Source: Ilumatobacter coccineus YM16-304
GTDB lineage: Bacteria > Actinomycetota > Acidimicrobiia > Acidimicrobiales > Ilumatobacteraceae
DNA: 64,000 nucleotides
Direction: 5' to 3'
Assembly: GCF_000348785.1 (NCBI RefSeq)
Contig: NC_020520.1
Coordinates: forward strand, 3,906,001 to 3,970,000
Part shown: positions 1-64,000 of the stretch, one piece after another
Layout: the number at the start of each line of letters is the position of its first letter
Numbering within the stretch: position 1 is the stretch's first letter
Notes under the pieces: generated by a model
What the model was told of the DNA's origin: nothing
Databases searched by the model: none
What the model saw: the letters and a program-made list of their open reading frames with translations, nothing else
Made by a program: the position numbers and the translations under genes

Positions 1-133
1 GTGCCGAGGACGAGAATAGGTACCCCGGTTCTGCGCTTTTTGGTGCCCGTTGGGCGACGCCGCGCTTGATCGACAACAGCTGGAACGCCTCGCGAAGGAA
101 GCGGGCTCTGCTCGCGGGCGGCCCCCATGGATC

Positions 134-139
134 TATCCT
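134..139 (+). promoter_or_regulatory. -10 box of the mntA-hepT pair
   Basis: TATCCT lies 7 nt before the GTG at 147, so transcription would begin at or next to the start codon. No clear -35 box is seen. The same hexamer precedes mftA at 46664. Confidence 0.45.
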
Positions 140-146
140 CTGTGTT

Positions 147-443
147 GTGAGCTCACCGATGTTGAATGACTTGCGGAATCGCCGCGACGAGATCATCGAG
201 ACGGCACGCGCTCGCGGAGCATCGCGAGTTCGGATTTTCGGCTCGGTCGCTCGAGGCGATGCAACCGAGAACAGCGACATCGACTTCCTCGTCGATCTCG
301 ATGAGGACCGAGGACTCTTCGACCTCGGAGGGCTGCTGATGGACCTCCAAGAACTCCTCGGACACAATGTCGACGTCGTCACCGAGGCCGGCCTCCGAGC
401 GCGTGTCTCGACACGGGTTCTGCACGACGCCGTCGAGCTGTGA
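147..443 (+). CDS. mntA: MntA-type nucleotidyltransferase antitoxin
   Basis: A 98-residue minimal nucleotidyltransferase. The signature [16 protein letters not shown] fits the family pattern GS-X10-DXD, in which the acidic residues bind the metal-NTP. In characterised MntA/HepT systems this protein inactivates HepT by adding AMP to a tyrosine. The gene overlaps hepT by 4 nt (GTGA), so the two are translationally coupled in the usual antitoxin-first order. I chose GTG 147 because a -10 box sits 7 nt upstream; ATG 159 is the alternative and gives 94 residues. The reading frame continues further upstream without family similarity. The family call is firm, and toxin-antitoxin activity here is inferred. 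Confidence 0.85.
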
Positions 444-778
444 GGAACGACCGGGACCGACTCCTCGACATGGTGGAGATGTGCGACCTCTTGATCGCTC
501 ACGCTTCCGATCCCGACGTGTTGGCCACCGACCCCGTCGTCCAGGCCGCCGCACAGCGATGGATCGAAGTGCTCGGCGAGGCCGCTTCGCATCTCTCGGA
601 TCAGCTCCGTTCCGCCCACCCCGAGATCCCGTGGCGCGAGATCGTCGGCACACGAGTGATCCTCGCTCACGCCTACTTCCATATCGATCAAGACATCATC
701 GGCGACCTGGTTCAACGCGACATCCCGGCCCTTCGACGCCAACTCCAGCAAGTCCTCGACAACGATCAGAGCGACTGA
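440..778 (+). CDS. hepT: HepT-type HEPN toxin (DUF86)
   Basis: A 112-residue helical protein of the HEPN/DUF86 family. It carries the RX4HXY motif as RVILAHAY, followed by FHID. In this family the Arg and His form the RNase active site and the Tyr is the residue AMPylated by MntA, so all the key residues are present. It starts with GTG inside the mntA stop region. The paired system is usually described as a toxin-antitoxin or defence module. Nothing in the immediate neighbourhood shows a mobile element. The downstream hairpin at 829-864 ends the transcript. Confidence 0.85.
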
Positions 779-828
779 GCACGGCGTCTCCTGCTCGCAG
801 CGAGGATCACTCGGCATGAAAACGAGAA

Positions 829-864
829 ATGGCCGGCCAGCGATCGGAATCGCTGACCGGCCAT
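829..864. terminator. Bidirectional terminator hairpin
   Basis: Two 16-nt arms, starting ATGGCCGGCC and ending GGCCAT, enclose a 4-nt loop with one non-Watson-Crick pair. It lies between the convergent hepT and acyl-CoA dehydrogenase genes. Confidence 0.75.
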
Positions 865-874
865 CACTACAGAA

Positions 875-2095
875 TCACTCGATACGCAGGCCGGAGATGG
901 CCCGGCTGATGACGAGCTGCTGGATCTGCTCGGTGCCTTCGAAGATGTCGTGGATCTTCGCGTCACGGTGCCAACGCTCCACGGGGTACTCACGGGTGTA
1001 GCCGTAGCCACCGAGGATCTGGATCGCACGCTCGGTCACCCACGTGGCGGTGCGGCCGGCCTTGAGCTTGGCCATCGAACCCTCGGCGTGCTTGAAGCCA
1101 CGCTGCTTGCCGAGCCACGCGGCCCGCCAGATCAGGTTGCGGCTGGCCTCGACCTCGACCGCCATGTCGGCGAGCATGAACGCGATCGACTGGTTCATGA
1201 TGATCGGACGACCGAATGCGTGACGCTCCTTCGCGTACTCCGTCGAGTACTCGAGCGCAGCGCGGGCGATGCCGAGCGCCTGGGCGCCGACGGCCGGACG
1301 AGTCGCCTCGAAGGTCTGCATCGCGGCCTGAGCGTTGCCCTTCTCACCACGACGGACCTTGGCCAGACGCTCGTCGAGCTTCTCCTTGCCACCGAGGAGG
1401 CAGCGGCCCGGCACACGCACGTCGTCGAGCACCACTTCGGCCGTGTGGCTCGCACGAATACCGTGCTTCTTGTACTTCTGACCCTGCGAAAGCCCCTTGG
1501 TCCCCGGCGGCACGACGAACGATGCGTGCCCCTTCGAACCGAGCTCGGGATCGACGACGGCGACCACGACGTGGATGTCGGAGATGCCACCGTTGGTGAT
1601 CCAGGCCTTGGTGCCGTTGAGCACCCACTCGTCGGTCTTCTCGTCGTACTTGGCCGACGTGCGGTAACCGCCGACGTCAGAACCGGCGTCGGGCTCCGAC
1701 GCACAGAACGCACCGAGTGCGAGCTTGCCGGTGTCGGCGTTCTCGTAGCACTGCGGCACCCACTCCATGAGCTGCTCAGGCGTGGCCGACGAGGCGATGC
1801 CCGCGGCGGCGAGACCCGACCCCATGATGGCCATGCCGATACCGGCGTCGCCCCAGAACAGTTCTTCGATCGCGATCGGCATCGACAGCCCGGTCGGATC
1901 GTTCATCATGGCCTCGGCCATGAACTCCCAGCTGTACAGGCCGATCTCCTTGGCCTGCTCGACGATCGGGTACGGAAACTCTTCCTTCTCGTCCCACTCT
2001 TCACCGGCCGGGCGAACGACGGTCTCGGCGAAGTCGTGCACCCACTTCTGCAGAGTCAGCTGGTCCTCGTTGAGCTTCATGGAGAAATCGGTCAT
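875..2095 (-). CDS. Acyl-CoA dehydrogenase
   Basis: A 406-residue FAD-dependent acyl-CoA dehydrogenase, the usual length. It would catalyse alpha,beta-desaturation of an acyl-CoA and pass electrons to ETF. Visible family features are the central AFCASEPDAGSDVGGYRT segment (FAD/substrate region), WITNGG, and the C-terminal segment ILGGYGYTREYPVERWHRD followed by DIFEGTEQIQ. The Glu of EGT sits where the catalytic base lies in this family. Chain-length specificity cannot be read from sequence. The gene stands alone. A TAACTT box 6 nt upstream supports the ATG at 2095. Confidence 0.9.
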   Translation of the reverse strand: MTDFSMKLNEDQLTLQKWVHDFAETVVRPAGEEWDEKEEFPYPIVEQAKEIGLYSWEFMAEAMMNDPTGLSMPIAIEELFWGDAGIGMAIMGSGLAAAGIASSATPEQLMEWVPQCYENADTGKLALGAFCASEPDAGSDVGGYRTSAKYDEKTDEWVLNGTKAWITNGGISDIHVVVAVVDPELGSKGHASFVVPPGTKGLSQGQKYKKHGIRASHTAEVVLDDVRVPGRCLLGGKEKLDERLAKVRRGEKGNAQAAMQTFEATRPAVGAQALGIARAALEYSTEYAKERHAFGRPIIMNQSIAFMLADMAVEVEASRNLIWRAAWLGKQRGFKHAEGSMAKLKAGRTATWVTERAIQILGGYGYTREYPVERWHRDAKIHDIFEGTEQIQQLVISRAISGLRIE

Positions 2096-2101
2096 GGCTC
2101 T

Positions 2102-2107
2102 AAGTTA
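2102..2107 (-). promoter_or_regulatory. -10 box of the acyl-CoA dehydrogenase gene
   Basis: TAACTT (minus strand) ends 6 nt before the ATG at 2095. This predicts a leaderless mRNA. Confidence 0.45.
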
Positions 2108-2257
2108 CCCGCTGGTAACCCGACCGACCACCGAACGTCCGACCTTCACCGAACGGCAACGATCGAGACTCGAGCGCGTCGCCGGGAAGCACCAGCTCAG
2201 CGAGCTGTTCGCGACTGATTAACGCACGGTTATCGCGGCGTTCTCAGCGTCGCTCCC

Positions 2258-3343
2258 ATGACCACGACACCTGACATCACCACATTCAGCACCACCGCCG
2301 ACAACGCCGCCGACCACGCCCGTACCCGCCGGAGTGCTGGCGCCACTCGATCACGATGGGCTGCCATCGGCGCCGCGGTCGCCGTCACCGTCGGCGCCGT
2401 CGGCATGGGCGGCCTCTCCTCGGTCTCGGCCGAGAAGTCCGACGGCGACCGACCCGTCTTCGTGCCCATCAACCCGTGCCGCCTCATCGACACCCGATCA
2501 GGGCCGGAGAACGTCGGACCCCGCAGCACGCCGATGGGCGACGACGAAACCCTCACGATCCAAGCCCACGGTGCGAACGGCGAATGCACCGGCGCCTCCG
2601 AGATCCCCGCCGACGCGCTCGCCCTCTCGATGAACGTCACCGCACTCAAGGCCACCGGGCCCACCTTCCTCACCTTCTGGGGCGACGGCGCCAATCCCGG
2701 CACCGCCAACCTCAACCCCACCTCCGGACAGCCGCCCGTTCCGAACGCCGTCACCACTCCCCTGTCGATGACCGGATCGTTCAACATGTACAACGAGAAG
2801 AACAACGTCGACGTCGTCATCGACGTCAGCGGCTACTTCGTCCACCACAGCCACGAGGAGTACGCCGAGGTCGGCCACACCCACGACGACTACGTCGAGA
2901 AGGAGACCGAACTGATCGTCGGCCACACCGACTTTCACGAGGTCCTCGTCACCCGACCGGTGACGACCAGAGTCGCCGGATCCGGCTTCCTCACGTCGGC
3001 AACTGCGCCGGAACAGTGCATGATCGCCGAACTCCCGGTCACCGATGGCATGACCATCGACCGTGTCGGCGTGCGAGGCTTCGCTGCCGCCGGCGTCGCC
3101 GTCGACCTCAAGGTCATCCGCACCCGCCACGCCCAGGGCACGGGCCTCAGCGCCAGCGACCTGCAGTCCGAACTCGGTAGCGGCACCATGAACACCTCCG
3201 GCGCTGGCAACATCGTGCAAGGTGAAGCCACGCTGACGGCACCGATCGTCGTCGACCGCGGCACCGACACCTACTACGTCACCACGTGCAGCGGCGACGC
3301 CTATTCGGTCACCGGCGCCGGCCTCGAGGTGTCGCACGACTGA
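2258..3343 (+). CDS. Secreted/anchored protein, paralogue 1 of 3
   Basis: A 361-residue protein of unknown function. It has a hydrophobic membrane segment or signal anchor at about residues 33-56, then a conserved domain of about 140 residues. That domain opens with GDRPVFVPINPCRLIDTR, contains LSMNVTALKATGPTFLTFWG, and closes with VDVVIDVSGYF. It is an actinobacterial secreted domain without a known activity. Next comes a His/Asp-rich stretch, SHEEYAEVGHTHDDYVEKE, resembling the HxHDDRY stalk motifs of phage tail fibres. The C-terminal domain of about 120 residues is unlike those of the paralogues at 3491 and 11490. Two Cys near the C-terminus may pair. Probably a surface protein. Confidence 0.7.
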   Translation: MTTTPDITTFSTTADNAADHARTRRSAGATRSRWAAIGAAVAVTVGAVGMGGLSSVSAEKSDGDRPVFVPINPCRLIDTRSGPENVGPRSTPMGDDETLTIQAHGANGECTGASEIPADALALSMNVTALKATGPTFLTFWGDGANPGTANLNPTSGQPPVPNAVTTPLSMTGSFNMYNEKNNVDVVIDVSGYFVHHSHEEYAEVGHTHDDYVEKETELIVGHTDFHEVLVTRPVTTRVAGSGFLTSATAPEQCMIAELPVTDGMTIDRVGVRGFAAAGVAVDLKVIRTRHAQGTGLSASDLQSELGSGTMNTSGAGNIVQGEATLTAPIVVDRGTDTYYVTTCSGDAYSVTGAGLEVSHD

Positions 3344-3379
3344 CCACGCACCGAACCCACCCCGTTCCGAACCTCGCAG

Positions 3380-3422
3380 ACGAGTCGCCGTCCCCTCTCC
3401 ACCGAGGCGGATGGCGACTCGT
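3380..3422 (+). terminator. Terminator hairpin after paralogue 1
   Basis: Perfect 10-nt arms ACGAGTCGCC and GGCGACTCGT enclose a 23-nt loop between two same-strand genes. There is no T-tract. Confidence 0.5.
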
Positions 3423-3478
3423 TCGCACCCGGCAGCGAATAGGTGGTTCCACCGATGCGCCGAGGACCGGGTCGTCCG

Positions 3479-3484
3479 TACGTT
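3479..3484 (+). promoter_or_regulatory. -10 box of secreted paralogue 2
   Basis: TACGTT ends 6 nt before ATG 3491. This favours that start over the upstream GTG at 3443. Confidence 0.45.
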
Positions 3485-3490
3485 CGGACC

Positions 3491-4597
3491 ATGACCCGAC
3501 CACATGATGCTCCCCCGCCCGCAGCGCAACAGAAGCTCGGCCGACTCCGAACGAAATGGGCCGCGCTCGGCGCAGCGGTCGCGGTCACCCTCGGAGCCGC
3601 CGGCATCGGCGGACTCGGCATCGTCTCGGCCGAGGTGTCGAGTGGCGACCGCCCGGTGTTCGTCCCCATCACACCGTGCCGACTCGTCGACACCCGACCC
3701 GCTCCGCTCAACACCGGCGTCCAACCGGCGCCGCTCGGGCCGACCGACACCTACGTGATCCAGGTTCGCGGCAACACCGACCCGTGCCCGGCGACCATCC
3801 CCTCCGACGCGGTCGGCCTCGCGATGAACGTCACTGCGCTCCGAGCCACGCAGCAGACCTTCCTCACCTTCTGGGGCGACGGCGCAAACCCCGGCACCGC
3901 CAACCTCAACCCCTCACCCGGACAGCCACCCACACCCAACTCCGTCAACACGCCGCTCGGGAGCAACGGCAGCTTCCAGATGTACAACGACGCCGGCACC
4001 GTCGAGGTCGTCATCGACGTCAACGGCTACTACGTCGGCCACAACCACGACGACCGCTACGTGAAGATCGGCGACCTCCCCGCCGCCGTCGATGCGTACA
4101 CGAAGGCCGAGAGCGACGGCCGATACGCGGCGGCCGTCGACACGTACACCAAATCGGAGATCAACGCGCTGCTCGTCAGCAAGCGTCCGGCCGCGATCAC
4201 CCGCCACACCAAGACCGTCTGTGCCGCCGACGACACCGCTCCAGGCGAAGCGGACGCCGGCGACTTCGAGTCGTGCACCATCACACTGAACGCAGGTGTC
4301 ACCGACAACCACACGGTGATGATCACTGCAATGGTCGCGTGGGTGGCACGCAGTTCCAGCCCCGCCACCGGCGAGTGCCGAATCGAACGCGACGGCGTCC
4401 CGATCCTCAACTCCGAGGTCAGGATGGGCTCGACGATCAGCGACACCGACATCGGCGGCCAGTTCCAGCACGTCGTCATGACCGAAACGACCGGCACGGT
4501 CAGCGGAGTCGCCAATTACTCGGTTGCATGCCGAGAGCTCGTGAACGACATGGACTGGGCCGAGGTCACGATGACGGCGCTCGTCATTCCCGTCTGA
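3491..4597 (+). CDS. Secreted/anchored protein, paralogue 2 of 3, tail-fibre-like stalk
   Basis: A 368-residue paralogue of the gene at 2258. It has the same membrane segment (WAALGAAVAVTLGAAGIGG), the same domain opening (GDRPVFVPITPCRLVDTR) and the same closing (VEVVIDVNGYYVG). After HNHDDRYVK come two copies of a YTKxExD motif (AYTKAESDGRYA and TYTKSEINALL). This motif is typical of trimeric phage tail-fibre and collar stalks. The C-terminal domain of about 145 residues has four or five Cys and reads as a beta-rich module different from those of its paralogues. A trimeric surface fibre is my inference. The start was chosen from the -10 box; an upstream GTG would add 16 residues. Confidence 0.7.
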   Translation: MTRPHDAPPPAAQQKLGRLRTKWAALGAAVAVTLGAAGIGGLGIVSAEVSSGDRPVFVPITPCRLVDTRPAPLNTGVQPAPLGPTDTYVIQVRGNTDPCPATIPSDAVGLAMNVTALRATQQTFLTFWGDGANPGTANLNPSPGQPPTPNSVNTPLGSNGSFQMYNDAGTVEVVIDVNGYYVGHNHDDRYVKIGDLPAAVDAYTKAESDGRYAAAVDTYTKSEINALLVSKRPAAITRHTKTVCAADDTAPGEADAGDFESCTITLNAGVTDNHTVMITAMVAWVARSSSPATGECRIERDGVPILNSEVRMGSTISDTDIGGQFQHVVMTETTGTVSGVANYSVACRELVNDMDWAEVTMTALVIPV

Positions 4598-4615
4598 ATC
4601 GCGGCCCGCTTCGTG

Positions 4616-4644
4616 GGGCTGCCGGTGTCCAACACCGGCAGCCC
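4616..4644 (+). terminator. Terminator hairpin after paralogue 2
   Basis: A perfect 13-bp stem (GGGCTGCCGGTGT and its complement) closes on a 3-nt CCA loop, 19 nt after the stop codon. Confidence 0.75.
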
Positions 4645-4690
4645 TCCGAACTGCGGCGGGAAAGGCCGACCGTGCCGCCCGGGCGTGTCC

Positions 4691-4696
4691 TAGCTT
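4691..4696 (+). promoter_or_regulatory. -10 box of the LuxR-type regulator
   Basis: TAGCTT ends 6 nt before GTG 4703. The intervening GGAGG is too close to the start to act as a ribosome binding site. Confidence 0.4.
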
Positions 4697-4702
4697 GGAG
4701 GC

Positions 4703-7510
4703 GTGTCACAGGGGGCGGATCGCGAGCGACTGGCGGCGGCGCTCGGCATCGACCAGATCGGTGCCGCTCGAATGCTCACCGAGCACCTCGCCGGCAGAGT
4801 CGTCACCGTTCGCGGGCCGGCGGGTATCGGCAAGAGCGAACTGGTTCGGTGGTTCGTCGACCGGGCGTGGCCCTTCGAGCATCGAGTGCTTCGAGTCAAT
4901 GGCACGCTGCTCGATCAACACGTTCCGCTCGGCGGCGTCACGCAACTCCTCGACGCCGCCGCCCTGCAGGAAACGACGGCCGACTCACCGGCGCCCGCAG
5001 CGCCGACGAAATCGGGCCCCTCCGACAACGCCGAACTCGCGGCCGCAGCGGATGTGCTCGCCGCACTCGACCGACTCGCCGCCGACACGGGGCTCCTCGT
5101 GATCGACGACGCTCACTGGCTCGATGAGACCTCGCGGCGCGTCATCGAATTCGCACTGCGACGTCTCGCCGACCGTTCCCCCACCACGCTCATCGCACAG
5201 CGGCCGAGCACTCCCATGGTGACCTTCGGCGAGCGCCTCGACGTTCGCGGCCTGTCGAAGACCGAGAGCGACGAGGTCGTCGCCACTCGGCTGGGCAGCG
5301 ACGATGCGAGCGTCGCCGACGCAGCGTGGAACGCAACCGCCGGGCACCCGCTCGCGCTGCTCGACTGGTTGTCGCAACGCCACGATCGCTCCCGTGGTCG
5401 GCACGACATCGACGCCGGCGGACGCGTCGACACCTGCACGCCGCAGACGCGACTCGCGATGTGTCTCCTCGCTCGTCAGCGTTCGGGCGACGATCTCGAC
5501 GCAGCGTGGACACTGCTCACCGGCGATGAGACGGTCGGATTCGCTGAGGCGGTTCGATCCGACGAGACCGTCGACGTCATCGAGCCGGATGCGCCCGTCC
5601 GATTCCGCCATGCCGAGTACCAGGTTGCGGCCGCCGCGGCAGTGAGCACCGCCGAACAGCACGAGGTGTCGAGATGCCTCGCCGTCACCGCGACGCAGCC
5701 CGACTCAGCCGCGTGGCACATGGCCGACGCCACGTCGACCACCGACGACGACGTCGCTCGGCTCCTCGATGCGGCAGGCCGCCGGGCAGCCGACCGTGGC
5801 GCACCGATCGAGGCGGCGAGGTGCTTCGAGAAAGCCGCTGCGCTCGCACGCGACGAGCGGCTGCGCGCCGACGAGCTCATCGCCGCCGCCGAATCGTGGT
5901 GGTACGCCTGCTTCCCGGGCGAGGCCGCCCGCGTCACCGCCGACGCGGCCGACGCCCCCGTCGACACCGTCCGACGAATCCGTCTGCGCCAACTGCACCG
6001 GGCGGCGACCGGGTGGCAACACGATGTCGTCGACACGATCCGGATCTATCTCGACGACGCGATGGTCGTCGAAGGGGCCGACGCCGAGGTCGCCTCCGGC
6101 CTGCGCGTGGCGGCGTTCATCGAGGCGTGCCTCGCCGGCCAGGTCGAACTCGCGGTCGACATCGCCGGCGAACTCACCACCGGCATCGCGTCGCCGACCG
6201 TCAGCGCCGCGGCGTCGGCGACCTGGGAAGGCGCCGCAGCGGTGTGCCGCGGCTTCGCTGCAACCCTGCGCGGACGAGCCGGCGACGACGACCTCGACGA
6301 CTCCGTTCGCTGCGACCTCGACCTGATGGACCTCTTCGGCGGCGCCGCTCCCGACAAACTCGAGACGAGCGCGCTCAACCTCCTCCAACTCGTCGGCTAC
6401 GCGCAACTCGTCGTCGACGACCGAGCGACCGCTCGACGCACCCTCACCTCGCTGCGAACCGAAGCCCACGCGCGCGGCGCCGTTGCGATCACCGACTTCA
6501 CCGACGCCTGCCTCGCCGAACTCGATCGGCGCGAAGGCCGCTGGGCGAGCGCGTTGAGTCGGACGATGAGCGACCTCGACATCGATGTCGCCCGCACCAG
6601 TGCCGGCAAGGTGTGGCAACGAGCGATCCGCGCTCGGATGCTCGCCGCACAGCAGGTCGACGGCGTCGACGCCCTCGTCGACTCCGCGCTCGCCGAGGCG
6701 GAGCCGGTCGGCATGGAGTTCATCACCTCCGCGGCCCAGATCGCACGCGCCAACAACGACCTCGCGAGCGGCAACGTGCGCCGAGCCGCCGAACTGGTCG
6801 ACGACATCTCGATGAAGATGCAACAGGGCGGCGCACTCGAACCGGGGGCGATGTGGATCGACCTCGACCACGTCGAGACACTGTGGCGACTCGGCCGGGG
6901 CGACGACCTTCGCACGGTCGTCGACCGCCTGGCCGAACACGCCTCCCGAACCGCGCGGCCCTGGTCGAAGGCGATCGCTGCGCTCGGCGCTGCACTCCTC
7001 GGCACCGGATCGTCGGCCGACGCCGTCGCACTCGCTCGGGCGCTCGACGCGCCGTTCGAGTCGGCACGGATCGAGCTCCTCGTCGGCGAACACGAACGCG
7101 TGACCCAACGCCCGATCTCTGTCGACACCGACGAACTCCGCGAACGGTTCGCGCGCCTCGGCGCAGCCCCGTACGTCAAGCGCTGCGACCTCCTCGCCTC
7201 CCCCATCGCCTCCCCCGTCGACGGGTCGATCCCACTCTCGACCCGCAACGCCGAGACCGACGAATCACGCACCGCCCCAGGCCGCCGCGGGGCCGGTTCC
7301 GGCATCGGAGAGAGCGTCCTCACCGCACTCACGCCCGCCGAGCTGCGCGTGGCGGTCACCGTTGCCGACGGCAACACCAACGCCGAAGCCGCAGCCCTCC
7401 TCTTCCTCAGCATCCGCACGGTCGAGGCGCACCTCCGAGCCATCTTCCGAAAGCTCGGCATCCGCAACCGCGTCGAACTCGCCACGGCCATCGGCGAACA
7501 CCGCCGCTGA
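4703..7510 (+). CDS. Large ATP-binding LuxR-family regulator (LAL/MalT type)
   Basis: A 935-residue STAND-type transcriptional activator. The N-terminal ATPase has Walker A GPAGIGKS at about residues 38-45 and Walker B LLVIDDAHWLD at about 131-141. The middle is an alpha-helical, repeat-like region of about 600 residues, expected to sense a ligand or partner protein. The C-terminus is a LuxR helix-turn-helix, LTPAELRVAVTVADGNTNAEA followed by RTVEAHLRAIFRKLGI. Family members activate sugar or secondary-metabolite genes when bound to an inducer and ATP. It sits next to, and convergent with, the ABC importer at 7531-11291, which is a possible target. The inducer is unknown. Confidence 0.85.
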   Translation: MSQGADRERLAAALGIDQIGAARMLTEHLAGRVVTVRGPAGIGKSELVRWFVDRAWPFEHRVLRVNGTLLDQHVPLGGVTQLLDAAALQETTADSPAPAAPTKSGPSDNAELAAAADVLAALDRLAADTGLLVIDDAHWLDETSRRVIEFALRRLADRSPTTLIAQRPSTPMVTFGERLDVRGLSKTESDEVVATRLGSDDASVADAAWNATAGHPLALLDWLSQRHDRSRGRHDIDAGGRVDTCTPQTRLAMCLLARQRSGDDLDAAWTLLTGDETVGFAEAVRSDETVDVIEPDAPVRFRHAEYQVAAAAAVSTAEQHEVSRCLAVTATQPDSAAWHMADATSTTDDDVARLLDAAGRRAADRGAPIEAARCFEKAAALARDERLRADELIAAAESWWYACFPGEAARVTADAADAPVDTVRRIRLRQLHRAATGWQHDVVDTIRIYLDDAMVVEGADAEVASGLRVAAFIEACLAGQVELAVDIAGELTTGIASPTVSAAASATWEGAAAVCRGFAATLRGRAGDDDLDDSVRCDLDLMDLFGGAAPDKLETSALNLLQLVGYAQLVVDDRATARRTLTSLRTEAHARGAVAITDFTDACLAELDRREGRWASALSRTMSDLDIDVARTSAGKVWQRAIRARMLAAQQVDGVDALVDSALAEAEPVGMEFITSAAQIARANNDLASGNVRRAAELVDDISMKMQQGGALEPGAMWIDLDHVETLWRLGRGDDLRTVVDRLAEHASRTARPWSKAIAALGAALLGTGSSADAVALARALDAPFESARIELLVGEHERVTQRPISVDTDELRERFARLGAAPYVKRCDLLASPIASPVDGSIPLSTRNAETDESRTAPGRRGAGSGIGESVLTALTPAELRVAVTVADGNTNAEAAALLFLSIRTVEAHLRAIFRKLGIRNRVELATAIGEHRR

Positions 7511-7530
7511 CCCGTAGCGAGACCGACCTG

Positions 7531-8379
7531 CTACTTGTCGGCCGAGATCGAGAAGCCCTTCAAGAACGTGCGCTGCAGCAGGACGAACACGAGCGTCGGA
7601 GGGATCGAGGCGATCACGGCGCCGAGCATCAACGGCCCGTACGACTGGCCGCCTCCGACGTTGCGCAGCGTGCCGAGCCCGATCTGCACCACCTGCTCCG
7701 ACTGATCGTTGATCACCAGCCGCGGCCAGAGGTACATGTTCCAGGAGTAGAGGAACTGGATCACGGCGAGCGCGCCGATCACGTTCCACGACAGCGGCAG
7801 CAGAATCCGGAACAGGAACTGCACCGGCCCGGCACCGTCGATGCGCGCCGCGTCCGACAACTCCGCCGGGAGCTTCGCGAAGTGCTGCCGGAACAGGAAC
7901 GCACCGGTCGCCGACGCGAGGAACGGCACGGTGAGCCCGAGCATCGAGTTGCTCCAACCGAGGTCGCCGACGATCTGGAACAACGCGATGATCGAGATCT
8001 CGGTCGGCATCATCAACGTCACCAGCACGAACCAGAAGACGAACCACTTCGCCCGGAAGTCGAAATGCACGAACGCAAGGCCGGCGAGCATCGCCGTGAT
8101 CGTCTTGCCGATCGTGATGATCACCGCCTGGACGATCGAGTTCATCATGTACGAACCGAGATCGCGCTGGCGCCACACGACGTCGAAGTTGTCGCGCAGG
8201 CTGGATCCCGGCGTGAGCTGTCGCGAGAAGTACTCGGTGTTCGACTGCGTCGAGACGACGATCGCGTAGATCAACGGGAAGCCGATCAGACAGACCGTCG
8301 AGATCAGCGCGAGGTGCGTGTACCAGCGGTCGACCGACGACTTCGGCCGCAGCGCGCTTCGCATGTTGAACTCACCCAT
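7531..8379 (-). CDS. ABC sugar/glycerol-3-phosphate-type permease (UgpE-like)
   Basis: A 282-residue inner-membrane permease of the MalG/UgpE family with about six membrane segments. The EAA loop reads ELSDAARIDGAGPVQFLFRI, where the ATPase docks. The following segment, QFLYSWNMYLWPRLV, is typical of UgpE. It is the last gene of an importer operon on the minus strand (binding protein, then UgpA-like, then this), and its start overlaps the upstream permease by 8 nt. No ATPase gene follows; the LuxR-type gene converges from the other side after 20 nt. The transported substrate is uncertain (sugar, polyol or glycerophosphodiester). Confidence 0.85.
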   Translation of the reverse strand: MGEFNMRSALRPKSSVDRWYTHLALISTVCLIGFPLIYAIVVSTQSNTEYFSRQLTPGSSLRDNFDVVWRQRDLGSYMMNSIVQAVIITIGKTITAMLAGLAFVHFDFRAKWFVFWFVLVTLMMPTEISIIALFQIVGDLGWSNSMLGLTVPFLASATGAFLFRQHFAKLPAELSDAARIDGAGPVQFLFRILLPLSWNVIGALAVIQFLYSWNMYLWPRLVINDQSEQVVQIGLGTLRNVGGGQSYGPLMLGAVIASIPPTLVFVLLQRTFLKGFSISADK

Positions 8380-9763
8380 AGCTGACCCTCCGGCCGGTCG
8401 AACGGAATTGCCAGATCGTCAGCGCCACCACACCGCCGAACAGGACCAGCGACTGAGCAGCGCCGCGCCCGAGGTCACGCCCGGGGATCGCGGTCTGGAT
8501 CACCTCGTACATCGCCACGCTCGTCTGACCCGCCGGGCCACCCGAGGTGAGGTAGTCGATCGTGCCGTAGGTCTCGAAGAACGCGTAGGTGAGATTGGTG
8601 ACGATGAGAAAGAACGTGATCGGCGACAGCGCCGGAATCACGACAAAGCGGAACCGCTGCCACGAGCCGGCACCGTCGAGCATCGCCGCCTCCAACTGGT
8701 CTTTCGGGACGGTCTGCAACCCGGCGATGTAGAAGAGGAGGTTGTAGCCGAGCGTCTTCCAGATGCTGGCGAGGATCACGACGAACTGGGCGAGCCGCGT
8801 GTTCGTCCGGTAGTCGGGCAGCGCGAGGCCGAACAGGTTGTCGAGCCAGTGCTCGATGATGCCGGAGTTGGCGTCGAACATGACGAAGAACAGCAGCCCG
8901 ACGATCGGTGGCGAGATCGCATACGGCCACACGAGGAGCGTCCGGTAGATCCCGGCGCCGCGAATCGGCTGGTAGGCGAGGAACGCGATGCCGAGCGAGA
9001 TGACGAGCCCGCCGGCGACCGTGCCGATCGAGATGATCATCGTCACGGCGAACACCGCCCGGTAGTCCTCCGTCCACAGCCCGGCGATGACGAGGAGCAC
9101 CGCACCGGTGGCGAGCGTCGAGGCCCATCGCATGAACGCTTCGAATCGCTGGCGGGTGGGCCCGATCGGCGTCGTGTCCAACCGACGACGAACGAGCCAC
9201 ACCGCGCCCCACAGCGCCGCCGCGACGGCGCCCGAACCGACCACGAGCCACGGCATGTCGGGCCCGATCAGTTCGGTGAAGTTGGTGACGCAGCGATCGG
9301 CCCGGCGGGGAGCACCGAGTCGAGCGAGCTGCGTCGACAGCCGGAGCGTGCGCAGCGCGGGCCAGTACAAGAACACGACCAGCACGATCAGCGTGGGCGC
9401 GAGGAGCAGCCAAGGGATCGCCCGGTTGCCACGGAACACGCCGTGAGTGATGTCGTCGCCCTGACGGCGACGCTTCTGCGCAGCCTCTGGGTCGAGCGCC
9501 GTGCGACCGAGTCGCGCCGCCACGAAACCGGCACTGGCGATCAGCACCAGCCCGAACCAGCGGTCGAGCGTGGTGGCCTCTCCGTCGAATGTGCAGAAGC
9601 CGAGGGGCAGCATCACGGTGAGCGGCCCGGCAAGGCCGAGCAGCGCGCCGACGACAGCGCCGACCAGGCGGGGCCGGCCATGTGCCGCCGCCGCGTGCGC
9701 GAGGAGCGCAGAGGCGGCGACGGCCACGAGGATGACCGAGATGACGGCGAGTGGGACGTTCAC
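8372..9763 (-). CDS. ABC sugar/glycerol-3-phosphate-type permease (UgpA-like), enlarged
   Basis: A 463-residue permease of the MalF/UgpA family. The C-terminal half has the EAA loop LEAAMLDGAGSWQRFRFVVIP and the typical closing TYGTIDYLTSGGPAGQTSVAMYE. UgpA proteins are usually about 300 residues. Here there is an N-terminal extension of about 110 residues with three predicted membrane segments. A further insertion with extra hydrophobic segments follows the first canonical helix (WLLLAPTLIVLVVFLYWPALRTLRLS). It forms a heterodimer with the next gene product by family analogy. The function of the extension is unknown. Confidence 0.8.
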   Translation of the reverse strand: MNVPLAVISVILVAVAASALLAHAAAAHGRPRLVGAVVGALLGLAGPLTVMLPLGFCTFDGEATTLDRWFGLVLIASAGFVAARLGRTALDPEAAQKRRRQGDDITHGVFRGNRAIPWLLLAPTLIVLVVFLYWPALRTLRLSTQLARLGAPRRADRCVTNFTELIGPDMPWLVVGSGAVAAALWGAVWLVRRRLDTTPIGPTRQRFEAFMRWASTLATGAVLLVIAGLWTEDYRAVFAVTMIISIGTVAGGLVISLGIAFLAYQPIRGAGIYRTLLVWPYAISPPIVGLLFFVMFDANSGIIEHWLDNLFGLALPDYRTNTRLAQFVVILASIWKTLGYNLLFYIAGLQTVPKDQLEAAMLDGAGSWQRFRFVVIPALSPITFFLIVTNLTYAFFETYGTIDYLTSGGPAGQTSVAMYEVIQTAIPGRDLGRGAAQSLVLFGGVVALTIWQFRSTGRRVSYG

Positions 9764-9830
9764 GACACCCCACTCAGCGCCATGCCGGCCGCGGGTGCGG
9801 GGAAGTGCACCCGGATCTCAGCCGAACGGC

Positions 9831-11291
9831 TCAGCCGAACAGCTCGTTGTACTCGTCCAGCAGCTGCTGGGCGTCTTCCTGTGCCTCGGCCAGGCGTTCC
9901 GCCGGATCGAGGTCGTTGACCAGGATGTCTTCGACGCCTTCGGTCAGCACGTCGCGGATCGCCACGAAGTTGCCGAGCAGTGCGCCGGCGGTCGCCGCCG
10001 AGGTCTCCGCGCCTTTGAGCTGGTTGTTGGCAACGGCCGAGTTCGGGTTCTCGTCGAACCAGCCCTCCGACTCGAGCAGCTCGACCGAGGCGTTGGTGAT
10101 GGGGATGTAGCCGGTGGTGCGGTGCCAGTCAGCAGCGTTCTCCGGGTTGTTCAGGAAATTCATGAACGCGAGCGCCGTGTCCTGATCGGCGGTCGGGAGA
10201 CCGTCGACGAGCCACAGCGTCGCACCGCCGATGATGTTGCCGCCGCCGGCGGTGGCGTCACCGTTGCGGGGCATGAACGCCGACTCCACGTCGAAGCCAC
10301 CGTTGACGCCTTCGTCGGTGAGCAACGTCGTGTCGGACGACGAGTACACGAGGAACGGGATCTCCTGCGCGGCGAACAGGTCGTACGTGCCACCCCAGTC
10401 GCGCTGGGTGCCGGTGTAGACGTAGAGCCCGTCGTCTTGCATGCCCTTCCAGAACGACACGTAGTCGACCATTGCCTCGGAGTCGAGGAGCACCTCGGTT
10501 GCCCGGTCGGCGCGACCGTTGTCGTTGTTGGCGAGGAGCGCACCCTGCTGGGCGACGCTCTGCTCGAGGAACCACGAGTGGTTCGGCCAGCTGATGCACG
10601 AGTCGGTGGCGACAGCCGATGCCATGAAGGCCTCGCACATCGAGCGCAGGTCGTCCCACGTCTCGGGTGTGCCGTCCACGCCGGCCGCGTCGAGCAGGCT
10701 CCGGTTGAGGAACATCGTCGCCGACGACGTGTTCCACGGCATCGAGCTGAACGTGCCGTCGATGGTGTAGTAGTTGGCGGCCGAGGTCACGACGTCGTCG
10801 AGCACAACGGGAACGCCGTTGATCTCGGTGCGACCGTCGATCGCAGCCTCGACGCTGGTGAACAGCGATCCGCCGTTGGCGCCGACCGCGTCGCGCGCTT
10901 CGGTGGTCGCAGCCTCGAAGTACTGCACCACCGCGGGCGGCTCGCCCTGGTCGAACGCGAGCAGCGTCGCGTCGAACAGCGATTCGTAGTCCTCGTAGCC
11001 CTGGACGACCACGTCGGGGCCGTCGTTCTGCGCGTTGAACTCGGCGGCGACCGCTTCGGTCCAGTCGAGGCGATCGTCGGTGAACGCGATCCAGACGTCG
11101 ATCTCGTCGCCGCTCGCAGCGGCTTCAGACGAGTCGCCGTCGGAGGCGCCAGCGTCGGTGCTCTCGTCGGCTTCGGTCACCTCGTCGGCGCCGGCGGTGT
11201 CGGCGCTGTCGTCGTCACTGCCGCAGGCAGCGAACAAGAGTGCCGCGCACGCGGTGGCGGCAAGTGAGCGGTGTGCTCGTCGGGGGGTCAT
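9831..11291 (-). CDS. Extracellular solute-binding lipoprotein (UgpB/MalE type)
   Basis: A 486-residue binding protein for the importer encoded downstream. The N-terminus is a lipoprotein signal with lipobox LFAAC (Cys23), followed by an acidic low-complexity linker of about 40 residues. The mature part starts at DEIDVWIAFTDDRLDWTEAVAAEFN, the cluster-1 binding-protein pattern. The closest pattern I recognise is UgpB-like. The start at 11291 is set by a good AGGAG site. The frame stays open for another 1.2 kb upstream, but that part reads as a shadow of the gene at 11490. Substrate unknown. Confidence 0.85.
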   Translation of the reverse strand: MTPRRAHRSLAATACAALLFAACGSDDDSADTAGADEVTEADESTDAGASDGDSSEAAASGDEIDVWIAFTDDRLDWTEAVAAEFNAQNDGPDVVVQGYEDYESLFDATLLAFDQGEPPAVVQYFEAATTEARDAVGANGGSLFTSVEAAIDGRTEINGVPVVLDDVVTSAANYYTIDGTFSSMPWNTSSATMFLNRSLLDAAGVDGTPETWDDLRSMCEAFMASAVATDSCISWPNHSWFLEQSVAQQGALLANNDNGRADRATEVLLDSEAMVDYVSFWKGMQDDGLYVYTGTQRDWGGTYDLFAAQEIPFLVYSSSDTTLLTDEGVNGGFDVESAFMPRNGDATAGGGNIIGGATLWLVDGLPTADQDTALAFMNFLNNPENAADWHRTTGYIPITNASVELLESEGWFDENPNSAVANNQLKGAETSAATAGALLGNFVAIRDVLTEGVEDILVNDLDPAERLAEAQEDAQQLLDEYNELFG

Positions 11292-11476
11292 CGGTTCTCC
11301 TGGTTCACGGATGGGGGGGTCGATCGGCACAAGTCGGCCGATCGAGCGGGAACCTAAAGAGGGGAGGTGACGAGACGGGGCGCGTGAGTTGCGTCCGGCC
11401 GACAGGGATCTGAACACTGGGTGAAGTGGAGTTCGGTCGACACCGATAATCGAAGCGGCTCCCCCGCCTCGCCGCC

Positions 11477-11482
11477 TATGGT
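11477..11482 (+). promoter_or_regulatory. -10 box of secreted paralogue 3
   Basis: TATGGT ends 7 nt before ATG 11490. It lies in the 186-nt divergent region shared with the solute-binding protein gene. Confidence 0.4.
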
Positions 11483-11489
11483 CACGCCG

Positions 11490-12485
11490 ATGACTGCAGA
11501 CCTCGCCGTTGTCCGAACTCGTTGGGCTGCCATCGGCGCCGCCGTGGCGGTCACGGTCGGTGCTGCCGGCGTCGGCGGCTACAACCTCGTCAATGCGGAC
11601 GTGTCGACGGGCGACCGGCCCGTCTTCGTCCCGACCACACCCTGCCGACTCGCCGACACCCGCACGGCTCCGAACACCGTCGGCCCCAAGTCGAGCCCGC
11701 TCGGCGTCGCCGAGATCGCCACCATCACCGCACACGGCAGCAACGGCGAATGCACCGGCGCCGCGGCCATCCCGTCCGATGCCGTCGCACTCGCCCTCAA
11801 CGTCACCGCGCTCGGCGCCACCGAACAGACCTTCCTCACCTTCTGGGGAGACGGCGACAACCCGGGCACCGCCAACCTCAACCCGGCGCCGGGTCAGCCG
11901 CCCACCCCCAACGCCGTCAACACGCCCCTCTCCGACGCCGGCACCTTCAACGTGTTCAACGAGAAGGGCAACGTCAACATCGTCATCGACGTCAACGGCT
12001 ACTACGCGCACCACGACCACGACGACCGCTACGAGAAGACACCCGACCAGGTGGTGCTCAGCGGCTTCGAGTTCCAGTCCGACGACCCGTCGGGCGACGA
12101 CTGGCACGTGGACGAGACGTTCATCCACACACCGAGCGCCACCAGAGAGTGCGTGTACGCGCCGATCGACTTGCCCGCAGGGCGACCGATCACCGGTGGC
12201 ACCGTGAACTACATCACCGACGACCCAGGCGACTTCGACGTCTACCTGGTGGGAACCGTCGACCGCGCCGGCACCTACGCCACCGAACCCGAGTTGATCG
12301 AAGTCGCGGTCGATCAGACGCTGTCGCTCCCCGCAACTCCAGACGCCGATCTCGTCGTGTCGGGAGAGAGCTTCGACGCCGTCGACGACGTCGTCGTCCG
12401 TGACGACTTCACCTACGTCGTCACGATCTGCACAGCGCTTCGAGTCGCGCTCGTCAGCGTTTCGTTCGACACGCCCGAAATCTGA
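11490..12485 (+). CDS. Secreted/anchored protein, paralogue 3 of 3
   Basis: A 331-residue paralogue of the proteins at 2258 and 3491. It has the membrane segment WAAIGAAVAVTVGAAGVGG, the domain opening GDRPVFVPTTPCRLADTR, and the closing VNIVIDVNGYYAHHDHDDRYEK, which again runs straight into the tail-fibre-like HDHDDRY motif. The C-terminal domain of about 145 residues differs from both paralogues, so this family keeps its base and exchanges its tip. ATG 11490 is preferred over ATG 11478 because the -10 box overlaps the latter. It is separated from the other two copies by the ABC importer. Function unknown; surface location inferred. Confidence 0.7.
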   Translation: MTADLAVVRTRWAAIGAAVAVTVGAAGVGGYNLVNADVSTGDRPVFVPTTPCRLADTRTAPNTVGPKSSPLGVAEIATITAHGSNGECTGAAAIPSDAVALALNVTALGATEQTFLTFWGDGDNPGTANLNPAPGQPPTPNAVNTPLSDAGTFNVFNEKGNVNIVIDVNGYYAHHDHDDRYEKTPDQVVLSGFEFQSDDPSGDDWHVDETFIHTPSATRECVYAPIDLPAGRPITGGTVNYITDDPGDFDVYLVGTVDRAGTYATEPELIEVAVDQTLSLPATPDADLVVSGESFDAVDDVVVRDDFTYVVTICTALRVALVSVSFDTPEI

Positions 12486-12506
12486 TCTACCCCGGAGCAA
12501 GCACCG

Positions 12507-12540
12507 ACCGCCGCCCGTGCTGATCCGCGCTGGCGGCGGT
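12507..12540. terminator. Bidirectional terminator hairpin
   Basis: Perfect 9-nt arms ACCGCCGCC and GGCGGCGGT lie between the convergent paralogue 3 and cysS genes. Confidence 0.5.
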
Positions 12541-12544
12541 GGCG

Positions 12545-13906
12545 TCAGCGGCGGACGGTGGTGCCGTCTTTGGTGGTCTCGACGGTCCAGCCGTCGGCCT
12601 GCAACTCGTCGCGGAGCGCGTCGGCCGCGGCGTAGTCCTTGTTGGCGCGAGCCTCGTCGAGCGCCGCCGCCTTCGCCGAGATCTCGGCGGGCACGTCGTC
12701 GCCGCCCGCCGACAGTTCGAGTCCGAGTGCCCCGGTGATCTCGAGCACCGCGGCGACCAGCGGAGCGGCCACGGCATCGTCGCCGCTGTCGATCGCCGAG
12801 TTGGCGGCGCGGACGGTGTCGAACACGATCGACATCGCCTTGGGCGTGTCGAGGTCGTCGTCCATCGCCGCACGGAACGCGTCGATCGTCGCCGCATCGG
12901 GCTCGGCCGACGCGACACCGGCGGCGCGTGCCACGAACGCGTCGAGGCCCGACAACGCCTTGACCGCGCTGTCGATCACCGACTGGCCCAGGGTGACCGG
13001 GCTGCGGTAGTGCGACTGCAGGAGCACGAGTCGGTAGGCCCGCGGGTCGTAGTGCTCGATCAGGTCGAGCAGGTTCGCCACGTTGCCGATCGACTTCGAC
13101 ATCTTCTCGCCTTCGGCGTCGACGACGAAGCCGTTGTGCATCCAGTGATTGGCAAACGTCTTGCCGAGCGCGACCGCCTGAGCGCGTTCGTTCTCGTGGT
13201 GCGGGAAGCGGAGGTCTTGCCCGCCGCAGTGCAGATCGAATCCCTCACCGAGCAGGTCGAGGCTCATCACGACGCACTCGCTGTGCCAACCGGGCCGACC
13301 GTCACCCCACGGCGACGGCCACGACGGCTCGTCGGGCTTGGAGAACTTCCACAGCACGAAGTCGGCCGGGTGCCGCTTCTGTTCGGCACCGACCACTTCA
13401 CGGTCGCCGCCACCCGAGCGCATGTCATCGAGCGTCTGGAACGCGAGCAGGCCGTAGTCGTCGACCGACTCGACGTCCATGTACACCCCGTCGTCGGTCG
13501 TGTACGCCAGGTCGCGCTCCACCAACTGTCCGATCATCTCGACCATCTCGTCGACGTACTCGGTGGCGTGCGGCGTGTCGGTCGGCCGACCGACGTTGAT
13601 GCCCTCCATCGCCTTCCACCACATCGCTTCGCACTTCTCGGTGATGTCTTGCCACGGGCGGTTCTCGCGCTGCGACCGTTCGATGATCTTGTCTTCGATG
13701 TCGGTGATGTTCGACACGAACTGCACATCGAGCCCGGTCCACTCGAGGTAGCGGCGCAGGATGTCGAACACGATCGCCATGCGGCCGTGACCGAGGTGCG
13801 CCGGGCCGTACACGGTGGGACCACACACGTAGATGCTGACCTTGCCCGGCTCTCGAAGAGCCAGTTCACGAACGGAACGGGTCGCGGTGTCGTACAGGTT
13901 CAGCAC
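12545..13906 (-). CDS. cysS: Cysteinyl-tRNA synthetase
   Basis: A 453-residue class I aminoacyl-tRNA synthetase that charges tRNA-Cys. The zinc- and ATP-site segment CGPTVYGPAHLGH contains the HIGH-type motif (HLGH). KMSKSIG is the KMSKS loop, and CGGQDLRFPHHENE is a diagnostic CysS segment with zinc ligands. The length matches the family. I place the start at GTG 13906 because a TACACT box lies 7 nt before it and the family N-terminus begins at LNLYDTATR. The frame is open for 50 more codons upstream but only through the palindrome at 13958. The gene stands alone, divergent from the HAD gene. Confidence 0.93.
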   Translation of the reverse strand: MLNLYDTATRSVRELALREPGKVSIYVCGPTVYGPAHLGHGRMAIVFDILRRYLEWTGLDVQFVSNITDIEDKIIERSQRENRPWQDITEKCEAMWWKAMEGINVGRPTDTPHATEYVDEMVEMIGQLVERDLAYTTDDGVYMDVESVDDYGLLAFQTLDDMRSGGGDREVVGAEQKRHPADFVLWKFSKPDEPSWPSPWGDGRPGWHSECVVMSLDLLGEGFDLHCGGQDLRFPHHENERAQAVALGKTFANHWMHNGFVVDAEGEKMSKSIGNVANLLDLIEHYDPRAYRLVLLQSHYRSPVTLGQSVIDSAVKALSGLDAFVARAAGVASAEPDAATIDAFRAAMDDDLDTPKAMSIVFDTVRAANSAIDSGDDAVAAPLVAAVLEITGALGLELSAGGDDVPAEISAKAAALDEARANKDYAAADALRDELQADGWTVETTKDGTTVRR

Positions 13907-13913
13907 GCTCCGC

Positions 13914-13919
13914 AGTGTA
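13914..13919 (-). promoter_or_regulatory. -10 box of cysS
   Basis: TACACT (minus strand) ends 7 nt before the GTG start at 13906. Confidence 0.45.
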
Positions 13920-13957
13920 GGAGGCCAGGCGTCCGCCGACCGCTGGCAATTGCCCCG

Positions 13958-13996
13958 ACCCCGGACGGTTTGTCTCTGAGACAAACCGTCCGGGGT
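13958..13996. repeat. Palindromic repeat element, copy 1
   Basis: A perfect inverted repeat with 19-nt arms (ACCCCGGACGGTTTGTCTC) around a single T. It lies between the divergent cysS and HAD genes, so it is not an ordinary terminator position. A second, slightly degenerate copy is at 19244-19276. Confidence 0.8.
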
Positions 13997-14022
13997 GGGA
14001 GGAGCGGCGGTCGCCTGGCACG

Positions 14023-14637
14023 ATGCGGCACATGAACGACTCCACTGCCCGTACATCGCTGAGGCTCGGCATCGACCTGGACGGCGTGGTCGCCGACTTC
14101 AACGCCGGCTGGATGGAGCTGCACAATCGCGAGTTCGGCGGGACGCTCACCCCCGACCTGGTCACGTCGTGGGACGGACTCCACGACATCGGCGGCTTCG
14201 ACGACATGGACGAGTTCTGGGCCTGGGCTCGCGGCAACGAGCAACGCCCGTCGATCTTCCGCCATCTCACCCTGCTCCCCGACGCACTCGACACACTGCG
14301 AGCCCTCGATGCCGACGGCCACCGGATCGTCATCGTGTCGACCAAGCCCGACTGGGCGATCCACGAGACGTTGCACTGGCTCGCCGACAACGCCATCCCC
14401 ACGCGCGAGGTGCATCTGACGTTCACCAAGCACGAAGTCGACTGTGACGTGTTTCTCGACGATGCGCCGATCGTGCTCCCCGGACTGGTCGAACATCGCC
14501 CGAACGCCCTGGTGTGCCGCTTCGTTCGGCCGTGGAACCGGCCCGTCGACGGCGCCGTCGACGTGTCGAGTTGGGCAGAATTTCATGCTCTCGTCACCGA
14601 ACGGTCACGCGTACGACGACCGGACGTCGCTCGTTGA
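14023..14637 (+). CDS. HAD-family 5'-nucleotidase-like phosphatase (1 of 2)
   Basis: A 204-residue HAD-superfamily protein resembling the NT5C/deoxyribonucleotidase group. Motif I is GIDLDGVVADF with the nucleophile DxD. Motif II is IVIVSTKPDW, and motif IV is DVFLDDAP. It is expected to remove phosphate from a small phosphoester such as a nucleoside monophosphate, but the substrate is not readable. A related gene lies at 18573, on the far side of the PhnDCEE importer, so the importer is bracketed by two such enzymes. ATG 14032 is an equally possible start. Confidence 0.75.
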   Translation: MRHMNDSTARTSLRLGIDLDGVVADFNAGWMELHNREFGGTLTPDLVTSWDGLHDIGGFDDMDEFWAWARGNEQRPSIFRHLTLLPDALDTLRALDADGHRIVIVSTKPDWAIHETLHWLADNAIPTREVHLTFTKHEVDCDVFLDDAPIVLPGLVEHRPNALVCRFVRPWNRPVDGAVDVSSWAEFHALVTERSRVRRPDVAR

Positions 14638-14754
14638 CCTAGCCTCGGTGATGTCCTGGATCGATTGCCTCGTTCGGAGCCGTCGATCACAGGGGGAGAC
14701 AACACAACCATCACGATCGACTCCGGTCGATCAATCCATCCGAAAGACGTGAAC

Positions 14755-15900
14755 ATGAAACGATCCATCACGAAGCGTTCGTTCCTCGCCGTCGCAGCAA
14801 GTGCCTCCCTGGTACTCGCCGCGTGTGGCAGCGACGATGAGCCCGCCGAGGAGTCGGTGACCACCGAAGCCGAAGCTCCGGCCGAGGAGACCGAAGAAGA
14901 AGCTCCTGCCGAAGAAGAGGCCATGGAAGAAGAGGCCATGGAGGAAGAAGCTCCGGCCGAAGAAGAAGCCATGGAAGAAGAAGCCATGGAAGAAGAAGCC
15001 ATGAACGAGGGCTGGCCGGAGAAGATCGTCTTCACGCTCACCCCGAGCCAGGAGACCGGCGGCCTCATCGAGACCGCACAGCCGCTCGCCGACCTGCTCG
15101 CCGCCGAACTCGGCGTCGAAGTCGAGGCCCTCGTGCCGTCCGACTACGCCGGCGTCATCGTCGCCCTCCAGTCCGGTCAGGCTCAGGTCGCCGGTGGACT
15201 CGGCCCGTCACAGATGGTCCAGGCCGCCGACACCGCCGGTGCCAACCTCATCCTCCAGGCTGTCCGCTTCGGCGACTCGCAGTACGTGACGCAGTGGTTC
15301 ACCAACAACCCTGACGAGTTCTGCGACGACACCCCGGTCGCCGACGAAGACGGCATGCTGTTCTGCAACGGCGTCGACCAGGCCACTGGCCCGACCGACG
15401 GCCCGATCGGCGCAGACAAGCTCTCGCTCATCGCCGGCAAGACCGTGTCGTTCGTCGACCAGGGCTCGACCTCGGGCTACCTGATCCCGTCGCTCGGCCT
15501 CCTCGAGGCTGGCGTCGACCCGCTCGACGACATCGAGTCGCTGTTCGCCGGTGGCCACGACTCGTCGGTCCAGGCCGTCTACGACGGTGACGCCGAAGTC
15601 GGCGTGTCGTTCAACGACGCCCGCGGCGGCGTTGCCGAAACCGTTCCGGACGTCGGCGAAAAGGTCGTCGTCTTCGGTTGGTCGTCGCCGATCCCGAACG
15701 ACGGCTTCGCTGTCGCCGGCGATCTGCCCGAAGACCTCCAGACCGCCATCGCCGACGCGTTCACCGCGATCGCGGCGACCGAAGACGGTGCTGCGCTGCT
15801 CGACGAGCTGTACGAAATCGATGGTCTCGTGCCCGTCCCCGACGGCTCGTACGACATCATCCGCAACCTCGAGACCGAACTGGCCGACCTGCTCAGCTGA
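14755..15900 (+). CDS. phnD: PhnD-like phosphate/phosphonate-binding lipoprotein
   Basis: A 381-residue binding protein for the importer that follows. It has a lipobox (LAAC, Cys24) and an unusually long acidic linker built from repeated EEEAM units (residues about 40-83). The binding fold starts near WPEKIVFTLTPSQETGGL. The segments VPSDYAGVIVALQSGQAQVAG and VDQGSTSGYLIPSLGLL are characteristic of the PhnD/PtxB/HtxB family, where Ser and Thr hydroxyls hold the phosphonate or phosphite. ATG 14755 is chosen because the signal peptide begins there. A hairpin separates it from phnC. The true ligand (phosphonate, phosphite or other) is uncertain, and no C-P lyase genes are in the window. Confidence 0.85.
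   Translation: MKRSITKRSFLAVAASASLVLAACGSDDEPAEESVTTEAEAPAEETEEEAPAEEEAMEEEAMEEEAPAEEEAMEEEAMEEEAMNEGWPEKIVFTLTPSQETGGLIETAQPLADLLAAELGVEVEALVPSDYAGVIVALQSGQAQVAGGLGPSQMVQAADTAGANLILQAVRFGDSQYVTQWFTNNPDEFCDDTPVADEDGMLFCNGVDQATGPTDGPIGADKLSLIAGKTVSFVDQGSTSGYLIPSLGLLEAGVDPLDDIESLFAGGHDSSVQAVYDGDAEVGVSFNDARGGVAETVPDVGEKVVVFGWSSPIPNDGFAVAGDLPEDLQTAIADAFTAIAATEDGAALLDELYEIDGLVPVPDGSYDIIRNLETELADLLS
14911..15003 (+). repeat. 15-bp tandem repeats inside phnD
   Basis: Five copies of a GAAGAAGARGCCATG unit, interrupted once by an 18-bp variant, encode the acidic EEEAM linker of the binding protein. Slippage-prone and likely length-variable. Confidence 0.85.
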
Positions 15901-15927
15901 TTCGCCTTTCGAGCGATACGTAACACC

Positions 15928-15964
15928 AGCCGGGTCTCGTTCGCACAGCGAGCGGGACCCGGCT
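15928..15964 (+). terminator. Intercistronic hairpin between phnD and phnC
   Basis: A 17-bp stem, AGCCGGG at its base, with an ACA loop. The two arms differ only by changes that still pair as G-U in RNA. It probably stabilises or attenuates the mRNA so that the binding protein is made in excess over the transporter. Confidence 0.6.
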
Positions 15965-16074
15965 CGCGTTCAGCGTCTACCGTTGAACTGCGAACACCTC
16001 CGCCGAGCACCGGCAACCGACGCCTCGGCACCACGTCACCACGAGCACCGACACACAGCGGGAACCACCGACCA

Positions 16075-16851
16075 ATGATTCGCTTCGAGCAGGCAAACGT
16101 CACCTATGCGGGGGGCGTTTCTGCGATGCGCAACCTCGACCTCGAGATCGCCGACGGCGAATTCGTCGTCATCGTCGGACTCTCCGGCGCCGGCAAGTCC
16201 ACCCTCATCCGAGCCGTCAACGGACTGGTCCCGCTCACGAGCGGCAACCTCGACGTCAACGGCCACGACGTGCCGAACCTCGACCGCAAGGGCCGCCGAG
16301 CTCTGCGCTCCGAAGTCGGGATGATCTTCCAGGGCTTCAACCTGGTCGATCGCACCACCGTGCTCAACAACGTCCTGATGGGACGCCTGCACCAGGTGCC
16401 GACCTGGCGGACGCTGATCGGCAAGTACCCGCAGGCCGACATCGACATCGCCGCTCGCGCACTCGACCGCGTCGAGATCGTCGACCGGGCCTACGTGCGA
16501 GCCACCAACCTCTCCGGCGGTCAACGCCAGCGAGTCGGCATCGCCCGAGCGCTGGCGCAGGAACCGAAGATCATCCTCGCCGACGAACCCGTCGCCTCGC
16601 TCGACCCTCCGACCAGCCACGTCGTGATGAAGTACCTGCAGCAGATCAGCCGCGAACTCGGCATCACCACGATCGTCAACTTGCACTTCCTCGACCTCGC
16701 AACGGCGTACGCCGACCGGATCATCGGGCTGCGCGACGGAGAGCTCGTCTTCGACGGTCCGGGCTCGGCGGCCGACGAGAACACCTTCCGCGACATCTAC
16801 GGTCGCAGCCTCACCGCCGACGACACGATGGCCAAGCAGGCCGCTCTGTGA
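16075..16851 (+). CDS. phnC: PhnC-like ABC transporter ATPase
   Basis: A 258-residue ATPase that powers the PhnDCEE importer. Walker A is GLSGAGKST, the ABC signature is LSGGQRQRVGIARA, and Walker B is IILADEPVASLDP. The family-typical NLHFLDLATAYADRIIGLRDG carries the switch His. Its stop overlaps the GTG start of the first permease by 4 nt, so the subunits are translationally coupled. The preceding 174 nt hold the hairpin at 15928. Confidence 0.9.
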   Translation: MIRFEQANVTYAGGVSAMRNLDLEIADGEFVVIVGLSGAGKSTLIRAVNGLVPLTSGNLDVNGHDVPNLDRKGRRALRSEVGMIFQGFNLVDRTTVLNNVLMGRLHQVPTWRTLIGKYPQADIDIAARALDRVEIVDRAYVRATNLSGGQRQRVGIARALAQEPKIILADEPVASLDPPTSHVVMKYLQQISRELGITTIVNLHFLDLATAYADRIIGLRDGELVFDGPGSAADENTFRDIYGRSLTADDTMAKQAAL

Positions 16852-17678
16852 GTCTCGACGCCACCGACGTCTCCGGGGCCGCCACGCCGAAGACCGTCGC
16901 CCTCCCTGAGCGCCCGCGGCCGTCGGCGCTCGTCATCGGGCTGGCCATCGGCGGTCTGGTCTTCACCGTCCTGACGGCTCGCCGCATCGGGTTCTCGCTC
17001 GACGGCCTGATCGAGAACCTGCAACGTCCGAACCCGGTCTTCGAGGGCCTGCTGCACACCGCGTGGGGCGAGATGTTCTCGCCGAGGTCACGCGCCTACT
17101 TCGTCGAGACGCTCCAGATGGCGACCCTCGCCACGGTCGCCGGTGTCGCCGTCTCGCTGCCGATGGCGCTGTGGTCGACCGAGGTGGGCAACCCGTACCT
17201 CGTGCCCCGGGTCATCCTCCGATCGATCAACAACGTGATCCGGTCGATCCCCGACCTCGTGTGGGCCGGCCTGTTCGTGCTCGGCGTCGGCATCGGCGCC
17301 CTGTCGGGTGTGCTCGCGCTGTTCTTCTTCTCGCTCGCCGTGATGGTCAAGCTCACCGCCGACACGCTCGACGGCATCGACATGGGCCCGATCGAGGCCG
17401 CCAACGCCTCGGGCGCGACCCACACCCAGATGTTGCGCACGGCCGTCATTCCACAGATCCTCCCGGCGTTCAGTTCGTACGCGCTCTACGACTACGAGCT
17501 CAACCTGCGCGCATCGGCGGTGCTCGGACTCGTGGGCGCCGGCGGCATCGGTGAGCGGATCGACTTCTTCCGCAACCGTGGACTGTGGGACCAACTGTGG
17601 GGCCTCGTCGTGATGTTCTTCATCGTCGTCTTCGTCGTCGAGCGGATCTCGGTGAGCATCCGGAGGCGTCTCGTATGA
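16848..17678 (+). CDS. phnE: PhnE-like phosphonate ABC permease (first)
   Basis: A 276-residue membrane permease. The EAA-type loop, DMGPIEAANASGATHTQMLR, is typical of PhnE and contacts the ATPase. The start is GTG 16848 inside the phnC stop; the stop overlaps the next permease (ATGA). The two PhnE-type genes side by side suggest a heterodimeric pore, as in several actinobacterial and cyanobacterial phosphonate importers. Confidence 0.88.
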   Translation: MSLDATDVSGAATPKTVALPERPRPSALVIGLAIGGLVFTVLTARRIGFSLDGLIENLQRPNPVFEGLLHTAWGEMFSPRSRAYFVETLQMATLATVAGVAVSLPMALWSTEVGNPYLVPRVILRSINNVIRSIPDLVWAGLFVLGVGIGALSGVLALFFFSLAVMVKLTADTLDGIDMGPIEAANASGATHTQMLRTAVIPQILPAFSSYALYDYELNLRASAVLGLVGAGGIGERIDFFRNRGLWDQLWGLVVMFFIVVFVVERISVSIRRRLV

Positions 17679-18565
17679 GCAACGTCACCACCAGCGCGAC
17701 ACACCTCCTGCCGTCCAAGTCGCGCGACACGTTCAAGATCATCCTCACGACGGCCTTCGTCATCCTGTTCGGCTGGTCGGCGATCAACGTCGAACTCAAG
17801 TGGTCGCGCCTGCTCGGTGCCCCTGCCGACATGTACCGACTCGCCAAGGTCATGTTCGGCGAACTCCCATGGGAGAACCTCGACACGTTGATCGGCCTCA
17901 TGTGGGACTCGATCGCGATCGCATGGATCGGCACACTCATCGCCGCCGTGTTCGCGATCCCGATGTCGTTCCTCGCCGCCGAGAACCTGGTCGGCCGTCC
18001 GATCGCCTGGGTCACGCGACAGATCTTCAACATCTTGCGTGCCGTCCCCGAAGTCATCCTCGCCCTGTTGTTCATCCCGGTCTTCGGCCTCAGCCCGATG
18101 GCCGGCGTGATGGCGATCGGCATCGGGTCGATCGGCAGTCTCGGCAAGCTGTTCTACGAGATCATCGAGAACATCAAGCCCGGCCCGATCGAGGCCACCG
18201 ACGCCGTCGGCGCCTCGGCGGTCCAACGCCTGCGTTGGGGTGTGCTCCCACAGGTCGCCCCCGAACTCACGTCGTTCCTGATGTACCGCTTCGAGGTCAA
18301 CATTCGTGCGTCGTCGGTGCTCGGCATCGTCGGCGCCGGCGGCATCGGCGGCACCCTCGCCGACTCGTTCCGCTTCAAAGAATACGGCCAGGCGGGCCTC
18401 GCCCTGATCGTGGTGATCGTCGGAACGATCGCCGTCGACACCATCTCGGGCGCCATCCGCCGCCGCATCGTCGCCGGACCGAAGCAGGAGCGCTTGGCCG
18501 ACGACGAGGACTCGCTGCTGCTGTCACCCGACGCGCTGGTGCTCGCCCCCGAGACGGGAACGTGA
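17675..18565 (+). CDS. phnE: PhnE-like phosphonate ABC permease (second)
   Basis: A 296-residue permease and partner of the preceding one. The EAA-type loop is KPGPIEATDAVGASAVQRLR, followed by WGVLPQVAPELTSFLMYRFEVN. The start at ATG 17675 overlaps the upstream stop by 4 nt; the frame is open further upstream but overlaps phnE1 there. A HAD phosphatase gene follows after 7 nt in the same operon. Confidence 0.88.
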   Translation: MSNVTTSATHLLPSKSRDTFKIILTTAFVILFGWSAINVELKWSRLLGAPADMYRLAKVMFGELPWENLDTLIGLMWDSIAIAWIGTLIAAVFAIPMSFLAAENLVGRPIAWVTRQIFNILRAVPEVILALLFIPVFGLSPMAGVMAIGIGSIGSLGKLFYEIIENIKPGPIEATDAVGASAVQRLRWGVLPQVAPELTSFLMYRFEVNIRASSVLGIVGAGGIGGTLADSFRFKEYGQAGLALIVVIVGTIAVDTISGAIRRRIVAGPKQERLADDEDSLLLSPDALVLAPETGT

Positions 18566-18572
18566 ACCGCTG

Positions 18573-19220
18573 ATGGCCGACCCGCAGTTCATCCTGGGCG
18601 TCGACCTCGACGGTGTGGTCGCCGACCACACGTATCGGTTCCGCGAGATCCTCGCCGACATCCGCGGCATCGACCCCGAGAGCCTGCCGCTCGAACGCTC
18701 GTGGAACTTCGGCGAGTGGGGCCTCGGCCCCGACGAGTACGCCACCCTGCACCGAGTTGCGGTGATGGAATACGACATGTTCGCCACCATGCCGCTCATC
18801 CCCGGTGCGACCGAAGCACTGTGGCGGCTGAGCGACGCCGGCGTGTGGATTCGCATCATCACGCATCGCCTCTACGTGCACTGGGGCCACGCGAAGGCCA
18901 TCGGCGACACGGCGGCCTGGCTCGACACGCACCGCATCCCGTACCGCGACCTCTGCTTCCTCGGCAAGAAGCCGCAGGTCGAGGCGAACGCCTACATCGA
19001 CGACGCGCCGCACAACATCGAGCAACTCCGCGCCGCCGGCAACACGGTCATCGCGTTCGAGCAACCGTACAACCGCGACGTCGAAGGTCTTCGAGCAAAG
19101 AACTGGGCCGAGGTCGAAGCCATCGTGACCGACCTCGCCGCGGCGCACGTCGGTCAGTTCGAAGCGCAGCTTCCGGGCATCGACCCCGGTGCCGACCGCC
19201 TCGACCGACGCCGCGACTGA
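18573..19220 (+). CDS. HAD-family 5'-nucleotidase-like phosphatase (2 of 2)
   Basis: A 215-residue HAD protein related to the gene at 14023. Motif I is GVDLDGVVADHT, motif II is IRIITHRLYVHWGHAKA, and motif IV is AYIDDAPHNIEQLR. It begins 7 nt after phnE2, so it is the last gene of the importer operon and its substrate probably relates to the imported phosphorus compound. The DGVVAD signature is shared by both copies, but the middle regions have diverged. Exact substrate unknown. Confidence 0.75.
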   Translation: MADPQFILGVDLDGVVADHTYRFREILADIRGIDPESLPLERSWNFGEWGLGPDEYATLHRVAVMEYDMFATMPLIPGATEALWRLSDAGVWIRIITHRLYVHWGHAKAIGDTAAWLDTHRIPYRDLCFLGKKPQVEANAYIDDAPHNIEQLRAAGNTVIAFEQPYNRDVEGLRAKNWAEVEAIVTDLAAAHVGQFEAQLPGIDPGADRLDRRRD

Positions 19221-19243
19221 CGCAACACCAGAGTCCGAGCGAC

Positions 19244-19276
19244 CCGGACGCTTTGTCTCTGAGACAAACCGTCCGG
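19244..19276. repeat. Palindromic repeat element, copy 2
   Basis: An inverted repeat with 16-nt arms (CCGGACGCTTTGTCTC) around a single T, with one mismatch. It shares the core TTTGTCTCTGAGACAAA and flanking CCGGACG with the copy at 13958. Here it follows the HAD gene and may act as a terminator. Confidence 0.75.
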
Positions 19277-19339
19277 ATGACGTTTCGCTGACGCCTGTCC
19301 TCGCACACTTGCATCACCCTGCGTCCACGTCCGGGAGGG

Positions 19340-21814
19340 ATGATGCCGAAACCAGCGAAACTGCCCAAGGGAGCGCCGAAGTCACTGCGCGACTTCGTGG
19401 CCTGCACCACGCAGAGCGTCACGCTCGACACCGATTCACTCGGTTGGATCCCGACACCACCGGGCGTTCCGGCGGCGCTCGCTCCCGACGTGAACGTGAC
19501 CGCCGGGGCGACACCCGGCACGGCGACGATCACCATCGGGTACGGCGAGTTCATCTCGATGGACCTCCCCGCGTCGATCGGGCCCAACGGAGAACTACAG
19601 GTCGACGCGTCCGACATCGGGTTCGGCATCGGCCCGAAGATCGACAAGTGGGTCGCCGACTTCAACGCGACGCTGAAAGCCAACGGCAAGCAACTCGACA
19701 CGTTCGCGGTCGACGGCAACAAGGTCGCGATGACCAAGAAGAACGCGGTCGTGCCGGCGAAGGAACCGACGCCGCCCGCAACTCCAGCCCCGAAGGTCAT
19801 CAAGCCTGGCGGTCCTCCGCCGGTACCGGTGCCACCCGAGAAGAAGCCCTCGCCGGGATGCCTCACTTGGATGCTCGTTGCGGTCACCGTCGTCGCCGTG
19901 CTCGTCGTGGCAGCGGTGGTGCTCGTGCGCGGAGGCGACGACGAGACCGCCACGATCGTCGACGTCGGCCAGACCGCACCGGCCGCCACCGAGCCGCCTC
20001 CCACGGCTGCCCCGGCCGAACCGGAACCCAGCGAACCGCCGTCGAGCGCCTCCGATCCCGGTCCCACGACCACACTCATCGACGACGACCAGAGCTTCAG
20101 GGACGCACTGTGCACCCTGCTCGGCAGACCGATCGTCACGATCTACGGTGACCTGACCTTGCCCGACGGATCGTGCGCCCCCGAGCCCGACCGGACCTCG
20201 ACGTACGGGTTCTGCCCGGCCGACTTGCCATGCTCGCTCGACCAGCCGGCAGCGATCGCCATCACCGGCCAGACCGGCAACAACCACCTCCCGGGAACCA
20301 CCGATGCCGTGTCCGGACAGACCGGCTTCTCGACGCTGCTCGAGAGTTTCCTGATTCTGGTGTCGCTAGCTGTCGGCGACCTCGAACCGGTCGGAGGGCC
20401 CGACGAGCTCTACGAGGCGTCGGCCGACTGTGCTGGAACGACGGTCACCGGCGCCGGTGTCCCGCAGGACGACGGATCGGTTCGCGCCGACCTTCCGCTC
20501 TTCAGCTATGGCGAGTGTTCCAACCGTGAGATCCGGGCCAACTTCGACGACCACATGTTCCGGTTCCCACAGATCGCCATCTACAACGTCGACGCGTCGG
20601 AGCGCGAGCCGACCACTCCGAACGACTCGCTCTATGCGGTCCAGAACCCGAGCGTCGAGATCGGTTTCGACGACGTGAACACCATCAACAACGTGCTCGG
20701 CGGGCGCACTGGAGTCGACGACGGGTGTTTCTGGTTCTTCGAACCGCAGAACGTCGAACTCGTGACACGGGTGCTCGACGGCTGCGCGACGAACAACCAC
20801 TACTGGGTGTTCGCCGCCGCAACGACCAACGTCGAGATCGAGGTCTCGGTCACCGACACCGTGCTCGGCACGACCGCCACCTACGCCAATCCGCTCGGGC
20901 AGGTCATGCCAACCGCCGCAGACATCTCCGCCTTCCGCACCACCGACACGCTGTTCGACAACTCCGTCTTCCCGTGCGGGTTCGGCTACGTCGGCTACAC
21001 CGCCTGCTCCGAGGGTGACCCGGCGATGGAGACGGGGGCCTTCGTCACGGTGTCGGCGGAGACGGCCGGAAGCGTTCCGCTCGCCTCCGACGGAACCGAT
21101 CGAGCGCATCACGCCGACTTCACCTCCGTCGGCGGACCGCGCTTCAGCGCCACGCAGACGGCCGACGAGTGGGTCGTGACATCGTCGACCGGAGCCACGC
21201 GGGCGCGGGCGATCATTCGCGGAACATCACTCACCTTCGTGATCCCGAGCGACGAGCTCCCCGACGCAGCCCTCGCCTATCAGTGGGCGACCACCGTCGA
21301 CGGCAACGAACACGTCCAACCGGTCGTGCCGGTGATGGGTCTGATCACGACCCCAGAGATGACGCCGCTCGAGGCTGCCGAACCAGTCGAGCCGACCGAG
21401 CCGACCGAGCCAGTCGAGCCCACTGCGCCAGTCGAGACCGTCGAGGAGCCTGCTCCGACCGACGAGGCGGCGCCGATCGAGTCGCTCGCCGACTTCTACA
21501 CACGACTCTCGGCGAGCGTGTCGGCAGGCGACCTCGGTTTCGCACTCGACCGACTCGACCAGCGTGTGTTCGACGTGTACGGCGACTCGTGCCCCGCTGC
21601 GCTCGAATCGTTCGCCGACCCCGACCTGGTCATCGAGTTCGTCTCGGCCGGGCCGATCGAGGACTGGGTGTACGAGGCCAACGAGCAGGCGGTCGAGGTT
21701 CCCGGCTCCCAGGCCGTCACGATCCGGCTCTCCGGTCGCGGCCAGTCGGGTGACGAATCGGTGGCACACCTCTCGATCGTCGACGGCACCTACCGCTGGT
21801 TCACGTTCTGCTGA
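19340..21814 (+). CDS. Orphan single-pass membrane protein with large outer domain
   Basis: An 824-residue protein that I do not recognise. Residues 1 to about 135 form a cytoplasmic domain with no known motif. A Pro-rich hinge follows. One membrane helix (CLTWMLVAVTVVAVLVVAAVVL) spans residues 174-195. Next is a Pro/Glu/Thr linker and an outer region of about 450 residues with around 18 Cys, which suggests disulfides. A second linker of repeated EPTEP/PVE units joins a C-terminal domain of about 100 residues, ESLADFYTRLSASVSAGDLGFAL..., resembling small NTF2-like or stress-sensing outer domains. The start has a GGGAGG site. No partner genes are apparent. Possibly an envelope sensor or adhesin. 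Confidence 0.55.
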   Translation: MMPKPAKLPKGAPKSLRDFVACTTQSVTLDTDSLGWIPTPPGVPAALAPDVNVTAGATPGTATITIGYGEFISMDLPASIGPNGELQVDASDIGFGIGPKIDKWVADFNATLKANGKQLDTFAVDGNKVAMTKKNAVVPAKEPTPPATPAPKVIKPGGPPPVPVPPEKKPSPGCLTWMLVAVTVVAVLVVAAVVLVRGGDDETATIVDVGQTAPAATEPPPTAAPAEPEPSEPPSSASDPGPTTTLIDDDQSFRDALCTLLGRPIVTIYGDLTLPDGSCAPEPDRTSTYGFCPADLPCSLDQPAAIAITGQTGNNHLPGTTDAVSGQTGFSTLLESFLILVSLAVGDLEPVGGPDELYEASADCAGTTVTGAGVPQDDGSVRADLPLFSYGECSNREIRANFDDHMFRFPQIAIYNVDASEREPTTPNDSLYAVQNPSVEIGFDDVNTINNVLGGRTGVDDGCFWFFEPQNVELVTRVLDGCATNNHYWVFAAATTNVEIEVSVTDTVLGTTATYANPLGQVMPTAADISAFRTTDTLFDNSVFPCGFGYVGYTACSEGDPAMETGAFVTVSAETAGSVPLASDGTDRAHHADFTSVGGPRFSATQTADEWVVTSSTGATRARAIIRGTSLTFVIPSDELPDAALAYQWATTVDGNEHVQPVVPVMGLITTPEMTPLEAAEPVEPTEPTEPVEPTAPVETVEEPAPTDEAAPIESLADFYTRLSASVSAGDLGFALDRLDQRVFDVYGDSCPAALESFADPDLVIEFVSAGPIEDWVYEANEQAVEVPGSQAVTIRLSGRGQSGDESVAHLSIVDGTYRWFTFC

Positions 21815-21909
21815 TGCGCTCCTGACGCGGCCCCCGCCGGTGATCGCGACACGGTTCGACGTGATCGATCCGGTCGGAGCGGCAGGGTGCTGGATAGCCT
21901 CGGGCGCCT

Positions 21910-24456
21910 ATGACGAAGATCCCTGACAAGCCGACGTTGGACGGCATCGAGCAACGCTGGTCCGACCAGTGGGACGCCGATGACACCTACCGCTTCGACC
22001 GGTCGGCGGTACGCCAGGACGTCTTCTCGATCGACACGCCGCCTCCGACGGTGAGCGGCTCGCTGCACGTCGGCCACGTGTTCAGCTACACGCACACCGA
22101 CACGATCGCCCGCTACCAGCGCATGGCCGGCAAGCAGGTGTTCTACCCCATGGGTTGGGACGACAACGGCCTGCCCACCGAGCGCCGCGTGCAGGCCTAC
22201 TACGGGGTGCGCTGCGACCCGAGCCAGCCGTACGTCGAGGGCTTCGAGCCGCCGTTCCGCGGCGACCCGCCCAAGAAGCACCAGGCCGTCCCGATCTCCC
22301 GTCCCAACTTCCTCGAACTGTGCGACGAACTCGTCGAGATCGACGAAGAGCTCTTCGAGCAGCTGTTCCGCCGCCTCGGCCTGTCGGTCGACTGGACGCT
22401 CAAGTACGCCACGATCGACGAGCGCTCACGTCGCATCAGCCAACGCGCCTTCCTCCGCAACGTTGAGCGCGGCGAGGCGTACAGCCAGGAAGCGCCGACG
22501 CTGTGGGACATCGACTTCCGCACCGCCGTGGCCCAAGCCGAGTTGAAGGACGAGGAGCGTCCGGGCGCCTACCACAAGATCCCGTTCGCCATCGTGGGCG
22601 ACGAGGCCAACAGCATCGAGATCGACACCACCCGGCCCGAGCTGCTCGCCGCCTGTGTCGCCCTCGTCGCGCATCCCGACGACGAGCGCTTCCAGCCGCA
22701 CTTCGGCAAGAAGGTCATCGTGCCGCTCTACGGCCAAGAGGTCGAAGTGCGCGCACACGAACTCGCGCAGCCCGACAAGGGCACCGGCATCGCCATGATC
22801 TGTACGTTCGGCGACACCACCGACGTCACGTGGTGGCGCGAACTCGCGCTCGAGATGCGCGCCATCATCGGCCGCGACGGACGCATCCTGCCCGACGCGC
22901 CGCACGGCGTCGACCCCGAGGCGTACGCGCTCATCGCCGGCAAGTACCCCAACCAGGCGCAGCGTGCCGTGGTCGAACAGCTCACCGAGCAGGGCATCCT
23001 CATCGGCGAGCCGCGCAAGATCACCCACCCGGTCAAGTTCTACGAGAAGGGCGACCGACCGCTCGAGATCGTCACCTCGCGCCAGTGGTACATCCGCAAC
23101 GGTGGCAAAGACGCCGACCTGCGCGCCGCGCTCATCGCTCGCTCGGGCGATGTCACATGGCACCCGGAGCACATGCGTCACCGCTACGAGAACTGGGTCG
23201 AAGGGCTCAACAGCGACTGGCTCGTCAGCCGCCAGCGCTTCTTCGGTGTGCCGATCCCGATCTGGTACCCGCTCGACGACGCCGGCGAACCGGTCTACGA
23301 CTCGCCGCTCGTGCCCGACGAGGCCGACCTGCCGGTCGACCCCTCCGTCGACGTGCCCGCCGGATACACCGCCGACCAGCGCGACCAGCCGGGCGGTTTC
23401 GTCGCCGACCCCGACATCTTCGACACGTGGGCCACCTCATCGCTCACGCCGCAGATCGCCGGCGACTGGGAAGGCGAGTCCGACATGTTCGACCGCATCT
23501 TCCCGATGGACATGCGCCCGCAGGGCCACGACATCATCCGCACCTGGCTCTTCTCGACCATGACGCGGAGCCACCACGAGCACCACGTCGCCCCCTGGCA
23601 CCACGCGGCGCTGTCGGGCTGGATCCTCGACCCCGATCGCAAGAAGATGGGCAAGTCGAGCGGCAACGCCATGACCCCCGAAGGTCTGCTCGAGCAGTTC
23701 GGCACCGACGCCGTGCGCTACTGGGCCGCCTCTGGCCGCCCGGGTGTCGACACCACGTTCAGCGAAGAGCAGATGAAGGTCGGGCGCAAGCTCGCCAACA
23801 AACTGCTCAACGTGTCGAAGTTCGTGCTGTCGTTCGGCGACGTCGACATGCAGGGTCCGCTCGGCGACACCGTCACCGATCCGATCGACCGCTCGATGCT
23901 CTCCAAGGTCGACGCCGTCATCGCCGAAGCCACCGCCGGATTCGAAGCGTTCGACTACGCCCGTGGCCTCGAACGCACCGAGTCGTTCTTCTGGTGGTTC
24001 TGCGACAACTACGTCGAGCTCGTCAAGAACCGGGCGTACGAGGCGATGGGCCCCGACGCTGCGGCATCGGCTCGCCGCGCGCTGCGCGAAGCGCTGTCGG
24101 CGTGCCAACGCCTGCTCGCTCCGATCCTGCCCTTCGCCACCGAAGAAGCCTGGAGCTGGTGGAACGACACCAGCATCCACGCTGCTGCCTGGCCGACGCC
24201 GAGCGATCTCGGTGGCGACGCCGCACTCGTCGACCCCACGATCGAGGCGCTCACGCTGGTGCGCCGGGCGAAGTCGGAGGCCAAGGTCAGCCAACGCGCC
24301 GAGGTCGCAGCCCTGGCCATCACGGCGCCGGCCGACATGCACGCCGCGCTCGACGCCGGTCGCCCCGACCTCGCAGCAGCCGGAACCATCGCCGACATCA
24401 CCCTCGACGACGGCACCGACCTGGCCTGCAGCGTCACCCTGGCCCCCACCGACTGA
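21910..24456 (+). CDS. valS: Valyl-tRNA synthetase
   Basis: An 848-residue class I synthetase for tRNA-Val. The HIGH motif appears as HVGH in TVSGSLHVGHVFSYTHTD and the KMSKS loop as KKMGKSSGNAMTP. The active-site segment PMGWDDNGLPTERRVQ has the DDNGLPTE form found in archaeal and some actinobacterial or alphaproteobacterial ValS, rather than the common bacterial form. The CP1 editing domain is present (about residues 180-390). The usual C-terminal coiled-coil tRNA arm of bacterial ValS is short or missing. A TAGCCT box lies 9 nt upstream. The gene stands alone and ends at the hairpin at 24490. Confidence 0.92.
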   Translation: MTKIPDKPTLDGIEQRWSDQWDADDTYRFDRSAVRQDVFSIDTPPPTVSGSLHVGHVFSYTHTDTIARYQRMAGKQVFYPMGWDDNGLPTERRVQAYYGVRCDPSQPYVEGFEPPFRGDPPKKHQAVPISRPNFLELCDELVEIDEELFEQLFRRLGLSVDWTLKYATIDERSRRISQRAFLRNVERGEAYSQEAPTLWDIDFRTAVAQAELKDEERPGAYHKIPFAIVGDEANSIEIDTTRPELLAACVALVAHPDDERFQPHFGKKVIVPLYGQEVEVRAHELAQPDKGTGIAMICTFGDTTDVTWWRELALEMRAIIGRDGRILPDAPHGVDPEAYALIAGKYPNQAQRAVVEQLTEQGILIGEPRKITHPVKFYEKGDRPLEIVTSRQWYIRNGGKDADLRAALIARSGDVTWHPEHMRHRYENWVEGLNSDWLVSRQRFFGVPIPIWYPLDDAGEPVYDSPLVPDEADLPVDPSVDVPAGYTADQRDQPGGFVADPDIFDTWATSSLTPQIAGDWEGESDMFDRIFPMDMRPQGHDIIRTWLFSTMTRSHHEHHVAPWHHAALSGWILDPDRKKMGKSSGNAMTPEGLLEQFGTDAVRYWAASGRPGVDTTFSEEQMKVGRKLANKLLNVSKFVLSFGDVDMQGPLGDTVTDPIDRSMLSKVDAVIAEATAGFEAFDYARGLERTESFFWWFCDNYVELVKNRAYEAMGPDAAASARRALREALSACQRLLAPILPFATEEAWSWWNDTSIHAAAWPTPSDLGGDAALVDPTIEALTLVRRAKSEAKVSQRAEVAALAITAPADMHAALDAGRPDLAAAGTIADITLDDGTDLACSVTLAPTD

Positions 24457-24489
24457 CCAACCCTCCACCACCCGGGTGTCTCCTTCACC

Positions 24490-24528
24490 CGGGTGTTTCG
24501 AGACCCACAGGGGCCGTCGAAACACCCG
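24490..24528 (+). terminator. Terminator hairpin after valS
   Basis: Perfect 12-nt arms CGGGTGTTTCGA and TCGAAACACCCG enclose a 15-nt loop. Two further partial copies of CACCCGGGTGT and CGAAACACCCG flank it at 24470-24485 and 24557-24567. Confidence 0.65.
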
Positions 24529-24648
24529 AATGGGACGGACTCGGAGATCGGGGTCACGAAACACCCGGGGAAGCCTCATGGGCGTCTTCAGGTGTTTGTT
24601 GCAATCTGGTGACGTATGGCACGCGATCCAGCGGTAGCCTCATCGGTC

Positions 24649-25443
24649 ATGCGTGCGAAGTTGGGAGCGGGTCTGGCATTGGCGACGGCGGTGTCGCTGC
24701 TCGCTTTCGGCGCGCCCGGCGCCGACGCACAACTGGTCGAGGCACCGCCGTCGACCGAAGCACCCCCTTCCACTGAAGCACCGCCCTCGACCGAAGCACC
24801 ACCGTCAACCGAAGCACCGACCACCACGGTCGAGCCGACCACCACGGTCGCTCCCACGACCACGGTGGCTCCGAGCACGACCATTCCGGCGTTTCCCGGT
24901 GCGGTCAGCGACGACGACAGCGTCGACATCAGCGAGTTGAGCGTCCCCGGTCGCGGCACGATGTTCCAGACCCAGCCGCTGCCACCGCCGCCCACCACGA
25001 CCACCACGACCACCACCCTGCCTGACCCGACGATCCTGCCGTACAACTCCGGCACCGGTCGCCGCGCGGTCTACTCCAAGTCGGCGCAGCGCGTCTGGGC
25101 GGTCGAAGCCGACGGCACCGTCGTCAAGACCCACCGGGTGTCGGGCAAGATGCTGTGGTGCGACCCGCGGGTCGGCACGTACGAAGTGTGGTCACGGTCA
25201 CGGCACACCTATTCGATCAACAACCCCACCATCAAGTGGGGCTACATGGTCCGCTTCACCAAGGGCTGCAACGGCGGCAACATCGGCTTCCACGAGATCC
25301 CCACGCAGTACGGCAGTCTCGTGCAGAGCATCGCTCAGCTCGGCCAGCCGCTGTCGGGTGGCTGCGTTCGCCAGGCACAGCCCGATGCCATCTGGATGTG
25401 GAACTGGGCGCAGATCGGCACGAAGGTCGTCGTTCTCCCCTGA
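24649..25443 (+). CDS. Secreted L,D-transpeptidase (YkuD fold)
   Basis: A 264-residue exported protein. The signal peptide is residues 1-26 (ending near ADAQ). A long Pro/Thr/Ser linker with four PPSTEA repeats and Thr runs follows, then a YkuD domain from about residue 140. The catalytic segment is IGFHEIP...LGQPLSGGCVRQ, where the His and Cys match the HX14-17(S/T)XGC motif of enzymes that form 3-3 peptidoglycan cross-links. An LCP protein follows about 100 nt later, so this is an envelope-assembly neighbourhood. ATG 24649 opens the signal peptide. The frame is open 11 codons upstream. Confidence 0.8.
   Translation: MRAKLGAGLALATAVSLLAFGAPGADAQLVEAPPSTEAPPSTEAPPSTEAPPSTEAPTTTVEPTTTVAPTTTVAPSTTIPAFPGAVSDDDSVDISELSVPGRGTMFQTQPLPPPPTTTTTTTTLPDPTILPYNSGTGRRAVYSKSAQRVWAVEADGTVVKTHRVSGKMLWCDPRVGTYEVWSRSRHTYSINNPTIKWGYMVRFTKGCNGGNIGFHEIPTQYGSLVQSIAQLGQPLSGGCVRQAQPDAIWMWNWAQIGTKVVVLP
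24742..24813 (+). repeat. 18-bp tandem repeats in the L,D-transpeptidase linker
   Basis: Four imperfect 18-bp units (GCACCGCCGTCGACCGAA type) encode four PPSTEA hexapeptides. They act as a spacer between membrane and catalytic domain. Confidence 0.85.
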
Positions 25444-25544
25444 GCCCCGGCTCACCGACAGGCAATCGACGCACGTCGGAGGCATGATGCGTTCGTGCCG
25501 CTGACGGCCACACCCACCCGCGATTCTGTATCGTTCACACCTTC

Positions 25545-26954
25545 ATGGCTCGCTTGAAATCCTCCGTCGACGACACCGAGCCAGCGCCGTCGTCGCAGCC
25601 CTCGAAGCGCTCGTGGGGCCAGCGACTCCTGATCGTCGGCGTGATCTTCGGTGCGCTCGCCGCGTTCGGCTCCGCCGGCGCCATCTGGTTCGTCCAGCAG
25701 CAGCTCGAAGACCGCAACCTCGTCGCCATCGACGACGGGTCGCAGTCGGTCACCGAGTCGGCCGACTTCGGTGAGTTCGATCTGGCCAGCGACGACGGTG
25801 GCGAACCGGCCCAAGAGGCGGCGGCCACCGAGTCCGATGAGCCACCTGCGCCGGTCGAGACGTTTCCGCCCGCCGAGCCGTCGGCGCGCAACATCTTGAT
25901 CACCGGCGCCGACAACAACTCGTGCATCTCCCCCGATTCGCCGTACTACGCCGCGTTCGGCAACCGCGACGGCTTCGGCGAGCGCAGCGACACGATCATG
26001 ATGTGGCGGATCAACCCGAGCACCTCGCAGGTCGCCGTGCTCTCGTTCCCCCGTGACCTGTGGGTCAGCATCGACGGCCGATCGAGCAAGGGCCGCATCA
26101 ACGAGGCGTACGAGCGTGACGATCCGCAGCGCCTCATCAACACGATCTTCCAGAACTTCGGCATCCACACCGACCACTACATCCAGGTCGACTTCTGTGC
26201 GTTCAAGACGCTCGTCGACGCGGTCGACGGCGTGTCGGTGCCGTTCGACCTGCCCGTCCGCGACGTCAACACCGGGCTCAACGTACTCATCACCGAGCCG
26301 AGCTGTTTCGAGTTCGACGGCGACCACGCGCTCGCCTACGTCCGCTCCCGCAAGCTGCAGGAGTTCCGTGACGGCCAGTGGCGCACCGACGGAGCGTCCG
26401 ACCTGAGCCGCATCTCGCGTCAGCAGGACTTCATCCGCCGCGTCATCGACGAAGCGATCGACAACGCGTTCTCGCCGAGCGTCATCCGCGGGCTCCTCGA
26501 AACCAGCGACGAGTACGTGCTGACCGACACCGGGCTCACGGTCGACAAGGTGCTCCAGTACTCGGGCGTGCTCCGCTCCATCGACCCGGCCACGATCACC
26601 ACGTACCAGATCCAAGCCAGCGGTCAGAACATCGGCGGAGCGAGCGTCCTCGTGCCGCGCATCTCCGGCGACAACATGCAGGCGGTGCTCGCGCTTTTCA
26701 AGGGTGAAGCCACGCTGGCCAGCGCTCCGTCCGCCGAACTCGACGAGGTCGACCCCACGCTCGCTCCCGGAACCACCGTGCCGCTCACCACCGTTCCGGT
26801 CACCACGCAGCCCGACTCCGCCGCGCCGATCATCATCGAGCCGGAAACGACGACCACCGTCGAAGCCGTCCCGTTCGAGACGCTTCCCGAAGTCGAGACC
26901 GAGAACGTCGTCATCGGCGTCGTCCCCGACAGCCAGATCAGCTGCACCAACTGA
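25545..26954 (+). CDS. LytR-CpsA-Psr (LCP) family transferase
   Basis: A 469-residue membrane-anchored LCP protein. It has one membrane helix at about residues 27-50, then the LCP domain with RSDTIMMWRINPSTSQVAVLSFPRDLWV, INEAYERDD, and the VDFCAFKTLVDAVDGVSV and YVRSRKLQEF segments. The conserved Arg and Asp residues bind polyprenyl pyrophosphate. Such enzymes attach wall polymers, such as arabinogalactan or teichoic-type glycans, to peptidoglycan. The C-terminal part after about residue 380 is a Thr/Pro-rich tail rather than the LytR_C domain. The preceding gene is an L,D-transpeptidase. Confidence 0.9.
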   Translation: MARLKSSVDDTEPAPSSQPSKRSWGQRLLIVGVIFGALAAFGSAGAIWFVQQQLEDRNLVAIDDGSQSVTESADFGEFDLASDDGGEPAQEAAATESDEPPAPVETFPPAEPSARNILITGADNNSCISPDSPYYAAFGNRDGFGERSDTIMMWRINPSTSQVAVLSFPRDLWVSIDGRSSKGRINEAYERDDPQRLINTIFQNFGIHTDHYIQVDFCAFKTLVDAVDGVSVPFDLPVRDVNTGLNVLITEPSCFEFDGDHALAYVRSRKLQEFRDGQWRTDGASDLSRISRQQDFIRRVIDEAIDNAFSPSVIRGLLETSDEYVLTDTGLTVDKVLQYSGVLRSIDPATITTYQIQASGQNIGGASVLVPRISGDNMQAVLALFKGEATLASAPSAELDEVDPTLAPGTTVPLTTVPVTTQPDSAAPIIIEPETTTTVEAVPFETLPEVETENVVIGVVPDSQISCTN

Positions 26955-26959
26955 CCCAA

Positions 26960-26986
26960 GTCATCCGGTGTCAGACACCCGATGAC
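26960..26986. terminator. Bidirectional terminator hairpin
   Basis: 12-nt arms GTCATCCGGTGT and ACACCCGATGAC (one mismatch) close on a CAG loop, between the convergent LCP and VWA genes. Confidence 0.65.
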
Positions 26987-26999
26987 GAACCCGTCGACG

Positions 27000-27893
27000 T
27001 CAGGTGTCGAGGACGGTGGCGAGGGCTTCGGCGGCTCGGCTGGGGCCGGCGACGGTGGTGAACCTGGCGCCGGTCTGGGCGGCGAGCGCTTCGGCCTCTT
27101 CGCTGTCGCCTTCGGGGGCCACGATGACGAGTTCGTCGACACCGCGAGCGGCAGCCACGACGTCGCCGGGCACCGTGGCTCGACAGTCCGACAGCAGCAC
27201 GGTGATCTTGCGGCCGGCGGTCGAACGGCGGAGTTGATCGGCGGCGGCGACGAGCGCTCCGGCCACGTCGGTGGTTCCGAAGCCGCGCAGTGCCAACACC
27301 GAGTCGACGACCGCTTCGTTGGACTTCGTCTGATCCTGCGACTTGGCCGCGACCACGTCCTTGCCGAACGACAACACCGAGTAGTCGTCGGGAGAGCGCC
27401 AGGCGACCGCCGACGCCGTCACAGCCGACGTTGCCAGCGGACCGCCGCCCATCGAGCCGCTGCGGTCGACGAGCAGACAGATCGCCGTCCCCGGCGTGGC
27501 CCAAGCCCGCACCCGCAGGTCGTCGGGGTCGACGGCGCTCTGCACCGCCCGCGCCGCGACCACCGCGTCGAGGCTGGCGTCGATGTCGATGTCGCCGGCA
27601 TCGGGTCGGTAGCGCTGCGTCTCGAGCCGTCCGATCCCACGAGGCTGCGACGGCCCGCGCTTGGCGAGGTCGAGGAACAGGCGCCCGGCGAGGCGACGAG
27701 CGAGTTCGCGCAGCTTCGGATCGGTTGCACCGGTGAGGTCGGCGAGCATCGCCAACATCTCGTCGGGGTCGGCCGACATCGCCTCCTCGACCGCCACCTC
27801 GTCGAGTTCGCCGACCTCCGGTGAGATCTCGTCGAAGTTCGGTTGGCGCTCCAACTCTCGACGCGAGGTCGTCTTCTTGCGCGCCTCCGACAC
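27000..27893 (-). CDS. VWA-domain protein, MoxR partner (CoxE-like)
   Basis: A 297-residue soluble protein with a von Willebrand factor A domain in its C-terminal two-thirds. The metal-binding MIDAS motif is DRSGSMGG, with downstream Thr and Asp (GTTDVAG and LLSDCRA) completing the site. The N-terminal 100 residues are charged and helical. Proteins of this kind act with MoxR-type AAA+ ATPases to insert cofactors or remodel large enzymes; CoxE of the CO dehydrogenase maturation system is the best-known comparison. The moxR gene lies 47 nt upstream on the same strand. The client is probably the alcohol dehydrogenase or the molybdenum hydroxylase further upstream (inferred). Confidence 0.8.
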   Translation of the reverse strand: MSEARKKTTSRRELERQPNFDEISPEVGELDEVAVEEAMSADPDEMLAMLADLTGATDPKLRELARRLAGRLFLDLAKRGPSQPRGIGRLETQRYRPDAGDIDIDASLDAVVAARAVQSAVDPDDLRVRAWATPGTAICLLVDRSGSMGGGPLATSAVTASAVAWRSPDDYSVLSFGKDVVAAKSQDQTKSNEAVVDSVLALRGFGTTDVAGALVAAADQLRRSTAGRKITVLLSDCRATVPGDVVAAARGVDELVIVAPEGDSEEAEALAAQTGARFTTVAGPSRAAEALATVLDT

Positions 27894-27940
27894 GGCTTCG
27901 TCGGCCTCGTCGCCTTCCTTCGTGTTGGGAGGAGGTGAGT

Positions 27941-28912
27941 TCAGCTGGAGGTCATGGCCCCCGTCGGGGCGCCAACTTTTCCCTCGTCGCCGCCACCTTC
28001 ACCGTCGGCCGTCGTGGCGAACACGCGCTCCCACAACTCGGTCACGATGTCTTCGGGCGTACGCGTCGTGCCTTCCCGGAGCCGCACTCGGCCCGAGAGC
28101 GCGACGAGCGCCGCGTCGAGTGACACGCTCGGGTCGGCCGGATCGACACCGCGCAGTTCGGCGAGCGAGCGCGCCACGAACACCATGTCGATCGCACCAC
28201 GCACCGAGGAGCCGACGCGCAGGTCGGGGTGCTCACGGGTGAGCCGGACGAGCTCGACGATCTGCTCGAAGTCGGCCGCGCCCGATGCGCCCGTCGAGTC
28301 GACCCCGCTCACGTCCGCGGCGACGGCACGTTGCACGATCAGCGTCTCGTCGTCGCTCGACTGGTAGCCGACGGCGACACGACACACCCGGTCGTACACC
28401 GCACCCGAGATGCGCGCAGTGCCCACCGCGTCGAACGGGTTCATCGCCGCCACCAACCGGAACCCCGGCGCCGCCTCGACCGTGCCGAAGCGCGGCACCG
28501 TGATCTCGCGTTCGCTCATCACCGTGATGAGCACGTTGAGCGTCTCTTCGGGGACGCGGTTGAGTTCCTCGATGTAGAGCAGCGAACCGTTGGTGAGCGC
28601 CGACATCAGCGGACCGGGCACGAACACATCGGGGTCGTACCCGTCCGACAGCACACGAGCCGGGTCGAAGTGGCCGACGACACGCGCCGGTGTGAGTTCG
28701 GCGTTGCCTTCGACGAACTCGAAACCGATGTCCATCTCGCGAGCCACACCGCGCAGCAACGTGGACTTGCCGGTGCCGGGTGGGCCTTCGATCAGGATGT
28801 GACGGTCGGAGGCGATCGCGGCGACCACCAGTTCGGTCTCGCGGACTCGACCGACCACACCCGCCTGGAGCCGCTCGACGAGTTGATGCAGCTCCAGCAC
28901 GCGGTCACCCAT
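27941..28912 (-). CDS. MoxR-type AAA+ ATPase (CoxD-like)
   Basis: A 323-residue AAA+ chaperone. Walker A is GPPGTGKST, Walker B is LLYIEELNRVPEE, and the sensor region is GFRLVAAMNPFDAVGTAR. MoxR ATPases form hexamers that, with a VWA partner, activate metalloenzymes. ATG 28912 overlaps the end of the upstream alcohol dehydrogenase gene by 8 nt, which indicates translational coupling; the frame is open 18 codons further. The operon order is alcohol dehydrogenase, this gene, VWA. Confidence 0.85.
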   Translation of the reverse strand: MGDRVLELHQLVERLQAGVVGRVRETELVVAAIASDRHILIEGPPGTGKSTLLRGVAREMDIGFEFVEGNAELTPARVVGHFDPARVLSDGYDPDVFVPGPLMSALTNGSLLYIEELNRVPEETLNVLITVMSEREITVPRFGTVEAAPGFRLVAAMNPFDAVGTARISGAVYDRVCRVAVGYQSSDDETLIVQRAVAADVSGVDSTGASGAADFEQIVELVRLTREHPDLRVGSSVRGAIDMVFVARSLAELRGVDPADPSVSLDAALVALSGRVRLREGTTRTPEDIVTELWERVFATTADGEGGGDEGKVGAPTGAMTSS

Positions 28913-30056
28913 GGAGCACCACGCCGCGGATGTTCTCGCCATCGCGCATCGCCTGGTAGCCCGCATTGATCTCGTCGAGCGTGTAGGTGTTGGTGACGAG
29001 TTCGTCGAGCTTCAACTGGCCCTCTCGATACATGCTGAGCAGACGCGGGATGTCGGCACGCGGGTTGAGCGAACCGAAGATCGTGCCCTTGATCTCCTTG
29101 TTCCACATCGCCAACTCGAACAGGTTGACCGACGACTCGGTCTGATCCATCGGGGCGATGCCGGTGACGACGATCGTGCCGCCCTTGCCGGCCAGCGACA
29201 CGCCGAGTTGCATCATGTCGCCGTACAACACGCCCGGCGTCATGATGACCTTGTCGGCCATGTGTCCCCAGCTCAGCTCTTGCACGGCGGGGAACGCCTC
29301 TTCCATCGACGAGAACGTGTGCGTCGCTCCGAACTCGGTGGCCTTCTCGCGCTTGAACTCGACCGGGTCGACGGCGATCACGTGGCGGGCGCCGGCGAGC
29401 TTGGCGCCCTGCACCGCGTTCATGCCGATGCCGCCGATGCCGACCACCACGACGGTGTCGCCGGGTTGCACGTCGCCGCGTTCGGTCGCCGAACCGAAGC
29501 CGGTGGCCACACCGCACGACACGAGCGCCACGGCCTCCATCGGCAGGTCGTTCTCGACTTTGATGACCTGCTCTTCGGCCACGCACGTGTACTGCGAGAA
29601 CGTGCCGAGCTTGGCGAACAGGTTGAGTTCGGTGCCGTCACCGAGGCGATGCCGACTCGTGGAGTCGGTGATCATGCCCTTCTTGAACGTGCCGCCGCTC
29701 GAGTCGCACAGGTTCTGCTTGCCAGTCGAGCAGTAGCGGCAGCGACCGCACGATGGAATGAACGAGCCCGAGATGTGATCGCCCACCTGCACGCTCTTCA
29801 CGCCCGGCCCGACCTCGGCGATGACCCCGGCGCCTTCGTGACCACCGATGAGCGGCCACAGACTCTCGATGCCCATCATCTCCCACGCGGCTTCCGGTGG
29901 GACCATGTCGCCGGTGATCATGTGCTCGTCGGAGTGGCACAGCCCGGCGGCCTTCCACTCGACGATGACCTCACCGGTCTTCGGAGCGTCGACCTCGACG
30001 TCGACGACCTCCCAGTCCTGTCCGGTTCCACTGATGATGGCTGCTCTCGACTTCAC
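28905..30056 (-). CDS. Zinc alcohol dehydrogenase, NDMA-dependent (mycofactocin-linked) type
   Basis: A 383-residue medium-chain dehydrogenase. The catalytic zinc segment is GLCHSDEH (Cys40). The structural zinc site is CGRCRYC...C (Cys103, 106, 109, 117). The Rossmann motif is VVGIGGIG. The C-terminal pattern ADIPRLLSMYREGQLKLDELV is the one I associate with the NDMA-dependent, Rxyl_3153-type family, whose tightly bound NAD(H) is recycled through mycofactocin. Members oxidise primary alcohols or interconvert aldehydes. A 10-residue insertion after TGDM (residues about 51-66) sets it apart from the copy at 35569. The moxR start overlaps its end. The family call is by remembered similarity. 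Confidence 0.82.
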   Translation of the reverse strand: MKSRAAIISGTGQDWEVVDVEVDAPKTGEVIVEWKAAGLCHSDEHMITGDMVPPEAAWEMMGIESLWPLIGGHEGAGVIAEVGPGVKSVQVGDHISGSFIPSCGRCRYCSTGKQNLCDSSGGTFKKGMITDSTSRHRLGDGTELNLFAKLGTFSQYTCVAEEQVIKVENDLPMEAVALVSCGVATGFGSATERGDVQPGDTVVVVGIGGIGMNAVQGAKLAGARHVIAVDPVEFKREKATEFGATHTFSSMEEAFPAVQELSWGHMADKVIMTPGVLYGDMMQLGVSLAGKGGTIVVTGIAPMDQTESSVNLFELAMWNKEIKGTIFGSLNPRADIPRLLSMYREGQLKLDELVTNTYTLDEINAGYQAMRDGENIRGVVLHG

Positions 30057-30174
30057 GACGACCCCCTGCCGACACGTGTTGCTGACGTGACCGCAAGTTA
30101 GCCAACGAGGTGCCGCCCGGCCTCAACCGCCGGACGACACGTCTCGTTCGATTCGTCGCAGTGCAGGTTCGCGA

Positions 30175-30864
30175 TCAGGGGGCGACGTAGGGCTTGAGGG
30201 CGCTGATGTAGTCGTCGTCGGTCGGCGTGTTCATGTGCTGAGTGTCGCCGTCGTTGATCAGGGCGAAGAAGGGGCACTCGGCGTCGGAACCGTCGAGCGT
30301 CTCGGTGCCGACCACGTTGCCGGTGGTCGCCTCGCGAATCGTCAGGTCCATCGTGACGTCGACGAGTTCGAGCGTGACGACCGAGTCGTCGTCGAGTTCG
30401 AGGTCACACATGATGCCGGTCGGCTCCGCCGACGACTGCGTCGCACAGGCGATGAGTTCGGTAGCGACGAACTCGCTGTTGTCGTCGAAGTCGAGATCGG
30501 TCTCGATCGCCCAACCGGGAGGAGCGTCGCTGATCGTGCGGTCGAACATCGAACCGCTGTCGGACTCCACGAGCAGCACGAACGGGTGCGGGCCGGGCCC
30601 GTCGGAGTACGGCGTCGCGCCGGCGAAGCCGGTCTCGGTCGTGCAGACTCGTTCGAAGTCGCTCAAGAACTGCGGCAGATCGGCGACGAGCCCGGAGTCT
30701 GCCGACTCGTCGGAGTCGGAGGAGTCGTCGGCGGGCGCGTCGGTGACGGCCTCGCTCGCGTCGTCAGCGGCAGCGGGGCTCGATGCGGCATCGTCGGATC
30801 CGCCTCCGCAGGCGGCTCCGACCAGCATCGCGATGGTGATCACGGGAACGAAACGGCGGTTCAT
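30175..30864 (-). CDS. Small lipoprotein of unknown function
   Basis: A 229-residue predicted lipoprotein. The signal peptide ends in a lipobox at VGAAC (Cys19). An Asp/Ser/Ala-rich linker follows to about residue 58. The outer domain of about 170 residues starts at LPQFLSDFERVC and has four or five Cys. I do not recognise the fold. The start is supported by an AGGAG site; the frame extends 24 codons upstream without a signal peptide. It lies between the molybdenum hydroxylase and alcohol dehydrogenase genes on the same strand, with gaps of about 160 and 120 nt, so a shared role is possible but unproven. Confidence 0.6.
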   Translation of the reverse strand: MNRRFVPVITIAMLVGAACGGGSDDAASSPAAADDASEAVTDAPADDSSDSDESADSGLVADLPQFLSDFERVCTTETGFAGATPYSDGPGPHPFVLLVESDSGSMFDRTISDAPPGWAIETDLDFDDNSEFVATELIACATQSSAEPTGIMCDLELDDDSVVTLELVDVTMDLTIREATTGNVVGTETLDGSDAECPFFALINDGDTQHMNTPTDDDYISALKPYVAP

Positions 30865-31022
30865 GGCATGGTCTCCTGGTGGTGGTGGGGTGCGTGGTTC
30901 GAGCGTCGAACCAACGTCGGCGACGGTATGCACCACGCGTTAACCAGACGTTTCTCGACCGCACCGCACCACACCGTCACCCGCCCCGGGCGGGCCGCGC
31001 CGGGCACCACCGACTCGCTCGG

Positions 31023-33767
31023 TCAGCCGGCGTTCATCGCTGCGGCCGCACGCTTGATCGCCTTGCGGATCCGGGGATACGTGCCGCATCGACACACGTT
31101 GTCGGACATCGCCGCGTCGATGTCAGCGTCGGACGGATCGGGGTTGGCAGCGATCAGCGCCACCGCGGTCATGATCTGACCGGGCTGACAGAAGCCGCAC
31201 TGGGCGACGTCTTCGTCGATCCACGCCTGCTGCACCGGGTGCAGCTCGCCCTCGGCGGCGAGGCCTTCGATCGTGGTGATGTCGGAGCCGGCGCAGTCGC
31301 CGACCGACGTGACGCACGGTCGGAACGCTTCGCCGTCCTTGTGGCTGGTGCACGCACCGCACACGCCCACACCGCACCCGTACTTCGGCCCGGTCACTCC
31401 CAGCACGTCACGCATGAGGTAGAGCGCTGGTGCCCCCTCCTGAGTCTCGACGTCGGTGGTCGTGCCGTTGACCGTGACCGGCACGATGCTCGACGGCGCG
31501 TCGCCGCTCGGCGGCAGGGTCGCCGGCAGCGGGTCGGGGTCGGGGCGACCGATGGGGAACACGGTCGGCTGCTCGCCGGTCGCCCGGCTGTATGCGTTGA
31601 CGATGGCCGCCGCGCAGGTCGGGAACCCGAGCTCGCCGGCGCCACCAGGTTCGTCGTTCGGCTCCATGATGTGCACGTCGACCGTGACCGGAGCGTGCTT
31701 CATGCGCGCCCACAGGAAGTCGCCGTAGCTGCCTTCGCGGATCCGTCCGTCGTCGAGGCGGTTACCGGCCCGCAGCATCGCCGTGATCGCGTCGCTGACC
31801 ACGCCTTGCAGCTGCGCTTCGAGACCCGACGGGTTGATCGCCCGGCCGACATCGACCGCAACGGTCACCTTGGTGACGCGCGGCTCGACGCCGTTCGTGT
31901 CGATCTCGACGACGTAGGCCGCGAACGAGCGGTACTCGACGTGCACGCCGACTCCCTGGGCGACGCCAGCGGGCATCGGCTTGCCCCAGTCGGCTTCGGC
32001 GGCGGCTCGGTCGAGCACCGCGATCGCCCGCTCGTCGGACAGCTTGTCACGACGGAACTCGACCGGGTCACGTCCGATCGATGCCGCGATCCGGTCGACC
32101 ATGATCTCGTTCGAGGTCACGACGTGGCCCGAATAGATCGACCGCCAACTGCTCGTCGGCACCGGCAACTCCACCTCGGTGAGGAGTTGCGTCGTCACAC
32201 CGAAGTCGTACGGCACGCTCACCGTCGTGTGGAAGATCGACTGACCGATGGCGACCGCGCCGACATCGGAACCGGCTGCCGTGAGCGCCTCACCGAAGCC
32301 GTGGCGAAAGTCGGTCTCGGCCGCCTTCATCCGGTGATCGAACGACAGCACCTTGCCGCGTGAGACGCGGGCGCGAATCCGGTTGATCGACATCGGGCGG
32401 AAGCGACCGCTGCGGAGATCGTCGTTGCGCGTCCACATCAGCTTCACGGGTTGGCCGACCGCCTGCGAGATCTGGGCGGCTTCGACCGCCGGCTCGAAGA
32501 ACAGGCGTCGCCCGAACGACCCACCCGAACGCGGCACGTGCAACGTCACCGACGTCTGGCTCATGCCGATCGCTGCCGCGATGCTCTGCAACGCGATCAC
32601 CGGTGACTGGGATGCGAACCACACTTCGGCGGAGTCGGCGCGCACGTCGGCGACGGCCGACATCACCTCCATCGGCGAGTGCGAGAGATACGGGTACTCG
32701 AACTCGGCGTCGATGACCTTCGTGAACAGACCGCCCGGGGTGACGGGGACGCTCGGTGCCTGCTTCAGCGTCTGTCGGAGATCGGCGTCGGACGTCGACG
32801 CCAGGGGGCCCGGGTTCCACGTGATGTCGAGGCGGGCCTTTGCTTCGAACGCCTCGTGGAACGTACGCGCCACCACGGCGATGCCCGACGGCACCTCGGT
32901 GATGGCGATCACGCCGGGCATCGCCAGCGCGGCGGTGTCGTCGAACGAGGCGACGGTGCCGCCGATGTCAGGCGACCGAGCGATGATCGCCGGCGAACCT
33001 GCGATGGGGAGATCGAGTGCGTAGTCGGCGGCGCCGGTGACGATGTCGAGCGCGTCGACCCGACCTCGCCGGGTTCCGATGATCTGGTACTCGTCGTCGC
33101 CCTTGGGCGCCGCGTTGGTCGACACCTGGACGATCTGCGCGGCGGCCGCGCTGAGCTCACCGAACGTCAGCGTTCGCCCGTCCGGGTGCACGACGTGCGT
33201 GTCGGCGGTGGTGAGGCTGAACGGGTCGGCGCCCCAGACGTTGGCCGCCGCCGTGACGAGACGGGCACGCAACCCGGCAGCGAGCGTCCGAATCGGTTCC
33301 CAGAAGGCTCGGACGTTGTGCGACGAACCGGTGATGGTGAACGGTCGGTCGAGGCGAGCATCCGAGAGGTCGACCACCGTGTCGTCGAGTCGCGCGCCGA
33401 TCTCGTCGGCCAGGATGACCGCGCACGCCGTGGTGATCCCCTGCCCCTTCTCGAGGCGCGGGAGTTCGAGACGCACCGTGTTGTCGGTGGTGACCTCGAT
33501 CAACAGGTTGTAGCGATACGGGTACTCGGCGAGGATCAGCAGGTCGCCGAGGTCGACCACGTCCGACACGTCGGGCAGACCGATGTCGGGAACCAGGCCA
33601 CCGAGCACGTCGTCGAGACCGTCGAACAGACCGGCCTTGGCAGGTGCGCCGTCGTGGAGGATGGCCACCGCAGTGAGCGTCGGTGCTGCCACGACCGCTC
33701 CGAGGAATCGTCGTCGAGACACCCCCTTCGTCGGTGCGACGTCGGACGAGTTCTCGATGATGCCCAT
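31023..33767 (-). CDS. Fused Tat-exported molybdenum hydroxylase with C-terminal 2x[2Fe-2S] domain
   Basis: A 914-residue enzyme of the xanthine oxidase family, closest in pattern to isoquinoline 1-oxidoreductase. Residues 18-23 (RRRFLG) and the hydrophobic stretch after them form a Tat signal. Residues of about 60-758 are the molybdopterin-binding subunit (IorB type); Glu712 in PGGAGELGF is the likely catalytic base. From about residue 759 there is a complete small subunit (IorA type), with Cys798, 803, 806 and 818 for the ferredoxin-type cluster and Cys857, 860, 892 and 894 for the second cluster. These subunits are normally separate genes with the Fe-S gene first, so this is a fusion in reversed order. 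No FAD subunit is seen. The substrate (aldehyde or N-heterocycle) is unknown. Upstream lies the divergent HNH gene. Confidence 0.85.
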   Translation of the reverse strand: MGIIENSSDVAPTKGVSRRRFLGAVVAAPTLTAVAILHDGAPAKAGLFDGLDDVLGGLVPDIGLPDVSDVVDLGDLLILAEYPYRYNLLIEVTTDNTVRLELPRLEKGQGITTACAVILADEIGARLDDTVVDLSDARLDRPFTITGSSHNVRAFWEPIRTLAAGLRARLVTAAANVWGADPFSLTTADTHVVHPDGRTLTFGELSAAAAQIVQVSTNAAPKGDDEYQIIGTRRGRVDALDIVTGAADYALDLPIAGSPAIIARSPDIGGTVASFDDTAALAMPGVIAITEVPSGIAVVARTFHEAFEAKARLDITWNPGPLASTSDADLRQTLKQAPSVPVTPGGLFTKVIDAEFEYPYLSHSPMEVMSAVADVRADSAEVWFASQSPVIALQSIAAAIGMSQTSVTLHVPRSGGSFGRRLFFEPAVEAAQISQAVGQPVKLMWTRNDDLRSGRFRPMSINRIRARVSRGKVLSFDHRMKAAETDFRHGFGEALTAAGSDVGAVAIGQSIFHTTVSVPYDFGVTTQLLTEVELPVPTSSWRSIYSGHVVTSNEIMVDRIAASIGRDPVEFRRDKLSDERAIAVLDRAAAEADWGKPMPAGVAQGVGVHVEYRSFAAYVVEIDTNGVEPRVTKVTVAVDVGRAINPSGLEAQLQGVVSDAITAMLRAGNRLDDGRIREGSYGDFLWARMKHAPVTVDVHIMEPNDEPGGAGELGFPTCAAAIVNAYSRATGEQPTVFPIGRPDPDPLPATLPPSGDAPSSIVPVTVNGTTTDVETQEGAPALYLMRDVLGVTGPKYGCGVGVCGACTSHKDGEAFRPCVTSVGDCAGSDITTIEGLAAEGELHPVQQAWIDEDVAQCGFCQPGQIMTAVALIAANPDPSDADIDAAMSDNVCRCGTYPRIRKAIKRAAAAMNAG

Positions 33768-33916
33768 GGCTTTACATTCCCCTTTGTCAGCGATGCCAAA
33801 CGCAGTTCGTAGCCCACCGAGTGTCGGATCACCCAGTTCCCGAGATTTCTTCCGATTTTTCGCCGACTCGCGCTCGCAACGGTGCTGTCCCGGCGTCGAA
33901 GCACGACCGTTTCATC

Positions 33917-33945
33917 TTGACAATCGAACACACGTTCGCTAGACT
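33917..33945 (+). promoter_or_regulatory. SOS-controlled leaderless promoter (LexA box between -35 and -10)
   Basis: TTGACA (33917-33922) and TAGACT (33940-33945) are separated by 17 nt. The spacer holds TCGAACACACGTTCG, a perfect match to the actinobacterial LexA site CGAAC-N4-GTTCG (33925-33938). Transcription should start at the ATG at 33953. Confidence 0.8.
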
Positions 33946-33952
33946 GGCGATC

Positions 33953-35497
33953 ATGCAGGACGACTTCGACGCCTCGCCGTTCGATCGAGTCGAACGCCTG
34001 CTCGCCGTCGAGTCGGCGCCACCCTCACTGTCTCCGAGTCGCGACTCGTGCGACTCCGTTGCCGAGGGGGTGTTCGAGACGATCATCGACTCGGCAATCA
34101 CCCAGCCCGACGCGGTCGTCGACGGCGAATTACGAGCGCTCGAATTGGCGCATCGTCGCACCGCCGCCGAGATGTTGGCCCGAGTGCTGGCGGCCGATGC
34201 CCGGGGCCTCCCGGCCGCCGACGGACACCGCACGCTCACGTCGTACCTGCGAGCGACGTTCAACTGGTCGAGTACCGAGACCAAGCGGTGGCTTCGTCTG
34301 GCGCGAGCGGCCGATGGCATCCCCGGCGTCGGCGACGCGCTCGCGGTCGGTCGCATCGGTCTCCCCCAGGTCGAGGCATTCGCTCGTGCCTTCGCCAATC
34401 CACGAGTACGTCATGCGCTACACGAACTCGCCCCGACGCTGGTGCGACATGCCGAGCAGTTGAAGTACTCCGATTTCGAAGCGGTCATGGCGCACGTCGT
34501 GGCCATCGCCGACGACGACGGCGCGGAGCAACGTGACGATCGAGCGATCGAGCACCGCCAGGCCACGGTGGTCGATGCCGACGGCTCGTTGTTCATGAAG
34601 GTCACGGGCGGCGACGCCATGGCGACGGCGACGCTCATCGCCATCGTCGACCGATTCGTCGAGCGCGAGTTCGCCGCCGACGTCGAGACTCGACGCGCCG
34701 AGCACGGCGACGACATCGCAGGCGTTCCGCTCCCACGCACCGACGCCCATCGCCGCCACGACGCGATCCACGCAGCGTTCGAGTTGGCCAACCAAGCACT
34801 CGACGACGAGCTCGCCATCACGCGAACCGACCCGTTGATCGACCTCGTCATCGACGACGCGACGTTCGGACGGGCCTTCGTCGATTTCGGACTGGCGACC
34901 GACTTCGATCTCGACGGCAACCCGATCGATCCCTTCACCGGTCTGGCCGAACCCACCGATCTGCTCGCAGATCTCGTCGAGCATCCCGACGAACTCCTCG
35001 GCCGACGATGCGAGACGAGCAACGGCGTACCACTGCGCCCCCGACACGTGGTGCAGGCGGCGCTCGCCGGTCACGTGCGCCGGGTGGTGGCCGACGCCGA
35101 CGGTCACGTCATCGACTACGGACGCAAGCAGCGGCTGTTCACCGGGCCGGCCAGGCACGCGGCGATGGTGCTGCTGCGCACCTGCGAGCATCCGGGGTGC
35201 GAGTTGCGGTCGACATCGTGCGAGATCGATCACGGCATCGAGTGGAACGAACTCGGCACGACCGATCAGGCCAACGCCGGCGTCCGATGCGGCCCACACA
35301 ACCGCGGGAAGCATCGAAACCGATGGCGAACCCGGACCTCCACCGCCGGCCGACACCACACGGTCCGAGCCGATGGCTCGATCATGTTGCCGGCGGGCTG
35401 CAGAGTGCCCGAACTCGTCGACGAGACCGACGAACCTGCCGAACTCGCGCGCCTCGCCGAACTCGCGCGCACACGCGTCGGCGAGCTCACTCGATGA
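33953..35497 (+). CDS. DUF222/HNH nuclease-domain protein (13E12 type), SOS-regulated
   Basis: A 514-residue protein with an N-terminal DUF222 region and a C-terminal HNH nuclease motif in CEHPGCELRSTSCEIDHGIEW...CGPHNRGKH. The Cys pairs bind zinc and the His/Asn/His residues bind the catalytic metal. This family is abundant in actinobacteria, where several members are known LexA targets. Its exact DNA role is unknown; DNA damage response or mobile-element association have been proposed. The promoter directly upstream is a textbook SOS site. ATG 33953 is chosen because it lies 7 nt after the -10 box; the frame is open 44 codons further. It ends at the hairpin at 35515. Confidence 0.85.
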   Translation: MQDDFDASPFDRVERLLAVESAPPSLSPSRDSCDSVAEGVFETIIDSAITQPDAVVDGELRALELAHRRTAAEMLARVLAADARGLPAADGHRTLTSYLRATFNWSSTETKRWLRLARAADGIPGVGDALAVGRIGLPQVEAFARAFANPRVRHALHELAPTLVRHAEQLKYSDFEAVMAHVVAIADDDGAEQRDDRAIEHRQATVVDADGSLFMKVTGGDAMATATLIAIVDRFVEREFAADVETRRAEHGDDIAGVPLPRTDAHRRHDAIHAAFELANQALDDELAITRTDPLIDLVIDDATFGRAFVDFGLATDFDLDGNPIDPFTGLAEPTDLLADLVEHPDELLGRRCETSNGVPLRPRHVVQAALAGHVRRVVADADGHVIDYGRKQRLFTGPARHAAMVLLRTCEHPGCELRSTSCEIDHGIEWNELGTTDQANAGVRCGPHNRGKHRNRWRTRTSTAGRHHTVRADGSIMLPAGCRVPELVDETDEPAELARLAELARTRVGELTR

Positions 35498-35514
35498 CCA
35501 GAGCGAAAACGCAC

Positions 35515-35540
35515 GACGCCCGCCCTCGCGGGCGGGCGTC
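35515..35540. terminator. Bidirectional terminator hairpin
   Basis: Perfect 10-nt arms GACGCCCGCC and GGCGGGCGTC enclose a 6-nt loop between the convergent HNH and alcohol dehydrogenase genes. Confidence 0.8.
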
Positions 35541-35568
35541 TGCGAATCGATGGATCCGAATCAGCGGG

Positions 35569-36684
35569 TCAGTTGTAGACCATGACGCCGCGGATGTTCT
35601 TGCCAGCCCGCATGTCGTCGTAGCCGTCGTTCACACCGTCGAGCGAGTACTCCTTGGTGACGAGTCCGTCGAGGTCGAGCTGACCCTCGCGGTAGAGGCT
35701 GAGCAGCTTCGGGATGTCGGCACGCGGGTTGCCCGAGCCGAACAGCGAACCGACGACCTGCTTCTCCATGAGGGTCAGGTCGAGCAGGCTCATGTTGGCC
35801 GACATCTCCATCGCCGGGTGGATGTTGGTGACCACGACGCGACCGCGCTTGGCGGCGAGCCCGAGTGCCTCGGCCATCAGCTCACCCGAACCGACGCCCA
35901 TGGTGAGGATGACCTTGTTGGCCATCGTGCCCCACGACGCGGCACCGAGCGGCTCCATCGCCTCGGCCATCGACGCTGCGGTGTGCGTGGCACCGAACTC
36001 CATCGCCTTCTCACGCTTCGACTCGACCGGGTCGATCGCCCAGATCTGCTTGGCACCGGCGAGCTTGGCACCCTGGATCGCGTTGGCGCCGATGCCGCCA
36101 ACACCCACCACGGCGACCACGTCGCCAGGGCTCACCTCGGCGGCGTACACCGACGAACCCCAACCGGTCACGACACCACAGCCGAGCAGGCATGCGCGGT
36201 CGAGCGGGACGTCTTTCTCGATCTTGATGCAGCTCGCCTCGTTGACGACGGTGTCGTGAGCGAACGTGCCGAGCATGCACATCAGTTTCAGGTCCTCACC
36301 GCTGGTGCTGTGATGACGCGAGGTCATGTCGGAGGCCTGAAGGCCTGCACCCATGATGGCGCCCAGGTCACAGAGGTTCTGGTGACCGGTCGAACAGCTG
36401 GGGCAACGGCCACACGACGGGATGAATCCGAACACGACGTGATCGCCCTCTTCGAGCCAGCTCACACCGGGCCCGACCTTGGTGACCACACCGGCACCCT
36501 CGTGACCACCGATGATCGGCAGCTCGAACGGCAGGTCACCGGTGACGAGGTGCTCGTCGGAGTGGCACATGCCGGAGGCAGCGAGCTTGACCGCGACCTC
36601 CCCTTCCTTCGGGTCGTCGAGTTCGATGTCTTCGACGCTCCACGGCTTGTTGACTTCCCAGAGAATTGCGGCCTTGGTCTGCAT
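35569..36684 (-). CDS. Zinc alcohol dehydrogenase, NDMA-dependent (mycofactocin-linked) type, second copy
   Basis: A 371-residue medium-chain dehydrogenase paralogous to the gene at 28905. It carries the N-terminus MQTKAAILWEVNKPWSVEDIE, the catalytic zinc segment GMCHSDEH (Cys40), the structural zinc cysteines 91, 94, 97 and 105, and the nucleotide motif VVGVGGIGANA. The overall pattern is very close to mycobacterial AdhB-type nicotinoproteins that depend on mycofactocin for NADH re-oxidation. It stands alone, divergent from a small unknown gene. With the copy at 28905 and mftABC at 46676, it forms a cofactor-client set within 20 kb. Substrate unknown. Confidence 0.85.
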   Translation of the reverse strand: MQTKAAILWEVNKPWSVEDIELDDPKEGEVAVKLAASGMCHSDEHLVTGDLPFELPIIGGHEGAGVVTKVGPGVSWLEEGDHVVFGFIPSCGRCPSCSTGHQNLCDLGAIMGAGLQASDMTSRHHSTSGEDLKLMCMLGTFAHDTVVNEASCIKIEKDVPLDRACLLGCGVVTGWGSSVYAAEVSPGDVVAVVGVGGIGANAIQGAKLAGAKQIWAIDPVESKREKAMEFGATHTAASMAEAMEPLGAASWGTMANKVILTMGVGSGELMAEALGLAAKRGRVVVTNIHPAMEMSANMSLLDLTLMEKQVVGSLFGSGNPRADIPKLLSLYREGQLDLDGLVTKEYSLDGVNDGYDDMRAGKNIRGVMVYN

Positions 36685-36800
36685 ACCGCTGAGAGTACGC
36701 CATCACTGCAGGTCGCGCGGCACGCAGACGGGCGCCCGACAACCACCCGGCGACCGACGCTGGGTCGGGGCTGTCACACCCTTCAGGCAGAATGCAACGC

Positions 36801-37340
36801 ATGAACGACGACGCACTGTCCGCCGACCTCGACGCACTCCATCTCGACGCGGTGTCGGCGCTCGTGCGCGACATGTCCGACGCCGAACTGCACCACGTCG
36901 CCGAGCTCGTTCGCCAGGTCCAGATCGAGCGGGCCATCGGCGACGGCGACGAAGACGCCATCATCGCCGCGGCGTTCGAAACCGGCTTCGGCCGCGATGG
37001 CCTCGGCGCACTCCCCTGGGTCGAAGGCAACGTCATCGTCTGTCCCGGCGGCACGGTGTCGAAGTCGAAGTCGAGCCACAAGTGCCGCTTCGTCAGCGTC
37101 GACGACGTGTGGGTCTGGGAGTCGAGCCTCCTGCTGCGCGAAGACAAGCGTTCGTCGCCCGGCAACGACGAAGGATTTCGCGCCGTCGCACTGCTGCCGC
37201 TCGTCGACGGCACCGGGATCGACGTCGTGTCGGGCAAGCAACGCAGCGGTCAGCACAGCGTCGACCACGTGGTGAGCTACGAAGTGCGCGGCGGCGAACT
37301 CGTCGAAGTGTCGCAACGCACCATCACCTCCCACCACTGA
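36801..37340 (+). CDS. Conserved-looking small protein, unknown function
   Basis: A 179-residue soluble protein with no family that I recognise. The N-terminal 55 residues are strongly acidic and helical (a series of LDALHLDAVSALVRDMSDAEL type). The rest is beta-rich, including EGNVIVCPGGTVSKSKSSHKCRFVSVDDVWVWE and the closing YEVRGGELVEVSQRTI. There is no signal peptide or membrane segment. A CAGAAT box 7 nt upstream favours ATG 36801 over ATG 36792. The following 120 nt before the convergent M16 gene show no clear terminator. Confidence 0.5.
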   Translation: MNDDALSADLDALHLDAVSALVRDMSDAELHHVAELVRQVQIERAIGDGDEDAIIAAAFETGFGRDGLGALPWVEGNVIVCPGGTVSKSKSSHKCRFVSVDDVWVWESSLLLREDKRSSPGNDEGFRAVALLPLVDGTGIDVVSGKQRSGQHSVDHVVSYEVRGGELVEVSQRTITSHH

Positions 37341-37464
37341 CTCAGCCGGGCCAGCTTTCCCGGAATCACCGCTCAGGACCACTATTGATTGGTGTCACGT
37401 TGCGGAACTCCCGCGCAGCTCTCGCTGGTGCTTTTGACTCCTGCTCCGGTCCACTGGTCTTCGT

Positions 37465-40400
37465 TCAGGATCTGGGGAGGACTCTGACTTCGATGTATTG
37501 GTCGGGGCTCGTCCACGACTGCAGGGCCGACTGCACGTCGCTCGCCGAGATCGACGGGATCAGATCGAGTTCGTAGAGGAAGTCATCGAAGTCGGCGGAG
37601 CCCGCCGGGTCGACGAGCGCATCGAGCACCTCGTCGTTGATCTGGCCGTTGTTGAAGAAGTTCAACTGCTCGCCGACGGTGGCGATCGCGTTGTCGAACT
37701 CCCGACTCGCCGGGCCGTTGTCACGCAGGTCGGCCAACTGGCTGAGCACCGCCGACGACACCTTCTCGACCAGATCGGGAGCGGTCGAGACCGAGATGTA
37801 GTACTCGGCCGGAGGCGTCGCACCCGAACCGATCGACAGCTGCCCGAACGGTGAATAGGTGTCGCCCAACTCCTCACGGATGAAGTCGGTGAGCCGGTTC
37901 GACACCACCTCTTGCACCACCCGGGCGAGCACGTCGTCGCGGCGATCGGTGCTCGCTTCGGCGGTGAACAGGAACGAGACGTTGGCCGTCTCGCCTTCGC
38001 CCGCCTGCGTCTCGACGAGCACGACACCCGACGGAGGTGGCTCCTCGTCGAAGCCGACCTCTTCGACACGACCGGACGACGGCAACGTGCCGAGATAGCT
38101 GCGGGCCAACTCGATGGCGGCGTCGACGTCGAAGTCTCCGCTGAACGAGAACGTCCAGTCGCTTGCGTCGCCGAAGCGGTCGGCGGCGACACGGGCGAGC
38201 CCGTCGGCGCTCACCGTCGCCAACGTCTCCGGCGTCGGCGCCAGGAAGCGGATGTCGTCGTAGCGCGCGTCCTGCATGGCGACGAACTCGGCGTACCCGG
38301 AGTCGAGTCCGGGGTTCTCGGCGTACGGGAGCTGATCGTCGAGGTACTGATCGAGCGCCACCGGGTCGACCCGCGGCGTGGTCATGCCGAGGTGGATCAG
38401 CTGGAACAACACTTCGAGATCGGTCGTCGCCGTCACGCCGTTGAAGCGGTCTTCGAACAGGTCGACCGACGGGTAGAGCGTGAGGTCCTTCTTGTCGAGG
38501 AACTCGTCGATCGCCACCCGGTCGAAATCGCCGACGCCGCTGTTGCCCACCACACCGCTCAGCGCGTCACCGTTGGGCACGTCGGCATCGGAGAGTGCGG
38601 CCAACCCACCGGGGCTGCGGCCTTCGAGGTACACCTGGCCCTCGACGATCGCGTTCGGGTTGAACGACACCGTCACCCCGTTGTCGAAGCGGACCACGGT
38701 CGGGTCGATGAAGTTCGGGAACGGGTCGTCGGCGAGCTGGAAACGCTCCGACTCCTCGACCGGATCCGGACGCTCCATCAGATCGTCGCCGATCGCAGCG
38801 CTGGTGGCGGGCGGTTCGAGGTCTCGCTCGCCGACCGACTCGGCGATGGCCACCAACTCCTCGGCGGTCGCCGTGTCGTCGAGCTCGCCGCTCGGCACCG
38901 CTGCGAAGATGTGCGGCCCTGCCGCGTCGAGCACCTCGACGAACACGTGCGTCAGGTTCTCGGGCGTCGCTCCGTCCATCGCCGCGTTGATGAAGTCGTA
39001 CTCGCGCTGCGCCGTCACGTACGGGTCACCCGTGAGCGAGAAGTCGACGTACTCGTCGGCGTACGACGCGTCCTGACGCGAGTTGCGCCCGTCGTACGTG
39101 GTCTGCGCGTCGGAGCGGAACGTGCCCGCGGCACGCTCGACCTCTTCCGGCGCGAATCCGAAGCGGCGAACCCGTTCGTACTCGTCGACGATCGCCTGCA
39201 CCGCCGCGGCGACGTTCTCGCCGTCGACGGTCACGAAGATCTCGGGTGCGATCATCTCGCGGACGAACTCGCTGCTGGCCACCTCGGCGCTGTCGAAGGG
39301 AGCTTCACCGCGGAGTGCATCGTTGTTGAGCCGCGTGGCGAGGATGCGGAACGCCATCACGCGGTACAGCTCTGCCTGCGCCTCGGCCTCGATGGACGGC
39401 GCCTCGGTCGGGGCGATGGGCAGTGTGACGAACGCGTAGCCCTCGGCGAGGTCGGTGTCCGAAGCCACTCGCGCCCGCGCCTCGGTCGCCGGTGGAACCT
39501 CCAGGGTCACGCGTTCGGGCGACGATCCACGATCGACCTCGTCGGCGAACCGCTCGACGACCTGCTGCTCCATGTCGTCGACGTCGATGTCGCCGACGAC
39601 GATGACCGTGGCGTTGTCGGGCCGGTACCAGTCGTCGTAGAAGCGGCGCAGCTCGGCGGCCTCGGTCGTCTCGATCGCCTCACCGCCACCGATCGGCGTG
39701 TGTCCGTCGTACGCCGTGCCCGCCAGGAAGAAGTCGGCGATCTCGTCGAACAGTCGACCACTCGACGTCTGGTCGCGGACGCGCCACTCGTCGAGCACGA
39801 CACCGCGCTCGGCGATCACGTCGTCTTCGGCGATGGTCGCCGCCGAGAGCCACTGTTCGAGCACGTCGAGCCCGGTCGACACGACCGACGGGTCACCGGT
39901 CGGCACGGTGAGCGTGTAGACGGTTTCGTCGAACGACGTGTACGCGTTGATGTCGGCGCCGAAGCCGGCCCCGAAGCTGCGGAGCACGTCGACGAGGTCG
40001 TTCTTCGGGAACTGTTCGGTGCCGTTGAAGAGCATGTGCTCGAGGAAGTGCGCACCGCCGACCTGGTCGTCGTCTTCGAGCCCGGATCCGGCGTCGATCA
40101 CGAGCCGCAGTTCGACCTTCGAACCGGGGTTGTCGTTCTCACGGATGAGGTAGCGGAGCCCGTTGTCGAGCATGCCCGACACGGTGTCGTCGTCGCCGTC
40201 GGTCAGCGACGGCAGTGAGCTGGCGTCGGGCGGCTCGGTCTCGAACGTCGGCGTGTCGCCCTGCTCCGCGACCGGGTCGCTCGTCGTCGGCGCCGGATCG
40301 GTCGACACCGGCTCCGGGTCGGTGTCGGTCGTGACGTCGGGGGCGTCGGCCACCTCGGACGTCGGCGTCGAATCGCTCGATTCCGAATCGACGTCGTCGG

Positions 40401-40500
40401 CCGACGACACGCATGCAGCGACACCCACCGACGAGGCGAGCAGCACCCCGAGCGCACGCACGCTGATCGAACGAGATGATCGGGACCGCCGAGCTAACAT
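37465..40500 (-). CDS. Secreted M16-family zinc peptidase lipoprotein
   Basis: A 1011-residue insulinase-family protein. The signal peptide ends in a lipobox (VGVAAC, Cys30), followed by a Thr/Asp/Pro linker. Two M16 halves follow. The first carries the inverted zinc motif HFLEH in GGAHFLEHMLFNGTEQFPKN and is catalytic; the second is the inactive partner half, as usual. Such enzymes form a clam-shell that digests unfolded peptides. Its place outside the membrane argues against a role in processing cytoplasmic peptides. ATG 40500 is chosen because TAGAGT lies 7 nt before it; GTG 40509 is an in-frame alternative. Confidence 0.87.
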   Translation of the reverse strand: MLARRSRSSRSISVRALGVLLASSVGVAACVSSADDVDSESSDSTPTSEVADAPDVTTDTDPEPVSTDPAPTTSDPVAEQGDTPTFETEPPDASSLPSLTDGDDDTVSGMLDNGLRYLIRENDNPGSKVELRLVIDAGSGLEDDDQVGGAHFLEHMLFNGTEQFPKNDLVDVLRSFGAGFGADINAYTSFDETVYTLTVPTGDPSVVSTGLDVLEQWLSAATIAEDDVIAERGVVLDEWRVRDQTSSGRLFDEIADFFLAGTAYDGHTPIGGGEAIETTEAAELRRFYDDWYRPDNATVIVVGDIDVDDMEQQVVERFADEVDRGSSPERVTLEVPPATEARARVASDTDLAEGYAFVTLPIAPTEAPSIEAEAQAELYRVMAFRILATRLNNDALRGEAPFDSAEVASSEFVREMIAPEIFVTVDGENVAAAVQAIVDEYERVRRFGFAPEEVERAAGTFRSDAQTTYDGRNSRQDASYADEYVDFSLTGDPYVTAQREYDFINAAMDGATPENLTHVFVEVLDAAGPHIFAAVPSGELDDTATAEELVAIAESVGERDLEPPATSAAIGDDLMERPDPVEESERFQLADDPFPNFIDPTVVRFDNGVTVSFNPNAIVEGQVYLEGRSPGGLAALSDADVPNGDALSGVVGNSGVGDFDRVAIDEFLDKKDLTLYPSVDLFEDRFNGVTATTDLEVLFQLIHLGMTTPRVDPVALDQYLDDQLPYAENPGLDSGYAEFVAMQDARYDDIRFLAPTPETLATVSADGLARVAADRFGDASDWTFSFSGDFDVDAAIELARSYLGTLPSSGRVEEVGFDEEPPPSGVVLVETQAGEGETANVSFLFTAEASTDRRDDVLARVVQEVVSNRLTDFIREELGDTYSPFGQLSIGSGATPPAEYYISVSTAPDLVEKVSSAVLSQLADLRDNGPASREFDNAIATVGEQLNFFNNGQINDEVLDALVDPAGSADFDDFLYELDLIPSISASDVQSALQSWTSPDQYIEVRVLPRS

Positions 40501-40507
40501 GGCGGCC

Positions 40508-40513
40508 ACTCTA
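40508..40513 (-). promoter_or_regulatory. -10 box of the M16 peptidase gene
   Basis: TAGAGT (minus strand) ends 7 nt before the ATG at 40500. Confidence 0.45.
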
Positions 40514-40545
40514 GGAGCGCCCCGTCAACCACCCGTGAGCCCCCG

Positions 40546-40582
40546 ACCTGGTTATTTCCATCCGGGATGGAAATAACCAGGT
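40546..40582. terminator. Perfect 37-nt palindrome after the siroheme gene
   Basis: 18-nt arms (ACCTGGTTATTTCCATCC and its complement) flank a single G. It lies 4 nt past the stop of the gene at 40586 and upstream of the M16 gene. Probably a terminator. Its one-base centre resembles the palindromes at 13958 and 19244, but the sequence differs. Confidence 0.65.
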
Positions 40583-40585
40583 TGG

Positions 40586-41191
40586 TCAGAGGGTGGGTGC
40601 GTCGAGGAGTTCGCGGAGGCGGGGCGTCCAGTCGATGTCTTCGGTCGACCCCCCGCGAGCCTGCACGTCGGCCCGCTCGGCGGCCAGGATGTCGGCGACC
40701 TCGGCCACGCGATCGTCGAGGATCTCGGCCACCCGATCGCGGAGATACTTGGCGAGCGCCGGGCTCGCACCGTCGGTGCTGATCGCTCCGGTCACGCGTC
40801 CCGCCCTCGCGATCGCGGGGAGGATGAACTCGCAGTCGACCGGCTGGTCGGCGGCATTGGTCCAGATGCCGCGAGCACGCGCCGAGCGCGAGATCGCCTG
40901 GTCGGTCTCGACGTCGCCGGTGGCCGTGACGACGAGGCGGATGCCGTCGAGGTCACCGTCGACGAACCGGTGGGCGCGGACCTCGTCGACCACGTCGGCG
41001 TCGATGTGCTCCGACACCTCCTCGGCCACCACGCGCACCCGAGCTCCGGCGGCCGCCAGGCCCTCGGCCTTGCGGGCGCCGATACGTCCGCCACCGACGA
41101 CGAGCACCGGCACGTCGGTGAGGTCGAGGAACACCGGATACGAGAATCTCGCTCGTCCTGCTCGGGTTTCAGGGGAATTGGACGCTGCCAT
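40586..41191 (-). CDS. Precorrin-2 dehydrogenase / siroheme synthase N-domain (Met8/CysG-N type)
   Basis: A 201-residue NAD-dependent enzyme that oxidises precorrin-2 to sirohydrochlorin, the step before iron insertion. The N-terminal Rossmann motif is VLVVGGGRIGARKAEGL. ATGDVETDQAISR and NAADQPVDCEFILPAI are typical of the CysG N-terminal domain, and ISTDGASPALAKYLRD is the conserved dimer and catalytic segment. It is divergent from cysH and works with cobA at 43738 to supply siroheme for CysI. The start at 41191 has a TACGCT box 6 nt upstream. Some members also act as the ferrochelatase. Confidence 0.88.
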   Translation of the reverse strand: MAASNSPETRAGRARFSYPVFLDLTDVPVLVVGGGRIGARKAEGLAAAGARVRVVAEEVSEHIDADVVDEVRAHRFVDGDLDGIRLVVTATGDVETDQAISRSARARGIWTNAADQPVDCEFILPAIARAGRVTGAISTDGASPALAKYLRDRVAEILDDRVAEVADILAAERADVQARGGSTEDIDWTPRLRELLDAPTL

Positions 41192-41197
41192 CACCCC

Positions 41198-41203
41198 AGC
41201 GTA
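41198..41203 (-). promoter_or_regulatory. -10 box of the siroheme synthase gene
   Basis: TACGCT (minus strand) ends 6 nt before the ATG at 41191. Confidence 0.4.
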
Positions 41204-41217
41204 GAGCATGTTCTCAG

Positions 41218-41240
41218 GATCAATCCCTACAAAGTTGATC
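41218..41240. promoter_or_regulatory. Possible operator between siroheme gene and cysH
   Basis: The inverted repeat GATCAA-N11-TTGATC sits in an AT-richer island of the 71-nt divergent region. A repressor or activator that controls both sulfate-assimilation units could bind here. The factor is unknown. Confidence 0.35.
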
Positions 41241-41262
41241 GTATTGGTCGGGATTTGATTGA

Positions 41263-41922
41263 ATGTCGGACGTGACCACCTCCTTCCCGCTCGAAACCGG
41301 CCGTCCGTTCATCGACGCACGAGCCGCACTCCGTTGGGCGCACCGAACCCACGGAGACGCCGTGTGCGTCACTGCGAGCTTCGGTGACGCCACACTCGCC
41401 CACCTCGCCAACGACACGATTCCCGGCATCGAGATCACCCTGCTCGACACCGGCTACCTCTTCGCCGAAACCGAGTGGTTCGCCGACACGATGCGCGACC
41501 GATTCGACCTCAACATCCGGATCGTCCGTCCCGCCGCCGACCTCGAGCGCGACGTGTGGCAGACCGACACCGACGCCTGCTGCGCCGCCCGCAAGGTCGA
41601 GCCGCTGCAACAAGCGCTGCAGAACCGAGACGTGTGGGTCACCGGACTCCGCCGTGACGACTCCCCATCGCGACGTTCGGCCCCACTCGCCCACGTCGAC
41701 CTCCTCAAGAACGTCGTCAAGGTCAACCCGCTCGTGTCGTGGAGCGACGCCGACGTCGCGAACTACGCCGCCCAGCACGACCTCCCCGAGCACCCGCTCA
41801 CCGATCGCAACTACGAGTCGATCGGCTGCTGGCCGTGCACCCGCCCGGTGCAGGACGGCGCCGACGCTCGGTCGGGTCGATGGGCCGACTCCGAGAAGAC
41901 CGAATGCGGGCTGCACCTGTGA
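41263..41922 (+). CDS. cysH: Adenylyl-sulfate (APS) reductase
   Basis: A 219-residue reductase that converts activated sulfate to sulfite with thioredoxin. The Cys pairs Cys106-Cys107 (DACCAARK) and Cys189/Cys192 (GCWPCTRPV) bind a [4Fe-4S] cluster, which marks the APS-using, not PAPS-using, branch. The catalytic Cys215 lies in the C-terminal ECGLHL. It is the first gene of a cysH-cysI-cobA operon. The sulfate-activating genes cysD and cysN are not in the window. Confidence 0.92.
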   Translation: MSDVTTSFPLETGRPFIDARAALRWAHRTHGDAVCVTASFGDATLAHLANDTIPGIEITLLDTGYLFAETEWFADTMRDRFDLNIRIVRPAADLERDVWQTDTDACCAARKVEPLQQALQNRDVWVTGLRRDDSPSRRSAPLAHVDLLKNVVKVNPLVSWSDADVANYAAQHDLPEHPLTDRNYESIGCWPCTRPVQDGADARSGRWADSEKTECGLHL

Positions 41923-41977
41923 ACACCACCCGGTTCCACCTCTCCCCCACGTACGTCACCTCACGAAAGACCACGCC

Positions 41978-43741
41978 ATGAGCGCAGAGACGATCAAGAT
42001 CGAGAGCGGCTACCTCGCCGGCACGATCGGTGCCGAACTCGCCGATGACGGCGCCGTCGAGTTCCAACACGACGCCGAGATGCTGTTGAAGTTCCACGGC
42101 ATCTACCAGCAGGACGACCGCGACATCCGCCGCAGCCGCACCCAGGCGAAGCTGCCGCTCGACTACTCGTGCATGGTCCGGGCGTCGGTTCCCGGCGGCG
42201 TGATCACCGGCGACCAGTGGCTCGCTCTCGACCGCGTGGCCGCGCTCGCCGACGACAAACTGCGCCTCACCACCCGCCAGGGCGTGCAGTACCACGTCGT
42301 CTACAAGAACGAACTCGCCCAACTGGTCGGCGGCATCAACAGTTCGCTGCTCACCACGCTCGGCGCCTGCGGCGACGTGGTGCGCAACATCATGGCGTGC
42401 CCGCTCCCCCACCCCGAACGCCGAGCGGTCATCGATCCGCTCGTCGACGATCTGGTCGCCCGGTTCCGTCCGCAGACCGAGAGCTACTGGGAACTGTGGG
42501 TCGACGGCGAGAAGGCCGTCAGCGCGGAGAAGCCTCGGGCCAACGCCCTCTCGCTCCCGGCGATCGACGACGTCGAGCCGCTCTACGGCGACGCCTATCT
42601 CCCGCGCAAGTTCAAGATCGCCGTCGCCTGGCCCGGCGACAACTGCGTCGACATCTACACCAACGACGTCGGCATCGTGCCGACGCTCTCGGAGGGAACG
42701 TCGGGCGAGCTGACCGGCTACGTCGTGCTCGCCGGCGGCGGCATGGGCATGAGCCACAACCGCCCCGACGACACCTACCCACTGCTCGCTCAGCCCGTCG
42801 CCTGGGTGCCGGTGGAGCAGGTCGGCGACGTGGTCGAGGCCATCGTCGCCACGCAACGCGATCACGGCAACCGTGACGACCGCAGCCGGGCACGACTCAA
42901 GTACCTGCTCGAAGCGAAGGGGATCGACTGGCTGCGCGACCAGATCGAGGAGCGCACCGGCTTCGCCCTCGCCGCGCCCGTCGAGTTGCCCGACTGGACC
43001 GTCGACGCCCACCACGGCTGGCACGACCACGAGTCGTCACCGGGCCATGCGAGCGACTCGGTCACCCTCGGCCTCCCCGTGCCGTCGGGCAAGGTCGCCG
43101 GCGGGCTCCGCTGGGCGCTGCGCCGACTGATCGCCGACGGCCTCGTCGACGAACTGCGCGTGACCGCGCGACAAGACCTCCTGCTGCTCGGCGTCGATCC
43201 GCGTGAGATCGAGACGGTCGAGAACCTGCTGCACGCCAACGGTGTGCAGCTCGCCTCCGACAACAGCGCCACCCGCAACCTCGCCATCGCCTGCCCGGCG
43301 CTCCCGACCTGCTCCAAGGCACTCGGCGAAGCCGAACGAGTGCTGCCCGACGTGGTCGACCGGCTCGAGAAGGTCTTGGCCGACACCGGCAACACGGGCC
43401 TCCCGCTCCGCCTCAACATGACCGGCTGCCCCAACGGCTGCTCACGTCCCTACGCCGCCGAGCTCGGCATCGTCGGTCGCTCGAAGCGCGGCTACGACGT
43501 GCTGGTCGGCGGCTCCCCGGCCGGCGACCGCCTCGCGCGCCGGCTTCGCGCCGACGTGCCGATCAACGACATCGCCGACCTGCTCCGCCCGCTGCTCGAA
43601 CGATTCAGCCGCGACACCGACCGCACGTCACCCACCAGCTTCGGCGACTGGGCCGACGCCAACTGGGAGCAGCTCGACGCGCTGCTTCCGCCCGACACGT
43701 CGCGCCGCGCCGCTCGCCGTGCCGAACGGAGCGAATCATGA
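41978..43741 (+). CDS. cysI: Assimilatory sulfite reductase haemoprotein
   Basis: A 587-residue siroheme and [4Fe-4S] enzyme that reduces sulfite to sulfide. The cluster and siroheme ligands lie in CPALPTCSKALGE and NMTGCPNGCSRPYAAE, the CysI pattern (C-X5-C and C-X3-C). The substrate Arg/Lys residues are in the RTQAKLPLDYSCMVRASVPGG and RLTTRQGVQYH region. The start is ATG 41978 with a weak GAAAG site. The frame is open 198 codons upstream, but that region overlaps cysH and is a shadow. Its stop overlaps the start of cobA by 4 nt. The electron donor (ferredoxin or a separate flavoprotein) is not encoded nearby; nitrite reductase is the alternative, but the cysH context favours sulfite. Confidence 0.9.
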   Translation: MSAETIKIESGYLAGTIGAELADDGAVEFQHDAEMLLKFHGIYQQDDRDIRRSRTQAKLPLDYSCMVRASVPGGVITGDQWLALDRVAALADDKLRLTTRQGVQYHVVYKNELAQLVGGINSSLLTTLGACGDVVRNIMACPLPHPERRAVIDPLVDDLVARFRPQTESYWELWVDGEKAVSAEKPRANALSLPAIDDVEPLYGDAYLPRKFKIAVAWPGDNCVDIYTNDVGIVPTLSEGTSGELTGYVVLAGGGMGMSHNRPDDTYPLLAQPVAWVPVEQVGDVVEAIVATQRDHGNRDDRSRARLKYLLEAKGIDWLRDQIEERTGFALAAPVELPDWTVDAHHGWHDHESSPGHASDSVTLGLPVPSGKVAGGLRWALRRLIADGLVDELRVTARQDLLLLGVDPREIETVENLLHANGVQLASDNSATRNLAIACPALPTCSKALGEAERVLPDVVDRLEKVLADTGNTGLPLRLNMTGCPNGCSRPYAAELGIVGRSKRGYDVLVGGSPAGDRLARRLRADVPINDIADLLRPLLERFSRDTDRTSPTSFGDWADANWEQLDALLPPDTSRRAARRAERSES

Positions 43742-44499
43742 CCGTCTCCCTCGTCGGTGCCGGGCCGGGTGACCCCGATCTGCTGACCATGAAGGCAGCG
43801 CGTCTGCTGGCACAGGCCGACGTGGTGGTCCACGACGCACTCGTCGGCGACGGCGTGATGGATCTGGTTCCCGAACGGGCCGAGCGGATCGATGTCGGCA
43901 AGCGCGCCGGTCGCCCCGTCCCCCAGGAGATGATCTCCGCGCTCCTGGTCGAACTCGGCCGGCAGGGCAAGCGCGTCGTGCGACTCAAGGGCGGCGACCC
44001 GTTCGTCTTCGGTCGAGGTGGGGAGGAAGCGATCGCGCTCCAGGAAGCCGGCGTGAGCTTCGAGATCGTGCCCGGCATCACGTCGTGCGTCGCCGCACCG
44101 GCCGCCGCGGGCGTTCCTGTCACGCACCGGGGTGTGTCGGCGGCCTTCACCGTCGTCACCGGGCATCGTCGACCGGGCGAACCCGACGTCGACTGGCGGG
44201 CGCTCGCCCGCTTCAACCGCACCGGTGGCACCATCGTCGTGCTCATGGGCGTGGCCCATCGCGGTGCGATCGCCGACGAGTTGATCGCCGGTGGGCTCGA
44301 TCCCGACACGCCGGTGGCAGCGGTGCGATCGGCGACGACGGGCGATCAGGTCGTCGCTCGATGCGATCTGGCAGAACTCGGTTCGACGCACGTCGAGTCA
44401 CCGGCCACGATCGTCATCGGCGCCGTCGCGGCCTTCGACCTCTTGCGCGTCGAACACGATGCCGCGCCACGGTTCGACCCGGCTCAACTCGCGCTGTAG
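43738..44499 (+). CDS. cobA: Uroporphyrinogen-III C-methyltransferase
   Basis: A 253-residue SAM-dependent enzyme that makes precorrin-2, the entry to siroheme and cobalamin. The N-terminal VSLVGAGPGDPDLLTMKAARLL, the SAM-site segment VVRLKGGDPFVFGRGGEEA and the PGITSCVAAPAAAGVPVTHR segment are diagnostic. It is translationally coupled to cysI (ATGA overlap), which ties it to siroheme supply rather than to B12. The last 16 nt overlap the end of the convergent MOSC gene. Confidence 0.92.
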   Translation: MTVSLVGAGPGDPDLLTMKAARLLAQADVVVHDALVGDGVMDLVPERAERIDVGKRAGRPVPQEMISALLVELGRQGKRVVRLKGGDPFVFGRGGEEAIALQEAGVSFEIVPGITSCVAAPAAAGVPVTHRGVSAAFTVVTGHRRPGEPDVDWRALARFNRTGGTIVVLMGVAHRGAIADELIAGGLDPDTPVAAVRSATTGDQVVARCDLAELGSTHVESPATIVIGAVAAFDLLRVEHDAAPRFDPAQLAL

Positions 44500-45206
44500 A
44501 CGACCTCGGCACCGACCTCGATCTCGCCAGGCGACTCGACGAGGCAGCCGACCGCGAGGAACGTCGCCCGTTCGGCGTTGATGGTCTTCAGCACGTCGAG
44601 ATCGCGGTCGAGGTCGGGCTGCGGCCGCGTGACCATGACGCAGCGATCGATCTGCTTGCGGACGAACAACCGCACGTCGCCGATGGCCACGTGGCCGCCG
44701 ACGAAGTCGTCTTCGCCCGATCCGTCGACGATGAGGTTGGTGCGGAAGCGGCGGCGGTCCCAGTCGCGAAGCGACCCTTCCGACACCAGCGACACCCGCG
44801 CCTTCGCCGAGTCGTGGAACGCTCCGCCGGGGCCCTGCCAACTCACCCAGTCGGCATCGTTCTCGACGTCGAGCGGCACCTCGTAGGTACCGCCCGCTTC
44901 GAGGTTGTGCTCGCCGGCCGCACGCAGCTCGATGTCTCGCCCGAGCCATGCCGACAGCGCCGCGTCGTCGCCGGCTCCGACCTCGTTGCCGTCGGGCAAC
45001 GTGATCACCACGTCCCCGCCGACCACCCGTGCCGACGCAAACAACAGCTCCGGCGTGCGGCGGGCCGTGAGCGTCGTTCCGGTACTCACGTCGAACAGGC
45101 TCCAGCCGCGGTCACCGGCGATGCCGAGTTCGGTGATCGTCGCCGACGGCAGCACCTCGCCCCCGATCGACTTGACCGGGTATCGCCAGATCTCTCTCAC
45201 GCGCAC
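44484..45206 (-). CDS. MOSC-domain protein
   Basis: A 240-residue protein with an N-terminal beta-barrel (MRVREIWRYPVKSIGGE) and a MOSC domain. MOSC domains bind molybdenum cofactor and take part in sulfur carriage or N-oxide reduction (MOCOS C-terminus, YiiM, mARC). The likely functional Cys is in KQIDRCVMVTRPQPD, the conserved position in this family. It is convergent with, and overlaps, cobA by 16 nt. A molybdenum hydroxylase that could use related chemistry is at 31023. GTG 45206 is chosen because TAGCTT lies 7 nt before it. Confidence 0.85.
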   Translation of the reverse strand: MRVREIWRYPVKSIGGEVLPSATITELGIAGDRGWSLFDVSTGTTLTARRTPELLFASARVVGGDVVITLPDGNEVGAGDDAALSAWLGRDIELRAAGEHNLEAGGTYEVPLDVENDADWVSWQGPGGAFHDSAKARVSLVSEGSLRDWDRRRFRTNLIVDGSGEDDFVGGHVAIGDVRLFVRKQIDRCVMVTRPQPDLDRDLDVLKTINAERATFLAVGCLVESPGEIEVGAEVVYSAS

Positions 45207-45213
45207 CTGCCCG

Positions 45214-45219
45214 AAGCTA
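45214..45219 (-). promoter_or_regulatory. -10 box of the MOSC gene
   Basis: TAGCTT (minus strand) ends 7 nt before the GTG start at 45206. Confidence 0.45.
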
Positions 45220-45349
45220 GCCCGCTCCCTCGACGCGATTCGGCCGCGGTCGGTTCACTCGACCCGGTCTCGAACACCTGCCGGTGACCGCCCCGAGCCC
45301 CGTACGGCGGGCAGGCCGGGCCCAACGCTGCCGGATCGGCGCCGACCAC

Positions 45350-45355
45350 TAGGTT
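45350..45355 (+). promoter_or_regulatory. -10 box of the M20 hydrolase gene
   Basis: TAGGTT ends 7 nt before GTG 45363 and overlaps the alternative TTG start at 45354. Confidence 0.45.
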
Positions 45356-45362
45356 GGCGCTC

Positions 45363-46625
45363 GTGACCGTGACGATCGACCACGACCGAATTGCTCAGCA
45401 GATCGACTCCATGTTGCCGCCTCTCCGAGAGGTGTACGAGGACCTCCACGCCCATCCCGAACTCTCGTTCCAGGAGCACCGCACGGCCGGAGTCGTGGCG
45501 GACCGGCTGGACGCCCTCGGTTTCGAGGTCACCACCGGAGTCGGCGGCACCGGAGTCGTCGCCACGCTCGGCGACGACGGGCCGCCGGTCTTGCTTCGGG
45601 CCGACATCGATGCGCTCCCGGTGGAGGAGGCGACGGGGCTCTCCTATGCGAGCACGCAGCGCGGCATGACCGCCGCCGGAGACGACGTGCCGATCGCCCA
45701 CGCCTGCGGGCACGACATGCACGTGACCTGGATGCTCGGCGTGGCCGAACTGCTGGCCTCCGACCGATCCGCGTGGGGCGGCCGGGCAATGCTGGTGTTC
45801 CAGCCTGCCGAGGAGGTCGGCGGCGGGGCCGCCGCCATGTGCGACGACGGACTGTTCGAACGGTTCGGCACCCCCGTCGTCGGCCTGGGTCAACACGTTG
45901 CGCCCGCACCCGCCGGCTGGCTGTTGTCGCGGTCGGGCGTTGCGATGGCGGCGAGCGACTCGCTGAAGGTGGTCCTGCACGGCCGGGGCGGACACGGCTC
46001 GTCACCCGAATCCACGGTCGACCCGGTCGTGCTGGCCGCTTCGACGATCATGCGCCTGCAGAGCATCGTCTCACGCGAGTTGGCTGCCCGGGAATCGGCG
46101 GTCGTCACGGTTGGCACCGTGCACGCCGGCACGAAGGAGAACATCATCGCCGATCGGGCCGAACTCGGGCTCAACGTCCGCACCTTCGACGCCAAGGTGC
46201 GAGACCGGGTCCTGGCTGCGATCGAGCGAATCGTCCACGGCGAGGCCCATGCGGCCGGATGCCCGTCCTCACCCGAGATCGAGCCGATCAGTCGGTTCCC
46301 GGCCCTGCACAACGATCCGACCACCACGACCACGGTCGAGGCCGCGTTCCGCTCGCACTTCGCTGCCGACCGGGTGCTCGAGGCACCGCCCGCCTCGGCA
46401 TCGGAGGACTTCGGTCTGCTGGGAGAGCGGGGCGGCTTTCCGTCCAGTTTCTGGTTCGTTGGAGGTGCCGACCACGCCACCTTCTTCGATGCGCTGGCCG
46501 CCAATCGAGTGAACGAGGACATTCCCGCCAATCACTCCCCGCTGTACGCGCCCATCCAGAATCCGACCATGGCCGCGGGGATCGAGGCGATGTACGTGGC
46601 GGCGCGCCAATGGTTGACCGCGTAG
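45363..46625 (+). CDS. M20-family amidohydrolase/peptidase
   Basis: A 420-residue dinuclear metal hydrolase of the M20D group (hippurate, IAA-amino acid and N-acyl amino acid hydrolases). The metal and catalytic segments are LHAHPELSFQEHRTAG, LRADIDALPVEE, HACGHDMHV and FQPAEEVGGG, with the dimerisation domain between. It splits an N-acyl or peptide amide bond; the substrate is unknown. It lies 50 nt upstream of mftA on the same strand. The standard mycofactocin peptidase, MftE, is absent here, so this enzyme is a candidate substitute, but both genes have their own -10 box and the link may be chance. Confidence 0.85.
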   Translation: MTVTIDHDRIAQQIDSMLPPLREVYEDLHAHPELSFQEHRTAGVVADRLDALGFEVTTGVGGTGVVATLGDDGPPVLLRADIDALPVEEATGLSYASTQRGMTAAGDDVPIAHACGHDMHVTWMLGVAELLASDRSAWGGRAMLVFQPAEEVGGGAAAMCDDGLFERFGTPVVGLGQHVAPAPAGWLLSRSGVAMAASDSLKVVLHGRGGHGSSPESTVDPVVLAASTIMRLQSIVSRELAARESAVVTVGTVHAGTKENIIADRAELGLNVRTFDAKVRDRVLAAIERIVHGEAHAAGCPSSPEIEPISRFPALHNDPTTTTTVEAAFRSHFAADRVLEAPPASASEDFGLLGERGGFPSSFWFVGGADHATFFDALAANRVNEDIPANHSPLYAPIQNPTMAAGIEAMYVAARQWLTA

Positions 46626-46663
46626 CTCGATCGGCAGATCAGGTCGGGCGACGAGACCGCGGC

Positions 46664-46669
46664 TATCCT
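46664..46669 (+). promoter_or_regulatory. -10 box of the mftABC operon
   Basis: TATCCT ends 6 nt before the ATG of mftA, predicting a leaderless mftABC transcript. No good -35 is seen. Confidence 0.45.
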
Positions 46670-46675
46670 GCCTCC

Positions 46676-46789
46676 ATGGACGAAACGACCGTCAACGATT
46701 CCGTCGAGACCGAGACGACCGACGTTCTCGTCGAAGAAGAACTTCTCGTCGAGGAGATCTCCATCGACGGGATGTGCGGCGTCTACTGA
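46676..46789 (+). CDS. mftA: Mycofactocin precursor peptide MftA
   Basis: A 37-residue ribosomal precursor. The C-terminus IDGMCGVY is the hallmark of MftA. MftC decarboxylates the last Tyr and cross-links it to the preceding Val, and later steps release the Val-Tyr-derived redox core. The leader is very acidic (14 Glu or Asp residues), as usual, and binds MftB. It is followed by mftB after 4 nt. No mftR regulator precedes it. Confidence 0.95.
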   Translation: MDETTVNDSVETETTDVLVEEELLVEEISIDGMCGVY

Positions 46790-46793
46790 CCGG

Positions 46794-47111
46794 ATGCTCG
46801 ACGCGTCGCTCGGCCTGCACCCGCAGGTAGCGCTCCGCCCCGAGCCGTTCGGCGCGCTGGCGTACCACTACGACACGCGCAAGCTCGTCTTCCTGAAACA
46901 CCCCGACGTCGTGCGCGTCGTGCAGTCGCTCGCCGACCACGACACTGTCGCCGACACGCTCACCGCGTGCAACATCGACGAGCGCCGCTGGCCCTCGTTC
47001 GACCGAGCGCTGACCTCCCTCTACGAGTCCGACATGCTCTGCGACGTCGCGCCCAGCGGCGCTTCGTCGAGCACCGACGTCCGTCAACCCACCACCGCGA
47101 TCGAGGCCTGA
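46794..47111 (+). CDS. mftB: Mycofactocin precursor-binding chaperone MftB
   Basis: A 105-residue RiPP recognition element of the PqqD-like fold. The pattern HPQVALRPEPFGALAYHYDTRKLVFLKHPDVVRVVQSL is typical of MftB. It binds the MftA leader and presents it to MftC. It is sandwiched between mftA (4 nt gap) and mftC (3 nt gap). The last 15 or so residues are a disordered Ser/Thr tail. Confidence 0.92.
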   Translation: MLDASLGLHPQVALRPEPFGALAYHYDTRKLVFLKHPDVVRVVQSLADHDTVADTLTACNIDERRWPSFDRALTSLYESDMLCDVAPSGASSSTDVRQPTTAIEA

Positions 47112-47114
47112 ACC

Positions 47115-48272
47115 ATGACCGTGACCGACACCCCCACGTCCGGCCCCGCCGCGCTCGTCGAGCAGCTCAAGGGCGGGCTCGATGCACCCATCTGCCTCAC
47201 GTGGGAACTCACCTACGCCTGCAACCTCGAGTGCGTCCACTGCCTCTCGTCGTCGGGTCGCCGTGACCCGCGAGAGCTCACCACCGCCGAAGCAAAGGGC
47301 GTGCTCGACGAGCTCAAGGCGCTCCAGGTCTTCTACATCAACATCGGTGGCGGCGAACCGATGATCCGTCGTGACTTCTTCGAGATCCTCGACTACTCGA
47401 TCAGCCAGGGCATCGGTGTGAAGTTCTCGACCAACGGCGCGTTCATCGACGCCGACAAGGCCCGACGCCTCGCGGCGATGGACTACCTCGACATCCAGAT
47501 CAGCCTCGACGGCACCGACGCCGAGGTCAACGACGCCGTTCGCGGCGAGGGCTCGTACGCCACGGCGATCCAGGCGATGCAGCACCTCAGCGACGCCGGC
47601 TTCGACGACTTCAAGATCTCGGTGGTCGTCACCCGCCACAACGTCGATCAACTCGACGAGTTCAAGGCGCTCGCCGACTCCTTCGGCGCCACGCTGCGCA
47701 TCACCCGTCTGCGCCCGTCGGGCCGCGGCGCCGACTCGTGGCACGACCTGCACCCGACCCAGGCGCAGCAGCGACAGATCTACGAGTGGCTGCTCGCCAA
47801 CGGCGACGACGTGCTCACCGGCGACTCGTTCTTCCACCTCAACGCGCTCGGCGAAGAGCCGCTGCCCGGGTTGAACATGTGCGGCGCCGGACGCGTCGTG
47901 TGCCTGATCGACCCGATCGGCGACGTGTACGCCTGCCCGTTCGTCATCCACGACGAGTTCAAGGCCGGCTCGGTTCGAGACGCCGGCGGCTTCAGCCACG
48001 TGTGGAAGCACAGCGACCTGTTCACCGAACTGCGCGAGCCGCAGTCGGCCGGCGCGTGCGCCTCGTGCGGCAGCTACGACGCGTGCCAGGGCGGCTGCAT
48101 GGCCGCCAAGTTCTTCGTCGGCATCCCGCTCGATGGCCCCGACCCCGAGTGCGTGAGCGGTCACGGCGAGGCTGCGATGCTCGCCGCGTCGTCGGGCAAC
48201 GTCGTCGTTCCGAAACCGGCGATGGACCACTCGAAGCCTCAGCGCACCCCCGTCGCGCTCACCCGCCGCTGA
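47115..48272 (+). CDS. mftC: Mycofactocin radical SAM maturase MftC
   Basis: A 385-residue radical SAM/SPASM enzyme. The SAM-cluster motif CxxxCxxC is Cys36, Cys40 and Cys43 (YACNLECVHC). GGGEPMIRRDFFE is the SAM-binding segment. The C-terminal SPASM region has further cysteines (NMCGAGRVVCLIDPIGDVYACPF and GACASCGSYDACQGGCMA) for two auxiliary clusters. It carries out the oxidative decarboxylation and C-C bond formation on MftA. mftD, mftE and mftF, which normally follow, are absent; the next gene is a convergent beta-helix protein. Confidence 0.95.
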   Translation: MTVTDTPTSGPAALVEQLKGGLDAPICLTWELTYACNLECVHCLSSSGRRDPRELTTAEAKGVLDELKALQVFYINIGGGEPMIRRDFFEILDYSISQGIGVKFSTNGAFIDADKARRLAAMDYLDIQISLDGTDAEVNDAVRGEGSYATAIQAMQHLSDAGFDDFKISVVVTRHNVDQLDEFKALADSFGATLRITRLRPSGRGADSWHDLHPTQAQQRQIYEWLLANGDDVLTGDSFFHLNALGEEPLPGLNMCGAGRVVCLIDPIGDVYACPFVIHDEFKAGSVRDAGGFSHVWKHSDLFTELREPQSAGACASCGSYDACQGGCMAAKFFVGIPLDGPDPECVSGHGEAAMLAASSGNVVVPKPAMDHSKPQRTPVALTRR

Positions 48273-48302
48273 TTCATCTGCGGGCGCGGCCCACGCGCTG
48301 AT

Positions 48303-50102
48303 TCAGGCGCAGTTGGGGACGACGTCGACCGGGCCGACGCGCACGGCGTGGCGCATCCCGTTGGCGCCGACGAGACCTCCCGCTGGAGCGGGATCGACGC
48401 GAGCGTCGAGCGGCCAGTCGTACCGCAGTCGGGGCGCGACCGCCGTCGGACCCGGAACCGGGACCAGACCGGCCAGCAGGTCGACGACGCCGGCGATCAC
48501 CGGTGGCAACGGGGCGCCCGCAGCGAGCGTCTCCACGCCGCGATAGTCACGACACTTGGCGGCGCGGACGGGGAACAAATCGTCGCCGGCGAAGGCGACC
48601 GAGCGCTCGCCCTGTCCGGTGTTCGAGCGGTGCGCGCCGAGGCTGGTGTTGACGGCGAGCGACGACGGCCAACGACCCCAGCGTGACACCGGCGTCGACG
48701 ACGTGCTCGGCCGCCAGTAGACGTTGTGGTCGGCGGTCACCCTCATCTGGGCTGCCGAGCGGTTCTCGGTCCAGTCGTTGACGTCGAGGAGCGCCGCACC
48801 GGTTGCTCTGGACGACCCGAGGAGGTTGTTGCGAATCGTGACCCTGTCGACGTCGCGCCGGGGGCCCTCCTCGACCTTGATCTGCCACGCGTTGTCGAAT
48901 GCCGCGTTGTTCCACACGTCGACCTGTTGTGACTCCAGCACCCAGATACCGGCTTCGCCGTTCCGCAGTGCCGTGTTCCCGGCGATGGCCGCGCCGTCGG
49001 TGAGTTCGACTTCGATGCCCGATCGGTGGTTGCTCTCCGTCAGGTTGCCGACGATGACGGCGCCGGCGCTCGAGACGTCGGTCCAGATGCCCGGGCCGTG
49101 GTTCCACGACACGTCACTGTGTCGCACGGTGACGTTCGCCGACCGGGTGGTCTTGATGCCCGCCGCCGAATGGAAGGGGTCGAAACCGGCGCGGTTGTTG
49201 CCGACGACCGACATGGCGTCGATCACGAGGTCGGTCGCGCTGTCGGCGTGGATGCCGATGTAGCCGTTGTCGCTCGCACGACCGTTGGCGATCGTGACGT
49301 CGTCGCCGATGACCGAGATACCGATCGCCGCGTTGTCTTCGGCCACGACCCCGTCGAACGTGAGGTCGTCGGCATACGCGCGGATGGCCGCGATGTGACG
49401 ACGTTCGGTCGCGTAGCGGCGCACGGTCACGTTCGTCAGGCTCGAGCCGTGCGCCTCGTTGAAGTAGATCCCCCACGACCGATTGGAGATGTCGACGGTC
49501 CGGCCGGCCGGATCGTCGGCGATCCACATGCGATCGGCTCCGGTCGCGTGGAAGAAGTGCCCCGGGCCCCACGCGTCGCCGCCGGCCGCCTGGAACAGTG
49601 GCTCGCCACCGACGAACACCTGGTCGGGGTAGCCGGCGGTGCGATAGCCCGGAAGCACCATCGCACCGAAGTCGGCGTGGAACTGCGTGGTCCAACCGTC
49701 GACGAACCAGCCGAGGGAGCCTCGCTCCCAACCGGAGACCGGGACGGATCCGTCGAGGATCGCTCGCTCTCCCGGGGCCGATCTGATGTCGAGCGCCTTG
49801 CGGTAGACCTGCACCGATTCTCGGTACACACCGCCGCGGATCTCGATCGCATCACCCGACGACGCACGGTCGACCGCCTCACCGATCGAGCGCAGCGGTG
49901 ACGACGACGAACCCGACGCGCTGTCGGAGCCTCGGGTCGAGACGTGCCAGACGGTCGCTGCGTCGGCAGAGGGGGACGCGTCGGCGACGAGCACCGACAC
50001 GCTGAGACAGGTGGCGACGAGGGCGCCGATCGTCCGCCACCACGGGCGCGACGAAGCAGCCACCGAACGCCGCCCTGGCGCATTGAGAGATTCCACCACC
50101 AC
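48303..50102 (-). CDS. Secreted right-handed beta-helix protein (1 of 2)
   Basis: A 599-residue exported protein. A basic N-terminus and hydrophobic stretch (about residues 25-48) form a signal peptide ending near ADAATV. The rest is a parallel beta-helix of PbH1-type turns (for example NVTVRRYATERRHIAAIRAYADDLTFDGVVAEDNAAIGISV), the fold of pectate lyases, alginate epimerases and NosD-like proteins. The N-terminal cap HVSTRGSDSASGSSSSPLRSIGEAVDRASSGDAIEIRGGVYRE is DUF1565/pectinase-like. It is a paralogue of the next gene. A polysaccharide substrate or adhesive role is inferred. It starts at GTG 50102. Confidence 0.8.
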   Translation of the reverse strand: MVVESLNAPGRRSVAASSRPWWRTIGALVATCLSVSVLVADASPSADAATVWHVSTRGSDSASGSSSSPLRSIGEAVDRASSGDAIEIRGGVYRESVQVYRKALDIRSAPGERAILDGSVPVSGWERGSLGWFVDGWTTQFHADFGAMVLPGYRTAGYPDQVFVGGEPLFQAAGGDAWGPGHFFHATGADRMWIADDPAGRTVDISNRSWGIYFNEAHGSSLTNVTVRRYATERRHIAAIRAYADDLTFDGVVAEDNAAIGISVIGDDVTIANGRASDNGYIGIHADSATDLVIDAMSVVGNNRAGFDPFHSAAGIKTTRSANVTVRHSDVSWNHGPGIWTDVSSAGAVIVGNLTESNHRSGIEVELTDGAAIAGNTALRNGEAGIWVLESQQVDVWNNAAFDNAWQIKVEEGPRRDVDRVTIRNNLLGSSRATGAALLDVNDWTENRSAAQMRVTADHNVYWRPSTSSTPVSRWGRWPSSLAVNTSLGAHRSNTGQGERSVAFAGDDLFPVRAAKCRDYRGVETLAAGAPLPPVIAGVVDLLAGLVPVPGPTAVAPRLRYDWPLDARVDPAPAGGLVGANGMRHAVRVGPVDVVPNCA

Positions 50103-50165
50103 GTGTATCGACCGGATGCACTCCGGACTTGAGCAGAATCTTCAGAAATTCTCGACGAATCGTCG

Positions 50166-51863
50166 TCAGCGACGAACGACGACGCTGAGCGGCCCGATTC
50201 GGGGCCGAGATCCGCTCGGCACACCGAGTTCGGCGGCCGCCGATCCCGCCACCGCGGCTCCCGCCGCAGTGGTGCTGGGGCTCCGGTAGTCGAGGGTGTC
50301 GGTCGAGCGCACGAACGGATTCGATCCGGACGTGTCGACCAGCGAACCCACGCCCTGGCCCGTCACCTGCTGATGTTCGCGGAGGTCTTGCGAATACGCC
50401 GGGCTGCTCGGCCACTGCCCCCAGCGGCTGAGATTGGCGGTCTCCGACGTGCTCGGCACCCAGTAGGCGTTGTACCCGGTACGCACACCCATCTGAGCCG
50501 CCGATCGTTCCTCGGTCCAGTCGTTGACGGCGAGCAGTGCGAGCGAACCGCCCTTCGCCCGGGCGAGCACGTTGTTGAACACGCGCACGTTGCGGACGTT
50601 GCGACGCGGGCCTTCCTCGACCTCGATGGCGTTCTTGCTGTCGTAGCTGGCGTTGTGCAGCACCTGGATGTCTTGCGACTCGAGCACCCAGATGCCGGCT
50701 TCACCGTTGTCGAGCGTGACGTTGCCGAGCACGTTGACGCTCCGCGACAACTCGATCTCGATGCCGGCGCGGCCGTTGCGCTCGACGAGGTTGCGCGAGA
50801 TCGTGACGTACTCGGTGTCGAGGTCGGTCCAGATGCCGGGCCCGTTGTTGCGCGACACGTCGCTGTCGCGGATGGTCACGCCCCGCGACGACGTGACCTT
50901 GAGTCCACCGGCCGAGTGGAAGGTGTCGAAGCCCGCCTTGTTGTTGCCCTTCACCGCGGTGCGCTCGACCACGAAGGTGGTCAGGCGGTCACCGTGCACT
51001 CCGAGATGCCCGTTGTCGACGAAGCGACTGTCACGGATGACGATGCCGGAGCCGATCGCCGAGATCCCGATACGGGCGTTGAGTTCGGACGTGACGCCCG
51101 AGAACACGAGGTTGTCGGAGTACGCACGGATGGCCGCCATGTGCCGAGCCTCGGTGGCGTACCGGCGCACGGTGACGTCGGTGAGCGTCGAGCCGTCGGC
51201 ACGGTTGAAGTAGAAGCCGAAGCGCAGCTTCGATGCCTCGACGCGGGCGCCGGTCGGGTCGTCACCGATCCAGAGACGATCGGCATCGGTGTCGTGGAAG
51301 AACGTGCCGGGGCGCACGTCGCTGCGTTGCAGCACCTGCGTGAGCGTCCGGCCGTCGATGAACATCTGGTCGGGGTAGCCGGCGACGATGTTGTCGCCGT
51401 CGACGACCCCACCCGACACCTCGCGGTAGAACTGCTGCGTCCAACCGCTGCTGTACCAGTCGCCGCCGCTCGGCGACCAGTCGTCGACCGCGACCGCACC
51501 GTCGAGCACCGCTCGCTCGCCGGGTTGCGAGCGGATGTGCAACGTCTTGCGGTACACCTGGACCTGCTCGTTGTAGACGCCGCCGCGCAGCACGACCGTG
51601 TCGCCGCTCCGTGCACGGGCGACCGCCCAACCGACGGTCTTCAACGGGTCGGACGCAGAGCCCGAGGCCGAATTGTCGCCCCAGGGGGCGACCACCCAGG
51701 TTCGTGCCGCAGCGTGAGCCGTCGAGCCTTCGTCGAACGCGAGGGGCGTGATCAACACCGCCATCGCGAGCACCACGGCGATGATCGAGCGGGTGCCGAC
51801 GCAGCGACGGGGACGCGGTTCGTCGAGCGTCGCCGTCTCGGGAATCGTGTCGTGTGTCGTCAT
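50166..51863 (-). CDS. Secreted right-handed beta-helix protein (2 of 2)
   Basis: A 565-residue paralogue of the gene at 48303, on the same strand 63 nt upstream of it. It has a signal or anchor segment (SIIAVVLAMAVLITPLAF). The cap WGDNSASGSASDPLKTVGWAVARARSGDTVVLRGGVYNEQVQVYRK and the helical-turn core are closely shared with paralogue 1, including the segments WGxWPSS and NDWTExRSAAQM near the C-terminus. ATG 51863 is chosen as the first Met before the signal segment; the frame is open another 94 codons with no plausible content. Likely a tandem duplication. Function as for the paralogue. Confidence 0.8.
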   Translation of the reverse strand: MTTHDTIPETATLDEPRPRRCVGTRSIIAVVLAMAVLITPLAFDEGSTAHAAARTWVVAPWGDNSASGSASDPLKTVGWAVARARSGDTVVLRGGVYNEQVQVYRKTLHIRSQPGERAVLDGAVAVDDWSPSGGDWYSSGWTQQFYREVSGGVVDGDNIVAGYPDQMFIDGRTLTQVLQRSDVRPGTFFHDTDADRLWIGDDPTGARVEASKLRFGFYFNRADGSTLTDVTVRRYATEARHMAAIRAYSDNLVFSGVTSELNARIGISAIGSGIVIRDSRFVDNGHLGVHGDRLTTFVVERTAVKGNNKAGFDTFHSAGGLKVTSSRGVTIRDSDVSRNNGPGIWTDLDTEYVTISRNLVERNGRAGIEIELSRSVNVLGNVTLDNGEAGIWVLESQDIQVLHNASYDSKNAIEVEEGPRRNVRNVRVFNNVLARAKGGSLALLAVNDWTEERSAAQMGVRTGYNAYWVPSTSETANLSRWGQWPSSPAYSQDLREHQQVTGQGVGSLVDTSGSNPFVRSTDTLDYRSPSTTAAGAAVAGSAAAELGVPSGSRPRIGPLSVVVRR

Positions 51864-52150
51864 GAAAGTCGGAAGTCCGCACCCAGAAGGCGCCGCAACG
51901 AACGCCGCCCTCTCAACCGCATCTGTGTCTCGGTGTCCGCTCGACCGTTCAGAAAACAATCGCCACCGATTCGTCAAGACTACACCACCTGAACGCCGTT
52001 CGGTCTCGACGGTGCGTGACCGGACATCACCCTGCGTCGAGATTCTGCCCCTCCGGCACCGTCGGACGACCTTCGCGTCACGTCGAGCCACATGGTCGTG
52101 TGCGCGACGAGATGTCGCAAACGCGGGTCGACCTGCAAGGATCACTACCC

Positions 52151-52741
52151 GTGCCGATGTTGTTGATGGTTGTCGCGTACGTGCTCGGCACGTTCCCGAG
52201 CGCGATCCTCATCGCGCGCGCCAACGGCATCGACATCCGAACGTTCGGCTCCGGGAACCCCGGGGCCTCCAACGTCACCCGAGCGCTCGGCTGGAAGAAG
52301 GGGGCGTGGGTGTACGTGCTCGATGCGCTCAAGGCCGCCGTCGCCACCGGGCTCGCGCTGGGGTACGACGGACGCCCACTCGCCTACTGGGCGGGCGGCG
52401 CAGCCATCATCGGCCACATGTTCCCGGTGTTTCGCGGGTTCCGCGGCGGCAAGGGTGTCGCTGCCGGTTCCGGTGTGCTCTTCGTCCTCCAGCCGATCAT
52501 CGCCCCGTTCGCCTGCGCGCTGTGGTGGATCGTCACGCGCATCACCGGCAAGGCTGCCGTCGGATCGCTCGTCGCCGTCGGACTCGTACCAGCGGGCCTC
52601 GCGCTCCTCGACCGTCCCGCCTGGGAGTACGCCGCGCTCGGCGCCGTGTGCGCGCTGATCCTCGTCAAGCACTGGCGCAACTTCGGTCGACTGATCCGGC
52701 GCGAAGAACCGTCGCTCAGCAGCGTGCAGAAGGCGGCCTGA
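52151..52741 (+). CDS. plsY: Acyl-phosphate:glycerol-3-phosphate acyltransferase PlsY
   Basis: A 196-residue membrane enzyme for the first acylation in phospholipid synthesis. Five hydrophobic segments are interspersed with the conserved motifs FGSGNPGASNVTRALG (motif I) and GHMFPVFRGFRGGKGVAAGSG (motif II), plus the C-terminal VKHWRNFGRL. The start GTG 52151 has an AAGGAT site 8 nt upstream and matches family length; the longer frame from 52016 adds a non-membrane segment. The 287 nt before it hold no other gene that I can support. Confidence 0.88.
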   Translation: MPMLLMVVAYVLGTFPSAILIARANGIDIRTFGSGNPGASNVTRALGWKKGAWVYVLDALKAAVATGLALGYDGRPLAYWAGGAAIIGHMFPVFRGFRGGKGVAAGSGVLFVLQPIIAPFACALWWIVTRITGKAAVGSLVAVGLVPAGLALLDRPAWEYAALGAVCALILVKHWRNFGRLIRREEPSLSSVQKAA

Positions 52742-52809
52742 CCGCCTCGTCACCGAGTGCGGTACCCGCGAGTTCGGTCGTCGAGGCGCCGAGCGACGAC
52801 ACTGGAGCG

Positions 52810-53586
52810 ATGAGCGCAATCGACAAGTTCGACATGACCGGCCGCGTCGCCGTGGTGACCGGAGGGTCGCGTGGCCTCGGACGAGAGATGGTGCTCGCGT
52901 TCGCCGAGCAGGGTGCCGACGTCGTGATCGCCAGCCGCAAGATCGAGAACTGCGAATCGGTCGCACGCGAGGTCGAGGCGCTCGGTCGCCAGGCACTGCC
53001 CATCGCCTACCACGCTGGCGACTGGGACGACAGCGACCGACTCGCCGAGGCGACCTACGAACGTTTCGGGCGCTGCGACGTGCTCGTCAACAACGCCGGC
53101 ATGTCGCCGCTGTACCCGAGCGTCGACGCGATCTCCGAAGCGCTCTACGACAAGGTGCTCGGCGTCAACCTGAAGGGGCCGTTCCGCTTGTCGGCGGTGA
53201 TCGGCACCCGCATGCAGGCCGCCGTGCAGGCCGGCACGCAGGGCTCGGGGTCGATCATCTTCGTGTCGTCGATCTCGTCGCAACGCCCGAGTCCGCAGGA
53301 GGTGGTCTACGGAGCGGCCAAGGCCGGGGTCAACAACCTCACGTACGGTCTGTCGCGGACCCTCGGTCCCGAAGTGCGGGTCAACTGCATCGTTCCCGGC
53401 CCGTTCCTCACCGACATCTCCAAGGCCTGGAACCTCGACGAGTTCAACGAGTCGGCCCGCAAGACGCTCGCACTCGGGCGTGGTGGCGAACCCGACGAGA
53501 TCATCGGCGCCGCGCTGTACCTCGCCACCGACGCTTCGAGCTACACGACCGGCACCCTCATCGACGTCAACGGCGGACCGCGCTGA
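52810..53586 (+). CDS. Short-chain dehydrogenase/reductase
   Basis: A 258-residue classical SDR. The cofactor motif is TGGSRGLGRE, the structural motif NNAG is present, and the catalytic Tyr-Lys pair is in VVYGAAKAGVNN. The C-terminal CIVPGPFLTDISKAWN and TGTLIDVNGG fit the 3-oxoacyl-ACP reductase-like group. It lacks the insertion typical of mycofactocin-coupled SDRs, so it should use free NAD(P)H. Substrate unknown. ATG 52810 has a GGAG site, and the long upstream frame is a shadow of plsY. Confidence 0.85.
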   Translation: MSAIDKFDMTGRVAVVTGGSRGLGREMVLAFAEQGADVVIASRKIENCESVAREVEALGRQALPIAYHAGDWDDSDRLAEATYERFGRCDVLVNNAGMSPLYPSVDAISEALYDKVLGVNLKGPFRLSAVIGTRMQAAVQAGTQGSGSIIFVSSISSQRPSPQEVVYGAAKAGVNNLTYGLSRTLGPEVRVNCIVPGPFLTDISKAWNLDEFNESARKTLALGRGGEPDEIIGAALYLATDASSYTTGTLIDVNGGPR

Positions 53587-53630
53587 CGCAACGGTCCGGG
53601 GAGTTCGCCGCGCCGCGCGACACTGTGCCG

Positions 53631-54092
53631 ATGAGCGATCAGGCCGCAGCACAACGCATCACTCCCTACATCACCGTCGACGACGGCGACGCCGCACTTC
53701 GCTGGTACGCCGACAGCCTGCACGCGACCGAGACCGTCAGATACGTCGGCGACGACGGACGACTCGGTCACGCCCAGTTCGTGGTGTCGGGCGCCACCGT
53801 GATGCTCTCCGACGCCTACCCCGAGATGGACGTCGTGGCTGCCACGTCGCAGCAGGGCTCGTCGCACGCTCTCCACCTCGAGGTCGACGACTGCGACGCC
53901 CTGCACGAACTGGCCGTGGGCAACGGCGCCACATCGCTCCAGCCGCCGGCCGATCAGCCCCACGGTGCCCGACAGTGCACGATCCTCGATCCGTTCGGCC
54001 ATCGGTGGATGCTGAGCCAGACGGTCAGCGCGCCGTCGCACGCCGAGATCGAGTCCGCGATGGACGGATTCACGGTCGTCGAAGGCGGCTGA
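53631..54092 (+). CDS. Glyoxalase/bleomycin-resistance (VOC) family protein, PhnB-like
   Basis: A 153-residue protein with two beta-alpha-beta-beta-beta VOC modules. The opening ITPYITVDDGDAALRWYADSLHATE and the closing GARQCTILDPFGHRWMLSQ are typical of the PhnB-like VOC group. The metal-ligand pattern is incomplete, as in many such proteins, so the reaction cannot be named. ATG 53631 is preferred over GTG 53625. It lies between the SDR and acyl-CoA synthetase genes, all on the plus strand. Confidence 0.75.
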   Translation: MSDQAAAQRITPYITVDDGDAALRWYADSLHATETVRYVGDDGRLGHAQFVVSGATVMLSDAYPEMDVVAATSQQGSSHALHLEVDDCDALHELAVGNGATSLQPPADQPHGARQCTILDPFGHRWMLSQTVSAPSHAEIESAMDGFTVVEGG

Positions 54093-54191
54093 TTCGCCGC
54101 GGCATCAGACTGGCGCACCGCGCCGCAGCCTGCGGAAGCGGCGTCTGGCCGAGTTCCGCACTCCCGTGACGGCGGCCACAGCTCGATTGCC

Positions 54192-54197
54192 TACGAT
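54192..54197 (+). promoter_or_regulatory. -10 box of the acyl-CoA synthetase gene
   Basis: TACGAT ends 7 nt before ATG 54205 and so selects that start over the ORF's first codon at 54166. Confidence 0.45.
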
Positions 54198-54204
54198 CCC
54201 CCAC

Positions 54205-55827
54205 ATGGAAATGCATTTCGCCACCGTGTGGGAATCGATCGCCGACGCGATCCCTGACGAGATCGCCATCGTTCACGCCGACACCGCCCGAACCTGGTCG
54301 GAGTACGACGACCGTGCCGCCCGGGTCGCGCAGGCGCTCACCGAAGCCGGGCTCGGCCCCGATTCCAAGGTCGCGCTGTACATGTACAACTGCAACGAGT
54401 ACATGGAGGCCCACTACGCCGCGTTCAAGATGCGTGGCGTCGCCGTCAACGTCAACTACCGCTACCTCGACGAAGAACTCTGGTACCTCCTCGACAACTC
54501 CGACGCCGAGGCGATCGTCTTCCACTCGTCGCTCGCCGACCGGGTGGCGAAGGTCGTCGGCCGTCTGCCGAAGCTCAAGCTCCTCGTCGTGGTCGACGAC
54601 GGACCCGGTGCCGACGTGCCCGGAGCGCAGGCCTACGAGGACGTCGTGGCCGGCCACGAGCCGATGGAGCGCATCGAACGCAGCGAAGACGACATCTACA
54701 TGCTCTACACCGGCGGCACGACCGGCATGCCCAAGGGCGTGATGTACGCGATCGGCGGCCTGTGCGAGGGCTTCATCATGCAGGGCTTCCCGATGGTCGG
54801 GCTCGAGCCACCAGCCGATGCGTCGGGCGTGGGCGAGCTCGTCAAGGGTGCGGCCGAGGCCGGCTCACGCATGGTCTCGATCCCGTGCGCCCCGCTCATG
54901 CACGGCACCGGGTGCTGGCTCGGCTGGTTCATCCCGATGTCGGCCGGCGGCAAGATCGTCACCACCACGAGCCGCAGTCTCGACCCACACGAGGTGCTCC
55001 AGACGATCGAAGACCACAAGGTCACGGCGCTCACCATCGTCGGTGACAGCTTCGCCAAGCCGCTCGTGCGGGCGATCGACGAAGGCAAGCCCGGCGGCGG
55101 CACCTACGACCTCTCGACCGCCGGCCTGTTCATGTCGTCGGGGGTCATGTGGACCACCGAGGTCAAGCAGCAGATGCTCGACCGGATCGAACACGCCGTG
55201 CTCGTCGACGCGATGGGCTCGTCCGAGGGTTCGATGGGCACCCAGATCATGATGAAGGGCATGCCGACCGAAACGGCGAAGTTCCAGCAGATGCCGACGA
55301 CCAAGGTGTTCACCGACGACGACAAGGAGGTCGAGCCCGGATCCGACCAGGTCGGCATGGTGGCCGCCGGCGGCAACGTGCCCCTCGGCTACTACAAGGA
55401 CGAGGAGAAGTCGGCCCGAACGTTCCGTGTCATCGACGGGGTTCGGTACTCGTTCCCCGGCGACCTCGCTCAGGTGGCCGCCGACGGCACGCTGATCCTG
55501 CTCGGTCGTGGCAGCCAGGTCATCAACACCGGCGGTGAGAAGGTGTTCCCCGAAGAGGTCGAAGAATCGGTCAAGCGGGTCGAGGGCATCCTCGACTGCC
55601 TCGTCGTCGGCATCGACGACGAGAAGTTCGGTCAGGCCGTCACTGCCGTGGCGTCGCGAGTCGACGGCTCCGACGTCGACGAAGCCACCGTGATCACCTC
55701 GGTCAAGAACGACCTCGCGGGCTACAAGGCCCCGAAGTCGGTCGTGTTCGTCGAGTCGGTGCCCCGCGCACCGAACGGCAAGGCCAACTACAAGGCCGCC
55801 AAGGCGCTCGCCGACGCATCGCGCTGA
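54205..55827 (+). CDS. Acyl-CoA synthetase (AMP-forming, ANL family)
   Basis: A 540-residue ATP-dependent acyl-CoA ligase. The P-loop is YMLYTGGTTGMPKGV. Further conserved segments are DAMGSSEGSMGTQ (A5-like), the hinge-region LGRGSQVINTGGEKVFPEEVE, and the C-terminal catalytic Lys in PRAPNGKANYK. The substrate is probably a fatty or aromatic acid, but the specificity cannot be read. It makes the CoA thioesters that the acyl-CoA dehydrogenase type of enzyme uses. The hairpin at 55846 separates it from a convergent operon. Confidence 0.9.
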   Translation: MEMHFATVWESIADAIPDEIAIVHADTARTWSEYDDRAARVAQALTEAGLGPDSKVALYMYNCNEYMEAHYAAFKMRGVAVNVNYRYLDEELWYLLDNSDAEAIVFHSSLADRVAKVVGRLPKLKLLVVVDDGPGADVPGAQAYEDVVAGHEPMERIERSEDDIYMLYTGGTTGMPKGVMYAIGGLCEGFIMQGFPMVGLEPPADASGVGELVKGAAEAGSRMVSIPCAPLMHGTGCWLGWFIPMSAGGKIVTTTSRSLDPHEVLQTIEDHKVTALTIVGDSFAKPLVRAIDEGKPGGGTYDLSTAGLFMSSGVMWTTEVKQQMLDRIEHAVLVDAMGSSEGSMGTQIMMKGMPTETAKFQQMPTTKVFTDDDKEVEPGSDQVGMVAAGGNVPLGYYKDEEKSARTFRVIDGVRYSFPGDLAQVAADGTLILLGRGSQVINTGGEKVFPEEVEESVKRVEGILDCLVVGIDDEKFGQAVTAVASRVDGSDVDEATVITSVKNDLAGYKAPKSVVFVESVPRAPNGKANYKAAKALADASR

Positions 55828-55845
55828 CGTCCCGCTGTGTTCGGC

Positions 55846-55864
55846 ATCCGCTCGTCGAGCGGAT
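55846..55864. terminator. Bidirectional terminator hairpin
   Basis: Perfect 8-nt arms ATCCGCTC and GAGCGGAT close on GTC between the convergent acyl-CoA synthetase and dienelactone hydrolase genes. Confidence 0.55.
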
Positions 55865-55870
55865 ACCGGA

Positions 55871-56614
55871 TCAGTGCAGCTTCTCGACGAAGAAGTCGAG
55901 GACGCGTTCGACGCTGGCGTCGTCGCGCTGCTCGGTGAGCACCGAGTGATCGCTCGCCTTGTTGCTCGGCAGTTCGATCGCGATGAACGCGTCGCCGAGC
56001 TTGTCGCGGAGTGTGGCGAACCGGTCGCCGACCAACTTGTCGCCGGTGAACCGCAGTCCGAGCACCTGGCATCCTTGCTGCGCGCGAGCGATGACCGCGG
56101 CCTCGTCGTCGGGTGAGAGGTTGAGATCTGCGCTGCGCGCCTTGCCGATCGCGAACGGCGACGACGGCTGCGACAGGACGGGAGCGAGCATGATGTCGTC
56201 GACCATCATCCCGAGCGCGAACCCGCCGGAGAAGCACATGCCGACCGCTCCCACACCGGGGCCACCGACCTCGTTGTGGAGATTGCGGGCGAGCGCTCGG
56301 AGCCACGAGATGATCGGCGAGGTCTGGTTGAGCGCCATGGTGGTGAATTCCTTCGCCACGCACACCTTCAGGATCGAGGTGAGGCCGTAGACATTGCTCG
56401 GTTCCTTGCCGGGGGTGCCGACGAGGTCGGGCATCACGACCGTGAAGCCGCGGTCGACCACCTCGTTCGCGAACGCGGTGACCTTCGGAGTGATGCCGGG
56501 GACTTCGTGGACGACGACGACCGCCGGCCCCGACCCCTTGCGATACACGTCCCGGGTGATCCCAGCCGCCGTGAAGTCGGACGTGGCCCAGTCAGCGAGG
56601 ACCCCGGTACTCAT
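55871..56614 (-). CDS. Dienelactone hydrolase family protein
   Basis: A 247-residue alpha/beta hydrolase. The nucleophile is Cys in GMCFSGGF rather than Ser, as in dienelactone hydrolases. VVVHEVPGITPKVTAFANEVVDRGFTV is the typical oxyanion and early-fold segment. The catalytic Asp and His follow further on (VGDRFATLRDKL and DHSVL). It follows the phosphotransferase gene after a 3-nt gap in one operon. Substrate unknown; a small ester or lactone is likely. Confidence 0.83.
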   Translation of the reverse strand: MSTGVLADWATSDFTAAGITRDVYRKGSGPAVVVVHEVPGITPKVTAFANEVVDRGFTVVMPDLVGTPGKEPSNVYGLTSILKVCVAKEFTTMALNQTSPIISWLRALARNLHNEVGGPGVGAVGMCFSGGFALGMMVDDIMLAPVLSQPSSPFAIGKARSADLNLSPDDEAAVIARAQQGCQVLGLRFTGDKLVGDRFATLRDKLGDAFIAIELPSNKASDHSVLTEQRDDASVERVLDFFVEKLH

Positions 56615-56617
56615 CGA

Positions 56618-57655
56618 TCAGATTCCCTTCAGTGCCTCGAGCGAGGATTCGGCGAGTCGTTCGACCCCGACGCGGAAGTTCTCGAGGATCTCGGGCTCGA
56701 TCTCCTGGTCACCCATCGCTCCGTGGATGAAGCGAGAGTAGACGCCTTCGGAGATGACGGCGAGCCGCCACGACGAGAACGCGACGTAGTAACCGATGTT
56801 CGACAGGTCGAGTCGGGTGCGGTTCGCGTAGCGCTCGAGCAGCTCGGCGTACTTCGGGAATCCTTCGATGCCCGTCGGGTCGTTCGCCCGCATCTGCTCT
56901 TCACCGGGATCCGACCAGTAGACGCCGAGGTATCCGACGTCGGCGAGCGGATCGCCGAGCGTGCAGAGTTCCCAGTCGAGGACGCCGACGACCTTGGCAG
57001 CCTGTTTGTCGACGAGACAGTTGCCGAAGCGGTAGTCGCCGTGCGCGATGGTGACACTCTGCTGTGCGGGAAGGTTCTCGGCGAGGCGGCGAGCGATCTC
57101 GTCGACCGCCGGAAGTTCGCGTGTCTTCGACTTCTCCCACTGCATCGTCCAGCGCTTGACCTGACGTTCGACGTATCCCTCGCGTTTGGCGAGGTTGCCG
57201 AGCCCGATCTCGTCGATGTCGACGGCGTGCAGGTCGGCGAGCACGTCGATGAGGTGCTCACCGGCTGCCCGACGCTGGTCGAGGGTCATGTCGAGGGCCT
57301 TCTCGACCTCGTCGAGCACGGTGCCCTCGACGTAGCTCATCACGTAGAAGGGGGCGTCGTTGACCGTGTCGTCCTCGCACACGCCGAGCGTGCGTGGCAC
57401 CGGGACGTCGGTCTGGCCGACCGCAGCGATGATCCGATGTTCTCGAACCATGTCGTGCGCCGACGCCAGCACGTTGCCGGTCGGCGGACGGCGCAGCACG
57501 AACTGCACGCCCTTCGAGTCGGTGACGTGGAACGTCAGGTTCGATCGACCACCGGTGATGATCTTGAAGTCATACGGACCGTCGAGCTCGTCGACGTGTT
57601 CGTCGAGCCACTTCGTGACGTTCTCGATGTTGATTCCGACCACAGCTTCGTTCAC
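56618..57655 (-). CDS. Aminoglycoside-phosphotransferase-fold kinase (ACAD10/FadE36-like)
   Basis: A 345-residue protein of the APH/choline kinase fold. It has the Brenner-type catalytic loop in TIAHGDYRFGNCLVDK (HGDxxxxN) and the metal Asp in VLDWELCTLGDPLADVGYL. This subgroup (FadE36 or ACAD10 N-terminal domain) is usually encoded with acyl-CoA dehydrogenases and is thought to phosphorylate hydroxyacyl compounds. An acyl-CoA ligase is nearby on the other strand. GTG 57655 is preferred because a TACGTT box lies 6 nt upstream; the frame opens at 57676. Confidence 0.8.
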   Translation of the reverse strand: MNEAVVGINIENVTKWLDEHVDELDGPYDFKIITGGRSNLTFHVTDSKGVQFVLRRPPTGNVLASAHDMVREHRIIAAVGQTDVPVPRTLGVCEDDTVNDAPFYVMSYVEGTVLDEVEKALDMTLDQRRAAGEHLIDVLADLHAVDIDEIGLGNLAKREGYVERQVKRWTMQWEKSKTRELPAVDEIARRLAENLPAQQSVTIAHGDYRFGNCLVDKQAAKVVGVLDWELCTLGDPLADVGYLGVYWSDPGEEQMRANDPTGIEGFPKYAELLERYANRTRLDLSNIGYYVAFSSWRLAVISEGVYSRFIHGAMGDQEIEPEILENFRVGVERLAESSLEALKGI

Positions 57656-57661
57656 ACGACG

Positions 57662-57667
57662 AACGTA
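57662..57667 (-). promoter_or_regulatory. -10 box of the phosphotransferase-dienelactone hydrolase operon
   Basis: TACGTT (minus strand) ends 6 nt before the GTG at 57655. Confidence 0.4.
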
Positions 57668-57734
57668 GCCGCCCACCCGATCGTCGACTCAGACGAACAT
57701 CTCTTTCGCTGCGGTCGACCGTGTTGGCCGCCGG

Positions 57735-58682
57735 TCAGGGGACGCTGAAGCCACGGCGGAGCGGGAGGAGAATGCTCTCTTCGACGAAGCCGACCGACGC
57801 ATAGAGGCGCCGAGCCGCGACGTTGCCGACCCGCACGGTGAGGTGTGCGTGCGTGGCCCCCTCGGCGGCACCGCGAGCGACTGCTTCCGACACCAGGCGA
57901 CGCCCGATGCCGCGGCCGCGCAGGTGGTTCGCCACGGCGAGGTAGTCGATGTAGAGCGAGCCGTCGCTCTGCCGTTCGACGGCGACGTAGCCGGCGACCG
58001 CTCCAGTCGTGGACGCGGCGGCGTCGTCGATCACCAGGACACTGCGGCCAGGGGCGTCTTCGACCAGCTTCTCGCCGGTCGTGTGGGTGCCGGGGAACGC
58101 AGAGTCGTGGAGTGCCACGACCGAGGCGTGGTGGTGTGGCGCGAGCGCGACGACGCCGCCCTGGTGCTCGTCGGTCGCCCGGTCGCCGTGTTGCTGGCCG
58201 GTCGCGGCGAGCGGCGGCGTGCGCAGCATGGCCGATGCCTCTTCGGCGACGAAGCCGTGGCGGCTGGCGAACGATCGCAGCATCGTCGAGCGGTCGTCGA
58301 TCGCGAGCTCGTGCTCGTCGTAGCGGCCGGTGACGTCGTTCGCTGCGGCGAACAGCTGGTCCATCGTGCCGTCGCGCAACACCGGCGGCAGGCGCTGCTC
58401 GTCGGCGACGATCGGCCCCCACCACCACACGCGATCCATGTCGTCGTCGACTTCCGCCACGAGCCAGGCGATGACGTTGCGGGCGTCGTCGAGCGCGACC
58501 CACGAGGCGTCGGTCCAGTCACCGCCATTCGGACCGATGACACCGGCGACGTCGGCGGCGATGGCCCCGGCGTCGGCGGCCAGGTAGGCGCAGAAGCGAT
58601 CGGGGTCTGCCTGCGCGTCGGCGGCGAGCGTCGCCATCTGGTCGAGGTCGGCGACTCGCGCCCGCCGAATCACCACGGTCAT
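57735..58682 (-). CDS. GNAT-family acetyltransferase, two-domain
   Basis: A 315-residue protein with a degenerate N-terminal GNAT half and an intact C-terminal half. The acetyl-CoA loop is VANHLRGRGIGRRLVSEAV (Q/RxxGxG/A type), followed by THAHLTVRVGNVAARRLYASVGFVEE. It acetylates an unknown amine or amino group. A G-rich site (GGGGGG) sits close upstream of the start. The 415-nt region before it holds the tandem repeat at 58724-59044. Confidence 0.78.
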   Translation of the reverse strand: MTVVIRRARVADLDQMATLAADAQADPDRFCAYLAADAGAIAADVAGVIGPNGGDWTDASWVALDDARNVIAWLVAEVDDDMDRVWWWGPIVADEQRLPPVLRDGTMDQLFAAANDVTGRYDEHELAIDDRSTMLRSFASRHGFVAEEASAMLRTPPLAATGQQHGDRATDEHQGGVVALAPHHHASVVALHDSAFPGTHTTGEKLVEDAPGRSVLVIDDAAASTTGAVAGYVAVERQSDGSLYIDYLAVANHLRGRGIGRRLVSEAVARGAAEGATHAHLTVRVGNVAARRLYASVGFVEESILLPLRRGFSVP

Positions 58683-58723
58683 GACCCCCCATCAGATCAC
58701 ACCAGCCAGATCACCGCATCAAG

Positions 58724-58867
58724 AGATCAGCTTGCTGACGGTGCTCAGGGTCGTCGCTCGCAAGGCGCGTGACCACACCACAAGAGCAACCCAGCACCAC
58801 TCAAGTGTCAGCTCGCTGAGGCGCCGAAAGATCTTCCGAGGTCAAGGAAGCATGAGGCCGAGTTGCC
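58724..58867. repeat. 144-bp intergenic repeat, copy 1
   Basis: A 144-bp unit, repeated at 58901 with only six substitutions and no indels. It contains two TCAGC-TT/TC-GCTGA dyads (58727-58738 and 58808-58819). It lies in a gene-free stretch between two minus-strand genes. No protein-coding sense that I can support. Confidence 0.88.
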
Positions 58868-58900
58868 GCCACATCAAGAGATCAGCTCGCTGATGATAAA

Positions 58901-59044
58901 AGATCAGCTTGCTGACGGTGCTCAGGGGCGTCGCTCGCAAGGCGCGTGGCCGCACCACAAGATCAACCCAGCACCACTCAACGGTCAGCTCGCTGAGGCG
59001 CCGAAAGATCTTCCGAGGTCAAGGAAGCATGAGGCCGAGTTGCC
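58901..59044. repeat. 144-bp intergenic repeat, copy 2
   Basis: The second copy of the unit at 58724, with dyads at 58904-58915 and 58985-58996. A fifth dyad, TCAGCTCGCTGA at 58882-58893, lies in the 33-nt spacer between the copies. Confidence 0.88.
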
Positions 59045-59097
59045 TTTGGGCAACGAGCGCTGAGGGCTGACGCAGAGATCGGGAGATCTGGCAAGCC

Positions 59098-60318
59098 TCA
59101 GCCGGGGCGGCCGACACCGGAGACTTTGCTCCAGTTGACGTTGGCGATCTTGACGACGTCGCCGGTCGCCGGGGCGTGCACGAGTTGGCCGCCGCCGAGG
59201 TACACGCCGACGTGGCTGATCGGGCTGTAGTAGAAGAGCAGGTCGCCGGGCTGGGCGGCGCCTTGCGACACGTGGGGGATCGAGGCGTATTGCGCTCGCG
59301 ACTGGTGCGGCAGGTAGACGCCGGCCTTGCCCCAGGCGTACTTGGTGAGGCCGGAGCAGTCGAAGTTGACGCCGGGGATCTCGGTGGCGTAGCGGTACGG
59401 CACACCCTGCTGGCTGAGCGCCGCGTTGACGGCGACGCTTGCGAGCGACGACACGGGCGGTGCGCTGGTGCCGCCACCGGAGCTCCCACTGGAGCCGTTG
59501 TCGGTGCTGGAGCCGCTGCCGGAGCTGCCGCTTCCCGAGCTCGTCGAGGTCGAGCCGCTGTCACTGTTCGACGAGGAGTTTCCGCTGTTGCTCGAGCTCC
59601 CGGAGTTGCTGGAGCTGCCGGAGTTGTTGCTGGCCTGGTTGGCGGCAACGGTGGCTTCGTACTGTGCCTGGACTGCGGCGGCTGCTGCGGCGGCGCGACG
59701 CTGTTCTTCTTCGGCGATCGCCTCGCCGAGTTCTTGTTCGGCGGTGACTCGGGCGGCTTGGTAGTCGAGCTTGAGCTGCTCGGTCTCTTCCTGGGCCGAG
59801 ATGAGCGAGGCGGCGAGTTGCTGAGCCTGCTGGTTCTTCTTCTCGAGGTCGGCGCGGTCGGCTTCGAGGTCGGCGACGAAGGCGTCGAGTTCGTCGGTGG
59901 TGATGTCGCCGGCGCTGAGTGCGACTCGTGCGAGTTCCTCGCGTTGCAGGACGTCGTTGATGTCGGCGGAGTCTTCGAAGAGCGGTCCGAGGGTGGCGCC
60001 GCCGGCGCCGACGAACGACCGGATCGCCATGTCGCCGAGGTCGGCACGCAGCGTCGAGAGCTCGGCTTCCTTGTCGACGATGGTGGCTTGCAGTGCCACG
60101 ATCTCGTCGGCGAGGCGGGCTTGCTCGTCGAGCGATTCGACGTAGTCCTCGCTGATCTGCAGGGTGCGTTCTTCGAGACGTTCGAGTTCGTCGACGATCT
60201 GTTCGACGCGCTGCCGCTTCTGCTCGACGGTGCCGGCTGCGGCGACGCTGGGATGGATCGCTGGCACGACGAGGGTGATCATCAGTGCGATCGGCGCAAG
60301 GCGCAGGAACTGCTTCAT
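59098..60318 (-). CDS. Secreted NlpC/P60 peptidoglycan endopeptidase with coiled coil
   Basis: A 406-residue exported cell-wall hydrolase. The signal peptide is residues 1-28 (ending SVAAAG). A long coiled coil follows (about residues 30-225), like the regulatory arm of RipC or CwlO, which FtsEX-type partners use to activate the enzyme. A Ser/Gly/Asn-rich linker of about 65 residues leads to the NlpC/P60 domain. The catalytic Cys is in VNFDCSGLTKYAW, with His in SHVGVYLGGG and the polar third residue in LVHAP. It cuts the D-Glu-mDAP type bond. The upstream promoter candidate is at 60339-60367. Confidence 0.9.
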   Translation of the reverse strand: MKQFLRLAPIALMITLVVPAIHPSVAAAGTVEQKRQRVEQIVDELERLEERTLQISEDYVESLDEQARLADEIVALQATIVDKEAELSTLRADLGDMAIRSFVGAGGATLGPLFEDSADINDVLQREELARVALSAGDITTDELDAFVADLEADRADLEKKNQQAQQLAASLISAQEETEQLKLDYQAARVTAEQELGEAIAEEEQRRAAAAAAAVQAQYEATVAANQASNNSGSSSNSGSSSNSGNSSSNSDSGSTSTSSGSGSSGSGSSTDNGSSGSSGGGTSAPPVSSLASVAVNAALSQQGVPYRYATEIPGVNFDCSGLTKYAWGKAGVYLPHQSRAQYASIPHVSQGAAQPGDLLFYYSPISHVGVYLGGGQLVHAPATGDVVKIANVNWSKVSGVGRPG

Positions 60319-60338
60319 AGCGAAGTCAAACCCTAGCG

Positions 60339-60367
60339 AATATGACGAACTTGTTGCGAAACGCCAA
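60339..60367 (-). promoter_or_regulatory. Promoter candidate of the NlpC/P60 gene
   Basis: On the minus strand, TTGGCG (60367-60362) and CATATT (60344-60339) are 17 nt apart, 20 nt before the ATG at 60318. Confidence 0.35.
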
Positions 60368-60459
60368 CGAAAAGTCAGAGTCCCCTGTCACACCCGATTT
60401 CCGGCCGCTTCTCCCCCACGCCCACCACCGGCCGCCCACGCTGCCCAGCAACGCGCCAG

Positions 60460-60567
60460 AGGATGATTTCTGCCCAGGCCAAAAGTCGTCGCGACAGGAT
60501 GATTTCTGCCCAGGCCAAAAGTCGTCGCGACAGGATGATTTTCGCCCAGGCCAAATGTCGTCGCGAA
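60460..60567. repeat. Three 36-bp tandem repeats
   Basis: Units start at 60460, 60496 and 60532 with the sequence AGGATGATTTCTGCCCAGGC. Units 1 and 2 are identical; unit 3 has four changes. There are no spacers, so this is not a CRISPR array. The period is a multiple of 3, which keeps frames open, but I see no real gene. Confidence 0.9.
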
Positions 60568-60578
60568 TCACCGAAAGC

Positions 60579-60851
60579 GAAGGAGCTCCGGCGACGCCCA
60601 ACTCGGCGCAGCGACGAGTCGAACCCGAGTCGAGCGGCAGCGAGTCCGGGCGTCAGCCCGGAGAAAGAATGAGCAGCGACGGAGTCGCTGCTCATGACCG
60701 AGGAACGAGTGAATGCGACGCCCCACTCGGCGCAGCGACGAGTCGAACACGTGTCGAGCGCAGCGAGTCCGGGCGTCAGCCCGGAGAAAGAGTGAGCCTC
60801 GACGGAGTCGAGGAGGGAGCGACGAAGGAGCTCCGGCCGGCGGAGCCGGCC
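60579..60851. repeat. Hairpin-rich repeat block downstream of guaA
   Basis: Two direct repeats (60601-60687 and 60725-60810) each carry a TCCGGGC-GTCA-GCCCGGA hairpin and a GGA-loop hairpin. The GGA-loop stems differ by compensating changes: GAGCAGCGAC/GTCGCTGCTC at 60671-60693 and CCTCGAC/GTCGAGG at 60797-60813. A third GGA-loop stem (GGCCGGC/GCCGGCC) ends at 60851, next to the guaA stop. GAAGGAGCTCCGGC occurs at both block ends. It is probably a REP-like or terminator family. Confidence 0.8.
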
Positions 60852-60852
60852 C

Positions 60853-62451
60853 TCACTCCCATTCGATCGTGCCGGGGGGCTTGCTGGTGATGTCGTAGAC
60901 GACGCGGTTGACGCCGTCGACTTCGTTGATGATGCGTTGCGACATCACCTCGAGCGTCTCGTACGGGATGCGCGCCCAGTCGGCGGTCATGGCGTCCTCG
61001 CTCGTGACCGCACGGATGACGACCGGGTTGCCGTAGGTGCGTTCGTCGCCCATCACGCCGACCGAGCGGACGTCGGCGAGCAGCGCGGCGTACGACTGCC
61101 AGATCTCGCGTTCGAGTCCGGCGTTCTTCAGTTCTTCGCGCACGATCGCGTCGGCTTCCTGGAGCAGGGCGACGCGTTCGGGTGTGACTTCGCCGATGAT
61201 GCGGACGCCGAGGCCCGGGCCGGGGAACGGTTGGCGCCACACCATCTCGTCGGGGAGCCCGAGTTCGGTGCCGAGCGCCCGCACTTCGTCTTTGAAGAGG
61301 TCGCGCAGCGGTTCGATGAGTTCGAGTTCCATGTCGTCGGGGAGCCCGCCGACGTTGTGGTGGCTCTTGATCACCGATGCGGTGCCGTCGGTGCCACCCG
61401 ACTCGATGAGGTCGGGGTACAGCGTTCCCTGCACGAGGAACTTGGCGTCACGCAGACCGCCGGTGTGCTTCTCGAACACGCGGATGAACTGCTCCCCGAT
61501 CGCCTTGCGCTTCGCTTCGGGTTCGGTCACGCCGGCGAGCGCGGCGAAGAACTGTTCGCTGGCGTCGACGTGGATCAACTCGAGGCCCATGTTGCGGCCG
61601 TACGTCTCGACGACTTGAGCGCTCTCGTTCTTGCGCATGAGTCCGGTGTCGACGTAGATGCAGGTGAGTTGATGACCGATCGCCTGATGCACGAGTGCCG
61701 CGGCGACCGACGAGTCGACCCCGCCGGAGAGTGCGCAGATGACGCGTTCGTCGCCGACCTGTTCACGGATGAGGGCGACCTGTTCTTCGATGACCGACGC
61801 CATCGCCCAGTCGGAGGCGATGCCGGCTCGCTCGTGGAGGAAGCGGGCCATCGCCTGCATGCCGAACGGCGAGTGGACGACCTCGGGGTGGAACTGGACG
61901 CCGTAGATCTTGCGCTCGTCGTTCTCGAGGACGGCGACCGGCGCTCCCGGTGACGTGGCCGTGCCGACGAAGCCGTCGGGCAGCACGGTGATGCCGTCGA
62001 AGTGGCTCATCCAGCATTCGTGAGCGCCGGGAGCATCGTCGGGGAGGATCAGGGAGTCACCGGTTCGTTCGAGGACAGTGCGCCCGTACTCTCCCGCCAT
62101 GCCGCGGCCGACGACGCCGCCGAGTTGTTGTGCGATGAGCTGCGCGCCGTAGCAGATGCCGAGCATCGGGATGCCGAGGTCGTAGATCGCCGGGTCGAGC
62201 GACGGGGCGCCCTCGACGTGCACGCTGGCGGGGCCTCCGGAGAGGATGATCGCGGCGGGTGCCCGCTCGGCGATCTCGTCTGCGGTGATCCGGTTGGGGA
62301 CGATCTCGGAGAAGACGCTGAGCTCGCGCACGCGGCGGGCGATGAGCTGTGCGTACTGGGCTCCGAAGTCGACGACCAGCACGGTCGGGCGATCGTCGGA
62401 CGCGGATGTCGTGGGAGATGAGGGCGACGGCGGTTGACTCAAGGCATGCAT
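60853..62451 (-). CDS. guaA: GMP synthase (glutamine-hydrolysing)
   Basis: A 532-residue enzyme that converts XMP to GMP with glutamine and ATP. The N-terminal glutamine amidotransferase domain has the nucleophile Cys in LGICYGAQ and the His/Glu pair in QFHPEVVHS. The ATP-pyrophosphatase P-loop is [10 protein letters not shown]. The C-terminal dimerisation domain ends [18 protein letters not shown], the typical last residues. The first 20 residues are a Ser/Pro-rich extension. The start ATG shares the palindrome ATGCAT with the divergent gene at 62446, so the two genes have overlapping start codons. Confidence 0.95.
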
Positions 62452-62760
62452 CGTAGAGCCGGAAGCGCCTGGCTGACCAGGTTCGTGGTCTCGCTCGTCG
62501 CATTGTTCACGCTCGGCGGATCCCCCACGGCCCTCGCGTCGAACGAGGAGCCCGTCGATCGCCCGCCGGTGACGGTGAGCGAGTTCATTCCCGACCAGAC
62601 GAACCTGAGCGATTGCGTCGGCCTCGTCGAGAAGCCGGGCTGCGGCAGCGAGGCGCGCGGCGGGGCGGGGCAGACCGCGGTGTTCATCGCGCTGGTCCTG
62701 GGTCTCGGCCTCGTCATCTGGCGCATCTCGGTCGGCGTGCGCGCCAATCGAGCCCGGTAG
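62446..62760 (+). CDS. Small membrane protein of unknown function
   Basis: A 104-residue protein with an N-terminal signal peptide (to about residue 31, [12 protein letters not shown]) and one C-terminal membrane helix ([21 protein letters not shown]). The short outer part has two Cys ([13 protein letters not shown]) that may pair. I do not recognise a family. Its start lies inside the guaA start (ATGCAT), divergent from it. TTG 62434 is an in-frame alternative. Confidence 0.6.
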
Positions 62761-62902
62761 CGCTCGTCAGGGAGGAGCGCTCCCTTCGCCGCCAGGTCTC
62801 GGCTCGCGTCACCCACATGTGGCCGAGCGGTCGAGCATCGAATAGAACTGAGCGTGACCGAGAGATCGATGACCGCCGTGGCGGTCGACCACAGGAGACG
62901 CC

Positions 62903-63916
62903 ATGACCACCACCTTCAACGCACTCGTCGTCCGTGAGGCCGAGGAGGGCAACCCGAAGTCGGCGGCAGCCGCCATCGAGCAACTCTCCGACGCCGACCT
63001 GCCGACCTACGGCGACTCCGACGTCACCGTCGACATCGACTACTCCTCGCTGAACTACAAGGACGGCATGGCGCTCACCGGTAAGGGGCGCATCATCCGT
63101 TCGTTCCCGATGGTTCCGGGCATCGACTTCTCCGGCACCGTGTCGGCGTCCGACTCCGATCGTTTCGCCGTGGGCGACGAGGTGATCCTCACCGGTTGGG
63201 CCGTCGGCGAGCGCTACTGGGGTGGCTATTCGCAGCGTCAGCGCGTGAAGTCGGACTGGCTCGTGAAGCGTCCGTCGGGTCTGTCGAGCGAGCAGGCGAT
63301 GGGCATCGGCACGGCGGGCCTCACCGCGATGCTCTGTGTGCTCGGGCTCGAGGACGGGGGCGTGCAGTCCGGCGACGGACCGATCGTGGTCACCGGTGCT
63401 GCGGGTGGCGTCGGCAGCACGGCCGTCGCGATCCTGGCGCACCTGGGCTACGAGGTCACGGCCGTGACGGGCCGTCCCGAGCAGCAGGACTACCTGCGCG
63501 GCCTCGGCGCATCGTCGTTCCTCACCCGCGCCGAGATGTCGGAGGAGCCCAAGCCGCTCGAGTCGGAGACGTGGGCCGGAGCGGTCGACACCGTCGGCTC
63601 CACGATGCTCGCGAAGGTGCTCGCACAGACGAAGCACTCGGGCGTCGTCACGGCATGCGGGCTCGCCGGCGGTGTCGATCTGCCGACCACGGTGATGCCG
63701 TTCATCCTGCGCAACGTCCGACTGCAGGGCATCGACTCGGTCATGGCTCCGATCGAGGCACGTGACGCGGCGTGGGCTCGGCTCGCCACCGATCTTCCCG
63801 CCGATCAGCTCGCCGCGATGACCGAGGTGGTGCCGATGAGCGAGATCATCGAACAGGGCCCGAAGATCATGGCCGGCCAGGTCCGCGGCCGAGTCGTCGT
63901 CGACCCGAACCACTGA
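62903..63916 (+). CDS. acuI: Acrylyl-CoA reductase-type medium-chain oxidoreductase (AcuI/YhdH)
   Basis: A 337-residue zinc-free MDR enzyme. The N-terminal segment YSSLNYKDGMALTGKGRIIRSFPMVPGIDFSGTV is diagnostic for the AcuI/YhdH group, and the nucleotide motif is VTGAAGGVGSTAVAI. In marine bacteria AcuI reduces toxic acryloyl-CoA to propionyl-CoA during DMSP or 3-hydroxypropionate use; YhdH homologues do the same as detoxification. No DMSP lyase is in the window. A GGAG site lies 6 nt before the ATG. It stands alone. Confidence 0.85.
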   Translation: MTTTFNALVVREAEEGNPKSAAAAIEQLSDADLPTYGDSDVTVDIDYSSLNYKDGMALTGKGRIIRSFPMVPGIDFSGTVSASDSDRFAVGDEVILTGWAVGERYWGGYSQRQRVKSDWLVKRPSGLSSEQAMGIGTAGLTAMLCVLGLEDGGVQSGDGPIVVTGAAGGVGSTAVAILAHLGYEVTAVTGRPEQQDYLRGLGASSFLTRAEMSEEPKPLESETWAGAVDTVGSTMLAKVLAQTKHSGVVTACGLAGGVDLPTTVMPFILRNVRLQGIDSVMAPIEARDAAWARLATDLPADQLAAMTEVVPMSEIIEQGPKIMAGQVRGRVVVDPNH

Positions 63917-63921
63917 GTCGC

Positions 63922-63936
63922 GCTGCTCGGAGCAGC
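63922..63936 (+). terminator. Hairpin after acuI
   Basis: 7-nt arms GCTGCTC and GAGCAGC around one G, 6 nt after the stop. The tight loop makes it a weak terminator candidate. Confidence 0.4.
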
Positions 63937-64000
63937 TCACTCAGCTGCGTGCCCACCCGTTGCGGCGAGTACCGATCTCTGAGTTCGGGGGCCAACGATT

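Follow-up and report, generated by a model that had tools for sequence, protein, structure and literature searches.

Introduction

Transcript ends in high-GC bacteria, which often lack clear U-tract terminators, are a matter of debate, and the intrinsic terminators include U-tract-less, I-shaped ones described for mycobacteria. It has also been proposed that clusters of hairpins near stop codons serve as intrinsic terminators without a U-tract (Gupta and Pal 2021, PMC8355165); there, a cluster may consist of whatever hairpins are predicted, given loops of 5 nt or more. Short palindromes also lie near the 3' ends of ORFs in REP/BIME systems with a RAYT transposase, sometimes overlapping the stop codon (PMC3733652), and perfect stems with multibase compensatory changes are a feature of RNA hairpins maintained by template switching (PMC8794818).

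In the window analysed here (a stretch of 64,000 nt; positions 3,906,001-3,970,000 of a 4,830,181-base single-contig genome), the 3' flank of one minus-strand gene encodes a train of GC-rich hairpins that belongs to a family. Like the clusters of PMC8355165, the trains comprise several hairpins less than 15 nt apart, near a stop codon and with no strict U-tract. Unlike them, they have loops of 3-4 nt and of one type, a fixed order and spacing and a stop codon that is often inside, and they are found at a small share of genes. The likeness to REP/BIME sequences is one of position, whereas the trains have no common stem sequence, tag or adjoining transposase and keep one orientation; what is REP-like here is the neighbouring set of 36-nt units, and not the train. 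As in intrinsic U-tract terminators, a GC hairpin is followed by U-rich sequence past the coding region, but the U-rich stretch of the train is weak and displaced, and another hairpin and a tail come after it. With template-switch-maintained hairpins (PMC8794818), the trains share perfect stems and multibase compensatory change; unlike those, they are tied to stop codons in a single orientation, and mutation alone is therefore an insufficient explanation. We found no published description of the family in the open-licence literature, in a search that did not target the loop rule itself.

Results

The hairpin train downstream of guaA

The train sits between two minus-strand genes, in the 3' flank of the one which, following the initial annotation, we take to be guaA (stop at 60853); the other, at 59098-60318, is presumably NlpC/P60-like. 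Homologues of guaA with 58-90% identity were present in 28 of the 29 further genomes searched. Read in the guaA sense, the loops are UCC and UGAC, and the direct repeats (Table 1) lie 123-124 nt apart, with 93% identity between 60591-60636 and 60715-60760 and 94% between 60637-60687 and 60760-60810. The initial annotation had described a GTCA-loop hairpin kept unchanged in both repeats, and we find it so (TCCGGGC-GTCA-GCCCGGA in plus-strand letters). Its GGA-loop hairpins are likewise present, the swap of AG/CT for CT/AG that it reported between two of them is real (GAGC-AG-CGAC-GGA-GTCG-CT against GAGC-CT-CGAC-GGA-GTCG-AG), and the third does abut the guaA stop codon. Two compensating pairs alone would be weak evidence, and it is the relatives that supply the strength.

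Table 1. Features of the guaA 3' flank in window coordinates; hairpins are written in the guaA sense.
Feature	Position	Strand	Remarks
guaA coding sequence	60853..62451	-	open frame, 532 aa; stop codon 60853-60855
Hairpin 1, GGCCGGC-UCC-GCCGGCC	60835..60851	-	7 bp; 1 base past guaA stop codon
Imperfect hairpin GGAGC...GCUCC	60816..60834	-	predicted in DNA fold; absent from RNA minimum
Hairpin 3, first copy, CCUCGAC-UCC-GUCGAGG	60797..60813	-	7 bp
11-nt pyrimidine-rich spacer CUCACUCUUUC	60786..60796	-	
Hairpin 4, first copy, UCCGGGC-UGAC-GCCCGGA	60768..60785	-	
Conserved tail CUCGCUGCGCUCG	60755..60767	-	
Hairpin 3, second copy, AUGAGCAGCGAC-UCC-GUCGCUGCUCAU	60669..60695	-	12 bp; compensating stem changes relative to first copy
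Hairpin 4, second copy, identical to first	60645..60662	-	
Tail of second copy, CUCGCUGCCGCUCG	60631..60644	-	
Two direct repeats, the duplicated half of the train	60591..60838 (60591-60714, 60715-60838)	-	
Three 36-nt REP-like units, neighbouring, outside the train	60460..60566		family linked to Y1_Tnp (RAYT-type) gene

The imperfect hairpin would, we infer, occupy the place that hairpin 2 has in other trains. The second copy of hairpin 3 is followed by UCUUUCUC and therefore also passes a terminator-like scan, which returned six sites in 7.4 kb against 2.7 +/- 1.8 expected, one window hairpin being among them. Predicted RNA folds of the region were more stable than all of 200 shuffles (z-scores of -5.6 for the minus and -6.5 for the plus strand), and across RNA and DNA folds of either strand z ranged from -5.6 to -7.1, none of the 200 shuffles equalling the real sequence in any of the four runs. 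A search of the window against Rfam gave no match at the gathering score, and five train-bearing loci gave two matches (E 0.075 and 0.13), far under their gathering scores. GGA loops on perfect stems of at least 7 bp were found in four of the 89 intergenic hairpins of a 464-kb genome sample; three are those of the guaA flank and the fourth belongs to a similar train after a gene that we take to be groEL.

A family of trains in Ilumatobacter and relatives

Our first seed alignment held ten copies with one wrong base, and rebuilding it from the references gave a corrected model. As the initial annotation had anticipated, relatives have further copies and the stems covary: the corrected model found 71 copies at E<=0.05 in the 12 genomes searched, 60 of them at E<=0.01, the eleven weakest being doubtful. 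They occur in the genome of the window (hereafter the own genome; 7 copies), in seven of nine congeners and in two genomes that belong to a different genus of the family (G001, 19; G002, 2; G003, 14; G004, 10; G005, 3; G006, 9; G007, 2; G057, 3; G072, 2), with none at E<=0.05 in G008 and G009. The listed copies score 26.6-84.8 bits, whereas no match outside trains exceeded 22.5 bits in a 1.15-Mb sequence sample. The presumed groEL train was missed by the covariance model and found by a structural scan, and the matches of G079 are the same as those of G001.

Farther afield, the first model matched six of 61 genomes of the family at E<=0.01 and two of 296 in the wider class at E<=0.001 (strict filters, 18 candidates scored per genome); matches in G071 and G073 were discarded because they are located inside genes. 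Scanning the genome collection for TCCGGGC-N3/4-GCCCGGACTCG returned 101 stretches. T..C loops were present in 6/6 Ilumatobacteraceae matches (two assemblies) versus 2/78 elsewhere, among the 84 matches of the first 80 loci, and runs of at least three hairpins in 5/5 Ilumatobacteraceae loci versus 2/96 others (a Bryobacterales and a Halobacteriales contig). The Halobacteriales run (L137, 5441-5506) has three consecutive hairpins, the opposite strand showing two with TAC and TACC loops and GCTCGCTGC between them; in its letters it resembles the Ilumatobacter trains. Random flank samples from four genomes held no train (G001, 0/127; G057, 0/66; G019, 0/85; G008, 0/68), which indicates that trains are rare; in the own genome they were found in 3/270 sampled flanks. 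Restriction of the family to an Ilumatobacter-type lineage is the best reading of these data.

Within that lineage, train presence is patchy among close relatives. For guaA, 29 loci including the own were collected, 27 with a readable 3' flank, some of them short: the congeners G003, G004 and G006 have recognisable trains with changed stems in the same order and G001 has traces, and no train was seen in the flanks of G002, G005, G007 and G008 or in those from outside the genus. At a gene that we take to be rplK, 28 of 30 loci had a readable flank, and trains, judged by eye from marked sequence, were clear in the own genome, G007, G057 and G072; G055 has two hairpins, G037 has a variant, and the remaining readable loci have no train. 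In the variant, which is the rplK 3' flank of G037 (L299), the early hairpins have G..A loops (GGA and GAA by eye); UGAC and UCC loops come next, so that the train looks inverted in its first part.

Covariation of the stems

Paired cells make up 96.4% of the ten-row corrected seed alignment, and double-change cells number 12, against 2.7 +/- 1.3 in shuffled and at most 3 in slid alignments; the number of further pair types is unexceptional (74 of 500 shuffles as high). For a larger alignment, the 65 first-model matches in the collected loci were reduced to 62 distinct rows. Here 96.8% of cells pair, 12 of the 14 pairs have a double change, and there are 127 double-change cells, where shuffling gives 29.7 +/- 4.7 and sliding the partners no more than 24, the alignment being fitted to the model. 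Counts of G-U and of A-C mismatches (13 and 5 in this model-fitted alignment, 2 and 2 outside the model) single out neither strand as the one under selection. The stems thus covary, and loop type, spacing and orientation are kept.

Covariation is usually taken as evidence of selection on RNA. Template switching is, however, reported to create stems and multibase compensatory changes (PMC8794818) and, between the arms of an inverted repeat, to homogenise the arms and invert the spacer (PMC8604942). It may be that template-switch mutation creates and maintains the train stems, and the whole family could on this account be of mutational origin without a selected function, hairpins forming in single-stranded DNA and one arm being copied onto the other; the loops would persist since d(cGNAg) and d(cGNNAg), their complements, are unusually stable in DNA. 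We consider this account, the main rival of the reading favored below, possible but improbable. In its favor, there are stems that reproduce the coding-sequence end (e.g. GTCGTC-TGAC-GACGAC), and the early G037 hairpins have the inverted loop type; it leaves unexplained the sense orientation after stop codons and the fixed spacer and tail. The initial annotation had proposed a selected RNA or a REP-type structure: we favor the selected RNA, which is unproven because template switching can produce compensating changes as well, and the REP-type half was not supported.

Position at gene 3' ends

Gene calls came from a codon-usage script, and stop distances and neighbour strands may be wrong in some fragmented contigs. 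Four of the 62 first-model matches lie at contig edges, with no upstream gene in the sequence, so position counts refer to 58. Of these, 53 follow a stop codon in the sense orientation at no more than 200 nt (46 at up to 50 nt and 7 at 51-200 nt), two lie further away, two are behind an antisense gene and one is inside a gene (E 0.0455). The 53 near-stop copies represent 48 distinct flanks: 28 have a co-directional gene next, 17 a convergent one, and in three the next gene lies beyond the available sequence. Protein comparison placed the 54 matches with an upstream sense gene in 27 families, 14 of which occur in at least two species; the tRNA-ligase family includes one doubtful match (G006:C8) that is more than 200 nt away. 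Pfam named 17 of 20 upstream proteins, leaving three without a family at E<=1e-8; the named ones include FtsW/RodA, Rho, a class I tRNA ligase, FtsK, an M41 (FtsH-type) peptidase, TypA/BipA, a penicillin-binding protein and a sigma-70 factor.

The stop codon is within a hairpin in 20/48 train flanks versus 34/407 sampled own genes (search windows differ somewhat), and wholly in the loop in 7/48 versus 5/407 (e.g. GUCGUC-UGAC-GACGAC). Position, orientation and recurrence at the same genes together point to the transcript 3' end. In the own genome, codon-position skew suggests a replication origin near position 0, and given such an origin all six train-bearing genes run with replication; gene sense and replication sense are confounded there.

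Loop type, spacer and tail

In the mRNA sense, a train usually opens with a GC hairpin, or two, located at the stop codon or around it; a third hairpin, a U-rich spacer of 10-11 nt and a last hairpin follow, and most loops are c(UNC)g or c(UNNC)g. Hairpins that precede the model match, and were thus not chosen by the model, have such loops in 59/75 cases (one has the complement type and 15 others); for the 67 distinct early hairpins the counts are 51, 1 and 15. Early U..C hairpins number two in 29 of the 48 flanks, one in 14, three in one and none in four. By comparison, with stems of at least 6 bp, U..C loops were seen in 10/129 hairpins of sampled own 3' flanks and in 1/152 in coding sequence. 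Those ten lie within four flanks, three of which are trains. A genome-wide loop rule for intergenic hairpins was rejected, loops elsewhere being mixed. Mutation without function does not account for the excess of 51 distinct U..C hairpins over one inverted type in the genus set; the scarcity of flanks with at least two U..C hairpins (3/270 sampled own flanks; antisense 0) counts against it too.

Hairpins 3 and 4 are separated by 10 or 11 nt in 34/48 and by at most 15 nt in all 48 measured pairs, and the spacer mostly ends in UUUC or GUC. In 27/48 flanks the element together with 40 nt contains an 8-nt stretch with at least five T, at any place relative to the stem. The tail CUCGCUGCGCUCG is conserved by sequence, and copies at unrelated genes have common sequence in the last hairpin and tail, which makes them partly related by dispersal and not independent. 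ACTCGCTGCGCTCG has ten further exact occurrences in nine genomes, nine of them inside called genes; the tenth lies 54 nt past a stop codon in an order-level relative, with no marked hairpins adjoining.

The loop d(cGNAg) is stable in DNA. The literature also names d(cGNNAg) as a stable motif of DNA loops (PMC8373063). The complements of the train loops are therefore stable DNA loops, and we weighed a DNA-level element, in which c(GN(N)A)g hairpins would arise in the template strand, or in DNA that is single-stranded at the fork, and be read by a protein or by the replication machinery. The loop rule would suit such an element, as would the replication-sense direction of all own copies under the inferred origin and the predicted DNA folding energy of this region of the window, slightly better for the G..A strand (-87.0 versus -82.1 kcal/mol). 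That energy difference is small, however, and comes from energy tables without triloop terms; as RNA, the two strands fold equally well, and the association with stop codons speaks for transcripts. We regard a DNA-level element as quite unlikely.

REP-type repeats

The genome has five Y1_Tnp matches, four above the cut-off. The check for a REP-associated transposase proposed in the initial annotation thus succeeds for the genome as a whole and fails for the hairpins themselves. Arrays of the 36-nt unit flank one Y1_Tnp gene on both sides (L155, about 1320-1425 and 2300-2555), and the 16-nt core of this unit has 246 genome matches with at most two mismatches, against 0 and 1 for controls. A second Y1_Tnp gene has the CGGACGGTTTGTCT palindrome on both sides (L156, 987 and 1898), and a third has two CTG-loop palindromes on one side only. 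No hairpin train was seen in the loci of about 3.3 kb around the five matches (stems of at least 7 bp listed), and the seed alignment, inspected by eye, shows no conserved unpaired GTAG or CGTC tag at one end of the train hairpins. The GTCA-hairpin pattern is no high-copy conserved palindrome, occurring at two places in the genome with up to three mismatches.

That the trains are mobile REP-type repeats spread by a RAYT transposase we consider very unlikely. Apart from the Y1_Tnp genes, this idea could draw on the common last hairpin and tail at unrelated genes and on REPs elsewhere, which likewise sit near the 3' ends of ORFs and can provide a stop codon (PMC3733652). Against it, the exact repeat occurs just twice in the genome, no train was seen in the loci around the Y1_Tnp genes, trains keep one orientation with no common stem sequence, and they recur at the same genes in several species. 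REP identity of the trains was rejected, the REP-transposase repeats of this genome being other sequences, among them the 36-nt array.

Among the matches listed, plus-strand copies of the 36-nt unit look rare in the first 3 Mb; strict replication polarity of these REPs was rejected on a sample showing both orientations on one replichore. The dispersed intergenic palindrome CGGACGGTTTGTCT-CTG/CAG-AGACAAACCGTCCG occurs in the window at 13958-13996 and 19252-19268, and elsewhere at L005 11618, L019 19750, L021 11543 and L023 13985.

A proposed role at the mRNA 3' end

We favor the possibility, and think it somewhat more probable than not, that the region is an RNA element of the gene 3' end, acting as a hairpin-cluster terminator, a 3' stabiliser or both, and we infer that selection maintains its structure through action on the mRNA 3' end. 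In our working model the guaA transcript makes a GC-rich train that starts at the stop codon and whose second half is here duplicated. Hairpin 3 would form as the polymerase moves through the U-rich spacer, whose length is roughly that of one RNA-DNA hybrid, and would thereby slow or release the enzyme as a weak hairpin-cluster terminator; stacked hairpins would also block 3'-5' exonucleases. On the sequences at hand, termination and 3' protection carry about equal weight and need not exclude each other. Counting against termination, (i) the U-tract of the train is weak and displaced; (ii) a train lies between the genes we take to be rplK and rplA in four genomes, where full termination would cut the operon; and (iii) the train after the presumed groEL gene is followed by a long hairpin ending in CTCCCCTTTTG, a better terminator, so that the train there may stabilise and not terminate.

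A combination, in which mutation supplies the stems and selection keeps them at 3' ends, would fit the sequence data. As a tentative extension, to which we give a low likelihood, the trains might be a new class of 3'-end element of bacterial genes, with several loop-coded hairpins, the first of which often takes up the stop codon; loops would be limited to UNC/UNNC since the complements in the template strand are ultrastable in DNA, so that template switching during replication recreates and repairs stems the mRNA needs; if true, a structured RNA would be maintained by a DNA-level process. The family bears on whether template switching feeds covariation, and it is a compact set of copies in which orthologous train-less flanks are natural controls for the question of termination or protection.

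Other repeats and conserved stretches

The dispersed palindrome ACCTGGTTATTTCCATC-CGG/CCG-GATGGAAATAACCAGGT was seen in the window at 40546-40582 and at L010 11993, L016 17494 and L018 362 and 18192; stem changes in one variant look compensating. Hairpins with a common ATCCGTCA-N4-TGACGGAT core have differing outer stems that still pair (L005 3761 and 4912, L012 8712, L020 18078, L023 15962). Window positions 58724-59044, between two genes, hold 1.8 repeats of a 177-bp unit with 95% identity. A conserved stretch, TTTCGCAACA...CGTCATATTCG, at about 60319-60375 (minus strand, by eye) upstream of the presumed NlpC/P60-like gene is found at the same place in several congeners (L026-L028, L030, L032) and is perhaps a promoter.
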